Source: Sphingobium subterraneum
GTDB taxonomy: Bacteria; Pseudomonadota; Alphaproteobacteria; Sphingomonadales; Sphingomonadaceae
Reading direction: 5' to 3'
DNA: 64,000 bases
Assembly: GCF_014199435.1 (NCBI RefSeq)
Contig: NZ_JACIJP010000001.1
Coordinates: 1,054,001-1,118,000 of the forward strand
Below the pieces are notes generated by a model. The model was given only the letters and a program-made list of their open reading frames with translations, made no database searches and was not told the DNA's origin. Shown here piece by piece: positions 1-64,000 of this stretch. Both the position numbers and the translations under genes were made by a program. How positions within the stretch are numbered: position 1 is the first letter of the stretch; each line of letters opens with the position of its first letter.

Positions 1-257
1 GCCGTCTGTGGGCCACCAAGGTCGAGGGTGCGGCGCACGCCCCCAAGCATCCCAAATCCGAACTGCAGGAATGGGCCGCCGCCAATCGTCGCAAGTCGCC
101 CGTCTACGTCCTGACGGACCGCAGCGGGCCCCACCATAATCTGCGCTTTACCGTCACCGTCTCGATCCCGAACGTGGGTGAGGCCAGCGCGACTGGCGCA
201 TCGAAGCAGGAGGCAGAAACTGCCGCCGCGCGTACCCTATTGGAGCAAATTGCATGA
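1..257 (+). CDS. rnc: Ribonuclease III, C-terminal part (partial gene)
   Basis: Only the last 84 codons are in the window. They encode a double-stranded RNA binding domain: a helix beginning PKSELQEWAA, the strand region VYVLTDRSGPHHNLRFTV, and the closing SKQEAETAAARTLL helix, as in RNase III. The enzyme processes rRNA precursors and structured mRNAs in the cytoplasm. The stop TGA overlaps the ATG of era, the usual rnc-era arrangement, so the two are probably co-transcribed and translationally coupled. The catalytic domain lies upstream, outside the window. Confidence 0.9.
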   Translation, partial: RLWATKVEGAAHAPKHPKSELQEWAAANRRKSPVYVLTDRSGPHHNLRFTVTVSIPNVGEASATGASKQEAETAAARTLLEQIA

Positions 258-1171
258 ATTCCCCTTCGCTCGATTCCGGCGCTGAACGCTGCGGCGTCAT
301 CGCCGTCGTCGGGGCGCCCAACGCGGGCAAGTCCACCCTCGTTAACGCGCTGGTCGGTCAGAAAGTGGCGATCACCAGCCCCAAGGCGCAAACCACCCGC
401 ACCCGCGTACTCGGCGTCGCGCTGGAGGGGAACACGCAGCTCGTCCTCGTCGACACCCCCGGTATCTTCGCGCCCAAGCGCCGCCTCGACCGGGCAATGG
501 TGCAGGCGGCGTGGGGCGGCACGCAGGACGCCGACCTCATCGCGCTGGTCGTCGATGCCAAGGGCGGGCTGGGCGGCAAGCTGGAAGCAATCGTCGAGGG
601 GCTGAAGCACCGCAGCGAGCCGAAGATCCTCATCCTCAACAAGGTGGACATTGCCGACAAGGGCAAGCTCCTCATCCACGCGCAGCGGATGAACGAACTG
701 CTGACCTTCCGCGACATCTACTTCGTCAGCGCCGCGACCGGCGACGGCCTTCCCGAACTCAAGACCGCCCTCGCCGCGTCCGTGCCGGAGGGACCATGGC
801 ACTTCCCCGCCGATCAGGTATCGAGCGCGACCGACCGCATGCTCGCCGCCGAAATCACGCGCGAGCAGCTCTACCACCAGCTCCACGCCGAACTGCCCTA
901 TGCCTGCGCGGTGGAGACAGAGAAATATACCGAGCGCGACGATGGCAGCGTCGAGATCCACCAGCAGATCCTCACCGCCCGCCCCACCCAGCGCGCCATC
1001 ATCCTGGGCAAGGGCGGCGCGCGGCTGAAGGAAATCGGTTCAAAAGCGCGGGCAGAACTGGCCGTTTTGTTGGGATGCCGGGTGCACCTCTATCTCCACG
1101 TCAAGGTGAAGGCCGACTGGGAAGACGACCGAGGCGTCTATCGCGATATCGGCCTGGATTGGGTGGAATAG
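254..1171 (+). CDS. era: GTPase Era
   Basis: Era is an essential GTPase that binds the 3' end of 16S rRNA and helps mature the 30S subunit. The 305-residue protein has the expected length. Visible GTPase motifs are the P-loop GAPNAGKS (residues 20-27), DTPGIF (G3) and NKVD (G4). The C-terminal KH RNA-binding domain carries GKGGARLKEIG. The start overlaps the rnc stop by an ATGA junction. The gene ends 11 nt before the convergent orphan gene at 1183. Confidence 0.97.
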   Translation: MNSPSLDSGAERCGVIAVVGAPNAGKSTLVNALVGQKVAITSPKAQTTRTRVLGVALEGNTQLVLVDTPGIFAPKRRLDRAMVQAAWGGTQDADLIALVVDAKGGLGGKLEAIVEGLKHRSEPKILILNKVDIADKGKLLIHAQRMNELLTFRDIYFVSAATGDGLPELKTALAASVPEGPWHFPADQVSSATDRMLAAEITREQLYHQLHAELPYACAVETEKYTERDDGSVEIHQQILTARPTQRAIILGKGGARLKEIGSKARAELAVLLGCRVHLYLHVKVKADWEDDRGVYRDIGLDWVE

Positions 1172-1182
1172 TTTCGTCAGCC

Positions 1183-1707
1183 TTACGGCACCAGCTTCAC
1201 CTGAAAGTCGTCATCCATCCTGAAGTCGATTGGTTTGCCAAGCCACTCGAACGTCTGTCGCAACGTGATTGACCTCTCCGCTTTGTTCGGACAATCGCTG
1301 TTTTCTTCCGCTTTCGAATACCGAATGTTGATGTCGTAGAGGTTTTTTCCGGCATCATAGCGAACGGCCGTAATGGAAATGGAGATTTGCTCCTGGCTGG
1401 ACCGGCTTCGGCCTGGAGGACATTGGATAACGGCACCACTCAACGGTTGAGAAATCGACAGGTTGGCGTTCCCCCAGCCGCCAATACGTAAAACTTGGTT
1501 CACCATTGTCTGACCTCGCTGGATTATGATGAGCCTTAATGTTTCAACGGGCCGAGGCTCTTCTCTGACAGATCGAGGGAAAGACGGCGGAATAGAGATC
1601 GCAGGAGGTGTGGGAGCAGGTGACATTTGCGCCCATGCGTGGCTTACACTCGCGAGTGACAATATCGCTCCCGCGAGTGAAACGCCCAAATTTTTACCGT
1701 AATCCAT
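1183..1707 (-). CDS. Hypothetical secreted protein
   Basis: The 174-residue product is not recognised. It begins with a signal peptide (MDYGKNLGVSLAGAILSLAS) with a probable signal peptidase I site after AWA near residue 26, followed by a Pro-rich linker (about residues 29-50). The remainder looks like a small beta-rich domain with two Cys residues (in IQCPPG and SDCPNK) that could form a disulfide in the periplasm. Codon use is more AT-tolerant than in era and topA on either side, which hints at later acquisition. It stands alone between era and topA, so context gives no function. Confidence 0.7.
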   Translation of the reverse strand: MDYGKNLGVSLAGAILSLASVSHAWAQMSPAPTPPAISIPPSFPRSVREEPRPVETLRLIIIQRGQTMVNQVLRIGGWGNANLSISQPLSGAVIQCPPGRSRSSQEQISISITAVRYDAGKNLYDINIRYSKAEENSDCPNKAERSITLRQTFEWLGKPIDFRMDDDFQVKLVP

Positions 1708-1761
1708 GATAACACTCCGAAAGATAAGGCAATTTTATCCTTCAGGGGTATTAACAATTCC

Positions 1762-4311
1762 TTACGACTTCGCTTTGGACGCGGCCTTCTTCCCCGCCGC
1801 CTTCTTCGCGCCACCCGCAGCCTTCTTCGGCGCGGCCTTCTTTTTCCCCTTCTTCGCCGGAGCGGCCGCCGCGCGGGCATCAATCAGCTGCGCGGCTTCT
1901 TCCAGCGTCAGGGCGTCCTTGTCGATCGTCTTGGGCAGGGTCGCGTTGGTGGTGCCGTCGGTGACATAGGGGCCATAGCGGCCCTCCATCAGCTTGATCT
2001 CCGCCTCGGTGCGCGGGTGCGCCCCCAGCACCTTCAGCGGCTCGCGGGATGCCGCACCCGCGCGTGGGCCTTTGTTGGCGGCATCGGCGAGCTTCGCGAC
2101 GGCGGCGTTCATGCCCGTCTCGAAAATCTCGGCCGTTGACGCCAGCCGCGCATATTTGCCCTCATGCTGCAAATAGGGTCCATAGCGCCCCAGGTTGGCG
2201 ACGATGGGCTTCCCCGTCTCCGGGTGGTTGCCCACTTCGCGCGGCAGGCTCAGCAGCTTCACCGCCCAGTCGATATCCAGCCCATCGCCCAGATCCTTGG
2301 GGATCGACGCGCGCTTCGCCTCTGCGCCGCTGCCCATCTCGATATAGGGACCAAAGCGCCCCGCCTTGCGGACGATATCCGCGCCCGTTTCGGGATGCTG
2401 GCCGACGATCTGCGGCCCCGCGTCCGCCTCGCCCGATCCGCCGGGCTGGCCGAATTTGCGCGTGAACTTGCACTCGGGATAATTGGAGCAGGCGATGAAC
2501 GCGCCAAAGCGCCCACCGCGCAGCGCCAGCTTGCCGTCCGCGCACAGCGGGCAGGCGCGCGGGTCGGTGCCATCGCCCTTGTCGGGGAACAGCATCGGCG
2601 CGAGGAAGGTATCGAGCGCCGCCGTCACTTCGGACGGCTTCTGCTCCATCACCTCGGCGGTCTTGGGCTTGAAATCCTTCCAGAACGCGTCGAGCACCGC
2701 CTGCCACTGCGCACGGCCACCGGAAATCTCGTCCAGCTCGTCTTCCAGCCCGGCGGTGAAATCGTAGGAGACATAGCGCTCGAAGAAGCGCTCCAGAAAC
2801 GCCGTCACCAGCCGCCCGCTCTCCTCGGCGTAAAAGCGGTTCTTCTCGATCCGCACATAGTCGCGGTCCTTGAGGGTCTGGAGCGTCGAGGCATAGGTCG
2901 ACGGGCGCCCGATACCCAGCTCCTCCAGCCGCTTAACCAGCGACGCCTCGGAATAGCGCGGCGGCGGCTGGGTGAAATGCTGCTCGGCGTTGACAGCTTT
3001 CTTGGCGGGGCAATCCCCTGCGGTGAGACGGGGCAACAGCTTGCCCTCGTCATCATCGCTGTCGTCGGTGCCCTCCTCGTACAGCGACAGGAAGCCGGGG
3101 AAAATCACCACCTGCCCCGTCGCGCGCAGGGCATGGCTGCCCGTGCCGTCGACCAGCTCAACGGTCGTGCGTTCCATGCGGGCAGACGCCATCTGGCTCG
3201 CCAGCGCGCGCTTGAACACCAGATCGTAAAGCCGCGCGTGGTCGCCGCTACCCACCTTGTCGCGAGCGAAATCCGTCGGCCGGATCGCTTCGTGCGCTTC
3301 CTGTGCGTTCTTCGCCTTGGTCTGATACTGGCGCGGCTTTTCGGGGAGATAGCCCCCGTCATAGCGATCGGTAATCGCCTTGCGCGCGGCGGAAATGGCG
3401 CTGTGGTCCATCTGTACGCCGTCGGTCCGCATATAGGTGATTGCACCATCCTCGTAGAGCTGCTGCGCGATCCGCATCGTGTGGCTGGCCGAGAAGCCGA
3501 GTTTGCGCGCCGCTTCCTGCTGCAAAGTCGAGGTGGTGAACGGCGGCGGGGGGTTGCGCGTGACGGGCTTGGTCTCGACCGTCTCGACCGTAAAGCGCCC
3601 TGCCTCCACATCGGCCTTGGCGGCGAGCGCATCGCCCTCCTTGCCGATGGTCAGCCGGTCGATCTTCTCACCCTTCCAGCGGACCAGCCGCGCCGTGAAC
3701 GCGCGTCCGTCCTGCTCCATCTCGGCGGCGACCGACCAATATTCCTGCGCTACGAAGGTTTCGATCTCACGCTCGCGCTCCACCACCAGCCGCAGCGCGA
3801 CCGACTGCACGCGCCCTGCCGACTTGGCGCCGGGCAGCTTGCGCCACAGCACAGGGGACAATGTGAAGCCCACCAGATAATCGAGCGCACGGCGTGCGCG
3901 ATAGGCATCGATCAGGTCATGGTCGAGCTCGCGCGGCCGCGCCATCGCTTCGGTCACCGCCTGCTTGGTGATGGCGTTGAACGTCACGCGCTCCACCGCC
4001 TGCGGCACGACCTTCTTGGCCTTCAGGACCTCCAGCACATGCCAGCTGATCGCCTCGCCCTCACGGTCAGGGTCGGTCGCGAGGATCAGACGGTCGGCCT
4101 TCTTGGCCTCGTCGGCGATAGCCTTTAACTGGCGGCCCTTGTCCCCGTAATTCTCCCACGACATCGCAAACCCGTCATCGGGATCAACCGATCCGTCCTT
4201 TGCCGGCAGGTCGCGGATGTGCCCGTAGGATGCGAGCACATGATAATCCGAACCCAGATATTTCTCGATGGTTTTCGCCTTGGCCGGCGATTCAACAATG
4301 ACAAGCTGCAT
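1762..4311 (-). CDS. topA: DNA topoisomerase I (type IA)
   Basis: Relaxes negatively supercoiled DNA by single-strand passage. The 849-residue protein starts with a Toprim domain (residues 1 to about 115, with DPDREGE near residue 80). The catalytic Tyr is in ITYMRTDG (about Y293). A four-Cys zinc motif (CPLC ... CSNYPEC) follows near residue 580, then repeated GRFGPYIE / GRYGPYLQ / GRYGPYVTDG C-terminal modules. The protein closes with a Lys/Ala-rich tail of about 35 residues, a DNA-binding extension common in alphaproteobacteria. It lies downstream of dprA and plsY on the same strand. Confidence 0.97.
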   Translation of the reverse strand: MQLVIVESPAKAKTIEKYLGSDYHVLASYGHIRDLPAKDGSVDPDDGFAMSWENYGDKGRQLKAIADEAKKADRLILATDPDREGEAISWHVLEVLKAKKVVPQAVERVTFNAITKQAVTEAMARPRELDHDLIDAYRARRALDYLVGFTLSPVLWRKLPGAKSAGRVQSVALRLVVEREREIETFVAQEYWSVAAEMEQDGRAFTARLVRWKGEKIDRLTIGKEGDALAAKADVEAGRFTVETVETKPVTRNPPPPFTTSTLQQEAARKLGFSASHTMRIAQQLYEDGAITYMRTDGVQMDHSAISAARKAITDRYDGGYLPEKPRQYQTKAKNAQEAHEAIRPTDFARDKVGSGDHARLYDLVFKRALASQMASARMERTTVELVDGTGSHALRATGQVVIFPGFLSLYEEGTDDSDDDEGKLLPRLTAGDCPAKKAVNAEQHFTQPPPRYSEASLVKRLEELGIGRPSTYASTLQTLKDRDYVRIEKNRFYAEESGRLVTAFLERFFERYVSYDFTAGLEDELDEISGGRAQWQAVLDAFWKDFKPKTAEVMEQKPSEVTAALDTFLAPMLFPDKGDGTDPRACPLCADGKLALRGGRFGAFIACSNYPECKFTRKFGQPGGSGEADAGPQIVGQHPETGADIVRKAGRFGPYIEMGSGAEAKRASIPKDLGDGLDIDWAVKLLSLPREVGNHPETGKPIVANLGRYGPYLQHEGKYARLASTAEIFETGMNAAVAKLADAANKGPRAGAASREPLKVLGAHPRTEAEIKLMEGRYGPYVTDGTTNATLPKTIDKDALTLEEAAQLIDARAAAAPAKKGKKKAAPKKAAGGAKKAAGKKAASKAKS

Positions 4312-4411
4312 GGAGTAAAAGGAACCTCTTCACGTGTACGCGCGAGGGTGGAGGGGAATCCGACCCGGCGTCAAGCATCATTGATCTCGTCCATCTAGGG
4401 GGCTGTCCGCA

Positions 4412-5509
4412 TTACGCAAGGCTCACCCGCCCCCCCGCATGGCGCTCCAGCCTTCCGGCCAGCTCCAGTTCGAGCAGCACCGTCTGCACGATCGCGGGGG
4501 CAAGTCCCGCCTGCCGCACCAGTTCGTCGACCTGCACAGGCACCGGGCCGAGAAGCGCGTGCAGTCGCTTGCGGTCGCCATCCGCCACGTCACTGTCGAT
4601 CGGTCCAGCGGACCAGTGGGGCGTCGGCGATCGCACCATGCGATCGTCCAGATGGCTTATCGCCTCGATCACGTCGGCGGCGCTCTGTACCAGCGTTGCG
4701 CCTTCGCGGATCAGCAGGTTGCACCCCTGCGCACGCGGATCAAGGGGAGAACCGGGCACAGCCATTACCTCCCGCCCCGCCTCCGCCGCCAGCCGCGCTG
4801 TGATGAGGGAGCCGGACTTCGGCGCGGCCTCCACCACCACCGTTCCCAGCGACAAGCCCGCAATGATCCGGTTGCGATAAGGGAAGTTGCGCGCGCGGGG
4901 TTCCGCGCCAGGCGGCTGCTCGGCGATCAGCAGGCCGTGCGTCGCCACATCCTCCTGCAGCTGCGCATTTTCGGGTGGAAATGCGATGTCAATCCCGCTC
5001 GCGATGACGCCGATCGTGCCCTTCATCAGCGATCCGACATGCGCCGCCGTATCGATTCCCCGCGCCAGGCCGGACACGACCACCACCTCTTCGCGCGTCA
5101 GGTCCTGCGCCAGCATCCGGGCAAAGCGGCACGCGGCGGCGGAAGCATTGCGCGCACCCACCATGCCGACGCAACGCCGTTCGAGCAGGGCCATGTCTCC
5201 CCGCACGATCAGCACCGGCGGCGCGGTGTCAATCTGCCCGAGGAGCGGCGGATAGTCACGATCATCGAGAAACAGATAGGAGGCACCTAGCGCCGATACC
5301 CGCTCGGCCTCCCGCGCGACCGTTCCTTCATCCGCCACCTGCGCGCCGTTGGCGCCCCCGCGCTTCGCGAGGTCTGGCAACATGCGCAAGGCCTCTGACG
5401 CGGAGCCGAATCGCGCGATCAGCGAAGCCCAGGTGACAGGGCCGATGCGCGGCGAACGGGCCAGCCGTAGCCGGTCAAACCCGTTCTGATCCAGCCCCCC
5501 GCCCGCCAA
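4412..5509 (-). CDS. dprA: DNA processing protein DprA
   Basis: DprA (Smf) binds incoming single-stranded DNA and loads RecA during natural transformation. The 365-residue protein shows the Rossmann-like core motifs SGLARGIDTAAH and FPYRNRIIAGLS, and ends in a winged-helix DML1-type domain (QVDELVRQAGLAPAIVQTVLLELELAGRL). It begins 2 nt after the plsY stop codon, so plsY-dprA is almost certainly one operon. topA follows 100 nt further on. Confidence 0.95.
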   Translation of the reverse strand: MAGGGLDQNGFDRLRLARSPRIGPVTWASLIARFGSASEALRMLPDLAKRGGANGAQVADEGTVAREAERVSALGASYLFLDDRDYPPLLGQIDTAPPVLIVRGDMALLERRCVGMVGARNASAAACRFARMLAQDLTREEVVVVSGLARGIDTAAHVGSLMKGTIGVIASGIDIAFPPENAQLQEDVATHGLLIAEQPPGAEPRARNFPYRNRIIAGLSLGTVVVEAAPKSGSLITARLAAEAGREVMAVPGSPLDPRAQGCNLLIREGATLVQSAADVIEAISHLDDRMVRSPTPHWSAGPIDSDVADGDRKRLHALLGPVPVQVDELVRQAGLAPAIVQTVLLELELAGRLERHAGGRVSLA

Positions 5510-5511
5510 GG

Positions 5512-6156
5512 TCAGGCAGTTTCAGCGCCGGAAGATTCTGGCTCACGCGATGTTTTCGCTCCAACCCTGGGCTCGATGCCTTTGACCAGCCGCCCCATAT
5601 TCGCCCGGTGTCGCCATAGGACCACCAGGGCCATCGCCAGCATTGGGGCGAACAGATCCAGCCGTCCCAGCGCCACCGCCGCCACCGGCGCGCTCGCGGC
5701 CGCCGCCATGCCGCCAACCGAAGAGATCCGCGTAAGGGCTAGCATCCCGACCCATGTTCCCGCGAACACCAGCCCGACCGGCCAGTGGAGCGCGGCCACC
5801 ACGCCGAGCATTGTCGCCACGCCCTTGCCCCCGGCAAAGCGGAGCCACACCGGATAGCAATGACCCAGAAACGCCATCAAGCCGGCCATCGCTCCGCCAT
5901 TGGCGAGCGCATCGCCGCCCATCAACCGCCAGCCGAGGAAGACCGCCACGGCACCCTTCGCCCCATCGAGCAACAATGTCGCCGCCGCCAGCCCCTTGCG
6001 ACCTGTCCGCAGCACGTTGGTCGCACCGATATTCCCTGATCCGATCTGCCGCAAATCCCCAACCCCGGCGATCCGCGTCAGGATGATGCCGAATGGGATC
6101 GAACCCAGCAGATAGCCGATTATCATCACAAGGGCCGGCGTCTGCCACAGCACCAT
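5512..6156 (-). CDS. plsY: Glycerol-3-phosphate acyltransferase PlsY
   Basis: Integral inner-membrane enzyme that transfers an acyl group from acyl-phosphate to glycerol-3-phosphate, the first step of phospholipid synthesis; its acyl-phosphate donor is made by PlsX (46564-47613). The 214-residue protein has several membrane segments and the conserved family motifs GSIPFG, GSGNIGATNV and the GGKGVAT glycine motif. It is the first gene of the plsY-dprA-topA run. It is the last core gene before the catabolic block at 6279. Confidence 0.95.
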   Translation of the reverse strand: MVLWQTPALVMIIGYLLGSIPFGIILTRIAGVGDLRQIGSGNIGATNVLRTGRKGLAAATLLLDGAKGAVAVFLGWRLMGGDALANGGAMAGLMAFLGHCYPVWLRFAGGKGVATMLGVVAALHWPVGLVFAGTWVGMLALTRISSVGGMAAAASAPVAAVALGRLDLFAPMLAMALVVLWRHRANMGRLVKGIEPRVGAKTSREPESSGAETA

Positions 6157-6278
6157 ATCGCGTTCCTCTTCTGTCCCACGCGATCATAGGCCCCACGCGT
6201 CCAAGCGCAAGCGCGGCCGTGGCATCTGTCGCCATTTCGGACCTTGATGAGGGAGAAGCGCCGCCCAAGCGCGCAGGT

Positions 6279-7247
6279 TCAAACGGCTTCCGTGGGGATC
6301 ACCACCTCGCGCGAAAAGGGTTCGCCATCCAGTTCGTAGTTATGAACGAAATCATGTGGCACCTCGGGTCCCCAACTTGCGAGAGAGTCCTCCATGCCGT
6401 AGTTTGTCGGTGTCCATGCGACATAATCGTCTATGTGGTCCATATCGGAATAATATTCGAACCAGGACCCCCATGGATCCTGTATATAATGAAAGAAGTT
6501 CGATCCGATCGTGTGTCGCCCGAAGCCCCAGTCGCCGCGACGCGACTTTGCCAGCAATGCGCGTCCACCCCGACCGACTTCATCCGGATCGGCAACCTGA
6601 AAGCTGGCGTGATGGAATCCAACACCGCCTGATTTGGCGAACGCTATGACATGGTGGTCGCTGTCCCTGCGCACGCAGGTGAAGGCAATGATATCCTGTG
6701 CCCGGTCAGCCAACCCCATTCCGAAAGCTTGCGTCACAAACTCCACGCTCGCCATGACGTCCGGCGTGAAGACAAGGACATGGCCCAACCGTAATGGCCT
6801 GACGGGGGCGTAGTTCCGCTGCGGCAGGATCGCGGAACGGCGCTTGCGCACAATGCGGCCCGGTCCGTTGATCTCGAAGGGGGTGGATGGAACGGCTAAC
6901 TCGTTATCGGCCGGATGTTCGCAAAGGTGAAACAGCATGCCGTGGGGATCGAGCACCCATAACCCTTCCGGATCGAAGCCTGCAGGTGCTTCGGTAACCC
7001 GCCCTCCGAGCCGCTGGACGTCCAGGGCAATTTCATCGAGGCGTTCTGCGCAGAGCTGAATGTGGTGGAGCCGCTTCCGAGCCGCTCCGCCGATAAGGGT
7101 GATCGACGCGCGATCCTGCTCCTTGCAGCGCATATGGGCGCGGTTTCCCTCCACCATAGCGACGAGGCCCGCATCGGAATAGAAGCGCACCCCCACTTCC
7201 AAGTCCGGAATTTCGAGCGTCAGCGATAAGAGTCCCAATACTGCCAT
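6279..7247 (-). CDS. VOC-family extradiol ring-cleavage dioxygenase
   Basis: A 322-residue type I extradiol dioxygenase, predicted to open a catechol ring next to the hydroxyls using Fe(II) and O2. Two vicinal-oxygen-chelate halves are visible. The metal ligands fit H156 (LGHVLVF), H212/H213 (FHHASF) and E264 (GSWFEYY), the last within the family signature HYIQDPWGSWFE. The ATG at 7247 is chosen because AGAGGAGAGG sits just upstream; the frame stays open further 5' without a comparable ribosome site. It is the third gene of the operon with the FAH hydrolase and FAD hydroxylase. Which catechol is cleaved cannot be read from the sequence. Confidence 0.87.
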   Translation of the reverse strand: MAVLGLLSLTLEIPDLEVGVRFYSDAGLVAMVEGNRAHMRCKEQDRASITLIGGAARKRLHHIQLCAERLDEIALDVQRLGGRVTEAPAGFDPEGLWVLDPHGMLFHLCEHPADNELAVPSTPFEINGPGRIVRKRRSAILPQRNYAPVRPLRLGHVLVFTPDVMASVEFVTQAFGMGLADRAQDIIAFTCVRRDSDHHVIAFAKSGGVGFHHASFQVADPDEVGRGGRALLAKSRRGDWGFGRHTIGSNFFHYIQDPWGSWFEYYSDMDHIDDYVAWTPTNYGMEDSLASWGPEVPHDFVHNYELDGEPFSREVVIPTEAV

Positions 7248-7264
7248 GACATCCTCTCCTCTGG

Positions 7265-8122
7265 TCAGATCGTTGCGACCCTGTTTTCGATGGCGCCGAT
7301 GGATTCGACCTCGCACCGGATCAGATCTCCCGGCTGCAGAAAGACTTGCGGCTCCCTGCCGACGCCCACACCTTCCGGCGTGCCTGTGGCGATCAGATCT
7401 CCGCTTTCCAATGTGAAGGCCGTCGACAGGTAGGCAATCTGCGCCCACAGATTGTGGATCATGTTGGCGGTATTATTGTCCTGCCGCAGTTCACCATTGA
7501 CCCAGCAACGCAATCTCAACGCGTGGGGATCGGGGACTTCATCGGCGGTCACGATCCAGGGCCCGATCGGCCCATGCGTATCGAACGACTTGCCCATGGT
7601 GAACGTGGCCGAGTGAAATTGCCAGTCACGCGCCGACACGTCGTTGCCGACGCAATAGCCGAACACATGGGCGGGTGCTTCGTCTTCCGTGACACCCTTG
7701 GCCGGTTTGCCGATGACTGCGACCAGCTCGACCTCATAGTCGAGCTTTTCGGTCACTCCGGGGTCGATTTCGTCATAGGGCCCGGAAATACATGTCGTCT
7801 GCTTGTTGAACCAAACCTGGTTCTTGCTGCGCGCAACGCCGAGTTTGTCCGCCTCTTCCAAGTGCTTGGCATAGTTCATGCCAATCGCGAGATATTTGCC
7901 GGGACGCTCTATCGGCGGAAGCAGTTTGACCGCGTCGAGGGTCAACACAGGCTCCGCGTTCGCGACGATGTCCTTCAGATCGGCAAGCGCTTTCTCGCCA
8001 CCTTCCGCGATTTCACGGATCGACCGCCAGGGCGCGCCAGCCGCAGCCAGATCAACGACACCATTTTCCTTGAGTGCGCCGATGCGGGTTTCACCGTCAT
8101 GGCTGTAACGAATAAGCTTCAT
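7265..8122 (-). CDS. Fumarylacetoacetate hydrolase (FAH) family protein
   Basis: A 285-residue FAH-fold enzyme. Family landmarks are NYAKHLEEADKLG, the acidic metal-binding EVELVAVIGKPAKGV region, GYCVGNDVSARDWQF, and GKSFDTHGPIGPWIV followed by LIATGTPEGVGVG. Relatives hydrolyse acylpyruvates or isomerise/decarboxylate ring-cleavage products (HpcE/FAHD1 types). Position between an extradiol dioxygenase and an aromatic hydroxylase supports processing of the meta-cleavage product. The ATG at 8122 has CAGGAAA about 8 nt upstream and is preferred over an in-frame codon at 8140. Confidence 0.9.
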   Translation of the reverse strand: MKLIRYSHDGETRIGALKENGVVDLAAAGAPWRSIREIAEGGEKALADLKDIVANAEPVLTLDAVKLLPPIERPGKYLAIGMNYAKHLEEADKLGVARSKNQVWFNKQTTCISGPYDEIDPGVTEKLDYEVELVAVIGKPAKGVTEDEAPAHVFGYCVGNDVSARDWQFHSATFTMGKSFDTHGPIGPWIVTADEVPDPHALRLRCWVNGELRQDNNTANMIHNLWAQIAYLSTAFTLESGDLIATGTPEGVGVGREPQVFLQPGDLIRCEVESIGAIENRVATI

Positions 8123-8160
8123 ATTATGGGTTTCCTGCAAGAGTGGAGTGCGGTTCCGTC

Positions 8161-9816
8161 TCAGTCTGGCTGGCTTGCCAACATCGCGGTGCTGGATGTT
8201 TGGGCCGCGGTCGCGGATGTCGACGGCGGCACCGGTATTATAAAGCCGGCTGATTTTAGATCCGACAGAAAGTCATCGACCAGCGATGGGAGGTCGTCGG
8301 GCGTGACGGCCCCGCCATAAACATAAAAGTCGGGGCGAACTAACATGGCGCTCCAGCCATTCGCTGCGAAGAAGACGTTCATCCTGCCGTCGAGATCGAC
8401 GAAGCCGTCCGGAGCGTCCCGATCGAAGGACACGATGCGCACATCGAGCGCCGCCAGCGTCTGGATGACGTCGGGGTTCAGGAATGCGTAGGGATCGACC
8501 CCGCCACAGTAGAGCGCGAAATTGGCCCCGACGAACGCGTCCAGGCGCATGCGGTCTTCGCCCCGTTCGATCGTCACATGGGGCGAAAGCAATCCGGCAC
8601 CTTTGGCCAGGGAACCGTCTGCTGCCCGTTGCACTATCCCCGAGGTAAGGGAGGGAAATGGCGGAGGAGGTTCCGCCGAACCATCGAGAAACGCCTTGTC
8701 GCGCTCCGCCGCGGCCTGACTGTCAGGGATGCAGATTATCTTCCCGAGATAGATCGAAATGTCGGTAACCTGGCTAACGTGGGGCCGCCGTTCCATCTCA
8801 TAGGTATCAAGCAGGCGGTCGTCCGCCTTGCCGTCAAGAATGAAGCCCAGTTTCCATTGCAGATTCCAGGCGTCGCGCATGCCCGCACACATGCCTTGCC
8901 CCATAAAGGGCGGCATCACATGCGCAGCGTCGCCCGCGACCATGATCCGCCCCGCTCGCCACTTGCTGGCCATCAATGAGCGGAAGTTGTACACCTTGTG
9001 GCGCACGATTTCGATGTCCTCTGGCCCGGCCCAGCGTTCGAGCAGGCTCCATACCTTCTCCTCGCTCTCCAGATCCTCGATGCGCTCTCCGGGAAGCCGC
9101 ATGAATTCCCAGCGCCGAAACACCCGGTCGCCGCGGATGCCGGCCGGTACGATGGTAGTCGGACGGGTGGGGTTGCAATATTGGCCTGCTGCGGGAAGCC
9201 CCAGCTTTTCGATCGTCGCCCCGTCCTTGAGCATGACGTCGATCACCAGCCAGTCCGCTTCAAATCCGCGATCCTCGCGTTCGCCACCGACTGTTTCGCG
9301 CACCAGCGAATTGGCCCCGTCGCAACCCACCAGGTATCGCGCAGAAAGGGTCTTCTCCTCGCCGGTTTCGCAATGGCGGAGGCGAACATGGACGAGGTCC
9401 CGATCCTGCGTCGCCCCAGTCATTTCCCAGCCGAGATGCAGATCGACCGTCGGCTGCTGAAGCACGGCGTCTTCAAGAGCCTGCTCCAGCGTCGGCTGAT
9501 GGACGAAATTCACCTCTGGTCCACCCGAGATCGATGGCGAAGACCAGTCGATCACCAGAAGCTCTTTCCAGTCGGCGTTGAACCACTGGTATAACGGTCC
9601 GGGTTGTGTGACCGAGGGCAGGATTTCTCCCATACCGTTGGCCGCCAGCACCCGATAGAGTTCGTGATCGACGCAAACGGCACGGGGGAGAGGATAGCGC
9701 GTGGTCCAGCGCTCGACCACGGCAACCTGGCGGCCCTGGCGGCCCAACATCAACGCCAACGATTCACTGACGGGGCCGTAGCCCACCTGGATAACGTCAT
9801 AAACGTCGATGCTCAT
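8161..9816 (-). CDS. FAD-dependent aromatic hydroxylase, MhpA-like
   Basis: A 551-residue class A flavoprotein monooxygenase that should hydroxylate a phenolic ring with NAD(P)H and O2. The N-terminal dinucleotide fold has VGYGPVSESLALMLGRQG; the DG motif is YLVGCDGANSLVRE; the FAD ribityl motif is VAGDAAHVMPPFMGQGM. Overall it resembles 3-(3-hydroxyphenyl)propionate hydroxylase MhpA. It is the promoter-proximal gene of the leftward operon feeding the FAH protein and the extradiol dioxygenase. Its upstream region carries the 13-bp palindrome at 9858-9870. The natural substrate may differ from that of MhpA. Confidence 0.9.
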   Translation of the reverse strand: MSIDVYDVIQVGYGPVSESLALMLGRQGRQVAVVERWTTRYPLPRAVCVDHELYRVLAANGMGEILPSVTQPGPLYQWFNADWKELLVIDWSSPSISGGPEVNFVHQPTLEQALEDAVLQQPTVDLHLGWEMTGATQDRDLVHVRLRHCETGEEKTLSARYLVGCDGANSLVRETVGGEREDRGFEADWLVIDVMLKDGATIEKLGLPAAGQYCNPTRPTTIVPAGIRGDRVFRRWEFMRLPGERIEDLESEEKVWSLLERWAGPEDIEIVRHKVYNFRSLMASKWRAGRIMVAGDAAHVMPPFMGQGMCAGMRDAWNLQWKLGFILDGKADDRLLDTYEMERRPHVSQVTDISIYLGKIICIPDSQAAAERDKAFLDGSAEPPPPFPSLTSGIVQRAADGSLAKGAGLLSPHVTIERGEDRMRLDAFVGANFALYCGGVDPYAFLNPDVIQTLAALDVRIVSFDRDAPDGFVDLDGRMNVFFAANGWSAMLVRPDFYVYGGAVTPDDLPSLVDDFLSDLKSAGFIIPVPPSTSATAAQTSSTAMLASQPD

Positions 9817-9857
9817 GTCAGTCCTACTCCCCTAGCCCAAACTTATAATGTCCTATG

Positions 9858-9891
9858 TGTCATAATGACAGTTTTGATATTACCAAGTCAA
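9858..9891 (-). promoter_or_regulatory. Predicted promoter with palindromic operator for the hydroxylase operon
   Basis: On the minus strand TTGACT (9891-9886) is followed after 15 nt by the perfect palindrome TGTCATTATGACA (9870-9858). A CATTAT -10-like hexamer 18 nt from the -35 box falls inside the palindrome. A repressor bound here would block RNA polymerase. The site lies between the FAD hydroxylase (start 9816) and the divergent tetR gene (start about 10068). The same 13-mer at the same distance from a -35 box occurs at 11067-11100. The promoter and the regulator assignment are inferred. Confidence 0.65.
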
Positions 9892-10067
9892 GGCCGTTTC
9901 GGCGGGATTTTACGACGCCACTCGGGTCATTCTTGCGGAAGAGCATCCGTCGACATCGGCCAAGGGACCTGCGGATGACCTCCCCGCTGCACTGAAGCGG
10001 GCGTTGACCGGTGGGAAAATGCTGCTACGTCACTGTGGAAATGACGATTGAGACAGGGCGAGAAATC

Positions 10068-10811
10068 ATGGCGCCGCTGCGGAATGCATCGCTTCCCGGG
10101 ACAGCCGATACGAAACCGCAAGAGGATCATCGGGTTCGTGTAGCGCGAGAGAAGCGCAAGCGAATGCGTGCGCACCTGATGCAATCGATCATTGCGGTAT
10201 GCTCGGGGCGCAAGCTGACCGGCTCCACCGTGATCGAAGATGTCGTGCGCCACGCCGAGGTGTCGCGAGGAACATTTTACAAGTATTTTGAAACACTTGA
10301 TGAAGCCGTAATCGAAATCGCTTCCGAGCTGGCCGAGGAGATGACGGTTGGCATATCGTCGGTATACGACGTTCTCGATGACCCCATTCTGCGCACGGCC
10401 ACCGGCTTTCAGACGTTTCTTTCGCGCTCTTTGATTGATCCAAATTGGGGTGCGTTCATCATACACCTGGATTTGTTGAACGGAGAGCAGAACCAGATCG
10501 CCAGCAAGGTCAAAGGCGATATTCGGTTGGGCATCCAGACCGGCGATTATTTTGTTAAGTCCGTCGATACGGCCGCCGATCTGTTGATGGGAGCAAAGCA
10601 TGAAGCGATTCGGCGGATTATCGCCGGAGAGCATGATGTAAGCTATATACAGGATATGGCGGCGATGGTGCTCAAGAGCTTCGGAGTATCCCATCACAAG
10701 GCGGAAAAATCCGTCGTCCACAGCTTCGAACGACTGTGCAAGCTTGCTCCCGCCAAATTGAGCTGGTGGAAAACCGATGGCCCGGCTGCACAGTTTCGAT
10801 CCGCTCCCTAG
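10068..10811 (+). CDS. TetR/AcrR-family transcriptional regulator
   Basis: A 247-residue regulator. The N-terminal helix-turn-helix is visible (SGRKLTGSTVIEDVVRHAEVSRGTFYKYFETLDEAV, with the typical FYKYF end). The C-terminal half is a divergent ligand-binding domain ending near LSWW. It is divergent from the hydroxylase operon, with the palindrome 9858-9870 between them, the classic layout for a TetR repressor of its neighbour. It is a paralogue of the regulator at 13769-14479: both contain DHRVRVA(R/K), FYKYF and LSWW. The start is uncertain; GTG 10011 and ATG 10041 are in frame, and ATG 10068 was chosen for the AGGGCGAG before it. Confidence 0.85.
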   Translation: MAPLRNASLPGTADTKPQEDHRVRVAREKRKRMRAHLMQSIIAVCSGRKLTGSTVIEDVVRHAEVSRGTFYKYFETLDEAVIEIASELAEEMTVGISSVYDVLDDPILRTATGFQTFLSRSLIDPNWGAFIIHLDLLNGEQNQIASKVKGDIRLGIQTGDYFVKSVDTAADLLMGAKHEAIRRIIAGEHDVSYIQDMAAMVLKSFGVSHHKAEKSVVHSFERLCKLAPAKLSWWKTDGPAAQFRSAP

Positions 10812-11066
10812 CCATTGCGCGGGGCGCACAGAACACTTGCTGGAAGAGAGTTCCAGGCAGGCCAAGGACATGTGACGATCAAGAATCGCTGCGTAATCAT
10901 AAGAATAAGCCGTTGACAGCACTCAACCGGAGCAAAAATCGCTCTGAAACCTCCTTTCCGATCGCCCACCCGCCCTGCACAGTGACATCCTGCGCTCATG
11001 AAACCGAGGAATGCCGGGCCCGCAGGGACGTTTAAAGACATAGGCTGCGGCAAGAAATCTTTTCGA
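10812..11066. other. Intergenic stretch after the first tetR gene
   Basis: No convincing gene is seen on either strand. A small inverted repeat (CTGGAA, 5-nt loop, TTCCAG; 10840-10856) just after the tetR stop could be a weak terminator. A TTGACA at 10913-10918 lacks a good -10 partner. Together with 11107-11481 this makes about 670 bases of mostly non-coding DNA between the regulator and the TonB receptor. Confidence 0.4.
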
Positions 11067-11106
11067 TTGACATCATAAAAGCATTAATGTCATTATGACA
11101 TTAATG
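11067..11106 (+). promoter_or_regulatory. Predicted promoter with perfect 25-bp palindromic operator
   Basis: TTGACA (11067-11072) is followed after 18 nt by CATTAT (11091-11096), a plausible sigma-70-type promoter reading toward the TonB receptor. The -10 is embedded in a perfect palindrome of two 12-nt arms (11082-11093 and 11095-11106) around one central T. Its 13-bp core TGTCATTATGACA (11088-11100) is identical to the core before the hydroxylase operon, and both cores start 15 nt after the -35 box. Regulation by one of the two TetR paralogues is inferred. Confidence 0.65.
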
Positions 11107-11481
11107 AAACTCAAGGTTGCCTGAGCACGTCAACCGCGGAAGAGTTTCGAGACGGGAGAGATGGCTTTGGGCGTTGACCGAAGAGGCGCAATCGGGATCG
11201 ATAGGGCAGCGCTGCGTTCGCAGTTGCCTGCGCGCCGGGCTACGCCTGCGGTCGATCACTTTGCGCATGCATGCATCCGGCCAAGCGAGATACCTGCGGG
11301 TTTCCTGCGTGAACACGTCACCCTATCGATGGACAGGTCACCGCCGCTTGGCGCGATTGGCACGCATTCGGCGAGAAGTCGCCAGTCATGCGCGGAAGAA
11401 GGGCTGACTGGTTCGTGATCCAAAGGCCGCACCGGACGTATCCACAGTTTTTCGACAGACACATAATTCGGGGAGAGAGAA
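11107..11481. other. Long leader before the TonB receptor gene, no gene recognised
   Basis: If the promoter at 11067-11096 drives the receptor gene, its mRNA has a leader of roughly 370 nt. Short open frames exist on the plus strand (for example 11117-11407), but they are Arg-rich, resemble no protein family I know and lack a clear ribosome site. No cobalamin-box-like or other riboswitch signature was recognised. The last bases before the receptor ATG contain its ribosome site (GGGGAGAGAG). Confidence 0.4.
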
Positions 11482-13683
11482 ATGAATATGACAGGTAAAC
11501 TTTACGCATCGGTCTCGCTTCTGCCGTGCCTGCTGCTTTCGGCCACAGCTTTTGCGCAGGACGCGAACACCGCCGGGGCAGCTGCAAGCCCGGCACCGAC
11601 AACCGAGCAGGCGGCGGCGTATGAAGACGAGATCATCATCACCGCCCAGCGCCGCGAAGGCACGGTGCAGGATACGCCGTTGGCCATCGCCGTTCTGTCT
11701 GGCAGTCAGATGGCGTCGGCTCAGATTAACGATCCCACGAAGCTGACCAATGTCACCACGGGCGTACAACTCTCGACCGTTGGCCAGCAACTGGCGCTCT
11801 TCGTACGGGGTGCTGGTGCGCCCGTGGCGAACGTCAGGGCCGATCCGGCGGCGGCGTATTCGATCGATGGCATTGCCATCGCCCGGCCGGTGTCGGTGAA
11901 CGGCGCGTATTATGACCTCGCGCGGGTTGAAGTCGTCAAGGGGCCGCAGGGCACGCTCTACGGCCGCAATTCAACGGTGGGCGCCATCAACATCATTACC
12001 AACCGGCCGAGTTTCAATCTCGAAGGGAGCGTAGAGGTCGAAGCGGGCAACTACGACCTCTTCCGTGGCGAGGCGATGGTGAATGTGCCGCTGTCCGACA
12101 CCTTTGCCCTGCGCGGCGCGGTGCAGGCAACTAAGCGCGACGGCTATCTGTCGAACGGATATAATGATGCGGACAATTACTCCGGTCGGTTGCGTGCGCT
12201 CTATCAACCGTCGAGCGATATATCCCTTCTTCTGACCGCCAGCTATTATCGCGATCATGGCAAGGGTTCAGGGGACGTGTCGCTGAATTCGCCGACCGGC
12301 TCCACCTTCACAAATGATGCATGGTTCGTGAAGGAGGGGCCGCCCAACTTTTTCGATCGGGTCCCGACCAACGGCCATCAGAACCTCAAAAGCCTGATCC
12401 TGAGCGCGGAATTTCAAGCCAATCTGAACTTTGCGACCCTCACAGTCATTCCCGCCTATCTGGACACGAGCTATCGCGCGCTCACGTACACGGGTGGGTT
12501 CGAACAGCGCATCGACAACAGCGACAAACAGAAAAGTGTCGAGGTGCGTTTGGCCTCTCCGGGGAAGCAGACGATAAGCTGGATCATTGGTGGACTTTAT
12601 CTGGATGACACGCAGGACGGCTACACCGATCTCGGGTCGCGCCCGGGCGTTCTTCAGCGCGAACAGACCAACGACCTGGGCCTCAAATCCTTTGCCGCCT
12701 TTGGTCAGGTCACCGTCAATCTCACGGATCAGTTCCGGATCACGGGCGGAGCGCGCTATTCCAATGAGACCAAGGATCTGGATGGGTTTGTTCGAAATCT
12801 CGACCTGAACCAGAACCCCCTCCCCGGCCAGCCGGTGCTGCCGTCCATTGCCCATCGCAATTTCGAAGACATCAGCTACCGCGTGGGTCTGGAATATGAC
12901 GTATCACCCGATAGCCTGCTCTATGCTTCCGTCGCCACCGGATACAAGGCGGGCGGGTTCAACGTCGGGCTGCCGCCTGTAAATCCGGGAGATCTGCCCA
13001 ACAGCTTCGACCCCGAAAGCATGACAGCTTATACGATCGGGTCGAAGAACGTCTTTGCGAATAATCGCGTGCGGCTCAACCTGGAGGCTTGGTACTGGGA
13101 TTATCGCGATGTCCAGCAGGTGCAGTTCGGCTTTGTGAATCCGCGTCCCGCCTTTGCTCTGGTAACCTACAATGCAGCCAAGCAGGAGAGCTATGGCGCG
13201 GAAATCGATGGCTCCGTCCGGATCGGCGATGGTGGCACGTTCAGCGGAAACCTGACATACACGCATTCCACCTGGAAAGACTTTGCTTTACCTGGATTTG
13301 TGTTCGGCCCTTTCAACATACCGGCGAGCAACCTGAGTGGCGCGGACACCCCCTTTGCGCCGCGATGGGCAGCCAACCTGTCTTACACGCACGCGCTGAA
13401 AACCTCGAACGGCGGCGTCATAACCCCGGGCATTCGCACGCGCATCCGCAGTGCCCAGACATTGAACACGACAGGTGTGATCGGTAGCCGGGTGGACGGC
13501 ACCATGTCGACGGACATCTGGGTGACCTATCAATCGCCGGATTCCGGGATTGAGGTTCAGCTTTATGCGAACAACCTGGAAGACGAACCTGTGTTCAGTT
13601 TCTCCGGCGTGACACCCGCCGGTCATTGGGGGCGGCCGGGCAATCCGCTGACCTTCGGCATTCGGGCCAAGACCACGTTCTGA
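11482..13683 (+). CDS. TonB-dependent outer membrane receptor
   Basis: A 733-residue outer-membrane gated channel for energy-driven uptake. It has a signal peptide ending ATAFAQ (about residue 26), a TonB-box-like EDEIIITAQRREG segment, a plug domain (LSGSQMASAQ ... GPQGTLYGRNSTVGAINIIT), and a long beta-barrel finishing in a terminal Phe (AKTTF) as needed for BAM insertion. The ATG is preceded by GGGGAGAGAG. It lies between two paralogous TetR regulators and beside aromatic catabolic enzymes, so an aromatic or xenobiotic ligand is more likely than a siderophore. This is inferred from context. No inner-membrane transporter gene is adjacent. Confidence 0.95.
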   Translation: MNMTGKLYASVSLLPCLLLSATAFAQDANTAGAAASPAPTTEQAAAYEDEIIITAQRREGTVQDTPLAIAVLSGSQMASAQINDPTKLTNVTTGVQLSTVGQQLALFVRGAGAPVANVRADPAAAYSIDGIAIARPVSVNGAYYDLARVEVVKGPQGTLYGRNSTVGAINIITNRPSFNLEGSVEVEAGNYDLFRGEAMVNVPLSDTFALRGAVQATKRDGYLSNGYNDADNYSGRLRALYQPSSDISLLLTASYYRDHGKGSGDVSLNSPTGSTFTNDAWFVKEGPPNFFDRVPTNGHQNLKSLILSAEFQANLNFATLTVIPAYLDTSYRALTYTGGFEQRIDNSDKQKSVEVRLASPGKQTISWIIGGLYLDDTQDGYTDLGSRPGVLQREQTNDLGLKSFAAFGQVTVNLTDQFRITGGARYSNETKDLDGFVRNLDLNQNPLPGQPVLPSIAHRNFEDISYRVGLEYDVSPDSLLYASVATGYKAGGFNVGLPPVNPGDLPNSFDPESMTAYTIGSKNVFANNRVRLNLEAWYWDYRDVQQVQFGFVNPRPAFALVTYNAAKQESYGAEIDGSVRIGDGGTFSGNLTYTHSTWKDFALPGFVFGPFNIPASNLSGADTPFAPRWAANLSYTHALKTSNGGVITPGIRTRIRSAQTLNTTGVIGSRVDGTMSTDIWVTYQSPDSGIEVQLYANNLEDEPVFSFSGVTPAGHWGRPGNPLTFGIRAKTTF

Positions 13684-13696
13684 TGGATTGAACTCC

Positions 13697-13722
13697 CCCC
13701 GGCGAGTTTAACCTCGCCGGGG
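13697..13722. terminator. Bidirectional terminator hairpin between TonB receptor and tetR
   Basis: Perfect 10-bp inverted repeat CCCCGGCGAG / CTCGCCGGGG with a 6-nt TTTAAC loop, placed between the convergent receptor and regulator genes. It is followed by GAATTAAT rather than a clean U-run, so it may act as a hairpin stop for both transcripts. Confidence 0.6.
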
Positions 13723-13768
13723 AATTAATAGCATAGGGACGTCCTGCATTGGCCGCCCCGCCCTTGAG

Positions 13769-14479
13769 TCAGGCGTGTTCGCGCCATTGCAGCCAGGGAT
13801 CGCGCCACCAGCTGAGCCGATCGGGCGCGGCGCCGCGGATGAAGATGGTTGCCTCCCCGACCAGAGCGCGAGCTTCCTCTCTCTGCACGCCAAGGCTGAT
13901 AAGAATGATCGACATGATGTTGTCCACGAATTCGCGCCGGACCTCTGTGGATCGCGCGTTGGATCGGATGGTTTCCCGCATCGCTCCGATGGCCAGCGTG
14001 CGGGCCGCGACGGCGTCCATGAAATGGACCTCGCCCTGCGCGGAGGCCTCCGCAAGATGCTGGGTGATGCCGTCAAACAGAGCGCCGTCGGTGCGCAACA
14101 TATCGCTGTGAGCGACGAAGGCGGCCCACGTCCTGTCGAGCACGCTACGCATCAAAAACAGCTGCAGCGAAATGGTGAACAGCATGATGGGTCGTTTCTG
14201 GTCAACCACGAGATGCTTGAGACTTTCGATCATCTCATCGACAAGGTCGCCAGCCCGCCGCTCTATCGCTTCATCCACCGAGACAAAATATTTGTAGAAC
14301 GTCGCGCGGGAGACATCCGCGCGCGCAATGACCTCATCAACCGAGGGGGGGCCGGTTAGTATATGCTCGGCGTAGCATTCCATCGTGGCTCGCAACAACC
14401 GCTCGGTCATGCGCTCTCGACGTATCTTCGCCACGCGGACGCGGTGGTCCTGATTATCCAGTGTCTCGATCGGTTTCAT
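13769..14479 (-). CDS. TetR/AcrR-family transcriptional regulator (second paralogue)
   Basis: A 236-residue regulator with an N-terminal TetR helix-turn-helix (ILTGPPSVDEVIARADVSRATFYKYFVSVDEA). It shares DHRVRVAK, FYKYF, the spacing of helices and the C-terminal LSWW motif with the regulator at 10068-10811, so the two derive from a duplication. It is divergent from the amidohydrolase gene at 14672 and convergent with the TonB receptor. The ATG at 14479 is chosen because the conserved N-terminus starts there; the frame continues further upstream in low-complexity sequence. Its ligand is unknown. Confidence 0.85.
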   Translation of the reverse strand: MKPIETLDNQDHRVRVAKIRRERMTERLLRATMECYAEHILTGPPSVDEVIARADVSRATFYKYFVSVDEAIERRAGDLVDEMIESLKHLVVDQKRPIMLFTISLQLFLMRSVLDRTWAAFVAHSDMLRTDGALFDGITQHLAEASAQGEVHFMDAVAARTLAIGAMRETIRSNARSTEVRREFVDNIMSIILISLGVQREEARALVGEATIFIRGAAPDRLSWWRDPWLQWREHA

Positions 14480-14671
14480 AGCCACCCGGCTAGCATTAAT
14501 TCTCTGTTCCGCAAATGATACCGCATGCCCCTCCCCGCGCGGACAGAAACATCCGGAATCGCCGACGCCACCTCCCAATCGCTGGGCTGATACGATTTCA
14601 TATTGATCATTATGTGTTTTTTGTAAATGGTGCGGCGTGAAGGCCAGACAGGTGGCCTGCGAGGAGGGATG

Positions 14672-15889
14672 ATGACGGGACTCACCACCACACGCCGCGA
14701 GGCACTGGTCGGCACGGCGGCCATCGGCATGGGACTGTCGATTGGCTCAGCCTCGGCTGGCAGTACTTCAACTGCCGCAAACCCAACGGCCAAGGCCGAG
14801 GTCGAGACTAAGGAACAGGACGGATCAGCAAAGATGCCGATCATCTGCCTTGAAGAACATGTCAACGACGTCGCTGTCGCTCAGGCAACGATGACGGCCT
14901 TTGCCGCACAGATTCCCTATTTCAGCGGGTTGGGTAGCCGCTTTCGCGAGGATCCGGCGCGTTTTCCTACTGATCGACCAAGCCTGACGTTTGTTCCGGA
15001 TTCGATCAAGATCGCTGCGGCACCCCTTTCGGTCCGTCTTGCGGCGATGGATGCGGCCGGGATCGACATGCAGGTTATGTCGCTCAGCAATACTCCTCAG
15101 CTCGCACCGGCAGAGCACGGGGTCGACCTGATCAAAGCAGCGAACGACCGTCTGGCCTCGGCTGCAAAGGACCACCCTGGGCGCCTTTCCGCATTTTTTA
15201 CCCTGCCCTGGCAGGATCCGGACGCCGCCGCGCGCGAGGCAGAGCGATGCGTGAAGGAACTGAGGCTGCCCGCGACTTTGCTGAGCGGGCGTCCCCATGA
15301 CGAAAAATTCATCGACGACGAACGCTTCGACGCCGTTCTCGCGCAGCTCGCGCGGCTCGATGCACCGATCTACATTCATCCCGGTCCCCCACTGGAAGCG
15401 GTGCGAAAGCCCTATTACGGTGGTTTCAATACGGAAGTGGACGCGCGTTTTCCGCTTTTCGGGTGGGGCTGGCATCATGAGGCGGGGATTCAGGTCATCC
15501 GCCTGATCCTGTCCGGCGCTCTCGACCGTCATCGCAATCTCAAGATCATCAGTGGGCACTGGGGCGAAATGGTGCCGTTTTACTTGCAGCGCCTGGACGA
15601 TACCATGCCGCGCGAAGTGACCGGACTTTCGCGGACCATCAGCCAGACCTACCGCGATCAGGTATGGGTCGGACCGAGCGGAATGCTCGATCTCCCGCAC
15701 TTTCTGTTCATACGCGAGATCATGGGGATCGATCGGGTCGTCTTCTCCATTGATTACCCCTACCTGACGATGAGCGGGGCACGCGCGTGGCTGGAAAAGC
15801 TGCCGATAGCCGATCACGAAAAGGAAGCATTCGCATGGCGTAACGCGAGCAAGCTGCTCGGCGTGAAGGTGAACACGGCAGGTTCCTAA
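14672..15889 (+). CDS. Amidohydrolase-superfamily protein (decarboxylase type) with Tat signal
   Basis: A 405-residue amidohydrolase-2 protein. Predicted metal ligands are E61 and H63 (CLEEH, matching the E-x-H start of gamma-resorcylate decarboxylases), His in IYIHPGPP, His in SGHWGEM and Asp in FSIDYPY. These point to non-oxidative decarboxylation or hydrolysis of an aromatic acid. Unusually, a twin-arginine leader TTRREALVGTAAIGMGLSIG precedes the domain, implying export to the periplasm. The second of two consecutive ATGs is chosen, with GAGGAGGG just upstream. It heads a plus-strand pair with the monooxygenase at 15963. Confidence 0.83.
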   Translation: MTGLTTTRREALVGTAAIGMGLSIGSASAGSTSTAANPTAKAEVETKEQDGSAKMPIICLEEHVNDVAVAQATMTAFAAQIPYFSGLGSRFREDPARFPTDRPSLTFVPDSIKIAAAPLSVRLAAMDAAGIDMQVMSLSNTPQLAPAEHGVDLIKAANDRLASAAKDHPGRLSAFFTLPWQDPDAAAREAERCVKELRLPATLLSGRPHDEKFIDDERFDAVLAQLARLDAPIYIHPGPPLEAVRKPYYGGFNTEVDARFPLFGWGWHHEAGIQVIRLILSGALDRHRNLKIISGHWGEMVPFYLQRLDDTMPREVTGLSRTISQTYRDQVWVGPSGMLDLPHFLFIREIMGIDRVVFSIDYPYLTMSGARAWLEKLPIADHEKEAFAWRNASKLLGVKVNTAGS

Positions 15890-15925
15890 GCGCACCGCTT
15901 GACGTCCCTATGATCGGCTGATAAA

Positions 15926-15950
15926 CAAAATAGACAAATCATCTATTTTG
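15926..15950. promoter_or_regulatory. Perfect inverted repeat just before the monooxygenase start
   Basis: CAAAATAGA (15926-15934) and TCTATTTTG (15942-15950) are perfect reverse complements separated by 7 nt. The right arm abuts the GAGG ribosome site (15950-15953) of the gene starting at 15963. It could be an operator for a dimeric repressor or a weak RNA hairpin limiting translation. It does not resemble the TGTCATTATGACA palindromes of the same cluster. Confidence 0.5.
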
Positions 15951-15962
15951 AGGATCAAGCGA

Positions 15963-17159
15963 ATGGCAACGGTCACCCCTCTTACCCATACGCCCGCTCT
16001 GAGCGTCGTCGACAAAGTGCGCGCACTCGTTCCCGATCTGCGCGCCGCGCAATCGGAATCCGACCGGCTCGCCAGACCGCCAGCCCATATCGTCGAAAAG
16101 CTGCGCGAGGCAGGCGCCTATAAACTGACCGTGCCCGCACGTTATGGCGGCCTCGAAGCGAACATGAAAACATGGATGGATACCGTCGTCGAAATTGGTC
16201 GCGGCGACGCCGGCGTTGCCTGGGCGGTCACTTTGGTTACATCGTGCAACTGGGCTTTCTCGAGCTATTTCCCTGAGCACATCGTCGATGAAGTGTTTGC
16301 GGACCCCAATGCAACGCTGGCGGGGATCTTCACCGGACGGGCCGTCAAAATCAAGCCGGTCGAGGGCGGCATTCACGTCGAAAAGGGTACATGGTTCTTC
16401 AATTCCGGGGTCTACGAGGCGACGTGGGACATGCTCGGCGTGCCGATGTTTGATGACAAGGGAAATGAGATCGGTCCCGGAATCGCTCTGGTCCCGATGA
16501 GCGACGTGAAGCTGCTTAACGATTGGAACACCAGCGGAATCAGGGGAAGCGGCAGCACCAACGTCGCGATGGAGGACGTCTTCATTCCCAACGAGCGGAT
16601 CGTGCCCCTCGTACCCATCGCGGAAGGAACCTATCCGCGGACACACTCGGGCGCTGCTTCCCGCGTTGCGTTCATGCCTTTGATGGCCAGCATCCTGACA
16701 TACCCGCTGATCGGCGCGAGCCAGCATATGGTGGAATATTTCATGGAAACGCTGCCCAGACGCGACATCAAGCTCACGCCCTACACCAACGCTGCGGAAG
16801 CTCCCGTGACCCACCTCCAGATCGGCGAAGCCACCGCCAAAATCGAAGCCGCGCGCCTGCTGATCGAAGATGGGGTGCGAGAGATGGACGACTGGGCAGC
16901 CAGACCGGATTATATGCCGATCGAGCTCCGTGCGAAGATCCGTCGCGACACAGCGTTTGCCGAACGCCTGATGTGGGAGGGCGTGGACCAGCTCGGCACG
17001 GTCAGCGGCGGCTCCTTCTCGTGGCTGAGCAACATCGGCAACCGGCTGTGGCAGGACGTAAAGGTAGGCAGTCTCCACCCGCTGGTGTCGGCGCCGAGCA
17101 ACTACGAGATGTACGGACGGATGATGGCGGGTGTCGAACCGCCACTCATGCTGATTTGA
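15963..17159 (+). CDS. Acyl-CoA dehydrogenase-fold flavin monooxygenase (group D type)
   Basis: A 398-residue protein with the acyl-CoA dehydrogenase fold as used by two-component flavin hydroxylases (HsaA, HpaB/DszC relatives): N-terminal helices with REAGAYKLTVPARYGG, a middle domain with GTWFFNSGVYEATWD and NTSGIRGSGSTNVAMEDVFIP, and a helical C-terminus. Such enzymes need a separate flavin reductase, which is not in this cluster. It would add a hydroxyl to an aromatic or similar ring. ATG 15963 follows GAGG at 9 nt; an upstream in-frame TTG (15948) is rejected. A true dehydrogenase role cannot be fully excluded. Confidence 0.82.
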   Translation: MATVTPLTHTPALSVVDKVRALVPDLRAAQSESDRLARPPAHIVEKLREAGAYKLTVPARYGGLEANMKTWMDTVVEIGRGDAGVAWAVTLVTSCNWAFSSYFPEHIVDEVFADPNATLAGIFTGRAVKIKPVEGGIHVEKGTWFFNSGVYEATWDMLGVPMFDDKGNEIGPGIALVPMSDVKLLNDWNTSGIRGSGSTNVAMEDVFIPNERIVPLVPIAEGTYPRTHSGAASRVAFMPLMASILTYPLIGASQHMVEYFMETLPRRDIKLTPYTNAAEAPVTHLQIGEATAKIEAARLLIEDGVREMDDWAARPDYMPIELRAKIRRDTAFAERLMWEGVDQLGTVSGGSFSWLSNIGNRLWQDVKVGSLHPLVSAPSNYEMYGRMMAGVEPPLMLI

Positions 17160-17280
17160 TGCATTAGCGCCTTGCCTCAGCGATGCAGTACAAGATTCGT
17201 CCTGGGGTGCGTCAACGCTGAAGCTTCATTGCGTGGCTTCCCTGTGGTCCCGGCACAACACAGATCGTCTGCACGACGAT

Positions 17281-17314
17281 GCCCCAGCCATGTCCCAACA
17301 GACATGGCTGGGGC
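17281..17314. terminator. Strong hairpin downstream of the catabolic block
   Basis: Perfect 14-bp stem (GCCCCAGCCATGTC / GACATGGCTGGGGC) with a 6-nt loop CCAACA. It lies 120 nt after the monooxygenase stop on the plus strand and 19 nt after the end of a possible minus-strand gene remnant (17333-17560). There is no U-tract on either side, so termination is inferred from stem strength and position. Confidence 0.55.
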
Positions 17315-17332
17315 CACGCGCAATGAGCAGGT

Positions 17333-17560
17333 CTATTCACGTAGTCGACACACCTCCGTGCCGGAGAGATCACCTGCGCCCGGGGTATTGCGTCCCGCTG
17401 CGATGAGCGTCGTGCCTTCTGCAGCCTCCTGCAGCGCCGGCAGCTTGGCGCGGTGAGAATCGATGTACAATTCCCTATCTGTCCCCTTCCCCGCATTCCA
17501 TGCTGGTTGCAGACGACACGCCGCGGACGCAGGCGATCTGCGCAGGAATTTCGATCCGAG
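17333..17560 (-). pseudogene. Possible 3' remnant of an unknown gene next to tRNA-Tyr
   Basis: This minus-strand frame is open for about 75 codons and ends in TAG. Its last part (LPALQEAAEGTTLIAAGRN, then TPGAGDLSGTEVCRLRE) has a protein-like composition, but no ATG or ribosome site is present and an in-frame TAA closes the frame upstream. The strong hairpin at 17281-17314 follows its stop. It could be the truncated end of a lost gene, or chance. The 17160-17606 interval has no other gene I can support. Confidence 0.25.
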
Positions 17561-17606
17561 TTAAGAGGTTTTCTAACGCATTCCACGATCATCCCAAAAA
17601 GGGTCG

Positions 17607-17693
17607 TGGTGGACAGGGCTGGATTCGAACCAGCGTACGGGAAACCCGGGCAGATTTACAGTCTGCTGCCTTTAACCACTCGGCCACCTGTCC
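17607..17693 (-). tRNA. tRNA-Tyr (anticodon GUA)
   Basis: Read on the minus strand this is an 87-nt class II tRNA with encoded CCA. The acceptor stem GGACAGG pairs with CCTGTCC, the discriminator is A, the D-arm has GGCCGAGTGGTTAAAGG, the anticodon loop is CTGTAAATC (anticodon GTA), a long variable arm follows, and the T-loop is GGTTCGAATCC. It is divergent from rlmB. Its 3' end faces the catabolic block, the orientation typical of tRNA-linked insertions, although no attachment repeat or integrase was found. Confidence 0.95.
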
Positions 17694-17792
17694 ATCGGAA
17701 AGTCGCCATCGTCGGGCGATTTCGTGCTTGGAGGGCGCTCCATGGCGAATGGAGGCTTGCCTGTCAATGCTTCCCGTGGAATTGGACAGCGT

Positions 17793-18533
17793 ATGAAAAG
17801 AGGACATCGCACCGGAAAGCCCAAAGCAGGCTTCCCCCGTTTTTACGGCCGCCACGCGGTCATCGCCGCGCTTGCCAATCCGGATCGCGTAGTGCGCAAG
17901 ATCTGGGGCACGCGTGAGGCGCTGGCGGCGCTCGAACTGCCACCGGTTCTGCCGATCGTGTACGCGGACGTGGCGGACCTGGGCCGCATGGTTCCGTCCG
18001 ACGCGCCGCATCAGGGCATTGTCGCGGAGGTCGAGGCCCTGGACGATGTCTGGCTGGGCGACGCGTTGGAAGAGGGCCAGGACGACAAGCGCCCCATATT
18101 GGTGCTCGATCAGGTCACCGATCCGCACAATGTCGGGGCGATCTTCCGCTCGGCCGCCGCGTTCGATGCGTTATGCATCGTCACACAGGACCGGCATGCG
18201 CCACCCGAGTCGGGCGTGCTCGCCCGTGCGGCGAGCGGCGCGCTGGAAGTCGTGCCGTGGGTGCGGGTGGTCAACCTCGCCCGGGCGCTGGATGAAATCG
18301 CGGATGCGGGATACTGGCGCATCGGACTCGCCGGGGAAGCCGACATGGTGCTTGGCGACGCCATCGGCGAATCGCGTGTCGCCCTCGTCCTGGGCGCGGA
18401 AGGCGATGGACTGCGCCACAACAGCATGGCACATTGCGACATCCTGGCGAAACTGCCGATCAGCCCGCGCATGGAGAGCCTCAACGTCTCCAACGCGGCA
18501 GCGATTGCGCTCTACGCCGCCGCCAGCCGCTAG
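17793..18533 (+). CDS. rlmB: 23S rRNA (guanosine-2'-O)-methyltransferase RlmB / SpoU family
   Basis: A 246-residue SpoU-family 2'-O-methyltransferase, expected to methylate G2251 in 23S rRNA. The N-terminal substrate-binding domain starts at FYGRHAVIAAL. The trefoil-knot catalytic domain shows the three SpoU motifs: LVLDQVTDPHNVGAIFRSA, ALVLGAEGDGLR and ISPRMESLNVSNAAAIALY. The ATG at 17793 sits 15 residues before the conserved domain; longer in-frame starts run into the tRNA-Tyr upstream region. Family membership is firm; the exact site is inferred. Confidence 0.9.
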   Translation: MKRGHRTGKPKAGFPRFYGRHAVIAALANPDRVVRKIWGTREALAALELPPVLPIVYADVADLGRMVPSDAPHQGIVAEVEALDDVWLGDALEEGQDDKRPILVLDQVTDPHNVGAIFRSAAAFDALCIVTQDRHAPPESGVLARAASGALEVVPWVRVVNLARALDEIADAGYWRIGLAGEADMVLGDAIGESRVALVLGAEGDGLRHNSMAHCDILAKLPISPRMESLNVSNAAAIALYAAASR

Positions 18534-18556
18534 GCGGGCTACAAAGGGGACAGGGC

Positions 18557-19387
18557 ATGGAAAGGATCGGGCGGATCATCGCGGCGCTGGTGGCGACGCT
18601 CGCGCTCGCAGCGTGCTTCTATGGCCCCGGCGCGTTTACCTCCACACTCGATCTGCGCAAGGACGGCAGCTTTGCATTCGCCTACAAGGGCGAAATCATT
18701 TTCCTCAACCCGGACACGATGGGCGGATTGAAGCCCGCGAACGAGATCTGGAAGGACGACATGGCGTCCTGCACCAAGGCGGACGACAGCAGCGAACCCC
18801 GCCCCTGCTCTCGCGCCGAAGTCGCCGAGCAACGCAAGGCGTGGCAGGCCGAACGCGCCACCGCCGCCGAAAAGAATCGCAAGGAAGCCGAACAGTTCGG
18901 TGCCATGTTCGGCTACACCCCCGGCAATGACGACGCGAACCGAAAGCTTGCCGCCAGCATGATGCGCTACGACGGCTGGAAATCGGTCGTGTATAAGGGC
19001 AATGGCGTGTTCGACGTCGATTATCGCATGGCGGGCAAGCTGGACCACGACTTCGTGTTCCCGATCATGCCCCAGAGCAACATGATCCTCCCGTTTGTCA
19101 TGACCCGCAAGCAAGCGCCGGACAGCGCGCGCGTCTCCGCCCCTGCGCTGGTCGCGAGCTTCGGCAATCTCTTCGCGGAAAAGATGCAGGGTCTGGGCGG
19201 AGCCACTGGCGGTCCCACGATGGCATCGTCACGCACAAAGGGCAGCTTCACGCTGACCACAGATGGCGTGATCCGCACGAACAATACGGAGGATGGTCCC
19301 GCGGATATCGTCGGCGGCCACAAACTGGTCTGGCAGATCGGGCCGGACAGCAAGACGCCCCCCGAGGCCCTGATCCAGCTGAAGTAA
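18557..19387 (+). CDS. Hypothetical lipoprotein
   Basis: A 276-residue protein with a lipoprotein signal: hydrophobic stretch ALVATLALAAC with the lipobox Cys at residue 20, so it should be lipid-anchored in the cell envelope. Residues 95-130 form a charged, probably helical segment (AEVAEQRKAWQAERATAAEKN), and the rest appears beta-rich. I do not recognise the family. It starts 23 nt after rlmB, with GGGGACAGGG as ribosome site, and may be co-transcribed with it. Confidence 0.78.
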   Translation: MERIGRIIAALVATLALAACFYGPGAFTSTLDLRKDGSFAFAYKGEIIFLNPDTMGGLKPANEIWKDDMASCTKADDSSEPRPCSRAEVAEQRKAWQAERATAAEKNRKEAEQFGAMFGYTPGNDDANRKLAASMMRYDGWKSVVYKGNGVFDVDYRMAGKLDHDFVFPIMPQSNMILPFVMTRKQAPDSARVSAPALVASFGNLFAEKMQGLGGATGGPTMASSRTKGSFTLTTDGVIRTNNTEDGPADIVGGHKLVWQIGPDSKTPPEALIQLK

Positions 19388-19409
19388 GGGGCGGTACAGA
19401 CACCGCCCC
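19388..19409. terminator. Hairpin between convergent lipoprotein and ferredoxin genes
   Basis: Perfect 8-bp stem GGGGCGGT / ACCGCCCC with a 6-nt loop lies directly after the lipoprotein stop and before the ferredoxin stop. No U-tract follows. A shared terminator is inferred from position. Confidence 0.45.
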
Positions 19410-19415
19410 CACCCC

Positions 19416-19733
19416 TCAATCTTCCGGAGCGATCGTCACCCGCAGGCCGTCGAGCGCATCGCTCATCGTCAGCTGGCAGGACAGACGGCTGGTTTCGTTG
19501 CGATGATCCGAGCTGTCGAGCAGGTCATTCTCGTCCTCGCTGATCGCGGGCGTCTTGTCGGCAAAGGCCGGATCGACATACACATGGCAGGTCGCGCACG
19601 AGCAGCAGCCGCCGCACAGCGCCAGCAGCTCGTCAAACCCATTGTCGCGGATCGCTTCCATGACCGAAAGGCCGTTGTCGGCATCCACCGTCTTTTCTTC
19701 GCCCGCACGATTCACGACTACCAGTTTCGGCAT
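19416..19733 (-). CDS. 2Fe-2S ferredoxin, adrenodoxin/putidaredoxin type
   Basis: A 105-residue soluble electron carrier. The cluster ligands match the adrenodoxin-type pattern C-x5-C-x2-C in [15 protein letters not shown], with a fourth Cys in SRLSCQL. Such ferredoxins pass electrons to P450s, Rieske oxygenases or Fe-S assembly. No partner gene is adjacent, so its role here is open. ATG 19733 is used because AGGAG lies 7 nt upstream; a TTG one codon earlier is unlikely. Confidence 0.92.
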
Positions 19734-19840
19734 CAATTCACTCCTGTCTCAGTCGACCCGGCCTTACTCATTTGTTGCGGGATTTCAAGCAAAGGTGTGT
19801 TTGCGGTAGCGATGGGCAATGTCGCGCGCTACACAATCGC

Positions 19841-20458
19841 ATGGTTCACGACGCCAACCGCCTGAATGCCTCGCTCGATGCCCTTGCTGCTCTCGAACCC
19901 GGCTTTGCTCGCGCGCTCGAACGGGTGGGCTATCCTGAACCGCGCGTGCGCGCCACCGGCTATGACACAATGCTGCGCACCATTGTCGGACAACAGGTGA
20001 GCGTCGCAGCCGCTGCGTCCGTCTGGAACAAGCTCGAAGCGCTGATCGGCGCCGGCTGCCCGCCCGATGCCCTACTGGCGCAGGATGCCGATGCACTGCG
20101 CGCGTGCGGCCTTTCGCGCCAGAAGCAGAGCTATGCGCGCAGCCTCGCCGAGCTGGTTCTCTCGGGCGAAATCGACCTGCACGCGCTGCCTAGCGACGAC
20201 GAGGAGGCCATCGCCGAGCTGGTCCGCATCAAGGGTATCGGCCGCTGGTCTGCGGAAATCTACCTGCTGTTTGCGGAGGGCCGCTGTGACATCTGGCCAG
20301 CGGGCGATCTTGCCGTGCAGATCGAGGTCGGCCGCCTGCTCGGCCTTCCCGAGCGCCCCGACGAGCGCACCACCCGCGCCCTCGCCGAAAAATGGCGCCC
20401 CCATCGCGGAGCCGCTGCAATCCTTGCGTGGCATCATTATAACAGCGGCGTGCTCTAA
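19841..20458 (+). CDS. DNA-3-methyladenine glycosylase, AlkA/HhH-GPD family
   Basis: A 205-residue base-excision repair glycosylase removing alkylated bases. The helix-hairpin-helix-GPD motif is LVRIKGIGRWSAEIYLLFAEG, followed by the catalytic Asp region WPAGDLAVQ. The N-terminal GYDTMLRTIVGQQVSVAAAASV helix is typical of the family. It lacks the N-terminal AlkA domain of E. coli, so the short form resembles bacterial MagIII/yeast Mag1-type enzymes. The start is uncertain: no strong ribosome site precedes ATG 19841, and an upstream TTG (19772) is in frame. Confidence 0.88.
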   Translation: MVHDANRLNASLDALAALEPGFARALERVGYPEPRVRATGYDTMLRTIVGQQVSVAAAASVWNKLEALIGAGCPPDALLAQDADALRACGLSRQKQSYARSLAELVLSGEIDLHALPSDDEEAIAELVRIKGIGRWSAEIYLLFAEGRCDIWPAGDLAVQIEVGRLLGLPERPDERTTRALAEKWRPHRGAAAILAWHHYNSGVL

Positions 20459-20464
20459 CAGCGG

Positions 20465-20755
20465 CTAAACCGCCAGCATGTCGATCAACTTTGCCAGCTC
20501 GATGTCCTTCTCTGTCAGCCCACCGGCATCGTGCGTGGTGAGCGTGATCACGACGCGGTTGTAGCTGTTGCTCCAGTCCGGATGGTGGTCGAGGGCCTCG
20601 GCGTGAAACGCGACCCGCGTCATGAAACTGAACGCTTCGGCGAAATTGGCGAAGGAAAAGCTGCGCGTGATCGCATCGGGGTCATGCAATACCGTCCATT
20701 CGTGCAGGTCGCGCAGGATCATCGCCCGTGCCTCGTCCATCAGTTTCTCGGTCAT
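20465..20755 (-). CDS. phhB: 4a-hydroxytetrahydrobiopterin dehydratase
   Basis: A 96-residue pterin-4a-carbinolamine dehydratase, which recycles the pterin cofactor of aromatic amino acid hydroxylases. The family signature is clear: ITRSFSFANFAEAFSFM, the active-site run AEALDHHPDWSNSYNRV and VVITLTTHDAGGLTEKD. No phenylalanine hydroxylase gene is in the window. It is divergent from ccmA with a short gap, so the two share a promoter region. Confidence 0.93.
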   Translation of the reverse strand: MTEKLMDEARAMILRDLHEWTVLHDPDAITRSFSFANFAEAFSFMTRVAFHAEALDHHPDWSNSYNRVVITLTTHDAGGLTEKDIELAKLIDMLAV

Positions 20756-20796
20756 GTCGTGTCTCTCAAGGGTGGAGTTGGCGCAAGGCTTGCCCT

Positions 20797-21468
20797 ATGG
20801 CCACAGATATGACCCCGCCCCGCCCCTCTGACAATGCTTCTGCGGACGCAGGAGCGGCGGCCGGAGCGTTGCGCGGGGCGAGCACCCCACTGGTGGAGGC
20901 ACACGCGCTTGGGTGTGAGCGCGCCGGACGGTTGGTGGTGCGGGGTGTCGCCTTCGCTCTCCACCCCGGTGAGAGCCTGCTGTTCAGCGGACCCAACGGC
21001 GTCGGCAAATCGTCGCTCATCCGGCTGATTGCGGGACTGTTGCCGGTCGCTTCCGGTACGCTGAATGTCAACGTGCCCGTGGCGCTCAGTGACGAGAACC
21101 TCGCGCTCGATACCGGGCTCCCCCTGCGCGATGCCCTTGGCTTCTGGACCCGGATCGATGGCGCAAGCGACCTGCGGCTTCGCGCGGCGCTCGAGGCGCT
21201 CGACTTGATGCCCCTTGCCGACATTCCCGTCCGGATGCTCTCGACCGGTCAACGCAAGCGCGCGATGCTGGTGCGCGTTCTGGCAAGCGGTGCTCCGCTG
21301 TGGTTGCTCGACGAGCCCGGGAACGGACTGGACGGCGCTTCGCTGGATCGGCTGGGCGGGGCCATGACTCAACATCTCGCACAGGGCGGCGCCATTATTG
21401 CCGCGTCGCACTTTCCCCTTCCGCTGGCATTCACCTCGACTCTGTCGCTCGACGGGGCAAACGCATGA
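20797..21468 (+). CDS. ccmA: Heme exporter ATP-binding protein CcmA
   Basis: A 223-residue ABC ATPase of cytochrome c maturation System I. Walker A is GPNGVGKSS, the signature region is LSTGQRKRAMLVR, and Walker B is LWLLDEP. It energises release of holo-CcmE from CcmC. Its stop overlaps the ccmB start (ATGA), so translation is coupled. The N-terminus to about residue 30 is Ala-rich; ATG 20797 is taken as start and 20809 is an alternative. ccmC, ccmD and ccmE are not in this window. Confidence 0.93.
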   Translation: MATDMTPPRPSDNASADAGAAAGALRGASTPLVEAHALGCERAGRLVVRGVAFALHPGESLLFSGPNGVGKSSLIRLIAGLLPVASGTLNVNVPVALSDENLALDTGLPLRDALGFWTRIDGASDLRLRAALEALDLMPLADIPVRMLSTGQRKRAMLVRVLASGAPLWLLDEPGNGLDGASLDRLGGAMTQHLAQGGAIIAASHFPLPLAFTSTLSLDGANA

Positions 21469-22115
21469 CCCGCTGGTTCTGGCCGCTGGTCTGGCGGGAT
21501 GTGGTTCAGGCGTGGCGCGGTGGGGGAATTGGCATGCCGGTCGCGTTTCTGCTGCTCGTCGCGAGCCTCTTTCCCTTTGCCGTCGGACCGGATGCAAATC
21601 TGCTCGGCGCTACGGGTGGTGGCATGCTGTGGATCGCCGCTTTGCTCGCCGCTCTTCTGCCTGTCGACCGGCTTGTCACGCCCGATCGCGATGCCGGCGT
21701 GCTCGATCAACTGGCAGTGCGTGGCATCCCGGACGAGATGATCGCGCTCGCGAAGCTGATCGCGCATTGGATCGGTTTCGGACCGCCGCTGATGATCACC
21801 GCCCTGCCCGCCGCAGCTCTTCTGAAGCTCAGCGCCGACACGATCCTGAGGCTCGAAATCGGTTTGGCGGTCGGCACACCCGCGCTTGCGGCGCTGGGAG
21901 TGCTGGTCGCGTCGCTCACCGCCGGGTTGCGCAGTTCCGGCGCACTGGCAGGTCTGCTGGCCCTGCCGCTTGCCATCCCGCTGTTGATCTTCGGCGCGGG
22001 GTCGCTGAGCGAAGGGAGCGGCGCGGCCATCAAGTTCCTTGCTGCCATCGCCTTGCTCCTGACTGCATTGACGCCGATAGCCGCCGGGGCAGCGCTGCGC
22101 GCGGGGCGCGAGTAA
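21465..22115 (+). CDS. ccmB: Heme exporter permease CcmB
   Basis: A 216-residue inner-membrane protein with about six hydrophobic segments, starting RDVVQAWRGGG and carrying GMPVAFLLLVASLFPFAVG, both typical of CcmB. It forms the membrane part of the CcmAB complex in cytochrome c biogenesis. It starts inside the ccmA stop codon and ends right against the convergent methyltransferase gene. A functional cytochrome c system fits the aa3 oxidase encoded at 25588-30881. Confidence 0.93.
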   Translation: MTRWFWPLVWRDVVQAWRGGGIGMPVAFLLLVASLFPFAVGPDANLLGATGGGMLWIAALLAALLPVDRLVTPDRDAGVLDQLAVRGIPDEMIALAKLIAHWIGFGPPLMITALPAAALLKLSADTILRLEIGLAVGTPALAALGVLVASLTAGLRSSGALAGLLALPLAIPLLIFGAGSLSEGSGAAIKFLAAIALLLTALTPIAAGAALRAGRE

Positions 22116-23012
22116 TCAGTCGCGTGACCAGCGCGCCCAAATGGCGGTAGGGAGCAGTAATCCCCGGCTTTCTTCGCGCACGACAAGCTCTCCGGCCTCT
22201 ACGGTGCCCGGCAGATCGGAAAACGCTTGCCGCAATAACTCGCCAATCGCCAGCGCCGACATGCGCACGGCATAGACCGTCAAAAACAGAAAGCGGCTAT
22301 CTGTATCCAGCAGCGCCCGGCAATGGGAGATCAGTCCGGGCAGATCCTCTTCCAGCCGCCACACTTCGCCATCCGGCCCGCGCCCATATTTGGGGGGGTC
22401 GAGCAGGATCCCGTCATAGCGCTTGCCCCGGCGCACTTCGCGCGCGACGAACTTGGCGGCGTCGTCCACAATCCAGCGCACGGGTCGATCCTGCATGCCG
22501 GACAGTTCCGCATTCGCTCGTGCGGCCGCGACGGATTTTTTTGAGGCATCGACATGCACCATCTGTACGCCCCGCCCCGCCATTGCCAGAGTGCCGACGC
22601 CCGTGTAGCCGAATAAATTCAGGCAAGTCGGCGCATCCATCCCCGCCACACATCCCCGCATCCACGTCCACACCGGCGCCATGTCCGGGAAGAAGCCCAG
22701 ATGCCGGAACGGGGTGCAGGATGCGTGAAAGCGGACATCGTCCCAGCCCAGTGGCCAGCTCAGCGGCACCCGGTCCTTTTCCAGGAACCAGCGGCCGCCT
22801 CCATCCTCGTCCGACCCAGGAATGAATTCGCCGTCCGCCTGCCAATCGTCGAGTGCAGGGGCCCACATCGCCTGCGGTTCGGGGCGGATGAAGCACAGCG
22901 GTCCGTAGCGTTCGAGCTTGCGGCCGTTGCCACTGTCGATCAGGCCATAGTCCGCCCAGGGTTCACCGACGAGTGTCCCGAGCGGCGGTAGGCCACCGGG
23001 CGTGTCAGCCAT
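22116..23012 (-). CDS. SAM-dependent methyltransferase (RlmI/COG1092-like)
   Basis: A 298-residue class I methyltransferase. The SAM-binding core is NLFGYTGVGTLAMAGRG with the acidic VHVDASKKSV strand, and the catalytic motif is ILLDPPKYGRGPDGEVW, as in rRNA cytosine methyltransferases of the RlmI/RlmK group. It lacks an obvious N-terminal PUA domain, so the substrate is uncertain; rRNA is the best guess. Its start overlaps the thrC stop by 8 nt, suggesting co-transcription with thrC. Confidence 0.85.
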   Translation of the reverse strand: MADTPGGLPPLGTLVGEPWADYGLIDSGNGRKLERYGPLCFIRPEPQAMWAPALDDWQADGEFIPGSDEDGGGRWFLEKDRVPLSWPLGWDDVRFHASCTPFRHLGFFPDMAPVWTWMRGCVAGMDAPTCLNLFGYTGVGTLAMAGRGVQMVHVDASKKSVAAARANAELSGMQDRPVRWIVDDAAKFVAREVRRGKRYDGILLDPPKYGRGPDGEVWRLEEDLPGLISHCRALLDTDSRFLFLTVYAVRMSALAIGELLRQAFSDLPGTVEAGELVVREESRGLLLPTAIWARWSRD

Positions 23013-24429
23013 TTATCCCGACTTTGCGCGATGCGCTCTCGGTCGACCGCTCGGCAACATAGGCGGTAATCGCATCGAACGAGGCAGGCAGATGCGCACA
23101 GGCTTCTTCCCGGTCAAACAGCGAGCCAATCCGCGTCGGCATCGCTGGTCGCACACCAATCGCACGTTCGACCGCATCGCGGAACTTGGCGGCATGGGCC
23201 GTCGCCAGCGTCACGATCGGCACATCCTTGTCGACCTGCGTTTCGAGCGCCGCAGCCAGACCGACCGCCGTATGCGGATCAATCACTTGGCCCGCCCCAT
23301 CATGCGCCCAGCGCATTGCTAGGTTCATCGCGTTGGCATCGATCCGGACGGACGAAAGCATCTGCGCTGCCCCTTGTTGCTGCGCATTGGTGAGGCGCAT
23401 GGCCCGGTCGGCTTCGAAGCCCTTCATCTGCGCGGCGAGCGCGAGTCCATCGCGGCCACCCACGTCGAAGAGCAACCGCTCGAAATTGCTGCTGACCTGA
23501 ATGTCCATGCTCGGCGTGGCGGTTGCGACGACCGTGCCCTGGCTATAGTCCCCGCTCGACAGCGCCCGGTGCAGGATGTCGTTGACGTTGGTCGCCACCA
23601 CCAGCTTCGCCACCGGCAGGCCCATTTTTGCCGCGACATAGCCCGCAAACACATCCCCGAAATTGCCGGTCGGAACCGAGAAGGCAATCGCGCGGTCGGG
23701 AGCGCCGAGCCGTACGGCGGCGTAGAAATAATAGACGACCTGCGCCATCAACCGCGCCCAATTGATGCTGTTGACCGCCGACAGGTTAAACCGCCCGGAG
23801 AAGCCCGGGTCGTTAAACATCGCCTTCACCAGCGCCTGCGCATCGTCGAAGCTGCCGTCGATGGCGATGTTGTAGACATTGGGCGCAAGCACCGTCGTCA
23901 TCTGCCGCCGCTGCACATCGGAGACACGACCCGCTGGATGCAGCATGAAGATGTCGATTTTCTCCCGTCCCGCCACCGCATCGATCGCCGCCGATCCCGT
24001 GTCCCCCGACGTCGCACCGACGATGGTGAGATGATCGTCCCGCCGCGACAGAAACTTCTCGAACAGCAGGCCGAGCAGCTGCAACGCCACATCCTTGAAT
24101 GCCAACGTCGGACCGTGGAACAGCTCCAGCAGCCAATGCTGATGGTCGAGCTGCACCAGCGGCGTCACCGCCTTGTGGCTGAACCGTCCATAAGCCGCCG
24201 TGCACAGTTCACGCAGTTCATCCTCACTCAGTGAACCGGCGACGAACGGCGCCATGACGGCAACCGCTGTGTCCACGTAGCTCATGCCCGCCATCGCGCA
24301 GATCTGATCGGGCGTGAAGGAAGGCCAAGTTTCCGGCAGGTACAATCCGCCGTCCGACGCCAGCCCGGCAAGCGTCACATCCTCAAAACCGAGCGCGGGC
24401 GCGCTGCCTCTGGTGCTGACATATTTCAT
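23005..24429 (-). CDS. thrC: Threonine synthase
   Basis: A 474-residue PLP enzyme converting O-phosphohomoserine to threonine. Visible features are the N-terminal MKYVSTRG ... GLASDGGLYLPE, the PLP-lysine region GPTLAFKDVALQLLG, SGDTGSAAIDAVAGRE, and the C-terminal TAHAAKF segment. The start is placed at MKYVSTRG, where family homology begins; a slightly longer frame begins at 24465. It follows the cytochrome oxidase operon on the same strand, 69 nt after the SURF1 gene, and overlaps the methyltransferase. Confidence 0.95.
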   Translation of the reverse strand: MKYVSTRGSAPALGFEDVTLAGLASDGGLYLPETWPSFTPDQICAMAGMSYVDTAVAVMAPFVAGSLSEDELRELCTAAYGRFSHKAVTPLVQLDHQHWLLELFHGPTLAFKDVALQLLGLLFEKFLSRRDDHLTIVGATSGDTGSAAIDAVAGREKIDIFMLHPAGRVSDVQRRQMTTVLAPNVYNIAIDGSFDDAQALVKAMFNDPGFSGRFNLSAVNSINWARLMAQVVYYFYAAVRLGAPDRAIAFSVPTGNFGDVFAGYVAAKMGLPVAKLVVATNVNDILHRALSSGDYSQGTVVATATPSMDIQVSSNFERLLFDVGGRDGLALAAQMKGFEADRAMRLTNAQQQGAAQMLSSVRIDANAMNLAMRWAHDGAGQVIDPHTAVGLAAALETQVDKDVPIVTLATAHAAKFRDAVERAIGVRPAMPTRIGSLFDREEACAHLPASFDAITAYVAERSTESASRKVGING

Positions 24430-24498
24430 GCGTGGGGCGGTAGCGCGGGTCGCTGATACGGGCAAGCAATAAGCGCATGGCGGAACCCTGCGGCGGGT

Positions 24499-25125
24499 TC
24501 ACTTGGGCTGCAAGCGCCGCCACACCGCGATGCCGTATACGCCCAGCGCCACTGCCGCGAACAGGAACCACTGCACCGCATAGGCGAGGTGGTTATTCGG
24601 CACGTCATCGACCTTGGGCGGCGCGGAAGCGGTTAACCCGCCCTGCCCCTGCGCGGCGATCAGCATCGGGCGCAGCACCACATGCGGGCCGACCAGGCGC
24701 GCAATCAGCGATCGATGGTCGGGCTCCTGCGTGATCCACCCCGAGACGGTCCCGCCCGTCCAGCGGAGTTTCATGTCGGGACGATTGCCGATACCCAGCA
24801 GCACGAACGCCCCCGGCCCTTCCGCTCCGGTGGCACATTGCGCGATATAGGCAAAGCCGCTCTGTCCGTCGGCCGTACGCCCTGCCTGGGTCTGCCAACC
24901 CGTCACCCGCAAACAGTGGAACGACGAGCGTCGGAAAAGCACATCTCCGCTCACAGGTCCCATCCGCGGAAAACTCGTCGGCGGACGCGTCAGATTGGCG
25001 GAGAGCGTCGCAATCGCCGCGTCCTTCTGATCGCGCCGCTGCAATTGCCATAGACCCAGACCGATCATCGCGGCCACGGCCAGCAGCACAATGATGGTGG
25101 GCAACACCGGCAGGCGACGGATCAT
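24499..25125 (-). CDS. SURF1-family cytochrome oxidase biogenesis protein
   Basis: A 208-residue inner-membrane protein with an N-terminal membrane helix (PTIIVLLAVAAMIGLGLWQLQRRDQK, with the SURF1-typical G-x-W-Q-x-x-R pattern), a periplasmic domain and a C-terminal helix (AYAVQWFLFAAVALGVYGI). The NNHLAYAVQWF segment is a family hallmark. SURF1 assists heme a insertion into subunit I. Its ATG overlaps the stop of the DUF983 gene, placing it at the end of the cox operon. Confidence 0.92.
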   Translation of the reverse strand: MIRRLPVLPTIIVLLAVAAMIGLGLWQLQRRDQKDAAIATLSANLTRPPTSFPRMGPVSGDVLFRRSSFHCLRVTGWQTQAGRTADGQSGFAYIAQCATGAEGPGAFVLLGIGNRPDMKLRWTGGTVSGWITQEPDHRSLIARLVGPHVVLRPMLIAAQGQGGLTASAPPKVDDVPNNHLAYAVQWFLFAAVALGVYGIAVWRRLQPK

Positions 25126-25565
25126 TGCGGCAGATTCCCGGCGGGTGGTTCCGCGCTTTCCGGCAGAGCCACCACCAGCACGCCCTCGCGGGCGCGGTTG
25201 CGATATTCCAGCGCCAGCAATGCGCCCTTGGCGATCCGGAGCGAACCGATCACACTCGCAATCGTGAGCGGCGCCCACAGGATGACATGCAGCCAAAGCG
25301 GCGGATGGACCGAAAATTCGAGCGCAAGCGCCAGCCCCAGCATGACGGCGCCGATAATCATTGTCAGAAACGCCGCCGGTCCATCACCCACGTTGAACTG
25401 CGTGAAATCCAGTCCGCATTGGCGGCAACGATCCGAGAACGCGACCACCGACGCAAACAAGGTCCGCGCCCCGCAACGGGGACACAGACCTTGTGCGGAT
25501 GCTGTGATCAGCGGGCCGATTTTCACCGGCGCGAGCGGGGTATCCTGCGGGGCCTCTTCGGTCAT
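25122..25565 (-). CDS. DUF983 family membrane protein
   Basis: A 147-residue protein with an N-terminal zinc-ribbon-like pair (CPRCGARTLF and CRQCGLDF) and two hydrophobic membrane segments (about residues 70-115). The family is of unknown function but recurs in alphaproteobacterial cox operons between coxC and SURF1, as here, suggesting a role in oxidase assembly. ATG 25565 is used as the frame further upstream overlaps coxC coding sequence. Overlap with the SURF1 start indicates coupling. Confidence 0.88.
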   Translation of the reverse strand: MTEEAPQDTPLAPVKIGPLITASAQGLCPRCGARTLFASVVAFSDRCRQCGLDFTQFNVGDGPAAFLTMIIGAVMLGLALALEFSVHPPLWLHVILWAPLTIASVIGSLRIAKGALLALEYRNRAREGVLVVALPESAEPPAGNLPQ

Positions 25566-25587
25566 ATGCCTGTGGCCCCGCGCGGCA

Positions 25588-26409
25588 TCAGCCGCCGTGG
25601 ACCGGCGCGCCCCAGCCGCCCCATACATAGACGGCAACGAAGAGGAACAGCCACACCACGTCGACGAAATGCCAGTACCAGGCCGCCGCCTCGAAGCCGA
25701 AATGCTGGCGCGGCGTGAAATCGCCCCGCACGGCGCGGATGTAGCAGACGATCAGGAAGATCGTGCCGACAAGCACGTGGAACCCGTGAAAGCCGGTCGC
25801 CATGTAGAAGCCCGAGCTATAGGGCGTGCCACCAAACTCAAAGGGTGCATGGGCATATTCATAGGCCTGGATGGCGCTGAACAGCGCCCCGAGGATGATC
25901 GTCGCGAGCAGACCTTTCTTCAAACCATCCCGGTCGCCGTGGATCAGCGCATGATGCGCCCAGGTCACGGTCGTGCCCGAGCACAGCAGGATCAGCGTGT
26001 TGAGCAAAGGCAGCTCGAACGCGTTCATCACCTCAATGCCTTCGGACGGGAACAGACCCTTGATCGGAGCTAGAGCGCTAGGGAACAGCGAGAAATCGAA
26101 GAACGCCCAGAACCAGCCGACGAAGAACATCACTTCCGAGGCGATGAACAGGATCATGCCGTAGCGCAGGTGCAGCTGCACGACCGGCGTGTGATCGCCC
26201 GCATGCGCTTCACGGATAACATCCGACCACCAGAAGAACATCGTGGCGAGAACGCCCGCGACGCCCAGGAAAAACAGGCCGCCGCCGCCCGCATATTCAT
26301 GCATCCACATCACCGCGCCTACAGCAAGTGCGAGTGCCGACATGGAGCCCATCAAGGGCCAGATGCTGGGCGGGAGAATATGGTAATCGTGGTTCTTGGC
26401 GCCTGCCAT
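25588..26409 (-). CDS. coxC: Cytochrome c oxidase subunit III
   Basis: A 273-residue, seven-helix subunit of the aa3-type terminal oxidase in the inner membrane. Typical features are HDYHILPPSIWPL at the N-terminus, the proton-uptake-side region SEVMFFVGWFWAFFDFSL with conserved Glu, and the C-terminal YWHFVDVVWLFLF. It stabilises the catalytic core. ATG 26409 is supported by GGGAAG a few nt upstream. It lies between ctaG and the DUF983 gene. Confidence 0.96.
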   Translation of the reverse strand: MAGAKNHDYHILPPSIWPLMGSMSALALAVGAVMWMHEYAGGGGLFFLGVAGVLATMFFWWSDVIREAHAGDHTPVVQLHLRYGMILFIASEVMFFVGWFWAFFDFSLFPSALAPIKGLFPSEGIEVMNAFELPLLNTLILLCSGTTVTWAHHALIHGDRDGLKKGLLATIILGALFSAIQAYEYAHAPFEFGGTPYSSGFYMATGFHGFHVLVGTIFLIVCYIRAVRGDFTPRQHFGFEAAAWYWHFVDVVWLFLFVAVYVWGGWGAPVHGG

Positions 26410-26462
26410 TGTCTTGTCTTCCCTGTTCACGAAATTGTTCACACACGTGGGACCGCTAACCC

Positions 26463-27038
26463 TTAGCGCTGCTTTGCATCCTGCTCAACCGGATAGAAAG
26501 TGTAGCTCAGGGTTATTTCCTGTATTTTCTTCGCATCCGGATCATTGAGGATCTTGGGATCGACGAAATAGAGTACCGGCATGCGGATTTCCTCACCCGG
26601 CTTCAGCGTCTGCTGCGTGAAGCAGAAACACTGGATCTTGGAGAAATAGGCACCTGCCTCCTCCGGCGTGACGTTAAAGGTCGCGGTACCGGTAATCGGC
26701 TTGTCGGACATGTTGCGCGCGATGAAGATCGCCATGTCGCGCGCACCCACAGTCACCGTATCGGTCTTATGCTCCGGATAGAAATCCCAGGGCATTCCCG
26801 GAGTGACATTGGAATCGAACCGGATCGACATCAGCTTGCCCGCAACCGGCACCGTCTTGGTATCAGCGGATACGCGCATCGTCGTGCCACCATAGCCTGT
26901 CGCCTGACAGAACATGCGATAGAGCGGAACCGCTGCGAAGCCCATGCCGAGGCTGGCGAGCGCGGCCACGGTGGCAAAGCGCGCAACCTTGCGGTGCTTA
27001 CGCGACAGCTCAGCGCGCGGGTCGATGGCAAGGGTCAT
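26463..27038 (-). CDS. ctaG: Cytochrome c oxidase assembly protein CtaG (Cox11)
   Basis: A 191-residue copper chaperone that builds the CuB site of subunit I. It has one N-terminal membrane helix (VARFATVAALASLGMGFAAV), then a periplasmic immunoglobulin-like domain with the copper-binding CFCF motif (KIQCFCFTQQ) and MPVLYFVDP. Its ATG overlaps the stop of the 46-codon gene upstream. Confidence 0.96.
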   Translation of the reverse strand: MTLAIDPRAELSRKHRKVARFATVAALASLGMGFAAVPLYRMFCQATGYGGTTMRVSADTKTVPVAGKLMSIRFDSNVTPGMPWDFYPEHKTDTVTVGARDMAIFIARNMSDKPITGTATFNVTPEEAGAYFSKIQCFCFTQQTLKPGEEIRMPVLYFVDPKILNDPDAKKIQEITLSYTFYPVEQDAKQR

Positions 27039-27175
27039 CCGCCGTTCCTCAGCTTCACAATGGTGATGGCGTAAAACAGGATGACCAGCGCGCCGAGGAT
27101 CAGGCCGGTGACGATCGCCCGCCCCCGTTGTCGAGCGCGGATCTGATCCTGGTCACGAGGCGGCAGTGCGTTCAT
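27035..27175 (-). CDS. Small membrane protein of the cox operon (CoxF-like position)
   Basis: A 46-residue protein, easily missed: a charged N-terminus ([13 protein letters not shown]) followed by one membrane helix ([20 protein letters not shown]). Its ATG overlaps the ctaB stop and its stop overlaps the ctaG start, so it is translated as part of the operon. Small single-helix proteins at this position are known in alphaproteobacterial cox operons; no molecular function is established from the sequence. Confidence 0.8.
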
Positions 27176-28098
27176 GCATACACCCAACGGTCGACGACGA
27201 CCGCCCCAAAAATGATAAACAGGTAAAGGATCGAAAATTTGAACAGCCGCCGTTCCGCAAGCATTCGCTCCGGATCGCGCTCGCGGTTCACGCTCACCCG
27301 AAAGGCAAGGACCGCGAACAGCGCCGTCAGCAACAGCGCCGTCGTGCCATAAATCGGTCCGGTCAGCCGCAGCAGCACCGGCGCCATCGCCGCCGCCGCC
27401 ATGATCGCCGTGTAGCCCCAAATCTGCCGTCGCGTTGTTACCTCCCCGGCAACCACGGGAAGCATGGGAATGCCGGCATTCGCATAATCCGTCTTCACAA
27501 ACAGTGCGAGCGACCAGAAATGCGGCGGCGTCCAGAAAAAGATGAGGCAGAAGAGCGCAATGGGCAGAGCGGAGACATCGCCTGTCACGGCCGCCCAACC
27601 GATCAATGGCGGAAACGCTCCGGCGGCACCGCCAATGACGATGTTCTGGGCCGTACGAGGCTTCAACCAGACCGTGTAGACCAGCACGTAGAAAAGAATG
27701 GAAACCGCCAGAATCGCCGCAGCCAGCCAGTTTGCCGCAAGGCCGAGCAAGAGCACGGAGAACACGCCGAGCCCCACGCCGAAATGCAGCGCGGCCTGCC
27801 GGTCCATACGGCCCGCGGGAAGCGGTCGGTTCGCGGTGCGCTTCATCAGCGCGTCGATTTCCGCCTCATGCCACTGGTTGAGCGCTCCGGCGGCACCGGC
27901 ACCCAGCGCGATGCACAGGATCGCGGTAAACGCCAGCACGGGATGGATGTGCCCCGGCGCTGCGAGCAGACCGCACAGCCCCGTGAACACAACCAGCGTC
28001 ATCACCCGCGGCTTGGTCAGCGCAAGGAAATCCCGCCAATGCGCACAGACCGCCCCGGAGGCGGTCTGGCTTGTCTGGTTCACTATCACACCGGTCAC
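27172..28098 (-). CDS. ctaB: Protoheme IX farnesyltransferase
   Basis: A 308-residue polytopic enzyme converting heme b to heme o, a step toward heme a for the oxidase. UbiA-family motifs are present: [23 protein letters not shown] (with the NxxxDxxxD-like pattern) and the second region [20 protein letters not shown]. No Met fits the start; GTG at 28098 is proposed because GAGGA lies 8 nt upstream and the length matches the family. It is downstream of coxA. Confidence 0.93.
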
Positions 28099-28183
28099 TT
28101 CAATGGTCCTCGGGGCTATCCGTGGGATACCGCCTTGTATCGGCGACCGGGCGCGGCTGACGCTGTGTCCGGTCACCAGGAGT

Positions 28184-30881
<2,698 letters not shown>

Positions 30882-31109
30882 AAGCGTCTCGATACCCCGT
30901 AACCCCTTGGCGCCGATCCCTTTGCCTGCAACCCGGAGAAGGCAGGACTGCGAACGGTCGAACAGGCGGGCTTATAGGCATGGTTTCGCGCCGCCTCAAG
31001 CGCCAAAACACGGATTTCCTTCGCGGTTGCAACGGCGCGCCAACACCCCTATCTGCCGGTGCGCGTGCGACCCGCGCGCGCGGGAACACAACGGGGAATA
31101 GCAGTCGCG

Positions 31110-31691
31110 ATGACAGATGAGGAAGTACTGGCGGAATTCCGGGCGGCAGAGGCTCTTCTGGAGGGTCATTTCATCCTCTCCTCCGGACGCAGGAGCGCAA
31201 ACTATCTGCAATGCGCCCGCGTGCTGATGAACGCTGAGCGCGCCGGAAAGCTGGCCCGCGCTCTTGCTCAGAAGCTTCCTCGGGAACTGCGCGCTGAAAT
31301 CGATCTGGTGGTATCGCCCGCCATGGGTGGCATCATCATCGGCCATGAAATGGGCCGCGCTCTCGACGTCGATGCAATCTTTCTGGAGCGCCCCGAAGGC
31401 ACGTTCGAACTGCGCCGCGGATTTGACATCGCGGAAGGACAAAAGGTTCTGCTGGTCGAGGATGTCGTGACGACCGGGCTGTCCTCGCGTCAGGCGATGG
31501 ATGCGGTGCGCGACGCGGGTGGCGTCGTGCTGGCAGAAGCCGCACTGGTCGACCGGTCGGCCGGTGAGGCTGATCTGGGCGTGCCCTTCTATCCCCTCGT
31601 GTCGCTGAACTTCCCGGTGTACGACCCTGCCGACGTGCCGCCCGAGCTGGCCGCGATCCCCGCCGTCAAGCCCGGCAGCCGGAAGATCTGA
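31110..31691 (+). CDS. pyrE: Orotate phosphoribosyltransferase
   Basis: A 193-residue enzyme making orotidine 5'-phosphate from orotate and PRPP in pyrimidine synthesis. The PRPP-binding signature is [14 protein letters not shown], and the N-terminal [16 protein letters not shown] and [16 protein letters not shown] regions match the bacterial family. ATG 31110 opens the plus-strand run pyrE-pdxJ-acpS-lepB-permease; pdxJ begins 5 nt after its stop. Confidence 0.95.
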
Positions 31692-31696
31692 CGGCG

Positions 31697-32431
31697 GTGG
31701 CCAGCACCCGTCTCCGCCTCGGTGTCAACATCGATCACGTTGCCACGATCCGCAACGCGCGCGGCGGCGATCATCCCGATCCGGTGCGGGCGGCGCAAAT
31801 CGTCGCAGCCTGCGGGGGAGACGGCATCACAGCTCATCTGCGCGAGGACCGTCGTCACATTCGCGACGACGACCTGGCGCGCATCCAGGCCTCCACCGAC
31901 CTGCCCTTGAACCTGGAGATGGCGGCAACGGAGGAGATGCTGGAGATCGCCTTGCGCCACCGGCCCCATGCCGCGTGCATCGTACCCGAGCGGCGCGAGG
32001 AGCGGACGACGGAGGGCGGGCTGGACGCCGCCGGGCAGCATAACCGTCTGGCGCCGATCGTCGCCCGCCTGAGCGATGCAGGCATCCGCGTCAGCCTGTT
32101 CATCGCGCCCGATGAACGCCAGGTTGAGGCCGCGCTGCGCCTGCGCGCGCCGGTGATCGAACTCCACACCGGCGAATATGCTCATGCCGAGGGCGAAGCA
32201 CGCGCCACCGAACTGAAGCGCATCGCTGACATGGCGGCGCTCGCCGCGAAAAACGGCGTGGAGCCCCATGCAGGCCATGGCCTGACGTATGACAATGTGC
32301 AGCCTATCGCCGCGATCCCACAGCTCGCCGAGCTCAATATTGGCCATTATCTGATCGGCGAGGCGATCTTTTCTGGCCTTGATCCAGCGGTACGCAAGAT
32401 GCGCGAGCTGATGGACGCGGCGCGCGGATGA
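31697..32431 (+). CDS. pdxJ: Pyridoxine 5'-phosphate synthase
   Basis: A 244-residue TIM-barrel enzyme that condenses 3-amino-2-oxopropyl phosphate with deoxyxylulose 5-phosphate to form PNP (vitamin B6). Signatures include [39 protein letters not shown] and [13 protein letters not shown]. The start is GTG at 31697. Its stop overlaps the acpS ATG. Confidence 0.96.
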
Positions 32432-32829
32432 TCATCGGGCTGGGCTCCGACCTCTGCAATATCGAGCGGATCCAGCAATCGCTCGACCGCTTCGGCGAAC
32501 GATTCGAGCAGCGGGTTTTCACCGAGGTCGAACGCGCCAAGGCGAACCGCCGCCCGTTCACCAAGGCGGGAACGCTGGCCAAGCGTTTCGCCGCCAAGGA
32601 GGCGTTTTCCAAGGCAGTTGGAACCGGATTTCGCGCGGGAGTGTTCATGAAAGACATTGGCGTTGTCAATGCCCGGTCGGGGGCACCGACGCTCGCTCTG
32701 TCCGGTGGTGCACTGGAACGGGCGCAGGCCCTCGTCCCCCCCGGGCATCGGCTCGCCATTCACATCTCGCTCACAGATGATCATCCATGGGCTCAAGCGT
32801 TTGTCATATTAGAAGCCTTGCCCGAATAG
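32428..32829 (+). CDS. acpS: Holo-[acyl-carrier-protein] synthase
   Basis: A 133-residue 4'-phosphopantetheinyl transferase that activates acyl carrier protein. Mg2+/CoA binding motifs are [12 protein letters not shown] at the N-terminus and [15 protein letters not shown]. It overlaps pdxJ by 4 nt (ATGA), an arrangement seen in many alphaproteobacteria, and precedes lepB by 25 nt. Confidence 0.96.
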
Positions 32830-32854
32830 CCCGCGCAATGCACAACAGGACGGA

Positions 32855-33775
32855 ATGGACATGGCGGCCGACAGCGTGATGGAAAACGAGCAATTCCCGC
32901 AAGGCCAAGCTTCGGCGCCCGACGAGCATGCCACAGCGAGCGTTTCTCCTGCAGCCGCGCACCATCATGTCGACTGGGTCGGGGAAATCCGCAGCATTGC
33001 CCTGTTGCTGCTTGCCGTTCTCGCGTTCCACAGCTTTGTCGCCAAGCCGTTTTATATCCCTTCCGAATCGATGATGCCCGTGCTGCTGAAAGGAGATCGG
33101 CTGGTCGTCAGCAAATATCCCTATGGCTGGTCCTATGTCTCGCCCAGCTTTCACCCGCTACCGTTTCTCAAAGGGCGTCTGTTCGGCACGTTGCCGGAAC
33201 GCGGCGACATCGTGATCGTCACTCCCCGCAACACCACCGAAGATTACATCAAGCGCGTCATCGGCCTGCCCGGCGACGTTATCGAGGTGCGCGCGGGACA
33301 GGTGATGATCAACAATATACCCGTACCCCAATATACGCTGCCGCCGCTGCGCATCCCGGTGGATGCGGATGCCCCCTGCCCGGCCTTCCAGTTTCCCGGA
33401 GCGCTGGTCCATGGCCAGGATGGCAAGGATGTGTGTGAGCTGCCCGTCCGACGGGAAGTTCTGCCCAACGGAAAAACCTATCAGATCATCGATGTCGGGC
33501 CGAGCGCGCTTGACTGGTACGGCCCGGTGCGCGTGCCGTCGGGACATCTCTTCCTGATGGGCGACAACCGCGACAACAGCGCCGACAGCCGCGCGCCGCT
33601 CGCCGAACGTGGGCTGGGGGGGCCGGTGCCATTCGAATCGATCGGTGGCCGGGCCGAATTCATCACTTTCTCGCTGAACGGCAACACGACGTGGAACCCG
33701 ATGACGTGGATCGGATCACTGCGCAGCGGCCGGGCCGGCACAACCCTGCGCACGCCACGGGAACAAGGGCGATGA
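32855..33775 (+). CDS. lepB: Signal peptidase I
   Basis: A 306-residue membrane protease that removes signal peptides on the periplasmic side. After a His/Ala-rich N-terminus and one membrane helix (residues about 45-65), the Ser-Lys dyad is visible as S72 in PSESMMP and K133 in DYIKRVIGLPGD. The signature MGDNRDNSADSR is present. Its stop overlaps the next gene's ATG. Confidence 0.96.
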   Translation: MDMAADSVMENEQFPQGQASAPDEHATASVSPAAAHHHVDWVGEIRSIALLLLAVLAFHSFVAKPFYIPSESMMPVLLKGDRLVVSKYPYGWSYVSPSFHPLPFLKGRLFGTLPERGDIVIVTPRNTTEDYIKRVIGLPGDVIEVRAGQVMINNIPVPQYTLPPLRIPVDADAPCPAFQFPGALVHGQDGKDVCELPVRREVLPNGKTYQIIDVGPSALDWYGPVRVPSGHLFLMGDNRDNSADSRAPLAERGLGGPVPFESIGGRAEFITFSLNGNTTWNPMTWIGSLRSGRAGTTLRTPREQGR

Positions 33776-34842
33776 CCAAGCGCAATCCCGCTCTGGAACA
33801 ACCCGGTCCCTCCGAACCGCGCAGCGAACTGGTCCATAAGGAATTTCAGCGCGCGATGGTCTGGCTTGGCGTAGTCACCGCCGCCGGGTTGTTCGTCCTG
33901 CTCATCCAGCCCATTCTCCTGATCATCGGTGCCATCGTCCTGATGACGATGATCGACGGCGGCGCGCGCCTGCTGGGCCGTGTCCTGCCCATTCCGCGCG
34001 GCTGGCGGCTTGCGATCGTCATTCTCTGCGTGCTCGGCTTTATGGGATGGACGGTTTATCTCACCGGTTCAGAACTAGCCGGGCAGGCGCAGGCATTGCG
34101 CGCGCTGGTCGAGGCGCAGATTGCCCGAGTGGGTGGCCTTGCGTCGCAATTCGGGATCACCGCCACGCCCGAAGATCTCAAATCGGTCGGACAGCAGATT
34201 TTTTCGTCGCTCGGCCGCGTCACTGCTGCGGTCTCGACGGCGGTGGGCGTCGTTACCAGCGCCGTCATGATGCTGATCCTCGCCATCTTCATTGCGGCGG
34301 AACCGGCCAATTACGAACGCGGCATGGCGTGGATGCTGCCGATGAACAAGCGCGAGACCTTTTACCGTGTGTCCACGAAAATTGGCTGGACCTTGCGCCG
34401 GTTGATGGCCGGGCGGCTGGTCGGGATGGCGGTCGAGGGCTTCGGCACGTGGATCCTGCTGATGCTCGGGGGCGTACCGATGGCGGCGCTGCTGGGCGTC
34501 CTGACCGGCATATTGGCGTTCCTCCCCAACATCGGATCGATCATTTCCGGCGTGCTCATCATTATCGTCGGCTTTTCGTCCGGTGTGGACACGGGACTTT
34601 ATGCGGTGGGCGTCTATCTCGCTGTGCAGATGATTGACGGCTATCTGATCGTGCCGATGGTCGCGCGGCGCGCCGTGGATCTGGCACCCGCCCTCGTCCT
34701 GGGTGCGCAAATCCTGTTTGGCGCGCTATTCGGTATATTGGGTCTTGCTCTCGCCGACCCGATCCTCGCGATGATCAAGGTCTATCTGGAAGAGCGTTCG
34801 CGGGAGAATGGCGCGGCACTGGCGGATGACCCGGCCAACTAG
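33772..34842 (+). CDS. AI-2E / PerM family transporter
   Basis: A 356-residue membrane protein with paired N-terminal helices, a cytoplasmic linker around residues 100-150, and the conserved C-terminal block GILAFLPNIGSIISGVLIIIVG followed by DGYLIVPMVARR and LADPILAMIKVY, typical of the AI-2E family exporter superfamily. The true substrate is unknown; some members are Na+/H+ antiporters. It overlaps lepB (ATGA) and ends before a terminator. Confidence 0.9.
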   Translation: MTKRNPALEQPGPSEPRSELVHKEFQRAMVWLGVVTAAGLFVLLIQPILLIIGAIVLMTMIDGGARLLGRVLPIPRGWRLAIVILCVLGFMGWTVYLTGSELAGQAQALRALVEAQIARVGGLASQFGITATPEDLKSVGQQIFSSLGRVTAAVSTAVGVVTSAVMMLILAIFIAAEPANYERGMAWMLPMNKRETFYRVSTKIGWTLRRLMAGRLVGMAVEGFGTWILLMLGGVPMAALLGVLTGILAFLPNIGSIISGVLIIIVGFSSGVDTGLYAVGVYLAVQMIDGYLIVPMVARRAVDLAPALVLGAQILFGALFGILGLALADPILAMIKVYLEERSRENGAALADDPAN

Positions 34843-34897
34843 AGAGTCGCTCGGTCCATCAGACGCACGCTCTTGCGGCGCCTATACCTCAAACAGC

Positions 34898-34937
34898 AAA
34901 AAGGCCGCCATCCCGAAGGACCACGGCCTGATTTTTT
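34898..34937. terminator. Bidirectional Rho-independent terminator
   Basis: AGGCCG (34902-34907) and CGGCCT (34924-34929) form a stem, flanked by an A-tract on the left and ATTTTTT on the right. It sits between the convergent permease and FKBP genes and can stop both transcripts. Confidence 0.75.
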
Positions 34938-34967
34938 GCTCAAGAAGCTGTTGCCAGCCCTTTCCGG

Positions 34968-35483
34968 TTACTGACCCGGCTGGCCGGGAATTCCGCCGGG
35001 ATGCGCGCCGCCCTGCATCATCTGCATTTGCTGCTGCATCCGCTGGATCTCTTCCTGTGATTTAAAATCGAGCAGGTGCACATCGAAATGCAATGTGGAG
35101 TTGGCGGGGATCGGCCCCGCCGCCTTCGCGCCATAGCCCAGGCTCGGCGGAATAACGACCTTGTAGCGGCCGCCCTTCTTCATTTTCTGGAGTGCCTGCG
35201 AGAAGCCGGGGACGACGCCGTCCACGGGGAACGCTGCCTGCGGGTTCTCGTCGAAAACCTTGCCGTCGTCGAGCTTGCCGACATAGGACACCAGCACCAC
35301 GTCGGACGCCGTCGGGCTCGGGCCCGTGCCTTCCTGCACCACCTCAAACTCCAGCGCGCCGACGCTTGCGCTCCCGGCATAGGCCAGGCCACCGGCGGCC
35401 AGCACCAGCGCGGCAACGCCGACCCAGAGTTTCGTCAACGATCCCTTGGCGATCGGGCGAAGCGGAACGGCGGTTACGGACAT
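34968..35483 (-). CDS. FKBP-type peptidyl-prolyl cis-trans isomerase
   Basis: A 171-residue isomerase that catalyses proline isomerisation. An N-terminal membrane anchor or uncleaved signal (LWVGVAALVLAAGGLAYAG) suggests periplasmic location. The FKBP fold follows: DVVLVSYVGKLDDGKVFDE, GVVPGFSQALQKMKKGGRYKVVIPPSLGYG and PANSTLHFDVHLLDF. The tail is Gln/Met/Gly-rich. ATG 35483 is chosen for the AAAGG upstream. Confidence 0.93.
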   Translation of the reverse strand: MSVTAVPLRPIAKGSLTKLWVGVAALVLAAGGLAYAGSASVGALEFEVVQEGTGPSPTASDVVLVSYVGKLDDGKVFDENPQAAFPVDGVVPGFSQALQKMKKGGRYKVVIPPSLGYGAKAAGPIPANSTLHFDVHLLDFKSQEEIQRMQQQMQMMQGGAHPGGIPGQPGQ

Positions 35484-35545
35484 GAAGGTGCCTTTACCCT
35501 GAAAATCAGCAGAGGGGCCGATGCCCCGGATCAACGATGCGGTAG

Positions 35546-35575
35546 AAACAAACCACCGACGCGCTGCGCCGGTGG
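35546..35575 (-). terminator. Probable terminator after rpsU
   Basis: Read on the minus strand, CCACCG and CGGTGG (35575-35553) form a stem around a GC-rich loop, followed by TTTGTTT, 14 nt after the rpsU stop. Confidence 0.5.
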
Positions 35576-35588
35576 CACAGCACCGTTC

Positions 35589-35795
35589 TTACCGAACGCC
35601 GTCGCGTTCCATGCGCTTGCGGTCCATCTTGCGCGCGCGGCGCACCGCGGCAGCCTTTTCACGGGCGCGCTTTTCGGACGGCTTCTCGTAATGACGGCGC
35701 AGCTTCATCTCCCGATACACGCCCTCGCGCTGCAGCTTCTTCTTGAGCGCGCGCAGCGCTTGGTCGACATTATTGTCGCGGACGATGATTTGCAT
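35589..35795 (-). CDS. rpsU: 30S ribosomal protein S21
   Basis: A 68-residue basic protein of the small ribosomal subunit. The N-terminal [31 protein letters not shown] matches S21, and the rest is an Arg/Lys-rich helix ending [10 protein letters not shown]. The start at 35795 gives the standard length; the frame continues a few codons upstream without homology. Confidence 0.96.
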
Positions 35796-36048
35796 AAGGC
35801 CGTCGTTCTCCAATCCAGTGCAGCCAGACTCGCGGAAAACCTCCGCAACCGGCCAATAAGCAACAGAAAAACTTCGTCGCGGAACCCGTTTCCGCGCCGT
35901 GATGGCACGCCCCTACCAACATGATCGCCAAAATTCAAGGCAAAAGGCAGGCAAGTTGCCGCAGCTCTCCCTCCATGATTTGCGTCCCTCCAAGCTGTTG
36001 TCCATAGCCCCTTGGCCAATATCCCACGCCCGTGATATCCCGCCCGCC

Positions 36049-36645
36049 ATGACCAAGTTCACTGTCAATGATCGCCCGATCCAATACCGCATGGACCCGG
36101 AAACGCCCTTGCTATGGGCACTACGCGATGCGTCCAACCTTACAGGGACGAAGTACGGATGCGGCACGGGGGATTGCGGGGCGTGCATCGTGGACATCGA
36201 CGGGCAGTCGGTGCGCAGCTGCCGAATCAGCATCGCTGCCTGCGAAGGCCGCTTTGTCACCACGATCGAGGCGCTTTCGACCGATCGCAGCCACCCGGTA
36301 CAGCAGGCCTGGGTTGCGGAGAACCTCCCCCAGTGCGGTTATTGCCAGTCGGGGCTTATCATGGCCGCCGCCGTCCTTCTGAAGCGCAATCCGCATCCAA
36401 CCGACGAGCAGATCGACGGTGCTCTCACGAACCTTTGCCGTTGCGGCACCCAGCCGCGCTGGCGTGCTGCCATCCGCCGCGCCGAGAAGATCCAGGCCGG
36501 GGAGGAAAAGGTCGCCGCCGCCCCGCCGCCGGGTATCACGCCCGAAGACGCGGCGCGCGCCGTGCCCGCCCTGCGCGCCGTCGCGACAAAACCGGCAGCA
36601 GATGGAGTCGCGCCGCTGGCTACCCGCCCTCCAGCGGAACAATAG
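36049..36645 (+). CDS. Orphan [2Fe-2S] subunit of an isoquinoline oxidoreductase-type molybdoenzyme
   Basis: A 198-residue iron-sulfur protein of the xanthine oxidase family (IorA/CoxS-like). A plant-type cluster is bound by C38, C43, C46 and C58 (YGCGTGDCGAC ... RSC), and the second by C96, C99, C130 and C132 (QCGYCQSG ... LCRCG). Partners normally include a large molybdopterin subunit, but none is adjacent. A C-terminal extension of about 45 Ala/Pro-rich residues is longer than usual. The start at 36049 fits the family. A partner may be encoded elsewhere. Confidence 0.88.
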   Translation: MTKFTVNDRPIQYRMDPETPLLWALRDASNLTGTKYGCGTGDCGACIVDIDGQSVRSCRISIAACEGRFVTTIEALSTDRSHPVQQAWVAENLPQCGYCQSGLIMAAAVLLKRNPHPTDEQIDGALTNLCRCGTQPRWRAAIRRAEKIQAGEEKVAAAPPPGITPEDAARAVPALRAVATKPAADGVAPLATRPPAEQ

Positions 36646-36758
36646 GTTACCGAAATCTTTCAATTCGCTGACAAGGCGGTTCAGAACCGGCTCATGGACA
36701 GGCTGATAATCCCCTTGATCATGGAGGACCGATCCGGCCCTCTCGAGAGGAACTGATC

Positions 36759-37709
36759 ATGATGAGAAAGATTTTGATCGCGGGGATGTTGGCAGCGACG
36801 GCGCTCACGGGCGTTGCACCTGCCTCGGCGCAGCAATGGGAAGGCCGCCGTGGTGGCGAAGCGCGCGGTGGACCTGGTAATGGACCGCAAGGCGGCGACG
36901 CCGGCAACCGCGGCTGGCGCCGTGGTGGTGACAATCCTGCTCCTCAGGCCGCGCCCGCTCCTGCACCCGCCCGACAGGCAGCTCCTGCCCCACAGGCGGA
37001 CCGCGGGCAACGGTGGCAAGGCGGTGATCGCGGCGCATGGCGCGGCAACGACCAGCGTGGTGCGGATGCGCAGCGCCCTGACCGCACGCCCAACCGGGCC
37101 GACGGTTGGCAAGCGGTTCGCGAACGCCAGCAGCAGGCCCAGAACGACCCCCGCCGTGACAACCGCCCGGACTTCCGCAACGATCGTCGGGATGATCGTC
37201 GCGATGATCGGCAGGAAGGCCGCAGCGATCGCCGCGACAACCGGCAGGACTGGCGGAACGATCGCCGAGACGATCGTCAGGGCTGGCGCGACGACCGTCG
37301 TGATGACCGGCGGGACTGGCGTGGCAACGATCGTCGCAATCCGGCCTACGGCAACTGGGACCGCGGCAATTGGGACCGCAACGGCCATGATCGTGACCGG
37401 TGGGACCGCCAGTGGCGCAATGACCGCCGCTATGACTGGCGCGGTTATCGCAACCAGTATCGCAGCGTGTATCGGGCGCCAGCCTATTATGCTCCGCGCG
37501 GTTGGAACTATGGATACCGTCCCTTCAGCATAGGCGTGACGCTCTATAGCGGGCTGTTCAACGACAGCTACTGGATCGACGATCCCTATCGCTATCGCCT
37601 GCCGCCCGCATACGGGTCGCTCCGCTGGGTCCGCTATTATGACGACGCCCTGTTGGTCGATATACGCGACGGCTATATCGTAGACGTGATCCGCGATTTT
37701 TTCTGGTAA
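36759..37709 (+). CDS. RcnB-family secreted protein, Arg/Asp-rich
   Basis: A 316-residue envelope protein. A signal peptide ends near ASAQQ (residue 26), followed by a Gly/Arg/Pro-rich stretch. A long repetitive segment of RDDRRDDR and RDWR-type units (about residues 130-215) then precedes the C-terminal RcnB-like domain (about residues 250-316). The C-terminus has LRWVRYYDDALLVDIRDGY and ends DFFW. RcnB of E. coli is a periplasmic nickel/cobalt homeostasis factor; many alphaproteobacterial relatives are uncharacterised. GAGAGGAA precedes the start, and a strong terminator follows. Confidence 0.8.
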   Translation: MMRKILIAGMLAATALTGVAPASAQQWEGRRGGEARGGPGNGPQGGDAGNRGWRRGGDNPAPQAAPAPAPARQAAPAPQADRGQRWQGGDRGAWRGNDQRGADAQRPDRTPNRADGWQAVRERQQQAQNDPRRDNRPDFRNDRRDDRRDDRQEGRSDRRDNRQDWRNDRRDDRQGWRDDRRDDRRDWRGNDRRNPAYGNWDRGNWDRNGHDRDRWDRQWRNDRRYDWRGYRNQYRSVYRAPAYYAPRGWNYGYRPFSIGVTLYSGLFNDSYWIDDPYRYRLPPAYGSLRWVRYYDDALLVDIRDGYIVDVIRDFFW

Positions 37710-37729
37710 GGCTCCCATAGCCTGAAGGA

Positions 37730-37759
37730 CGCCCGGAACCGCGATGTTCCGGGCGTTTT
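37730..37759 (+). terminator. Rho-independent terminator after the first RcnB-like gene
   Basis: CGCCCGGAAC (37730-37739) pairs with GTTCCGGGCG (37746-37755) over a 6-nt loop and is followed by TTTT, 21 nt after the stop codon. Confidence 0.85.
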
Positions 37760-37806
37760 CGCGTTCAAGTCGTCTTGCAACCCCCGCACCCTGATGGCAT
37801 CTCTGG

Positions 37807-38496
37807 ATGATGACCAACACGATTTACGATGACGGCGCGTCCGCCTCACCCGCCCGGGCGAAACTCGGCGCGAAAGTGCGGGCAAAGCTTTCCCGCAATC
37901 CCATGGTCACGCGAATCGCCAATCCGAAGCTCGAAATATTCGGCCGCGCCCATTTCGCCACCCCCCAGGAGTGCGCGGCCATGCGCGCGATGATCGATGC
38001 GGGCGCCGAGCCGTCGGCATTGTTTTCCGGCAGCAGCGGTTCGGAATACCGGTCCAGCTATAGCTGCCACCTCGACGCCCACGACCCGCTCGTCATCGGC
38101 CTCACCAATCGCATTGTCGCCCTGACAGGCCTCGACCCTACCACCGGCGAAACCATTCAGGGGCAGCGCTATACGCAAGGACAGGAATATCGCCTGCATT
38201 GCGACTATTTCGGGATCACTGCATCCTACTGGCCGCGCATGCGCGCGCAGGGTGGTCAGCGCTGCTGGACGGCGATGATGTACCTGTCGGATGTTGAGGA
38301 GGGCGGCGAGACCCAGTTCGCGCAGTGCGGTTTCATGATCCCGCCGCGCGAGGGGATGATCCTGATCTGGAATAATCTGCGTCCCGACGGGTCGCCCAAT
38401 CCGGACAGCCTGCATGCGGCCCTGCCGGTCGTGAAAGGAACGAAATATGTCCTCACCAAATGGTTTCGCGAACGGCCATGGACGCCCGGAAGTTAA
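37807..38496 (+). CDS. 2OG-Fe(II) oxygenase, prolyl 4-hydroxylase alpha-subunit type
   Basis: A 229-residue non-heme iron dioxygenase using 2-oxoglutarate. The iron triad is H131 and D133 (YRLHCDYF) with H203 (DSLHAALPV), and K213 (GTKYVLTKW) should hold 2-oxoglutarate. The jelly-roll core GQRYTQGQEY ... MMYLSDVEEGGET fits the P4Hc family. The target could be a protein Pro or another residue and is unknown. It lies between two RcnB-like genes but is separated from the first by a terminator. Confidence 0.9.
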   Translation: MMTNTIYDDGASASPARAKLGAKVRAKLSRNPMVTRIANPKLEIFGRAHFATPQECAAMRAMIDAGAEPSALFSGSSGSEYRSSYSCHLDAHDPLVIGLTNRIVALTGLDPTTGETIQGQRYTQGQEYRLHCDYFGITASYWPRMRAQGGQRCWTAMMYLSDVEEGGETQFAQCGFMIPPREGMILIWNNLRPDGSPNPDSLHAALPVVKGTKYVLTKWFRERPWTPGS

Positions 38497-38640
38497 CAAA
38501 GAATTTTAACAGAACTTCTCAAGTCTTTCATTTGGATGAATTCTTCATTCCCGCAAGGTTCAGAACGACTCATGCATAAGGAACTCATCAGCGGCTCCCC
38601 CGTTGATGGCTCACTGTCCAACAAGCATGGGAGAAACAAC

Positions 38641-39111
38641 ATGCGAAAGACTATCATTCTTGCCCTCATGGCCGCAACCGCCGTTCCGAGCGTTGCCTCT
38701 GCACAGTCCCGCCAGGAAGTGCGCGAAAGCCGACAGGATCTGCGCGAAGAGCAGCGCGAATTGCGTGATGCGCAGCGCTACGGCGACCGCCGTGATGTTC
38801 GCGAGGAACGCCGTGACGTGCGCGACGCACGCCGCGAAGTCCGTGAGGACTGGCGCGATTACCGCGAGCGGAATCGCAATGTCTATGCCCGTGGCAACTG
38901 GCGCGCGCCGTGGCAGTATCGCCAGTGGAATGCCGGTGCGCAGCTGAGGCCGAATTACTATTCGTCACGCTACTATGTGAACGACTGGAACCGCTACCGC
39001 CTTGCCGCACCGGGCCGCAACCTGCGCTGGGTTCGCAACTATGACGACGTGCTGCTTGTCAACGTTCGGACCGGCCGAGTGGTCGAGGTTCACCGGAACT
39101 TCTTCTGGTAA
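38641..39111 (+). CDS. RcnB-family secreted protein
   Basis: A 156-residue secreted protein. It has a signal peptide ending SVASAQ (about residue 20), a charged helical segment with heptad-like REVRESRQDLREEQRELRD repeats (about residues 20-80), and a C-terminal RcnB domain with LRWVRNYDDVLLVNVRTGRV ending NFFW. The C-terminal motif matches that of the larger protein at 36759-37709, so they are paralogues with different N-terminal extensions. GGGAGAAA precedes ATG 38641. Function is unproven; metal or envelope stress is inferred. Confidence 0.82.
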   Translation: MRKTIILALMAATAVPSVASAQSRQEVRESRQDLREEQRELRDAQRYGDRRDVREERRDVRDARREVREDWRDYRERNRNVYARGNWRAPWQYRQWNAGAQLRPNYYSSRYYVNDWNRYRLAAPGRNLRWVRNYDDVLLVNVRTGRVVEVHRNFFW

Positions 39112-39120
39112 CACTCTTAT

Positions 39121-39158
39121 TTAAAAAAGGGCGCTTCGGGAAACCGGGGCGCCCTTTT
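39121..39158. terminator. Bidirectional Rho-independent terminator
   Basis: AAGGGCGC (39127-39134) pairs with GCGCCCTT (39149-39156), with A-run on the left and TTTT on the right, between the convergent RcnB-like gene and lysS. Confidence 0.82.
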
Positions 39159-39170
39159 CCTTTATGCGAC

Positions 39171-40769
39171 TTACTCCGTCAGCGCTTGCGCAATCAACCG
39201 GCGGCTGTTGGCAATGCCGTAGAGTGCGATGAAGCTCCCCATGCGTGGCCCCTGGTCGGCACCCAGCAAGGTCTGGTACAGCGTCTTGAACCAGTCGCGC
39301 AGTTGCTCGAACCCATAATGCGGATCCTTGCCGATCGCATAGACGATGTTCTGAATATCCTCCGCCGTGGCATCATCGGGCAACGCGGCGAGCTGCGCAT
39401 CGAGCTCCCGCAAAGCCAGAGCCTCGTTGGCGTCCGGCGCGCGGCGATGGAGGGTCGGCGCCACGAAATCCCGCGCATAATTCACCGCATTGCCGATCAG
39501 CGCGTCGAGGCGCGGGAATTGCTCGGGCGTCGCGTCGGGCGCATAGCGGGATAGGTAATCCCAGACGATCTTGCGGTCATCCAGCCCCGGCAGGCTGACG
39601 AGGTTGAGAAGCAGCCCAAAGCTGACCGGCATGGCCTGCGTCGGCACATCGCCGTCATGAATATGATGGACCGGGTTGCCGAGCTGCTTGTCGAGCGGCT
39701 GTTCGGCATAATTGCCCCGGAACTGCTCATACTCGTCCACCGCGCGGGGGATTACGCCGATGTGCAATTGCTTGGCGCTCTTGGGCTCACGATAGGCGTA
39801 AAAAGCAAGGCTCTCCTCGGAACCATAGGCTAGCCATTCTTCGAGGGAAAGCCCATTACCCTTTGATTTACTGATCTTTTCGCCTTTTTCATCAAGGAAC
39901 ATCTCGTAGATCAGACCCTCGGGCTTGCTGCCCCCCAGCACCTTGGCAATCCGTCCTGACTGCACCCCGCTGTCGGTCAGATCCTTGCCGTACATCTCGT
40001 AATCGACATCGAGCGCGACCCAGCGCATCGCCCAGTCGACTTTCCACTGCAGCTTCGCGCCGCCGCCCAATATGCAATGCTCGATGGTCTCACCATCCGC
40101 GTCGGTAAAGCGGATCGTTCCGGCATCGGCATCGACAACCTCGACCGGCACCTGCAACACGATGCCCGACTTCGGGCTGATCGGCAGCACGGGGGAATAG
40201 GTCGCCGCCCGCTCCGCCCGCAATGTCGGCAGCATGATATCCATGATCGCGCCGTAGTTGCGCAGAACGTTGCGCAGTGCATCGTCGAATGCCCCCGACC
40301 GGTACTGTTCGGTGGATGAGCGGAAATCATAATCGAACCCGAACCGGTCGAGAAACTCGCGCAGCATCGCGTTGTTGTGCGCCGCGAAGCTCTCGAACTT
40401 TCCAAACGGGTCGGGGATCGCCGTCAGCGGCTTGCCGAGATATTCGGTCAGCATCGCGGCATTCGGGACATTGTCCGGCACCTTGCGCAACCCGTCCATG
40501 TCGTCGGAAAAAGCGATCAGCTTGGTTGGAATGTCTGACAGCGCGTGAAAGGCGTTGCGCACCATTGTCGTGCGCAGCACTTCGTTGAACGTGCCGATGT
40601 GCGGCAGGCCGGACGGACCATAGCCGGTCTCGAACAGCGCATAGCCCTTTTCGGGCGCACGGTCGCGCAGCCGTTTGAGCACCCGGCGAGCTTCCTCGAA
40701 GGGCCAGGCCTTGGAGACCAAGGCGGCCTCGCGCAGGGCGGCGGACGGAACGGAGGGAGCTGCTGTCAT
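39171..40769 (-). CDS. lysS: Lysyl-tRNA synthetase, class I
   Basis: A 532-residue class I enzyme that charges tRNA-Lys; alphaproteobacteria and archaea commonly use this form instead of the class II enzyme. The HIGH-like motif is GLPHIGT (residues 54-60) and the KMSKS motif is KISKSKG near residue 300. The C-terminal helical anticodon-binding region is present. It stands alone on the minus strand, with a shared terminator downstream. Confidence 0.96.
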   Translation of the reverse strand: MTAAPSVPSAALREAALVSKAWPFEEARRVLKRLRDRAPEKGYALFETGYGPSGLPHIGTFNEVLRTTMVRNAFHALSDIPTKLIAFSDDMDGLRKVPDNVPNAAMLTEYLGKPLTAIPDPFGKFESFAAHNNAMLREFLDRFGFDYDFRSSTEQYRSGAFDDALRNVLRNYGAIMDIMLPTLRAERAATYSPVLPISPKSGIVLQVPVEVVDADAGTIRFTDADGETIEHCILGGGAKLQWKVDWAMRWVALDVDYEMYGKDLTDSGVQSGRIAKVLGGSKPEGLIYEMFLDEKGEKISKSKGNGLSLEEWLAYGSEESLAFYAYREPKSAKQLHIGVIPRAVDEYEQFRGNYAEQPLDKQLGNPVHHIHDGDVPTQAMPVSFGLLLNLVSLPGLDDRKIVWDYLSRYAPDATPEQFPRLDALIGNAVNYARDFVAPTLHRRAPDANEALALRELDAQLAALPDDATAEDIQNIVYAIGKDPHYGFEQLRDWFKTLYQTLLGADQGPRMGSFIALYGIANSRRLIAQALTE

Positions 40770-40913
40770 GTTCGGGTCAACTTCTGTTGTGGTTGACGCC
40801 CCTTAGCCCCGCGGCGGCGGCAGTTTAAGCCTTTTTCGCGATGGCGGCTTTTTCTGGTCCCACCCTATTGGCTTTTAGCATTCCGTTAACCATGATTCCG
40901 GTACAATGGCAGC

Positions 40914-41300
40914 ATGACGTATTCCGCTTCCCATCCCGAAACGCGCAAGAAGGCGCGCATCGCGGTCGATATTCCGGTCACGATCACGACCGTGCTCGAC
41001 TCGTTTCCGGCGAATATCATCGACCTTACCGAATATGGCGCGCTGATCGCCGGTCCTGCCCCGCGCAAGGGAACGCAATTCCAGATCGACTATGAAGGTC
41101 AGACGCTGTTCGGCTTCGTGATCTGGGCGGAAATCGATCGCTTCGGCGCGCGCTTCCCGTTCAACCTGCACGACGGTCCGCTCTATCGGCGACTGGAACA
41201 GGCCCGCATCGGGCACAAGGCGACCGACGGGCTCGCAACCGGCTCCTGGTCTCCGGCGATGATGCCGCGCATTCCGGGCTTTGGTCGCCGTACCCACTGA
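40914..41300 (+). CDS. PilZ-domain protein
   Basis: A 128-residue protein with a probable c-di-GMP-binding PilZ domain: the N-terminal RxxxR is RKKAR (about residues 11-15) and the second motif is DLTEYGALIAG, a D-x-T-x-x-G variant of the usual D/N-x-S-x-x-G. It may act as a c-di-GMP effector. The GGDEF-EAL protein at 54118 is the only turnover enzyme for this second messenger in the window. Confidence 0.75.
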   Translation: MTYSASHPETRKKARIAVDIPVTITTVLDSFPANIIDLTEYGALIAGPAPRKGTQFQIDYEGQTLFGFVIWAEIDRFGARFPFNLHDGPLYRRLEQARIGHKATDGLATGSWSPAMMPRIPGFGRRTH

Positions 41301-41381
41301 ACCATCGACGCGGGCTCTGGCCTGCGCGGCTTTCCATCGATTAGCGGTTGCCGCCGTCTGCTGCTCCGGTAAAGCAAAGGG

Positions 41382-44132
41382 GTGTCGGTCCCCGCTTCTC
41401 CGCTCCTGCTGCCTGTTCCCGCGCTGCATGCCAGCCATGCGGGCATCTGGCTGTGCGAGCCGGGCGCCGCGCCCGTGGCTATCTCGCGCGGGGAAGCCGT
41501 CGGCCGCGCCGCCGAAACACCCGTCATCCTTCTCAACGCGCCGCTGATCGGGCAGCGTTTGGGCTATTCCGACCTGTCCGGTCTCGACCTTCTGGAACTC
41601 TGGGCTTTCCTGTTCCCCGCCCGCTTCGTTGTGCCCACACCCAAGGGTCTGGCGGAAGCGCTCGATGTGCCTGTCCCGGCGCGCGAAATGGACGTACCGG
41701 CTTTTCTCCACAGCGCTGCGCAGGCGATGATCGCCGCCACGGCCCGCGCCGACTGGACGGAACGGGAAGGCGCATGGACCGCCGCGCAGGCGCTTCACAG
41801 GCTGCGCTGGCCATGGGCCCCGCTGGTCGGACCGCACATTGCCCGCCCGCAACAGGCGGAACGCTGGCTGTTTTCACGCCTTCCCGAATGGGAAGAGCAG
41901 GCCCCCCGCCCCTCGCCCCGGCCGCTTAGCCTCGATCCGGATGCCGTGCAGGAGCGGCTCGCCCAACTTGCCGGAAAGCAGGCCGAACCCCGACCCGGCC
42001 AGCGCGACTACGCCGAAGCAGCGGCCCGCACATTCTCTCCCCGCATGGCGCGCGACCGGCCCAACCTGTTGCTCGCCGAAGCGGGTACGGGCATCGGCAA
42101 GACCCTCGGCTATCTCGCGCCGGCATCCCTCTGGGCGGAGCAGGCGGGCGGAACGGTGTGGATATCGACCTTCACCAAGGCCCTGCAACGGCAGCTGGAC
42201 AAGGAAACGCTGCGCCTCGCCCCCGGCGACGAAACCCACCGGCGCGGCAGGGTCGTGGTGCGCAAGGGACGCGAGAATTATCTCTGCCTCCTCAATCTCG
42301 AAGATGCGCTGCAGGGTGGGTTTTCCGGCCGCGCGGCGATCCTCGCGCAGCTCGTGGCGCGCTGGGCGGGCTACAGCAAGGACGGCGACATGGTGGGCGG
42401 CGACCTGCCCGGCTGGCTGCCCACGCTATTTCGCCGCAACGGCACCACCGCCCTTAGCGACCGGCGCGGCGAGTGCATCTATGCCGGGTGCCCACATTAC
42501 CGGAAATGTTTCATCGAGCATGGGGTACGTGCGTCGGCTCAGGCCGATATCGTTGTCGCCAATCACGCATTGATGATGGTCAACGCCGCGCGCGGACGCG
42601 ACGCTGCCGCTCGGCCCACGCGCATGATTTTCGATGAAGGCCATCATATCTTCGACGCGGCCGACTCGACCTTCGCGCTGGCGCTGTCCGGGCAGGAAAG
42701 CATCGAACTGCGCCGCTGGATCATTGGACCGGAAGGCACAGCGCGCGGGCGCAGGCGGGGCCTGGCCGCGCGATTGTCCGACCTCGCCAGCTACGACGCG
42801 GAAGGTGCGATCGCGATCGAGCAGGCGCGCGCCGCCGCGATGGCGCTGCCCTCGGACGACTGGCTGAAGCGCGTGGTCGCAGGGGAACCTTATGGTCCCG
42901 TGGAAGCCCTTCTCGCCGCCGTCCGGGGCGAAGTCTACGCTCGCAGCGAAGACGGCCGGGACGCCGACGCGGGCTATGGACTGGAAACCGAACTGGCCGA
43001 TCCCGATGGCGCGCTGGTCGATGCCGCGATGGCGGCCGCCGCCAGCCTCGACGCCCTGCTGCGTCCTCTCAACACGCTGGGCAAGCGGCTGGAGGCGGTC
43101 ATCGAGGACGCGCCCGACTGGATGGATGCCCCCGCAAGGGCGCGTATCGAGGGGGCGATCGCCTCGCTGGTGTGGCGAGCGGATCTTGTGTCGGGCTGGC
43201 TGGCCCTGCTCGCGCGCATCGGCGGTCCGGCCGACCCGGATTTTGTCGACTGGTTGGCTGTCGACCGGTTCGAGGGGCGCGAGTACGACATCGGCATCCA
43301 CCGCCACTGGCTCGATCCGACCCGTCCCTTCGCGGAGACCGTCCTCAAACCCGCGTCAGGCGTCATTGTGACCTCGGCCACGCTACGCGGCGGCGGCGAC
43401 TGGAACAGCGCACAAGCCCGCAGCGGCGCGCTCCATATGGAACAGGAGCCTGCCCGGTTCGAAGCGCCCAGCCCGTTCGATTATGGGCGGCAGGCGCAGG
43501 TGCTGATCGTTACCGACATCAAGCGCGGAGACGTCGGCGCAATGGCGGGCGCCTATGCGCGACTGATCGAAGCCGCGCAGGGCGGGACTCTCGGTCTGTT
43601 TACCGCGATCCGAAGGCTGCGCGCCGTGCATGCCCGCATTGCCGACCGTCTGGCACGCGCGGGGTTGCCCCTCTACGCCCAGCATGTCGACCCGATGGAC
43701 ACCGGCACGCTTGTCGACATCTTTCGCGACGATCCACGCGCGTCCCTGCTCGGCACTGATGCTTTGCGGGATGGGGTGGACGTGCCCGGCCACTCGCTGC
43801 GCCTGCTGGTGATGGAGGGGGTACCCTGGCCCAAGCCGACCGTCCTGCATGCCGCGCGCCGTCTCGCGCATGGCGGAAGCCGTTATGACGACGAAATCAT
43901 CCGCGCGCGCCTCGCCCAGGCCTTCGGTCGCCTCATCCGCCGCGCAGACGACATAGGGACCTTCGTCATCCTGTCTGCGGCCATGCCCAGCCGATTGCTA
44001 TCCGCCTTCCCGCCTACGGTCCCCATCCACCGTCTTACACTGGACGAAGCAATCCTATCGGTAAGCGAACGACTTGGATTTGAAATGCCTTTGGTGCATC
44101 AGGCGGAGGAATCGGGGATGAGCCAATTATGA
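41382..44132 (+). CDS. DinG-like ATP-dependent DNA helicase with Fe-S motif
   Basis: A 916-residue superfamily 2 helicase of the DinG/XPD group, expected to unwind 5'-3' and act on R-loops or damaged forks. Walker A is AEAGTGIGKT (residues 232-241), the DEAH-type box is FDEGHH, and Cys residues in YLCLLN and CIYAGCPHYRKC fit a [4Fe-4S] cluster. C-terminal motif VI-like AQAFGRLIRR is present. The first 200 residues precede the helicase core and may be a degenerate nuclease-like region. GTG start. Its stop overlaps sixA. Confidence 0.92.
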   Translation: MSVPASPLLLPVPALHASHAGIWLCEPGAAPVAISRGEAVGRAAETPVILLNAPLIGQRLGYSDLSGLDLLELWAFLFPARFVVPTPKGLAEALDVPVPAREMDVPAFLHSAAQAMIAATARADWTEREGAWTAAQALHRLRWPWAPLVGPHIARPQQAERWLFSRLPEWEEQAPRPSPRPLSLDPDAVQERLAQLAGKQAEPRPGQRDYAEAAARTFSPRMARDRPNLLLAEAGTGIGKTLGYLAPASLWAEQAGGTVWISTFTKALQRQLDKETLRLAPGDETHRRGRVVVRKGRENYLCLLNLEDALQGGFSGRAAILAQLVARWAGYSKDGDMVGGDLPGWLPTLFRRNGTTALSDRRGECIYAGCPHYRKCFIEHGVRASAQADIVVANHALMMVNAARGRDAAARPTRMIFDEGHHIFDAADSTFALALSGQESIELRRWIIGPEGTARGRRRGLAARLSDLASYDAEGAIAIEQARAAAMALPSDDWLKRVVAGEPYGPVEALLAAVRGEVYARSEDGRDADAGYGLETELADPDGALVDAAMAAAASLDALLRPLNTLGKRLEAVIEDAPDWMDAPARARIEGAIASLVWRADLVSGWLALLARIGGPADPDFVDWLAVDRFEGREYDIGIHRHWLDPTRPFAETVLKPASGVIVTSATLRGGGDWNSAQARSGALHMEQEPARFEAPSPFDYGRQAQVLIVTDIKRGDVGAMAGAYARLIEAAQGGTLGLFTAIRRLRAVHARIADRLARAGLPLYAQHVDPMDTGTLVDIFRDDPRASLLGTDALRDGVDVPGHSLRLLVMEGVPWPKPTVLHAARRLAHGGSRYDDEIIRARLAQAFGRLIRRADDIGTFVILSAAMPSRLLSAFPPTVPIHRLTLDEAILSVSERLGFEMPLVHQAEESGMSQL

Positions 44133-44674
44133 AAAGCCTGACGCTGCTACGCCACGCCAAATCCGGGTGGGATGATCCCGTTGCGCGGGATTTCGACCGC
44201 CCAGTGAACGAAAAAGGCAAGAAAGCAGCGGAAATGATGGGCCGCTATGCCCGCGAGCAGGGCATGCAGTTCGACCTTATGCTCTCTTCCCCCGCCGTGC
44301 GCTGCGGCGATACGCTGGACGCGTTTTTCCTGGGATATGGCGACGCTATCGATCCGCACTGGGACCGGCGCATCTATCTGGCCTCCTCCTCCACGCTGCT
44401 CGATGTGCTGCACGATACGCCAGCCGATATCGACCGCGTCATCATGGTCGGCCATAATCCCGGGCTTGAAGATCTGATCCTCGACCTGGTGCCCGATGAC
44501 GGATCGTCCTCCCTGCGCGACGCGGTGGAGGCCAAGTTCCCAACCGCGAGTATAGCCGTGATGGAATGGGACGGCGACGACTGGAACAGTCTGGGAAAGA
44601 GCCCGGCACGGCTGACCCTTTTCAAGCGGCCGCGTGACCTCGACCCCACCTTGGGTCCAGACGCCAGCGATTAA
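44129..44674 (+). CDS. Phosphohistidine phosphatase SixA-like
   Basis: A 181-residue histidine-phosphatase-superfamily protein. The catalytic motif is LLRHAKSGW with H9, and a second conserved His lies in MVGHNPGLEDL. SixA relatives dephosphorylate phosphohistidine on signalling or PTS proteins. It overlaps the helicase stop by ATGA and may be co-transcribed, though a functional link is not known. Confidence 0.88.
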   Translation: MKSLTLLRHAKSGWDDPVARDFDRPVNEKGKKAAEMMGRYAREQGMQFDLMLSSPAVRCGDTLDAFFLGYGDAIDPHWDRRIYLASSSTLLDVLHDTPADIDRVIMVGHNPGLEDLILDLVPDDGSSSLRDAVEAKFPTASIAVMEWDGDDWNSLGKSPARLTLFKRPRDLDPTLGPDASD

Positions 44675-44697
44675 AGCAGAGGCTGGATGCGCAGCCG

Positions 44698-45069
44698 TTA
44701 ATCGGTGTCGGACAGCGCTTCGGCCAGCACGGCGCGGACCGCCTGAAGGCGTTGGAGCAGATCAACGGATGTCTGCTGTGCGCTGCCCTGGACCGTTTTC
44801 GCGAGGAGGACAGGTGCCACTTCCGCCTGGTCCCTTGCCGCCAGCGCGAGCTGGGCGCCTTTCACGGTACGCCCCTCGATCTGCAGCAGCCGATGGATTT
44901 CCCGGACAAGCTCGACATCTTCCGGGCGATAATAACGGCGATTGCCCGCGCGCTGGAGCGGACGGAGCTGGGGAAAGCGCCCTTCCCAATAGCGCAGCAC
45001 ATGTTGCGGCACCCCCAGTTCCGCCGACAATTCACCGATTGTCAAAAATGCGCCCGCCTGCTTTGCCAT
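44698..45069 (-). CDS. MerR-family transcriptional regulator
   Basis: A 123-residue regulator with an N-terminal MerR winged helix (LTIGELSAELGVPQHVLRYWEGRFPQLRP ... RRYYRPEDVELVREI) followed by a coiled-coil dimerisation part. No metal-binding Cys cluster is present, so it is not a typical metal sensor. It lies 50 nt downstream of ihfA on the same strand, an order conserved in alphaproteobacteria (plsX-fabH-ihfA-merR). The alternative start at 45105 is in frame. Confidence 0.9.
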   Translation of the reverse strand: MAKQAGAFLTIGELSAELGVPQHVLRYWEGRFPQLRPLQRAGNRRYYRPEDVELVREIHRLLQIEGRTVKGAQLALAARDQAEVAPVLLAKTVQGSAQQTSVDLLQRLQAVRAVLAEALSDTD

Positions 45070-45119
45070 GGTTCGATGTTGCACCGGCACGCCGTTGTCG
45101 GTCAAGCCTGGCGCATCAT

Positions 45120-45413
45120 TCAGCGGGCGATCCGGTCGCGCAAGGTCTGGCTAGCGCGAAACGTCAGAACGCGACGCGGCGCAATCGGAACAACGACACC
45201 GGTTTTCGGATTACGCCCCACGCGTTCCGTCTTGTCGCGCAAGACGAATGTCCCGAAACCGGAAATTTTCACGTTATTGCCATCCACAAGCGCGTTGCAT
45301 ATCAGGTCGAGAATCGCTTCAACGATCGTGGCAGATTCCGCCCGGGATAGTCCGATTTGGACATTTAACCGCTCGGCTAAATCCGCTCTTGTCAATGTGC
45401 TGATATCTGTCAT
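45120..45413 (-). CDS. ihfA: Integration host factor subunit alpha
   Basis: A 97-residue DNA-bending protein of the HU/IHF family. The hallmark arm [14 protein letters not shown] and the N-terminal [21 protein letters not shown] helices are present. As a heterodimer with IhfB it shapes promoters, origins and recombination sites. ATG 45413 gives the family length. It lies downstream of fabH on the same strand. Confidence 0.94.
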
Positions 45414-45592
45414 GCTGTCCCCACAAACCCCGATTTCCCCACTTGCCAGCCGCCCAAGCGACAGGCCAACGCGTTCATTCCACGATATGCCGCTAATTTG
45501 CAAGGCTAGACAAGCCGGACTAAGGTCGGATGTCGGTCCGTTTTGGGGCGATTCAGATGTAAGTCGAAACGATTTCATCGATTTTGTATAAA

Positions 45593-46567
45593 CTAGACAC
45601 GCAGTACGCACGCGCCCCAAGTAAAGCCCCCGCCCATCGCTTCGAGCACGACCAAATCGCCGCTCTTGATTCGCCCGTCGCGCACCGCGACATCGAGCGC
45701 CAGCGGGACCGACGCAGCCGACGTGTTGGCGTGCTGATCGACGGTGACGATCACCCGCTCAGGGGCCAGCCCCAGCTTGCGTGCCGTGGCATCCAGAATG
45801 CGGGCGTTCGCCTGATGTGGAACCACCCAATCGATCTGATCGACGGTCAGTCCGGCATCCTCCAGAACTTCCCGCATGACAGAGGCCAGGTTCGTTACCG
45901 CATGCCGAAATACTTCCTGACCGCGCATGCGCAGCTTGCCGACGGTGCCTGTCGTGGAAGGACCACCATCGACAAACAGCAACTGGTTGTGCCGCCCGTC
46001 CGCGTGGAGCCGCGATGCCAGGATACCCCGGTCTTCGCTGGAACCCTCACCATCCTCCGAGCCGAGCACAACCGCACCCGCGCCGTCGCCAAACAGCACG
46101 CAGGTCGTCCGGTCTTCCCAGTCCAGGATCCGACTGAACGTTTCCGACCCGATCACCAGCGCCTTTTGCGCCGCGCCTGAGCGGATCATGCTGTCCGCAA
46201 CGGTCAGCGCATACAGGAAGCCCGAACACACCGCCGCCACGTCGAACGCGATGCAGTCGTCGATACCGAGTGCGGCCTGAACCAGCGTCGCACTGGCGGG
46301 AAATGTCTGGTCTGGAGTCGCCGTCGCCAGCACGATCAGACCGATTTCACTCGCGTCGATTCCCGCCGCCGCAATCGCCCGGCGCGCGGCGTCGGCCGCC
46401 AGCGTAGCGGTTGTCTCGCCCGGCGCCGCAATGTGGCGCGTCCGAATGCCGGTGCGTTCCACGATCCATTCGTCGCTCGTGTCGACGCGTTCGGCCAATT
46501 GCGCGTTGCTTACGGCGTCGGCGGGTAGGGCCGATCCAGTGCCCAGCAATATCGAGCGACGTGTCAT
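45593..46567 (-). CDS. fabH: 3-oxoacyl-[ACP] synthase III (KAS III)
   Basis: A 324-residue condensing enzyme that starts fatty acid synthesis from acetyl-CoA and malonyl-ACP. The catalytic triad is C114 ([10 protein letters not shown]), H251 (PHQAN) and N281 (HANTSAAS). It overlaps plsX by 4 nt, coupling fatty acid initiation to phospholipid synthesis. Confidence 0.97.
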
Positions 46568-47613
46568 TGGGTGAGCGACTCCGCTTGGACCCCGGCAGAA
46601 ACATTGGCCATATCGTCCGTAATCCTGCGCGTGATGTCCGCCTCCAGCAACCGCGCCGCCACATGAACCGCGTTGGCGACGCCCGTTGCGTCCGCGCTGC
46701 CATGGCTTTTTACCACCACGCCGTTGAGACCAAGGAACACGGCACCATTATGCACATTGGGGTCGAGATGATGCTTGAGCAGATGCATCGCCGGTTTTGA
46801 GATCAGAAAGCCGATCTTCGAACGCACCGAGCTGGTGAACGCGCGCCGTAACAGGTCGGTGACAAACCGCGCGGTGCCCTCGGCTGTCTTGAGCGCCACA
46901 TTTCCGGAAAACCCGTCGCTGACGATCACATCGGTTTCACCCGATCCGATCTTGTCGCCCTCGGTGAAGCCATCAAACTGCATCTTGAGCGTGGTTGCCG
47001 CGCGGAGGATGGCGGCGGCGTCGCGAATCTCATCCGTGCCCTTAAGCTCTTCCGTGCCGATGTTGAGCAGGCGCACACGGGGTCGATCCAGATCCATGAG
47101 CGCGCGCGCATAGGCCGCACCCATCACCGCGAACTGCACCAGATTGCGGCTGTCGCATTCGGTGTTCGCGCCCAGATCGAGCATCACGACATCGTTCGCG
47201 CCCAATGTCGGTAATAAGGCTGCCAATGCGGGCCGGTCGATCCCCGGCATGGTGCGCAGCGCAACCTTCGCCATTGCCATTAGCGCGCCGGTATTGCCGG
47301 CGGACACCGCAGCGCCCGCCTCGCCCGACTTAACGGCCCGGATGGCCAGTCCCATGGACGTGCTGTTCGCTTTGCGCAACGCGGCGCTTGGCTTGTCGCT
47401 GCCATCGACGATCCCATCGCAATGGATGATCGTCGACGCCGCTTTCAGATTGGGATGATTTTCCAGCGCCGCCCGGATACGGGCTTCGTCGCCAAACAGG
47501 CTGAAGCGCAGACCATCATGCCGACGACGAGCCTGTGCGACGCCCGCCATCATGATGCGCACGCCCTCGTCGCCGCCCATCGCGTCTATGGCGATATGCG
47601 GCCTGCCTGTCAC
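46564..47613 (-). CDS. plsX: Phosphate acyltransferase PlsX
   Basis: A 349-residue enzyme making acyl-phosphate from acyl-ACP, the substrate for PlsY (5512-6156). Motifs include [34 protein letters not shown] and [15 protein letters not shown]. The order rpmF-plsX-fabH is the classic bacterial arrangement. Its stop overlaps the fabH start. Confidence 0.97.
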
Positions 47614-47641
47614 TTATTCCCCCCCGCGGAGTAAGTTACCG

Positions 47642-47821
47642 TTATGCTCCGACGGCAATTACTTCACGACCATTATAATGGCCACAGCTGTTGCACATGT
47701 GATGCGGACGCTTCAGTTCGCCGCAGTTCGAGCATTCCTGAAACGACTCGACCGTCAGCGAATCGTGGCTACGGCGCATGCCGCGCTTGGAAGGAGAAGT
47801 TTTCCGCTTTGGGACAGCCAT
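47642..47821 (-). CDS. rpmF: 50S ribosomal protein L32
   Basis: A 59-residue protein beginning [20 protein letters not shown]. It carries a zinc-ribbon-like motif [20 protein letters not shown] and ends in REVIAVGA, all matching L32. It is 28 nt upstream of plsX on the same strand. Confidence 0.95.
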
Positions 47822-48056
47822 GTCGGCACCTGTTTTCCGTAAGTGTCAATATCCAGACGAATCTCTGAGCCAAATGACCTGTCGATGACAGCGGGATTAC
47901 AGCAAAAGCTGCAACCCGTTTGGACCGGATTATCGCGAAGTCCTGCGCCTATAGCTGTTTTTCGCGGAGGCGCAAGCCATTCCTTGCACCACGGCCAGCC
48001 ATCGGTTGCGCTCGGCGGTTTCTCGCCGGACGCCTATCCGCTCATGGAGAAGCGGG

Positions 48057-48746
48057 TCAGAGAACCGCTCCATCCCTGCGGCCCAGGACACGGTCCGCCA
48101 CAAATCCATTGGTTGCCCGCTCATGGCCAAAGGTGCTCATCGGGCCATGCCCAGGCACGAACGCCGTATCATTACCCAGCGGCCATAACCGCCCGGTGAT
48201 CGCATCGATCAGATCCTGATGATTGCCCATCGGGAAATCCGTCCGGCCGATCGATCCCTGAAACAATACGTCTCCTACAATCGCGAGGTGCGAGGGCGCA
48301 TGGTAGAACACGACATGTCCGGGGGTGTGGCCGGGGCAATGGAGGACATCAAGCGTGAGCTCGCCCACCTGCACCGTGTCCCCCTGCACCAGCCACCGGT
48401 CGGGTTCGAACACTTTCCCGTCGATGCCATAGGAACGGCCATCATCTTCCAAGCGCGCAATCCAGAAACGGTCCGCCTCATGCGGCCCCTCAATCGGCAC
48501 GCCCAGTTCCTGCGCCAATGTTCCCGCCTGCCCGCAATGGTCGATATGGCCATGGGTAACGAGGATCTTCTCGATCGTCACACCGTGCTGCGCGGCGGCG
48601 GCCTTCAAGCGGTCCAGATCGCCGCCCGGATCGACGAAGGCCCCGCGCATGGTCTTCGTGCACCATAACAGGGTGCAGTTCTGCTCGAGCGGTGTCACCG
48701 GAACAATGGCAGCGCGAAGCGGCGGCAAGGTGTTGGTCGTGTCCAT
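48057..48746 (-). CDS. MBL-fold metallo-hydrolase, glyoxalase II / YcbL-like
   Basis: A 229-residue metallo-beta-lactamase-fold hydrolase. The metal motif is THGHIDHCG, with further ligands expected in HCPGHTPGH, GDVLF and PGHGP. It resembles YcbL and glyoxalase II-related thioester hydrolases, so a glutathione or thioester substrate is possible but not proven. ATG 48746 is used; the frame also has a Met three codons earlier. Confidence 0.9.
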   Translation of the reverse strand: MDTTNTLPPLRAAIVPVTPLEQNCTLLWCTKTMRGAFVDPGGDLDRLKAAAAQHGVTIEKILVTHGHIDHCGQAGTLAQELGVPIEGPHEADRFWIARLEDDGRSYGIDGKVFEPDRWLVQGDTVQVGELTLDVLHCPGHTPGHVVFYHAPSHLAIVGDVLFQGSIGRTDFPMGNHQDLIDAITGRLWPLGNDTAFVPGHGPMSTFGHERATNGFVADRVLGRRDGAVL

Positions 48747-48791
48747 TGCCCACATGTGGGCAAAAGGCGCGATCGTTGCAACCGCCCGTCG

Positions 48792-49469
48792 TCAGTTCAT
48801 CCGCCGTCCGGCCCACACCACGCGCCCGACGATATCGATCAGCGCCGGATCGATATCCGGCCAATTGGGATAATGCGGATTGTCGCTCGAAATCGATAGT
48901 GCCCGCCCCTTTTGCCGCGGCATCACAGCGACGCGCTTTACCATCAACGCGCCATCAAGACGCAGCACATAAATGCCGTCGCGCAACCGATCCGTTCCAT
49001 CTGCGCGATTGACCATGATGTCGTCGCCATCGGTGAGCGTGGGCGCCATGGATTCGCCCGAAACCTGAATGATCGAAAGATTGTCGGCGCTGACGCCGAA
49101 GGATCTCAACCATTTTGGATCAAATGCGATCGCGCCGGACGAGTGTTCATCGACATTGAGCGCGCCTCCACCCGCCGACGCGCCAATCGACAAGCGCTGG
49201 ACGACCGCGAGCGCAGTTGGTGGTGGCCGTTTTACAGGATTGTTATAGGATTTTTCCTTAAAACCCTCCATCAGCGACGCCTCGTCTACACCGAAATAGC
49301 GCGCCAGAATATGGCGGTCCGCCTCGTCCAGCTTTCGAGGAGTCCCACGCTTGATAAACTGTTGAATATACGCGGGATTGCGCCCGATCATTTTGGATAT
49401 GGCGCCATAGCTGTCGCCCTTGGCGGAAATCAGCCTTTCAAGGACCTGCCGGGGGGTACGATCATCCAT
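48792..49469 (-). CDS. S24-family (LexA/CI-type) repressor
   Basis: A 225-residue regulator combining an N-terminal helix-turn-helix (YGAISKMIGRNPAYIQQFIKRG) with a C-terminal S24 self-cleaving domain. The catalytic Ser lies in VSGESMAPTL and the Lys in ALMVKRVAV. An Ala-Gly cleavage site could be in GASAGGGAL. It resembles phage-like CI repressors and chromosomal stress regulators. It is divergent from two small genes, with several palindromes between them (49487-49539). Confidence 0.87.
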   Translation of the reverse strand: MDDRTPRQVLERLISAKGDSYGAISKMIGRNPAYIQQFIKRGTPRKLDEADRHILARYFGVDEASLMEGFKEKSYNNPVKRPPPTALAVVQRLSIGASAGGGALNVDEHSSGAIAFDPKWLRSFGVSADNLSIIQVSGESMAPTLTDGDDIMVNRADGTDRLRDGIYVLRLDGALMVKRVAVMPRQKGRALSISSDNPHYPNWPDIDPALIDIVGRVVWAGRRMN

Positions 49470-49486
49470 AATGGCTTCATACTCGA

Positions 49487-49539
49487 AGGAAATTTCCTAG
49501 ACAAGTAGGATTTTGCAGGAAATATAGGAATCATCCTAT
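49487..49539. promoter_or_regulatory. Cluster of TCCTA/TAGGA palindromes between repressor and divergent genes
   Basis: Three overlapping or adjacent dyads occur: AGGAAATTTCCT (49487-49498); TCCTA, 6 nt, TAGGA (49495-49510); and ATAGGA, 4 nt, TCCTAT (49524-49539). They share TAGGA half-sites and lie in the 130-nt gap between the S24 repressor and the small gene at 49600. They are candidate operators for the repressor. Confidence 0.55.
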
Positions 49540-49599
49540 CCGCCTGCCCGTCAGAAGGCAATGGCGGAAGATCGACCACCAGCGAAGGAGAATGCGGCG

Positions 49600-49785
49600 A
49601 TGCTGATCAGGAAAATTGAGACCTTTTTACGCGAATCGGGGATGGCGCCGACGCGCTTCGGCCGGGATGCGGTGCGCGATCCGCGCCTGGTATTCGATTT
49701 GCGCAATGGCCGCGAACCGTCCGCACGGATGACGAAAAGAGTAGAACATTTCATGAACATTTGGCGTGAGGAGGCCGCGCGATGA
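49600..49785 (+). CDS. Small conserved-looking protein, unknown
   Basis: A 61-residue protein (MLIRKIETFLRESGMAPTRF ... RMTKRVEHFMNIWREEAAR). It looks helical and basic and may contain a helix-turn-helix-like fold, but I do not recognise a family with certainty. ATG 49600 has AAGGAGAA 7 nt upstream; a longer frame starts at 49561. It is divergent from the S24 repressor and overlaps the next gene (ATGA), so it is probably its direct target. Confidence 0.68.
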   Translation: MLIRKIETFLRESGMAPTRFGRDAVRDPRLVFDLRNGREPSARMTKRVEHFMNIWREEAAR

Positions 49786-50258
49786 CCGCATTTCCTCAGT
49801 CACGGCGGGCAGCCCCAGGGTATTCCGGCAGCATAACGGTCCCCCGCGTAAAGCCCCGCCCCCATGTCGTACCGGAAACCGCTGCGACGCGGGAAGTCTC
49901 CCCGCCGCAGTCCGGCGTCACACGCCGAGATCCGCTGGGCCGCCTTATCTCGCAGCTTGTCCAGCTGGCTGGACCGGATGCATATATGGCCGAAAGTACT
50001 AGTCGCCCATGGGCCAGCGCCACCTTCGTGGGCGCGCAGCATGTCCTGACACTGTGCATCGGTTCAGCCGAAAATTCGCACGAACATACGCTTGAACAAG
50101 TGGCGGACCGCTTCGCCCATGCTCTACCGGAAGCGGACTTCCGGATCCCCGGTCATATCGTTGCGGACATTGTCATCGACGAACGGCGCCGGATGGACGA
50201 GCGCTCTCCGGCGTCGGTCCAGTTCCGGATTACCGCCCTGACGATCGAGGACTGGTAA
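49782..50258 (+). CDS. Hypothetical protein
   Basis: A 158-residue protein without recognised domain. The N-terminal third is Pro/Arg-rich and probably disordered. The rest (about residues 75-158) has predicted mixed secondary structure, including THVLTLCIGS-like strands and HTLEQVADRFAHALPEADFRI, and ends ALTIEDW. It is translationally coupled to the small gene before it. Convergent with the 303-residue membrane protein gene, 3 nt apart. Confidence 0.65.
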   Translation: MTAFPQSRRAAPGYSGSITVPRVKPRPHVVPETAATREVSPPQSGVTRRDPLGRLISQLVQLAGPDAYMAESTSRPWASATFVGAQHVLTLCIGSAENSHEHTLEQVADRFAHALPEADFRIPGHIVADIVIDERRRMDERSPASVQFRITALTIEDW

Positions 50259-50261
50259 GGC

Positions 50262-51173
50262 TTAGCCCGCTTTTGCGGTGATGCCCCGCAGGGTGGCAAG
50301 GGCTGCCTGGAGGTCGTTGTCCTGTACCACCGGGGCGGCGGCCTCCAAGTCCGGAATGACCGGAGCAGGAGCAGATATTGAACCCGACACCTGATCGGCG
50401 ATCGTCCGCAGCGTCGCGCTATCGAAGGGAACGGCGTTCTGCTGAGCCGCCGCGCGTTGCCGCGCAATGCCGCGCTCCAGCCGCTCGGCCAGTTCGCTGA
50501 TGGTCGGCAGACGGTCGCCCACTTCCGTACCGTCCCGCGGTTCAGCCCGGGGCGTGCCAGCACCCATCGTCGCCCCGATGCGCTCCATTTCCGCCTTGAT
50601 GGCCTCCCAGGGCATTGGTTCGGGCGTACGCGGCATGTCGAGTCCCTCGGCGTCGACAACGACGCCGTCCGGCATGACATCATCTTCGCCATGCATGATG
50701 GAAGTCGAGGGCTCCACATCGACGGAGGGGGCCTGCGCCAGATCGCGGCTGGCAAAGATAGGCGAGCGCGCCGGCGCATCCGGATGCGCATCGGCCCGGC
50801 GTGCCACGGGCGCGTTGCGGTCACTCTCCCGGCTCTCCGCCCCGGAGTCACCCCTGCGCGCGAACGCGGTCAGTCTGGAAAATGCCGATGCCATGGATAG
50901 TCCCCTCTTCTCACTCTTTGCTTCATCAACGCGCGACGACCGCGCACCCAGCGTTGCCACCACACCGGCAGCGAACACCGCTGCGCTGCCTGCGACCAAC
51001 AGCCGCGCGGTCATTCCGAGCGGTGGCGCGGCAGCCGGAATCCATTCCGAAACGCCGCTGCTCGCCAAAAGCATTTCGAGCATGGGCACGGGCACCGTGA
51101 AAGCCGCGACCCCCGCCCCCGCCCCGGCCAGAGCCACCAAAATTCCTGTTGGTTTTCCGTTCACGTCCTGCAT
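50262..51173 (-). CDS. Hypothetical membrane protein near exosortase-A locus
   Basis: A 303-residue protein with two N-terminal membrane segments (about residues 10-35 and 55-78) and a long cytoplasmic or periplasmic tail that is low-complexity, acidic and Pro-rich, with helical patches (EAIKAEMERIGATMG; TISELAERLERGIARQ). No known family is recognised. It begins 6 nt after the exosortase-A-associated glycosyltransferase stop and is probably co-transcribed, so a role in polysaccharide or protein sorting is possible. Confidence 0.65.
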   Translation of the reverse strand: MQDVNGKPTGILVALAGAGAGVAAFTVPVPMLEMLLASSGVSEWIPAAAPPLGMTARLLVAGSAAVFAAGVVATLGARSSRVDEAKSEKRGLSMASAFSRLTAFARRGDSGAESRESDRNAPVARRADAHPDAPARSPIFASRDLAQAPSVDVEPSTSIMHGEDDVMPDGVVVDAEGLDMPRTPEPMPWEAIKAEMERIGATMGAGTPRAEPRDGTEVGDRLPTISELAERLERGIARQRAAAQQNAVPFDSATLRTIADQVSGSISAPAPVIPDLEAAAPVVQDNDLQAALATLRGITAKAG

Positions 51174-51179
51174 CCCGTT

Positions 51180-52403
51180 TCACGCGGCCTTTGACCGCTG
51201 CGCTCCGTTCAAGAGCTGTTCGTACACCGGCTGATAGCGTAAAATATTTGCCGACCAGTTACGTTCGGCCTCGACGAAGGCGCGTGCTGCAGCCCGCCGC
51301 TCGTCCCAGATCGCACGGTCGGTAAGCAGGCCGACCAGCGCATCCGCCATCGCCTGCGGATCATCCGGTGCGAACAATGTGCCCGTCACGCCGTCGGTGA
51401 TCAGTTCACGGTGGCCGCCCACGCTGGACGCTGCAACAAGACGGCCCTGCGCCATGGCTTCCAGCGGCTTGAGCGGCGTCACCAGCTCGGTGAGGCGCAT
51501 CGCCTTGCGGGGATAGGCCAGAATATCGATCAGACTGTAATAGCGCTCGACCTCGTCATGCGGCACACGCCCGACGAAGCGGATCGCGCCGGCCACGGAC
51601 GAGGCGTCCGCCTGTGCACGCAGTGCGGCTTCCTTTGGTCCGCCGCCCACCAGCAGCAGTTTGGCAAGCGGACGACGCGCGACGATCATCGGCATCGCCG
51701 CGATCAGATCGTCCAGCCCCTCATAATCGTAAAAGCTGCCGATAAATCCCAGCACCTCCGCGCCATCGAGCCCGAGCTGCGCGCGCAGTGCGGCGTCGGG
51801 CGGCACCGGCGCACCGAACATGTCCATGTCTACGCCGTTGGGCGAAACGATGATCTTCGCCGGGTCGATACCCCGTCCGATCAGTTCGTTACGAAGCCCT
51901 TCACAAATCACCGCGACCGCGTCGGCGGTGCGCACGGCGTGCGTTTCGAGCTGGCGCGTCAACCAGTAGCGCGCGCTTCCTTCGGCGCCGGTGCCGTTGC
52001 CGACCGCCGCATCCTCCCAGAACGCCCGAATTTCGTAAATCGTCGGGATGCCGTGCCGCCGCGCCACGCGTTGAGCCGCCAGAGCGTTGAGCACCGGCGA
52101 ATGGCCATGGATGACGTCTGGCCGCCACTGCTGCACCAGAGCCTCGATCGCATCGGCATGCGCGCCGATTTCCCGCCACTCGCGGATCAAAGCGTTGCCC
52201 GTGGGGCGCTTACCCGTAGTGCGATAGAACATCAGGCCGTCGACCGTTTCGGCTTTCGGCCCTGCGGCGCTGTGGCGGAACCCGGTAATCCCCCGCACGT
52301 CCCAGCCCCGCGCCATCTGGGCCCGCAGGATCGCACGCGTGCGGAACGTATATCCGCTGTGCAGCGGCAGACTGTGGTCGAGAACATGCAGGATGCGGGT
52401 CAT
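51180..52403 (-). CDS. Glycosyltransferase, exosortase A-associated (GT4 type)
   Basis: A 407-residue GT-B glycosyltransferase. The N-terminus ILHVLDHSLPLHSGYTFRTR is the signature of the exosortase-A-associated glycosyltransferase group. The C-terminal domain has LGFIGSFYDYEGLDDLIAA, GGGPKEAALRAQA and the acidic motif region VTPLKPLEAMAQGRLVAASS. It likely adds a sugar during exopolysaccharide or glycoprotein assembly. ATG 52403 is used. The exosortase itself is not in the window. Confidence 0.9.
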   Translation of the reverse strand: MTRILHVLDHSLPLHSGYTFRTRAILRAQMARGWDVRGITGFRHSAAGPKAETVDGLMFYRTTGKRPTGNALIREWREIGAHADAIEALVQQWRPDVIHGHSPVLNALAAQRVARRHGIPTIYEIRAFWEDAAVGNGTGAEGSARYWLTRQLETHAVRTADAVAVICEGLRNELIGRGIDPAKIIVSPNGVDMDMFGAPVPPDAALRAQLGLDGAEVLGFIGSFYDYEGLDDLIAAMPMIVARRPLAKLLLVGGGPKEAALRAQADASSVAGAIRFVGRVPHDEVERYYSLIDILAYPRKAMRLTELVTPLKPLEAMAQGRLVAASSVGGHRELITDGVTGTLFAPDDPQAMADALVGLLTDRAIWDERRAAARAFVEAERNWSANILRYQPVYEQLLNGAQRSKAA

Positions 52404-52526
52404 GACACCACTTCTGTGCCGCAAAAGTGTTAACGGAGCGTCAACCACAACTGTTTAGGGCATGCTTAGATGAGGGGCGAAGGGCGTCCTTCCGCGCGAA
52501 GTCAACAGCAGGCGTCCCACAGGCCG

Positions 52527-52688
52527 ATGATCGACATTTTCTCCCTGCTACTCAGCCATGGCCTGCTGCTGCTCGTGTTGTGGCGTCTGACAAAGCGCGA
52601 CGATCTGGATGATGACGCGGCTGTGCCGCCTGAGGCGACGGAACCGACAGATCAGCCCAGCGCGACGAGGCCGTTCGACTATGCGTGA
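52527..52688 (+). CDS. Small single-helix membrane protein
   Basis: A 53-residue protein with one N-terminal membrane helix (IFSLLLSHGLLLLVLWRL) followed by an acidic Asp/Pro tail. It is divergent from the glycosyltransferase and overlaps the O-glycosylation ligase gene by 8 nt, so it is likely co-translated with it. It has no family I recognise. Confidence 0.58.
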   Translation: MIDIFSLLLSHGLLLLVLWRLTKRDDLDDDAAVPPEATEPTDQPSATRPFDYA

Positions 52689-54042
52689 CCTTTTTCTGGT
52701 CGCGTTCCTCGCCGCCTATTTCGCGCTGGCGTTCAAGCGGCCGTTCCTGTTCTTTCTGGTCTACACCTATATCGACATCGTCTCGCCCCAGCGGCTGAGC
52801 TATTTCCTCCTCAACAGCGTACCGATCTCCGCCATCGCCTTCGGGTTGGCATTCCTCGGCTGGGCGTTCATCGACGACAAGCGGGATTCGCGTATTTCGG
52901 TCCGCCAGATCCTGATCCTCGCGCTGCTGGTCTGGTGCGGATACACGACCAGCCACGCCGATTTCCCGGTCGAGGCGGCATCGAAATGGAGTTGGGTGTG
53001 GAAGTCGCTCGTCTTCGCGGTTTTCCTGCCCCTTACCTTGCGCACCCGGCTGCGGATCGAAGCGCTTGCCCTGACGATGATCCTCAGCGCCAGTTCGATC
53101 ATCGTCACCGGCGGGATCAAGACAGCCTTGTCCGGCGGCGGCTATGGCTCGCTCAACCTGATGGTCGACAATAACAGCGGGCTATACGAAGGCTCGATCA
53201 TCTCGACGGTTGCGATCGCCATCATTCCGTTGATTGTCTGGCTCGCCCGCCATGGGACAATCATTCGTCCGTCCCGGTTGGTGACCTTATATGCGGGCGC
53301 ACTGATCTTTGCCTGTCTGCTCATTCCGGTGGGGACAGAGGCGCGGACCGGTCTGTTGTGCATCGGTATGCTCGGGGGGCTGCTGTGGCTCCATGCCAAA
53401 CGACGGATGCTCTACGGGAGTCTGGTGGCGCTCGCCGCGCTTGCGGCCATTCCCCTGCTTCCCAGCAATTTCACGAACCGGATGAACACCATCCAGAACT
53501 ATCAGGGCGACCAGAGCGCATCGACCCGACTGCAGGTCTGGAAATGGACCTGGGACTACGCCAAGGTCCATCCCGGTGGTGGGGGCTTCGACGCCTATCG
53601 CTCGAACAGCTTCACATACGACACCGTGCAGAAGGATGGTGCACCGGGCAGCGAGCGGCTGACCCGCGTCCGCATCACGGAAAAATCCCGTGCCTATCAC
53701 AACAGCTATTTCGAAGTTCTGGGGGAACAGGGCTATCTGGGTTTTGCGCTCTGGATCACGGTCCATATTTTGTCGCTTGGCAGCATATTCCGGCTCTATC
53801 GCTCCATGCGGACCACGACGAACGAACGCGAACGCTGGGTGGCGCCGCTTGCCCTCGCTTTGCTCCAGGGACATCTGATTTGCCTTCTGGGATCGATGTT
53901 CGTCGGCATTGCCTATCAACCGTTCATCTTCATGATGCTGGCGCTCGAGATCGGTCTTTCGACCTATATGCGGCGCAAGAAACGGGAAGCCGCCACGCTC
54001 CCGATCTTCGCGCCCCATACAGCCACATTGCCCCGCACCTAA
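52681..54042 (+). CDS. Putative O-glycosylation ligase, exosortase A system-associated (Wzy/O-antigen ligase-like)
   Basis: A 453-residue polytopic membrane protein. Many hydrophobic segments flank a large extracytoplasmic loop of about residues 275-350 (FTNRMNTIQNYQGDQSASTR; RAYHNSYFEVLGEQGYLG), with the Wzy/WaaL-type HNSYFEVL region. The N-terminal MRDLFLVAFLAAYFALAFKRP fits the exosortase-A-associated ligase group. It may polymerise or ligate the polysaccharide. It overlaps the small membrane protein gene and is divergent from the glycosyltransferase. Confidence 0.88.
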   Translation: MRDLFLVAFLAAYFALAFKRPFLFFLVYTYIDIVSPQRLSYFLLNSVPISAIAFGLAFLGWAFIDDKRDSRISVRQILILALLVWCGYTTSHADFPVEAASKWSWVWKSLVFAVFLPLTLRTRLRIEALALTMILSASSIIVTGGIKTALSGGGYGSLNLMVDNNSGLYEGSIISTVAIAIIPLIVWLARHGTIIRPSRLVTLYAGALIFACLLIPVGTEARTGLLCIGMLGGLLWLHAKRRMLYGSLVALAALAAIPLLPSNFTNRMNTIQNYQGDQSASTRLQVWKWTWDYAKVHPGGGGFDAYRSNSFTYDTVQKDGAPGSERLTRVRITEKSRAYHNSYFEVLGEQGYLGFALWITVHILSLGSIFRLYRSMRTTTNERERWVAPLALALLQGHLICLLGSMFVGIAYQPFIFMMLALEIGLSTYMRRKKREAATLPIFAPHTATLPRT

Positions 54043-54117
54043 AAAATACAAACGATTTCATGGCCATTTAACCGTTTCTTATCCATCCATGCCCTATGGA
54101 GAAGGGTGCAATGTGGG

Positions 54118-56337
54118 ATGGGTGCAATGGCAAAATCGGGTAAACTGAAGGCCAATTACTTCTGGCTTTTGACCTCACTGGTCATTGGTGCGCTGATCTT
54201 GAGCATCATAGCCGGCATTACTCTGGTGAAGCATTTTGACACGCTCTCCGCCACGCGCGAAGAAAATGTGGTCCAGAATGGACTGCGTAGCCGGGTCACC
54301 GAAGTCGCACAAATGGTAGTCCCGCAAGCCATATGGGACGATGCCGTCAAAAATCTCGACAACCGCTTCGATCCTGAATGGGCAAAACAGAATATCGGTG
54401 TTTTCCTGCACCAGACGTCGGGCTTCGAGTCCACGTTTGTCCTGGACGCCAACAACCACACCGTATTTGCAGCCAAGAAAGCGCAACCAATTACGACGAG
54501 CGACTATGACAGGCTGTCCAAGCCTGCATCCCATGTGGTCAGCGAAGTGCGCAAGTTGGAGACTGCCCGCGCGCGGGAGACCCGGAAAAGCGGAAAGACC
54601 CTATCCGATCCGATCCAGCACAGCGCCATCGCCCGGCTTGACGGCAACCTGTTCATCGTGACGGCGACGTTGGTGCAACCGGATTTTGGAACTTCGGTCC
54701 TTCGGCATTCTCGCGCTCCCATCGTGGTTACGACGATGCCGATCGACCTCACGTTCCTGAAGTCCTTTGCCGCGCGCTACCTTCTCACCGGCGTGAAGCT
54801 CGGCGGGCCCGAGGATAATCTGGAAAGCGGTCACGCCTACGTCGTTATCGGCGATGAACGCAACGAACCGCTCGCCGTTATCGCATGGCAGCCGCAAACG
54901 CCCGGCATGGACATGCTGCAACAGCTCGGCCCGCCCACCATGACGATGCTGGTCCTGCTGGCCGCGGCGGCGCTCACTCTGCTCCGGCGCGGGCGCAATA
55001 TGGCGGAGGGATTGATCGCCAGCGAGGCGCGTGCAGCGCATCTTGCCTATTATGACGCGCTCACGGGACACCCCAACCGCGTGCTGTTCTTCGATCGCCT
55101 AGGTCAGGCGCTCAACCAGATCCGTCGCAACGAAAACATGGTGGCCGTCCACGCGATCGACCTCGACCGGTTCAAGGAGATCAACGACACCTTCGGTCAC
55201 CATGTCGGCGATGAGCTCATCTTTCAGGCGGCCAAGCGTCTGGCGGGAACCTGCCGCGTAACCGAAACCTTCGCCCGCCTGTCGGGCGACGAGTTCGCTA
55301 TCGTGCAGACGAACGCCGACGTCGCGGGGGCCGCCCGTCTGGCACAGCGCCTGTGTGATGCCATGTCCCAGCCCTTTGATCTCGGGTCCGGCAGGGTCTA
55401 TGCGGGCTGCTCGATCGGCGTAACGCTTGTCGGCGACGGACAGATCGAACCGGGCGAAGCTCTTCGTCAGGCGGACCTTGCCCTCTACCGCGCGAAAGAT
55501 GCCGGAAAGGGCCAGTTCTGCTTCTTCGAAACGGAGATGGACAACGCTGTCCGCGTCCGCCGCGAACTGGAGGACGATCTGCGCGAAGCCTTGACGCGCA
55601 ACGAGTTGTTCCTTGCGTATCAGCCGCAGGTCGGTCGCTCCGGCGCCATGACGGGCGTCGAGGCGCTCATCCGGTGGCAGCATCCCACACGCGGCCTTAT
55701 CGCGCCGAATTTCTTCATCCCGATCGCCGAACAAAGTGGCCTCATCATGCAGATTGGCCTGTTCGCGCTCCGCCGCGCGTTCGAGGACAGCAAGCGCTGG
55801 AAGGATCTCAAGGTTGCGATCAACGTGTCAGCCACCCAGATCCGCCTCAAGACCTTCGTCGAGGAAGTGACGGCGCTGGTCAAGGAACTCGGCGTAAATC
55901 CGCACCAGTTCGAGTTGGAAATCACCGAAGGTATCCTGCTCGGAGACGACATCGACACGCAGAACCGGCTGGCGGCGTTACGCACGATGGGATTCTCGCT
56001 CGCACTGGATGATTTCGGGACGGGCTATTCCTCGCTGAGCTACCTCCAGCGCTATCCGATCGACAAGATCAAGATTGACCGCTCCTTCATATCCAACCTG
56101 GGGGTCGAGGATGAAGCCGGTGCGTTGGTCAGCGCCATCGTCAAGCTCGCGCGCGCCATGAAGCTGTCCGTCATTGCCGAGGGCGTGGAAACCGACGACC
56201 AGCTGACGCACCTCAGCGCTCTGGGCTGCTCCGACGTGCAGGGCTATCTGTTCAGCAAGCCCGTGATCGCAAACGAGATCGACGACCTGTACCGCGATCG
56301 CCATCACGCCATGGTGCATCAGACGGTCAGCGCCTGA
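54118..56337 (+). CDS. GGDEF-EAL composite c-di-GMP protein with CHASE4-like sensor
   Basis: A 739-residue membrane protein with two membrane helices around a periplasmic sensor region (residues about 40-280, resembling CHASE4: VPQAIWDDAVKNLD). It then carries a GGDEF domain with the variant SGDEF at residues 389-393 and an EAL domain starting with E515 in GVEALIRWQHP. EAL catalytic features are visible: LEITEGILL, LDDFGTGYSSLSYL, IKIDRSFI and AEGVET, so phosphodiesterase activity is likely. GGDEF activity is uncertain. Starts at 54106 (GTG) and 54127 (ATG) are also possible. Confidence 0.92.
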   Translation: MGAMAKSGKLKANYFWLLTSLVIGALILSIIAGITLVKHFDTLSATREENVVQNGLRSRVTEVAQMVVPQAIWDDAVKNLDNRFDPEWAKQNIGVFLHQTSGFESTFVLDANNHTVFAAKKAQPITTSDYDRLSKPASHVVSEVRKLETARARETRKSGKTLSDPIQHSAIARLDGNLFIVTATLVQPDFGTSVLRHSRAPIVVTTMPIDLTFLKSFAARYLLTGVKLGGPEDNLESGHAYVVIGDERNEPLAVIAWQPQTPGMDMLQQLGPPTMTMLVLLAAAALTLLRRGRNMAEGLIASEARAAHLAYYDALTGHPNRVLFFDRLGQALNQIRRNENMVAVHAIDLDRFKEINDTFGHHVGDELIFQAAKRLAGTCRVTETFARLSGDEFAIVQTNADVAGAARLAQRLCDAMSQPFDLGSGRVYAGCSIGVTLVGDGQIEPGEALRQADLALYRAKDAGKGQFCFFETEMDNAVRVRRELEDDLREALTRNELFLAYQPQVGRSGAMTGVEALIRWQHPTRGLIAPNFFIPIAEQSGLIMQIGLFALRRAFEDSKRWKDLKVAINVSATQIRLKTFVEEVTALVKELGVNPHQFELEITEGILLGDDIDTQNRLAALRTMGFSLALDDFGTGYSSLSYLQRYPIDKIKIDRSFISNLGVEDEAGALVSAIVKLARAMKLSVIAEGVETDDQLTHLSALGCSDVQGYLFSKPVIANEIDDLYRDRHHAMVHQTVSA

Positions 56338-56361
56338 GGCGCTGGCGCAAAACCCGCCGGG

Positions 56362-56562
56362 TCACTCTACCAGCGGACGCAGCCTCTTTAGCAGGCCCTC
56401 GATCCGCTGAGCGGCTTCGGTAAACGTGGCCACGTCCGCACGGTTGTTATTGCCGCGCGCTTCCTTCGCGGATTCGACATAGCCTTCATGGTCCGCTTCC
56501 AGTGCGTCCACGAGGATTTCCACTTCATCGTCTGTGAAGGTGAGGTCAAAGGTCTTGGGCAT
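56362..56562 (-). CDS. Small conserved-looking protein, unknown
   Basis: A 66-residue acidic, helix-rich protein (MPKTFDLTFTDDEVEILVDALEADHEGYVE). It is likely cytoplasmic and has no membrane segment. I do not recognise a family. It lies between the GGDEF-EAL gene and trhO, and its ATG is followed by good codon usage. Confidence 0.7.
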   Translation of the reverse strand: MPKTFDLTFTDDEVEILVDALEADHEGYVESAKEARGNNNRADVATFTEAAQRIEGLLKRLRPLVE

Positions 56563-56721
56563 AGTTCGTCCTGTTCAATAATATTTGGCCAATACGGCGC
56601 AGCACACTTCGTGGCAAGGCGCCGCACGACCGGGTGAACTGGACGCCCCGCGACAGTCATTCGTTCCCCTGCGCCAACCTCGTTATTGTGTCGGAGCCCG
56701 GCTAGCGGATATGAGGCGGGC

Positions 56722-57678
56722 ATGACCAGTCCCGATCTGCCTATCTGCGTTGCCGCGCTCTACAAATTCACACGCTTCACCGATTGTGAAGCTGTCCGGG
56801 CTTTTCTCAGCCCCCTTTGCCGTAGCCAGGGCACCAGGGGTTCCCTGCTCGTGGCGCGCGAAGGTATCAACGGCACCATCGCGGGCACGGACGAGGCCAT
56901 TGATGCGGTGCTGGACGCCATTCGGCAATTGCCCGGATGCGCCGACCTTGATGTAAAATGCTCGCGCGCCGCCACCCTACCCTTCCACCGCATGAAAGTG
57001 CGGATCAAGAAGGAGATCGTGACGATGGGCGAGCCGGATATCGATCCGTTGGTCGATGTCGGCCATTATATCGCGCCGCGGGACTGGAACGCGCTCATAT
57101 CCGATCCCGGTACAATCGTGATCGACACCCGCAATGATTATGAAGTGGATGTCGGCACCTTCGCGGGCGCGATCAACCCGCGCACGAAGAGCTTCCGCGA
57201 TTTCCCCGCCTGGTTTCGGGGCGAGCGCGACCGTCTGCTGGGCGACGGACCGCCACCCAAGGTCGCGATGTTCTGCACGGGCGGTATCCGTTGCGAGAAA
57301 TCCACTGCTTTCCTGAAGTCGGAGGGTCTGGATGAAGTGTACCATCTTCAGGGCGGCATCCTAAAGTATCTGGAGACCGTGCCGCCGGAACAGAGCCTAT
57401 GGGACGGCGAATGCTTCGTGTTCGACCAGCGGGTGGCTGTTGGGCACGGCCTCGCGCCGGGCACGCACGCGCTTTGCCACGCCTGCCGTCGTCCGATGAC
57501 ACAGGCGGATATGCAGTCAGCCCTCTACGAAGAGGGTGTGAGTTGCCCCGCGTGTCACGATGAACGCACCGAGGAACAACGTGCGCGCTATCGGGAACGA
57601 CACCGCCAGGAACAGCTCGCCGCACAGCGTGGCCAGAGTCATATCGGCGCCATAGCCGGCGATCCCGTCGACGTTTGA
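56722..57678 (+). CDS. trhO: tRNA uridine(34) hydroxylase TrhO (rhodanese-like)
   Basis: A 318-residue protein forming 5-hydroxyuridine at tRNA position 34 using O2. The N-terminal acylphosphatase-like domain has [11 protein letters not shown], and the rhodanese domain has [21 protein letters not shown] and the catalytic Cys in [11 protein letters not shown] (C185). The C-terminal region has a Cys-rich motif [16 protein letters not shown]. It is convergent with the molybdoenzyme operon, 11 nt apart. Confidence 0.93.
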
Positions 57679-57689
57679 CGCCGATCCGT

Positions 57690-59909
57690 TCAGACGACCT
57701 GCGGCAACCGGTCCAGATATTTGTCCAAGGTGATCGGATATTCGCGCACCCGTACACCAGTCGCGTTGTAGATTGCGTTGGCGATCGCCGCCCCGACTCC
57801 ACAGATGCCGAGCTCGCCCACACCCTTTGCCTTCATGGGTGAGGATTTGTCATCCGTTTCATCCAGGAAAATGACATCCTGATGCGGGATATCCGCATGA
57901 ACCGGCACTTCATAGGACGCGAGGTCGTGGTTCACGAAGAATCCGAAACGCTTGTCGACCACCGCCTCCTCCATCAGCGCGGCACCCGCGCCCATGGTCA
58001 TCGCGCCGATCACTTGGCTACGTGCGGATTTCGGGTTGAGGATACGCCCGGCTGAGCACACCGCCAGCATCCGGCGCAAGCGCACCTCGCCCGTGGCGGC
58101 ATCGACCCCGGCCTCGACGAAATGCCCGGCAAAGGTCGATTGCTGATACTGTTTGTCGAGATCGCCATATTCAATGCCGTCCTCGACCGTCAGCCCCGCT
58201 TGACCGACGGCTTCGCCCAGCGATACGCTGCGATTGCCCGCGCGGACGGTGCCGTTGGTGAACTCGGCGCGCGCCTGATCATAGCCGAGCTTCTGGACGA
58301 TCGCCGCACGCAGCTTCATGCAGGCTGCATAAACCCCGGCGGTGGAGTTGTTGGCGCCCCACTGCCCACCCGATCCCGCCGCTACAGGAAAGTCCGAATC
58401 GCCCAGCAGCACAACGACCTGCTCCAGCGGGACGCCCATGACCTCTGCCGCGGTCTGCGCGATAATGGTGTAGCTGCCCGTTCCGATATCCGTCATGTCC
58501 GTCCGCACGGTCACCACGCCTTTGGCATCGATGCTCACGCGCGCTGCGGACTTTGTCACAATGTTATTGCGGAACCCTGCCGCCATGCCCATTCCGACCA
58601 GCCAGCGCCCGTCGCGACGCTGTCCCGGCTTGGCCATGCGCTTGTCCCAGCCGAACATGTCGGCCCCACGGCGCAAGCATTCCGTGAGATTACGGTGGGA
58701 AAACCGCCGCCCCGGCTTTTCCGGGTCTTCCTGCGTATCGTTACGGACGCGAAACTCGATAGGGTCCATTCCCAGCTTTTCGGCCGCCTCGTCCATTGCG
58801 ACTTCCAGCGCCATCATACCCGGCGCTTCGCCAGGCGCGCGCATGGCGTTGCCCTCCGGCAAGTCCAGCAGCGCCAGCCGCATCGAGACAAGGCGATTGG
58901 CCCCGGCATAGAGCAGCCGCGTTTGCGAAACCGCCGTCTCCAGATCACCGTTTGGCAGGTTACCCGATGTGCTCTCATGCGCGATGGCGGTAATCTTTCC
59001 GGACCGGTCCGTACCGATACGGACGCGCTGGATCGTCGCGGGCCGATGGGTCGTGTTGTTCATGATCAGCGCGCGCTGCAAAGTCACCTTGACAGGCCGC
59101 CCGACCGCCTTTGCGCCGACCGCTGCCAAAGCCGCATCCGCGCGAACAAACAGTTTTCCCCCGAAACCGCCGCCGATATAGGGTGAAACGAGGCGAACAT
59201 TATCCTTCGGGATCCCCAGGATCTTGGCCACGTCCCGACGGCTCCAGTCGATCATCTGGTTCGATGTCCATAGAGTCAGCTTGTCGCCATCCCACCGGGC
59301 GATGGTGGCATGGGGCTCCATCATCGCATGCGTTTCGTCGGGTGTGGTGTAGGTCTGGTCGATCTGTACCGGCGCGGCCGCGAACGCCGCTTCGAAATCA
59401 CCCACGCGATGCACCGGCGGTGCACCGCTGCCCTCGTCCGAACCGTCGCCCTTAAGGGGAGCCGACTTCGCCTGGACCGCCAGATCGTACTTGCCGTCTG
59501 TCCGCGTATAATCCACCCGGATCAAATGGGCGGCAGCACGCGCCTGCTCGAACGTTTCGGCAACAACCAGTGCAATCGCCTGATGATAATGCTCGACATC
59601 CGGTCCGCCAAACAGATTGGCGGTATTGCTGTTGCCTTTGCCGAGCTTCGGCCCATCAAGCGCCGTGATGACCGCCAGCACACCCGGAGCAGACTTGGCG
59701 TCTACTACGTTCATGCTGTTGATCCGTCCCTTCGCGATCGCCGAGCCCACGATATAGCCATATGCGGCATTCTTGACCACGTCGTGCCGTTCATAAGCGT
59801 AAGGCGCGGTGCCGGTGGTCTTAAGCTTTCCATCGATGCGGTCGACGGGCTTGCCGACGACTTTCATCTGGTCGATGGGGTTGGTGCCCGCGGGCGTGTC
59901 GAATTTCAT
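57690..59909 (-). CDS. paoC: Aldehyde oxidoreductase molybdenum-binding subunit, PaoC-like
   Basis: A 739-residue xanthine-oxidase-family large subunit. It binds a molybdopterin (MCD-type in E. coli PaoC) cofactor and oxidises aldehydes, often aromatic. Motifs include [31 protein letters not shown] and the catalytic Glu in [11 protein letters not shown] (about E699). It is the last gene of the operon paoA-paoB-paoC, each overlapping by 4 nt. The assembly chaperone paoD/XdhC-like gene is not adjacent. Confidence 0.9.
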
Positions 59910-60862
59910 GCTTTGCCCTTCACCTCGGCCAGGACCGCACCGATCGTGCGTTCGACGAGCGAGACCTTGAATGCGTTGTCCGCTGTTGGCTTGGCTCCCG
60001 CGAGCAACCGTGCGCTGACCGCCTTGGCTCCTTTGGGCAAGTCTCCCTCGGCCGCCTCTACGCGCCAGGGCCGGGGCGCGACGCCGCCCAACGCGATACG
60101 GCCTTGGCCGGCAGGCTGGATCACCCCTGCAACGGACACGATCGCAAAGGCATAGGACGCACGGTCGCGCACCTTATGATAGATATGCGTTCCGCCCAGC
60201 GGCTTGGGCAATGTTACTGCGGTGATCAGCTCACCGGCTTTCAGCGCCGTTTCGATATGGGGCGTCTTCCCCGGCAGCACATGAAAGTCGGCAATGGCAA
60301 TGGTGCGGGTCGTACCGTCAGCCTGCACGGTCTCCACCGTGGCATCCAGCGCCCGCAGGGCGACCGCCATATCGCTTGGGTTGGTGGCGATGCACGCGTC
60401 GCTGGATCCGATGATCGCGAGCGGACGACTGTACCCTCCGATGGCGCTGCATCCGGACCCTGGCTTGCGCTTGTTGCAGGGCTGGTTCGTGTCGTAGAAA
60501 TAGGGGCAGCGCGTGCGCTGCAGCAGATTCCCAGCTGTCGTCGCCTTGTTACGCAACTGCCCGCTCGCGCCCGCAAGTAACGCTCGCGACAAAACGCCAT
60601 AGTCCCGGCGCACGGTCGCATCGGCGGCCAGATCGGTGTTGCGGACCAGCGCACCAATGCGCAGGCCGCCCTCCGGCGTCGGCTCAATCCGGTCAAGGCC
60701 GATGCCGTTCACATCAACCAGATGCGCGGGAGTTTCGATCTCCAGCTTCATCAGGTCGAGAAGATTGGTGCCGCCAGCGATAAAGCGCGCGCCGGGGGTC
60801 CGCGCGACCGCAGCTGCGGCCTCGGCGGGCGATGTCACCCGTTCGTAGCTGAAAGGCTTCAT
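59906..60862 (-). CDS. paoB: Aldehyde oxidoreductase FAD-binding subunit, PaoB-like
   Basis: A 318-residue FAD subunit. The flavin-binding motifs are [15 protein letters not shown] and GNLLQRT. A Cys-rich insertion (C119, C129, C138 and C157, in [21 protein letters not shown]) matches the extra [4Fe-4S] site known in E. coli PaoB and absent from usual xanthine dehydrogenase FAD subunits. This strengthens the PaoABC assignment. It overlaps its neighbours on both sides by 4 nt. Confidence 0.91.
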
Positions 60863-61500
60863 GCCGCGCCCCCCGCCACGTCGGAAATCGCCTCAATGAT
60901 GTTCGAATAGGCCCCACAGCGGCAGATATTGCCGCTCATCCGTTCACGCAGTTCGTCCCCGCTCAGCCGGGCGGGCGTGTTAAGGTCTGCGCTCACATGA
61001 CTGGGGATGTTTGCCTTAATCTCGTCCAGTACCGCGACTGCCGAGCAGATCTGCCCCGGCGTACAATAACCGCATTGATAACCGTCATGCCGAATGAACG
61101 CGGCCTGCATCGGGTGAAGCTTATCAGGCGTTCCCAAGCCCTCTACGGTCGTGATCGAATCGCCCTCGTGCATTACGGCGAGCGACAGGCAACTGTTGAT
61201 CCGCCGTCCGTCGACGATCACCGTGCATGCTCCGCACTGGCCTTGGTCACAGCCTTTCTTCGTTCCGGTCAACTGCAGATGCTCACGCAACGCATCGAGG
61301 AGGGTCGTGCGTGTATCGAGTTCCAGCTTCTGCGGGGTGCCATTGACGGTGAACGACACCCGTGCGGTCGATACCGGCTTCACCGTCTGGGATGGCGCCG
61401 CCTGAGCATCATCCTGAGGCAATCCGCTCACCGCCACCGTGGCCGCACCGCTGGCCAATATTCCGCGCCGGGACAATTCAAGTTCAGGGAACGTTGCCAT
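60859..61500 (-). CDS. paoA: Aldehyde oxidoreductase 2Fe-2S subunit with Tat signal, PaoA-like
   Basis: A 213-residue iron-sulfur subunit. The N-terminal twin-arginine leader [18 protein letters not shown] directs the assembled complex to the periplasm. Cluster ligands are C84, C89, C92 and C104 ([10 protein letters not shown] ... NSC) and C143, C146, C193 and C195 (QCGYC ... ICRC). It is the first gene of the paoABC-type operon. Confidence 0.92.
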
Positions 61501-61782
61501 AAAACTTCCATAACGAACCGGGTGGAAAGGACCATCAACTTCATTTCTTAGGGAGGAACCCGATGCTTTGGCCGGAACACCGGTTGGGGCACCTCAACGA
61601 GTTACGCTCAACGAACCGGTTGGTTGCAGCACACCGGCACTTTTTCCGTCTGCCCCCTGCCCAATCGTACGGAGGGCTTTCCCTAGGAATAGCGCCGCTG
61701 AGGCCGTTGCGCAATCCGCCGGTCGCATTTGCGGAGAACCTCCGGCGTATTGGTACGTTGTGATGGGCAACTGGAGCCCATA

Positions 61783-62598
61783 ATGACTGACGCCCATCCT
61801 TTTTCCGCCCGTGACGAAACTCTGCAACCTTCCCGCGCCCAACAATGGCCAACGACGCTCTGGATCGTCCGCCATGGACAGAGCGCGGGCAACGTGGCGC
61901 GTGATGCCGCAGACGCAGCCGCACTCGACCGGATCGACCTTCACGGCCGGGATGTCGATGTACCCCTGAGCCCGCTCGGCGAGCAACAGGCCCGCGCGCT
62001 AGGCCACTGGTTTGCCAAGGAGCAGCCCGATGCCCGTCCCGACGTCCTCATCTCCTCACCCTATGCTCGTGCGATCGAGACCGCCCATCTGTTCCGGGCA
62101 AGCGGCGGCGCGGAGCCCGACGAGCCAATCTGCAGCGACGAGCGGCTGCGGGAGAAGGAATTCGGGATTCTCGATGGACTGACAACGACGGGCATCCGCA
62201 CCCATTTTCCCGAACAGGCAGCGTTTCGCGATATTCTCGGCAAATTCTATCATCGTTCACCCGGCGGGGAGAGCTGGTGCGATGTGATTCTGCGACTGCG
62301 CTCGCTGATGGACACAGTCTCGCTTCATTATGCCGGGCGACGCGTCATGATCTTTGGGCACCAGGTCGTGGTGCTGTGCCTGCGCTACATCATCGAAAAA
62401 CTGAATGAAAAGGAGATCCTTGAGATCGACCGGCAAGCCGACGTCGCGAACTGCTCGATCACCGAATATCGCTTTGATCCGCAGGCTGGTCGGTCGGGGA
62501 ATCTGGTTCTTGTGCGCTACAACGTCACCGCGCCGATCGAGCAAGAGCGCGCGCCCGTGACGCGGGCACCCGATCCCGTCGTCGCGGCGCGGGGATGA
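61783..62598 (+). CDS. Histidine phosphatase family protein
   Basis: A 271-residue phosphoglycerate-mutase-like phosphatase. The catalytic RHG motif is WIVRHGQSAGN (His about residue 31), with later conserved SSPYARAIETA, ERLREKEFGILDG and MIFGHQVVV. The substrate is unknown. ATG 61783 has GGAG about 8 nt upstream. It precedes the NAD(P)HX dehydratase gene by a 3-nt gap, so the two are likely co-transcribed. Confidence 0.87.
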   Translation: MTDAHPFSARDETLQPSRAQQWPTTLWIVRHGQSAGNVARDAADAAALDRIDLHGRDVDVPLSPLGEQQARALGHWFAKEQPDARPDVLISSPYARAIETAHLFRASGGAEPDEPICSDERLREKEFGILDGLTTTGIRTHFPEQAAFRDILGKFYHRSPGGESWCDVILRLRSLMDTVSLHYAGRRVMIFGHQVVVLCLRYIIEKLNEKEILEIDRQADVANCSITEYRFDPQAGRSGNLVLVRYNVTAPIEQERAPVTRAPDPVVAARG

Positions 62599-62601
62599 CC
62601 C

Positions 62602-63492
62602 ATGGTCGTGATTGATTCCGCCTGGCTGGCAGCCCATCCCCTTCCCGTCCACGAACCGGGCACCGACAAAAACGGCCGCGGTCGGGTGGTTATCGTCGGC
62701 GGTTCGGCCCTGGTGCCCGGGGCGCTGCGCCTGACCGCCGAAGCCGCCCTGCGCACCGGGGCAGGCAAAGTGCGGGCAGCGACCATTGCTGCCGCCGCCA
62801 TTTCGCTCGGCGTGACGATGCCCGAAATTGCGGTTACCGCGCTTCCCCAGGATCAAAATGGCGAGATTGCGAACGACGCCGCGAATAACCTGCGCGGTCC
62901 GATAAGCCAGTGCGATACACTCGTCTTCGGCCCTGGCATGAGTACGCAGGACGGCACCGGAACCCTTATTCAGGGCGTGTTGAAAACGCCCCGCCCCGAC
63001 CTGTCGCTGGTGCTGGACGCCGCCGGAGTGAGCGGCGCGGGCCGACTGGCGCGAGTGATCGCTGGCCATGGAGGGCGCACGATCCTTACCCCCCATCATG
63101 GCGAAATGGCGCGCCTGACCGGCATGAGTGAAACCGCCGTGGCCGATGCACCAGAAGAAACGGCGTTGCGGGTCGCGGCCGAGTTCAATGCGCTGGTGGT
63201 GCTGAAGTCTCACGAGACCGTGATCGCCACGCCTGCTGGTGAGATGATCCATTATGGCAGCGACTGTATCGGCCTCGCCACCGGAGGCTCGGGCGACGTG
63301 CTGGCGGGGGCGATCGGCGGCTTGCTGTCCCGGGGGGCGGACCCGCTAACGGCCGCAGCCTGGGGCGTCTGGATGCACGGCGAGGCCGGTCGCATCCTTG
63401 CAGAGCGCATCGGCGCGCTTGGCTTTCTTGCCCGCGAACTGCCGGGTGAGTTTCCGCGCCTGATGCAGCATGGAGCCCGTCTGCCTGAATGA
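62602..63492 (+). CDS. nnrD: ADP-dependent NAD(P)H-hydrate dehydratase
   Basis: A 296-residue kinase-fold enzyme repairing damaged NAD(P)H hydrates. Motifs include VVIVGGSALVPGALRL, VFGPGMSTQD, ILTPHHGEMARL and the catalytic ATGGSGDVLAG. It lacks the N-terminal epimerase (NnrE) domain found in bifunctional Nnr proteins. It is downstream of the histidine phosphatase gene. Confidence 0.93.
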   Translation: MVVIDSAWLAAHPLPVHEPGTDKNGRGRVVIVGGSALVPGALRLTAEAALRTGAGKVRAATIAAAAISLGVTMPEIAVTALPQDQNGEIANDAANNLRGPISQCDTLVFGPGMSTQDGTGTLIQGVLKTPRPDLSLVLDAAGVSGAGRLARVIAGHGGRTILTPHHGEMARLTGMSETAVADAPEETALRVAAEFNALVVLKSHETVIATPAGEMIHYGSDCIGLATGGSGDVLAGAIGGLLSRGADPLTAAAWGVWMHGEAGRILAERIGALGFLARELPGEFPRLMQHGARLPE

Positions 63493-63500
63493 GCGGAATG

Positions 63501-63935
63501 TCAGGTGCCCTCGGTTCCCTTGTCATCACCGAAGCCCGCCTGACGCATGGCGTCGCTCGTCCGCGCGGCGTTGCGCTCGGCCTGTCGCATATAGTCCTGC
63601 TGGCCCTCGGTCGGATCGACATCCTTCGGCCCTAGGCCTGGGGGGCGGCTCGCCTGCTGGACGGACGCGTCCGACGGACGCAGTTCCCGGGTGGCAATTT
63701 CCGGTTGCCCCTCCTCCAGCGGTGTCCCGATATCGAGCGGGGTTGCGGTCGTCGCCCCCGTTTCCGCGCCGCCCGGCCCGGGCGCGCGGACACGCACGAT
63801 ACGGAGCCGCTCTTCAATGTCATCCGGAGTACGGATCAGCGCTTCGGCGATCTGGGTGGCAGGCACCCCTCGTTCATCCATTTGCCGAAGGCGATCCATA
63901 TCGCGGTCGGTCCATTCACGGTCCTGTCTGGGCAT
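63501..63935 (-). CDS. Hypothetical protein
   Basis: A 144-residue protein. The N-terminal 45 residues (REWTDRDMDRLRQMDERGVPATQIAEALIRTPDDIEERL) look like a small helix-turn-helix or SANT-like DNA-binding fold. The rest is Pro/Gly/Glu-rich and probably disordered, with a C-terminal helical piece (YMRQAERNAARTSDAMRQAG). Start 63935 is preferred over 63980. It is convergent with nnrD, 8 nt apart. I do not recognise a named family. Confidence 0.68.
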   Translation of the reverse strand: MPRQDREWTDRDMDRLRQMDERGVPATQIAEALIRTPDDIEERLRIVRVRAPGPGGAETGATTATPLDIGTPLEEGQPEIATRELRPSDASVQQASRPPGLGPKDVDPTEGQQDYMRQAERNAARTSDAMRQAGFGDDKGTEGT

Positions 63936-64000
63936 CGGGCACCTCCGTCTGCCTAACGCCCGGCGTACACGCCGGTTCAACGCGCTGCGATCGACCGGTC

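Follow-up and report, generated by a model that had tools for sequence, protein, structure and literature searches.

The Corynebacterium glutamicum resorcinol repressor RolR, a regulator of aromatic catabolism, recognizes its ligand through the motif Asp94–Arg145–Arg148–Asp149, in which Asp149 is described as deciding resorcinol recognition (PMC3086911). It is reported to act on the neighbouring catabolic operon and on its own gene at rolO, an operator that contains TGAAC-N4-GTTCA and TTCAT-N2-ATGAA, lies downstream of the start sites as a roadblock, and is bound by a pair of RolR dimers (PMC9210681). In Sphingobium sp. SYK-6, DdvR is described as repressing both the TonB-dependent receptor gene ddvT and the aromatic catabolic gene ligXa (PMC6874591), and in Sphingobium sp. 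SHPJ-2 loss of PheR is reported to raise aromatic-catabolism genes together with TonB/receptor genes, the receptor effect coming from transcriptomics (PMC13273656). Joint control of an aromatic pathway and a TonB receptor by one repressor is already a known principle in Sphingobium. The fde naringenin locus of Herbaspirillum seropedicae has a LysR-type regulator. A second-hand account of this locus gives an FAD monooxygenase followed by A-ring fission of the phenolic (PMC8552027). The locus described here resembles DdvR–DdvT in that a single repressor would serve a receptor and aromatic catabolism, and resembles fde, by description only, in its chemistry of an FAD monooxygenase followed by ring fission; its proposed repressor, TetR1, is unlike both the MarR-type DdvR and PheR, described as an IclR-family protein with a GCAACG motif. 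Neither the operator reported below, nor its fusion with an extended −10, nor its assignment to a regulator was found by a literature search for the operator sequence, in which most subscription journals were outside the scope and all matching papers were, judged by their titles, on mammalian subjects.

Within the window (the whole stretch of Sphingobium subterraneum DNA analysed here, 64,000 nucleotides), the proposed regulated operon is encoded on the minus strand and begins with an FAD-dependent aromatic hydroxylase of the PRK06183 type (8161–9816), followed by a fumarylacetoacetate-hydrolase-family enzyme (7265–8140) and a relative of the extradiol (glyoxalase-fold) ring-cleavage dioxygenases (6279–7448, the true start being probably within the open reading frame). 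On the plus strand, tetR1 (10068–10811, with 10041 or 10011 as possible alternative starts), encoding the proposed repressor, a RolR-like TetR regulator, is followed by a TonB-dependent receptor gene with an intact reading frame (11482–13683). A paralog, tetR2 (13769–14479, minus strand), whose product is 31% identical to TetR1, comes next, and beyond it lie an amidohydrolase gene and then a gene for an acyl-CoA-dehydrogenase-like enzyme. The nearest relative of TetR1 among those searched is found in the same genus, in S. fluviale CHR27 (92% identical). From the sequence comparisons described below, we consider it very probable that a 13-bp palindrome occurring before the hydroxylase operon and upstream of the receptor gene is the operator of TetR1, and that both promoters are co-repressed until an aromatic compound of the pathway, or an early intermediate, releases the protein.

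The preliminary description of this DNA had reported the same 13-bp palindrome on both strands, equally spaced from two −35 boxes and enclosing a −10 candidate, and all of these positions are exact. Operator 1, TGTCATTATGACA (TGTCA-N3-TGACA), occupies 9858–9870 on the minus strand, between the hydroxylase–hydrolase–dioxygenase operon and tetR1, is identical in S. fluviale, and begins 15 nt after the −35 hexamer TTGACT (9891–9886, minus strand), which is conserved in relatives; operator 2, again TGTCATTATGACA, occupies 11088–11100 on the plus strand and begins 15 nt after TTGACA (11067–11072). The candidate −10 hexamer CATTAT lies inside each palindrome (9862–9867, minus strand; 11091–11096, plus strand) behind an 18-bp spacer, and TG stands one base before it, as in an extended −10. 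A sigma-70 promoter scan of 9780–11500 gave three promoter-like matches (shuffle mean 1.3), including both TTGACT-18-CATTAT (9/12 matches) and TTGACA-18-CATTAT (10/12), with the TG before the −10 in each. The genome-wide scan proposed earlier located TGTCATWATGACA at only two places in the 3.75-Mb genome (34 contigs), each beginning 15 nt after TTGACW; with T or A allowed at the centre the number was again two, against none for the reversed control, and with up to two mismatches 35 places were found, against nine for the control. On the plus strand at 9837–9866, the first palindrome also provides CATAAT as a −10 towards tetR1, the matching −35 position being TTGAAC in S. fluviale and only CCAAAC in the window, and it is possible that one operator could serve as two −10 boxes, towards the hydroxylase and towards tetR1.

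Of the 33 remaining places with up to two mismatches, four belong to one second aromatic-catabolism cluster outside the window (G000:C1:840001-860000), with near-copies of the operator at 8753, 9078, 9631, and 13666 of that stretch, of which two have an almost identical context, TTGACATATWTC-TGTCRTWAYGACA. This cluster encodes an intradiol dioxygenase, an Fe-type alcohol dehydrogenase, a dienelactone hydrolase, an acyl-CoA-dehydrogenase-like enzyme, a TonB receptor, and a TetR protein with a TetR_C_40 domain, and may be a RolR-like regulon paralogous to the present one, its operator being related. Elsewhere in the genome, an exact TGTCAWNATGACA occurs just once (C5:101268, TGTCATGATGACA); it overlaps an open frame beside what we take, from reading the translations, to be nusG and ribosomal-protein genes, and was regarded as a chance occurrence.

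The arrangement of −35 hexamer and operator recurs in other genomes. The composite TTGACW-N15-TGTCA-N3-TGACA precedes the hydroxylase gene at seven of the eight loci having both a hydroxylase and a TetR1 homolog of at least 50% identity (the window, S. fluviale, L107, L108, L109, L110, and L200 in genome G284), the exception being L185, which carries CGTCATTATGACA and no −35 at the composite distance. No composite was found at any of three hydroxylases of more than 50% identity that lack a TetR1 ortholog: two are plasmid-borne relatives (L194 and L195, 56% identical) whose TetR proteins are 28% identical to TetR1, a 9/10 site lying near that of L194 and none near that of L195, and the third (53% identical) is in G415, where neither a TetR1 match at E ≤ 1e-20 nor a TetR2-like match was detected and the locus fetched contains no TGTCA-N3-TGACA-type site. 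Two further genes preceded by the composite are a sulfatase gene in S. fluviale and, with TTGACG as the −35, a gene of L105 that is divergent to tetR1 and was read as a cytochrome P450. The element occurs in rearranged gene orders, before a hydroxylase, before a sulfatase followed by a TonB receptor (a setting found only in S. fluviale and, as a remnant, in the window), and before a P450-like gene, and it co-occurs with TetR1 orthologs, which favours the earlier suggestion of a shared repressor for uptake and catabolism. Two relatives, L105 (before 7760, minus strand) and L108 (before 1501, minus strand), have the palindrome in the interval separating tetR1 from a divergently oriented gene that we read as a cytochrome P450, and a P450 may accordingly be part of their regulon.

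Among 480 distinct genomes (94 of the genus and 397 of the family, 11 being shared), the exact composite TTGAC-N16-TGTCA-N3-TGACA was found in three, at five places, all before hydroxylase or sulfatase–receptor genes: twice in the genome of the window (G000), twice in S. fluviale, and once in G284, i.e., in two of the genus and two of the family genomes, with TetR1 orthologs of 100, 92, and 67% identity, respectively. With one mismatch allowed, no composite was detected in four other genomes with TetR1 relatives, G245 (67%), G219 (54%), G525 (locus L113, 50%), and G524 (locus L112, 43%); G245 and G524 contain exact palindromes with no −35 at the composite distance, and in L112 these are close to tetR. 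In L183, a TetR1 ortholog (67%) is flanked by TGTCAAGATGACA and TGTCATGATGACA at 9157 and 10181, with no −35 at N15, and one of these palindromes lies before a flavoprotein-like gene. Ten aligned elements, including two near-duplicate pairs from the window and S. fluviale, all share TTGAC, TGTCA, and TGACA. An 18-bp spacer puts A and T into −10 positions 2 and 6, and TG one base before, in all ten, and spacers of 16, 17, or 19 bp give this A and T in none; because the A and T come from the palindrome itself, only the fixed distance to the −35 counts as independent support for a promoter.

The protein proposed to read these sites is worth comparing with RolR. In TetR1, the Pfam scores for TetR_N (22.3, cut-off 24) and TetR_C_40 (25.9, cut-off 27) are both just under threshold, and its AlphaFold model (mean pLDDT 85.4, pTM 0.77) consists of helices only, with a predicted N-terminal helix-turn-helix and an all-helical ligand domain as in the TetR family; a palindromic candidate operator in the promoter region, beside its own gene, likewise agrees with membership in this family. 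Its nearest solved relative is RolR (PDB 3AQS/3AQT), as indicated by a profile match of E 1e-19 covering positions 9–207 of 225 and by Foldseek ranks 1–4 for the model, with a TM-score of 0.50–0.55 by query length and 22–24% identity; the other best Foldseek matches are presumably TetR-family regulators as well. Of the four polar ligand residues of RolR, one (Asp149) is identical in TetR1 and one is conservatively replaced (Arg145 to Lys), whereas Asp94 is changed to Ser and Arg148 to Gly, so that TetR1 does not have the RolR ligand motif. The described rolO palindrome TTCAT-N2-ATGAA has the TCAT/ATGA cores in common with the operator of the window, but TGTCA-N3-TGACA is a different sequence from TGAAC-N4-GTTCA and lies in the predicted −10, relative to predicted starts, whereas rolO is described as lying downstream of the start sites. 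A further difference from RolR is the TonB receptor in the proposed TetR1 regulon. On the basis of the sequence and the predicted fold, TetR1 is thus best described as RolR-like and not as a RolR, and a phenolic would be a reasonable guess for its inducer.

A wider survey likewise links the palindrome to this group of regulators. TetR1 homologs were sought in 100 relatives, 94 genus genomes, 397 family genomes, and the GTDB contig collection (where the 80 best of 124 relatives were kept), and palindromes with 5-bp arms and 0–12-bp spacers were counted within 600 bp on each side at 104 distinct TetR1-homolog loci among the fetched stretches, near relatives (e.g., several Cupriavidus) being counted separately here and in the paired-copy counts below. 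GTCAT-N1-ATGAC ranks first, at 32 of the 104 loci as compared with a mean of 0.2 over 13,312 combinations, and was retained at 30 of 100 loci when the four from the window and S. fluviale were left out; TGTCA-N3-TGACA, the same palindrome shifted by one, ranks second (18 loci), and the next unrelated palindrome occurs at 10. By identity to TetR1, GTCAT-N1-ATGAC is present at 6/11 loci (at least 50%), 2/28 (35–50%), 14/39 (30–35%), and 10/26 (below 30%), and TGTCA-N3-TGACA at 6/11, 5/28, 7/39, and 0/26, respectively. Five loci of the highest class have no perfect TGTCA-N3-TGACA in the 600 bp on each side of tetR. In three of them (L106, as seen through G284; L107; L110) a perfect site stands at another place, before the hydroxylase; a 9/10 site is present in L185, and L113 has none in the stretch fetched.

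The sites around these homologs also tend to be paired. At 38 of 47 distinct strong sites (at least 11/12 positions), a second copy matching at least 7/12 positions is found exactly 17 bp away, and at 13 of the 47 the copy at this distance matches at least 9/12. The other offsets from 1 to 45 gave copies of at least 7/12 at 0–6 sites, except for 3, 8, and 20 (11, 18, and 16 sites, respectively), which we put down to self-similarity of the motif; copies of at least 9/12 away from 17 bp occur only at offsets 20 (n = 2) and 31 (n = 1). For both sites of the window, only 7/12 positions agree in the copy 17 bp away: ACTTATAATGTCC (9841–9853, plus strand), which also contains TATAAT on the plus strand, beside operator 1, and CATCATAAAAGCA (11071–11083, plus strand) upstream of operator 2, each identical in S. 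fluviale. This spacing suggests two dimers per operator, and we infer that a second dimer may bind 17 bp away from the first.

The plus-strand promoter had been described as that of the TonB receptor, and its history calls for a modified reading. Between operator 2 and the receptor gene lie remnants of a sulfatase gene (11161–11397, plus strand) in three pieces, 11161–11200, 11279–11354, and 11367–11397, the first falling in a blastn match of 1e-33 that takes in the promoter and the others giving 2e-11 and 0.003. In S. fluviale (L066), where the order of the block is kept, the sulfatase gene downstream of site 2 is intact (479 aa, Pfam Sulfatase E 2.9e-65), and the receptor gene comes after it. 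From this comparison, the promoter appears to be that of a former sulfatase–receptor operon, originally driving both genes; the receptor probably belonged to that operon, an origin that hints at a sulfated aromatic as the original substrate. A sulfatase relative of 65% identity is present in the genome of L105. Operator 2 is, as had been noticed, the centre of a perfect 25-bp palindrome (11082–11106); in S. fluviale the −35 is kept, the spacer has one change, and the core is TGTCATTTTGACA, but the outer arms are absent. The 25-bp palindrome was therefore rejected as the conserved unit; in its place, the alignment gives TGTCA-N3-TGACA with constant spacing to the −35.

The loss of the sulfatase leaves room for a narrower regulon, in which present-day control by the TetR1 operator would extend no further than tetR1 and the hydroxylase operon; the transcript from site 2 would be mostly that of the dead sulfatase, with the receptor poorly expressed or served by another promoter. 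The sulfatase frame is indeed reduced to remnants, with no relative elsewhere in the genome at E ≤ 1e-10, and the receptor starts 394 nt after the start of site 2; however, the −35, the spacer, and operator 2 are nearly unchanged relative to S. fluviale, suggesting that selection has continued, the reading frame of the receptor is intact, and no plus-strand terminator-like site was found in 11100–11482, so that we judge this restriction to be unlikely. It is far less probable still that the palindromes are no operators at all and reflect chance or a terminator-like hairpin at the transcript level. A terminator scan does list the 25-bp palindrome, on the minus strand and with a weak T tail, but gave two terminator-like sites as compared with 1.7 expected, and it is the 13-bp core and the −35 distance, not the outer arms, that are kept in S. 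fluviale; the terminator reading was rejected, and the enrichment of the palindrome around TetR1 homologs and the presence of the element before genes in several arrangements also speak against it.

Which of the two TetR proteins reads the sites can be judged from their distribution. The suggestion that the adjacent tetR genes are the natural candidates holds for TetR1, which co-occurs with the element, but not for TetR2 (14479–13769), or both proteins together, as the main reader. When TetR2 was sought in 13 genomes, orthologs were found in the genome of the window, in S. fluviale (85%), and in G519 (67%), whereas in five genomes that all have the composite (G284 and G520–G523) the sole match was the TetR1 ortholog, at 30–35%. 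G284 is 98% complete; G520–G523, three of which are metagenome bins by title, carry no completeness figure, so that a TetR2 may have been missed there. The five composite genomes having a TetR1 ortholog and no TetR2 match make TetR1 the most likely repressor, and, taken with G415, where the hydroxylase is present without TetR1 and without a site, they indicate that the element follows TetR1. A role for TetR2, alone or beside TetR1, is nevertheless conceivable, since the two proteins, 31% identical, have the near-identical stretches SRGTFYKYF and SRATFYKYF at what we take to be the recognition helix. In L122, moreover, a TetR protein nearer to TetR2 (47%) than to TetR1 (37%) has TGTCATTTTGACA 224 bp downstream, so that TetR2-type proteins may read a similar site, and in the gap between tetR2 and the amidohydrolase gene TTGATCATTRTG, with the TCATTATG core in common, is kept in S. 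fluviale. Against this stand the five genomes and the finding that no 13-mer with up to two mismatches occurs in the window at a distance of 1.5 kb or less from tetR2; we hold such a role to be improbable, and TetR1 (10068–10811) is, on this co-occurrence, most likely the repressor and the sole credible main candidate of the two. At 14600–14630, in the same gap, TTGATCATTRTGT and TTTTTGTAAATGGTGCG are also kept in S. fluviale, and may form a separate TetR2 site with the TCATTATG core.

In the mechanism we propose for TetR1, its dimers would bind TGTCA-N3-TGACA, of which the left half-site and the following bases (TGT-CANNNT) double as the putative extended −10, and the bound repressor would in this way obstruct RNA polymerase at each of the two promoters. 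On entering the cell, an aromatic of the pathway or an early intermediate would then bind TetR1 and free the DNA, turning on the ring-hydroxylation/ring-cleavage operon (9816–6279) and, via site 2, the TonB receptor together. Because site 1 is flanked by tetR1 and the hydroxylase operon, tetR1 is probably autoregulated. Beyond this locus, we lean, if only somewhat, towards the view that the members of a large, mostly uncharacterized RolR-like TetR group, found in several proteobacterial classes, share the operator GTCAT-N1-ATGAC, usually in two copies 17 bp apart from centre to centre, and that sphingomonads fused this operator with an extended −10 whose distance from the −35 is fixed, one code thereby coupling outer-membrane uptake to ring attack; under such an arrangement, operator and promoter could not easily evolve apart. 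The element may supply a compact candidate promoter–operator part for biosensors, and for the RolR-like TetR group it offers a concrete operator consensus, which would enable regulon prediction for many unassigned aromatic-catabolism clusters. For the organism itself, the outcome is a TonB-dependent receptor and a ring-degradation operon linked by a single predicted repressor.
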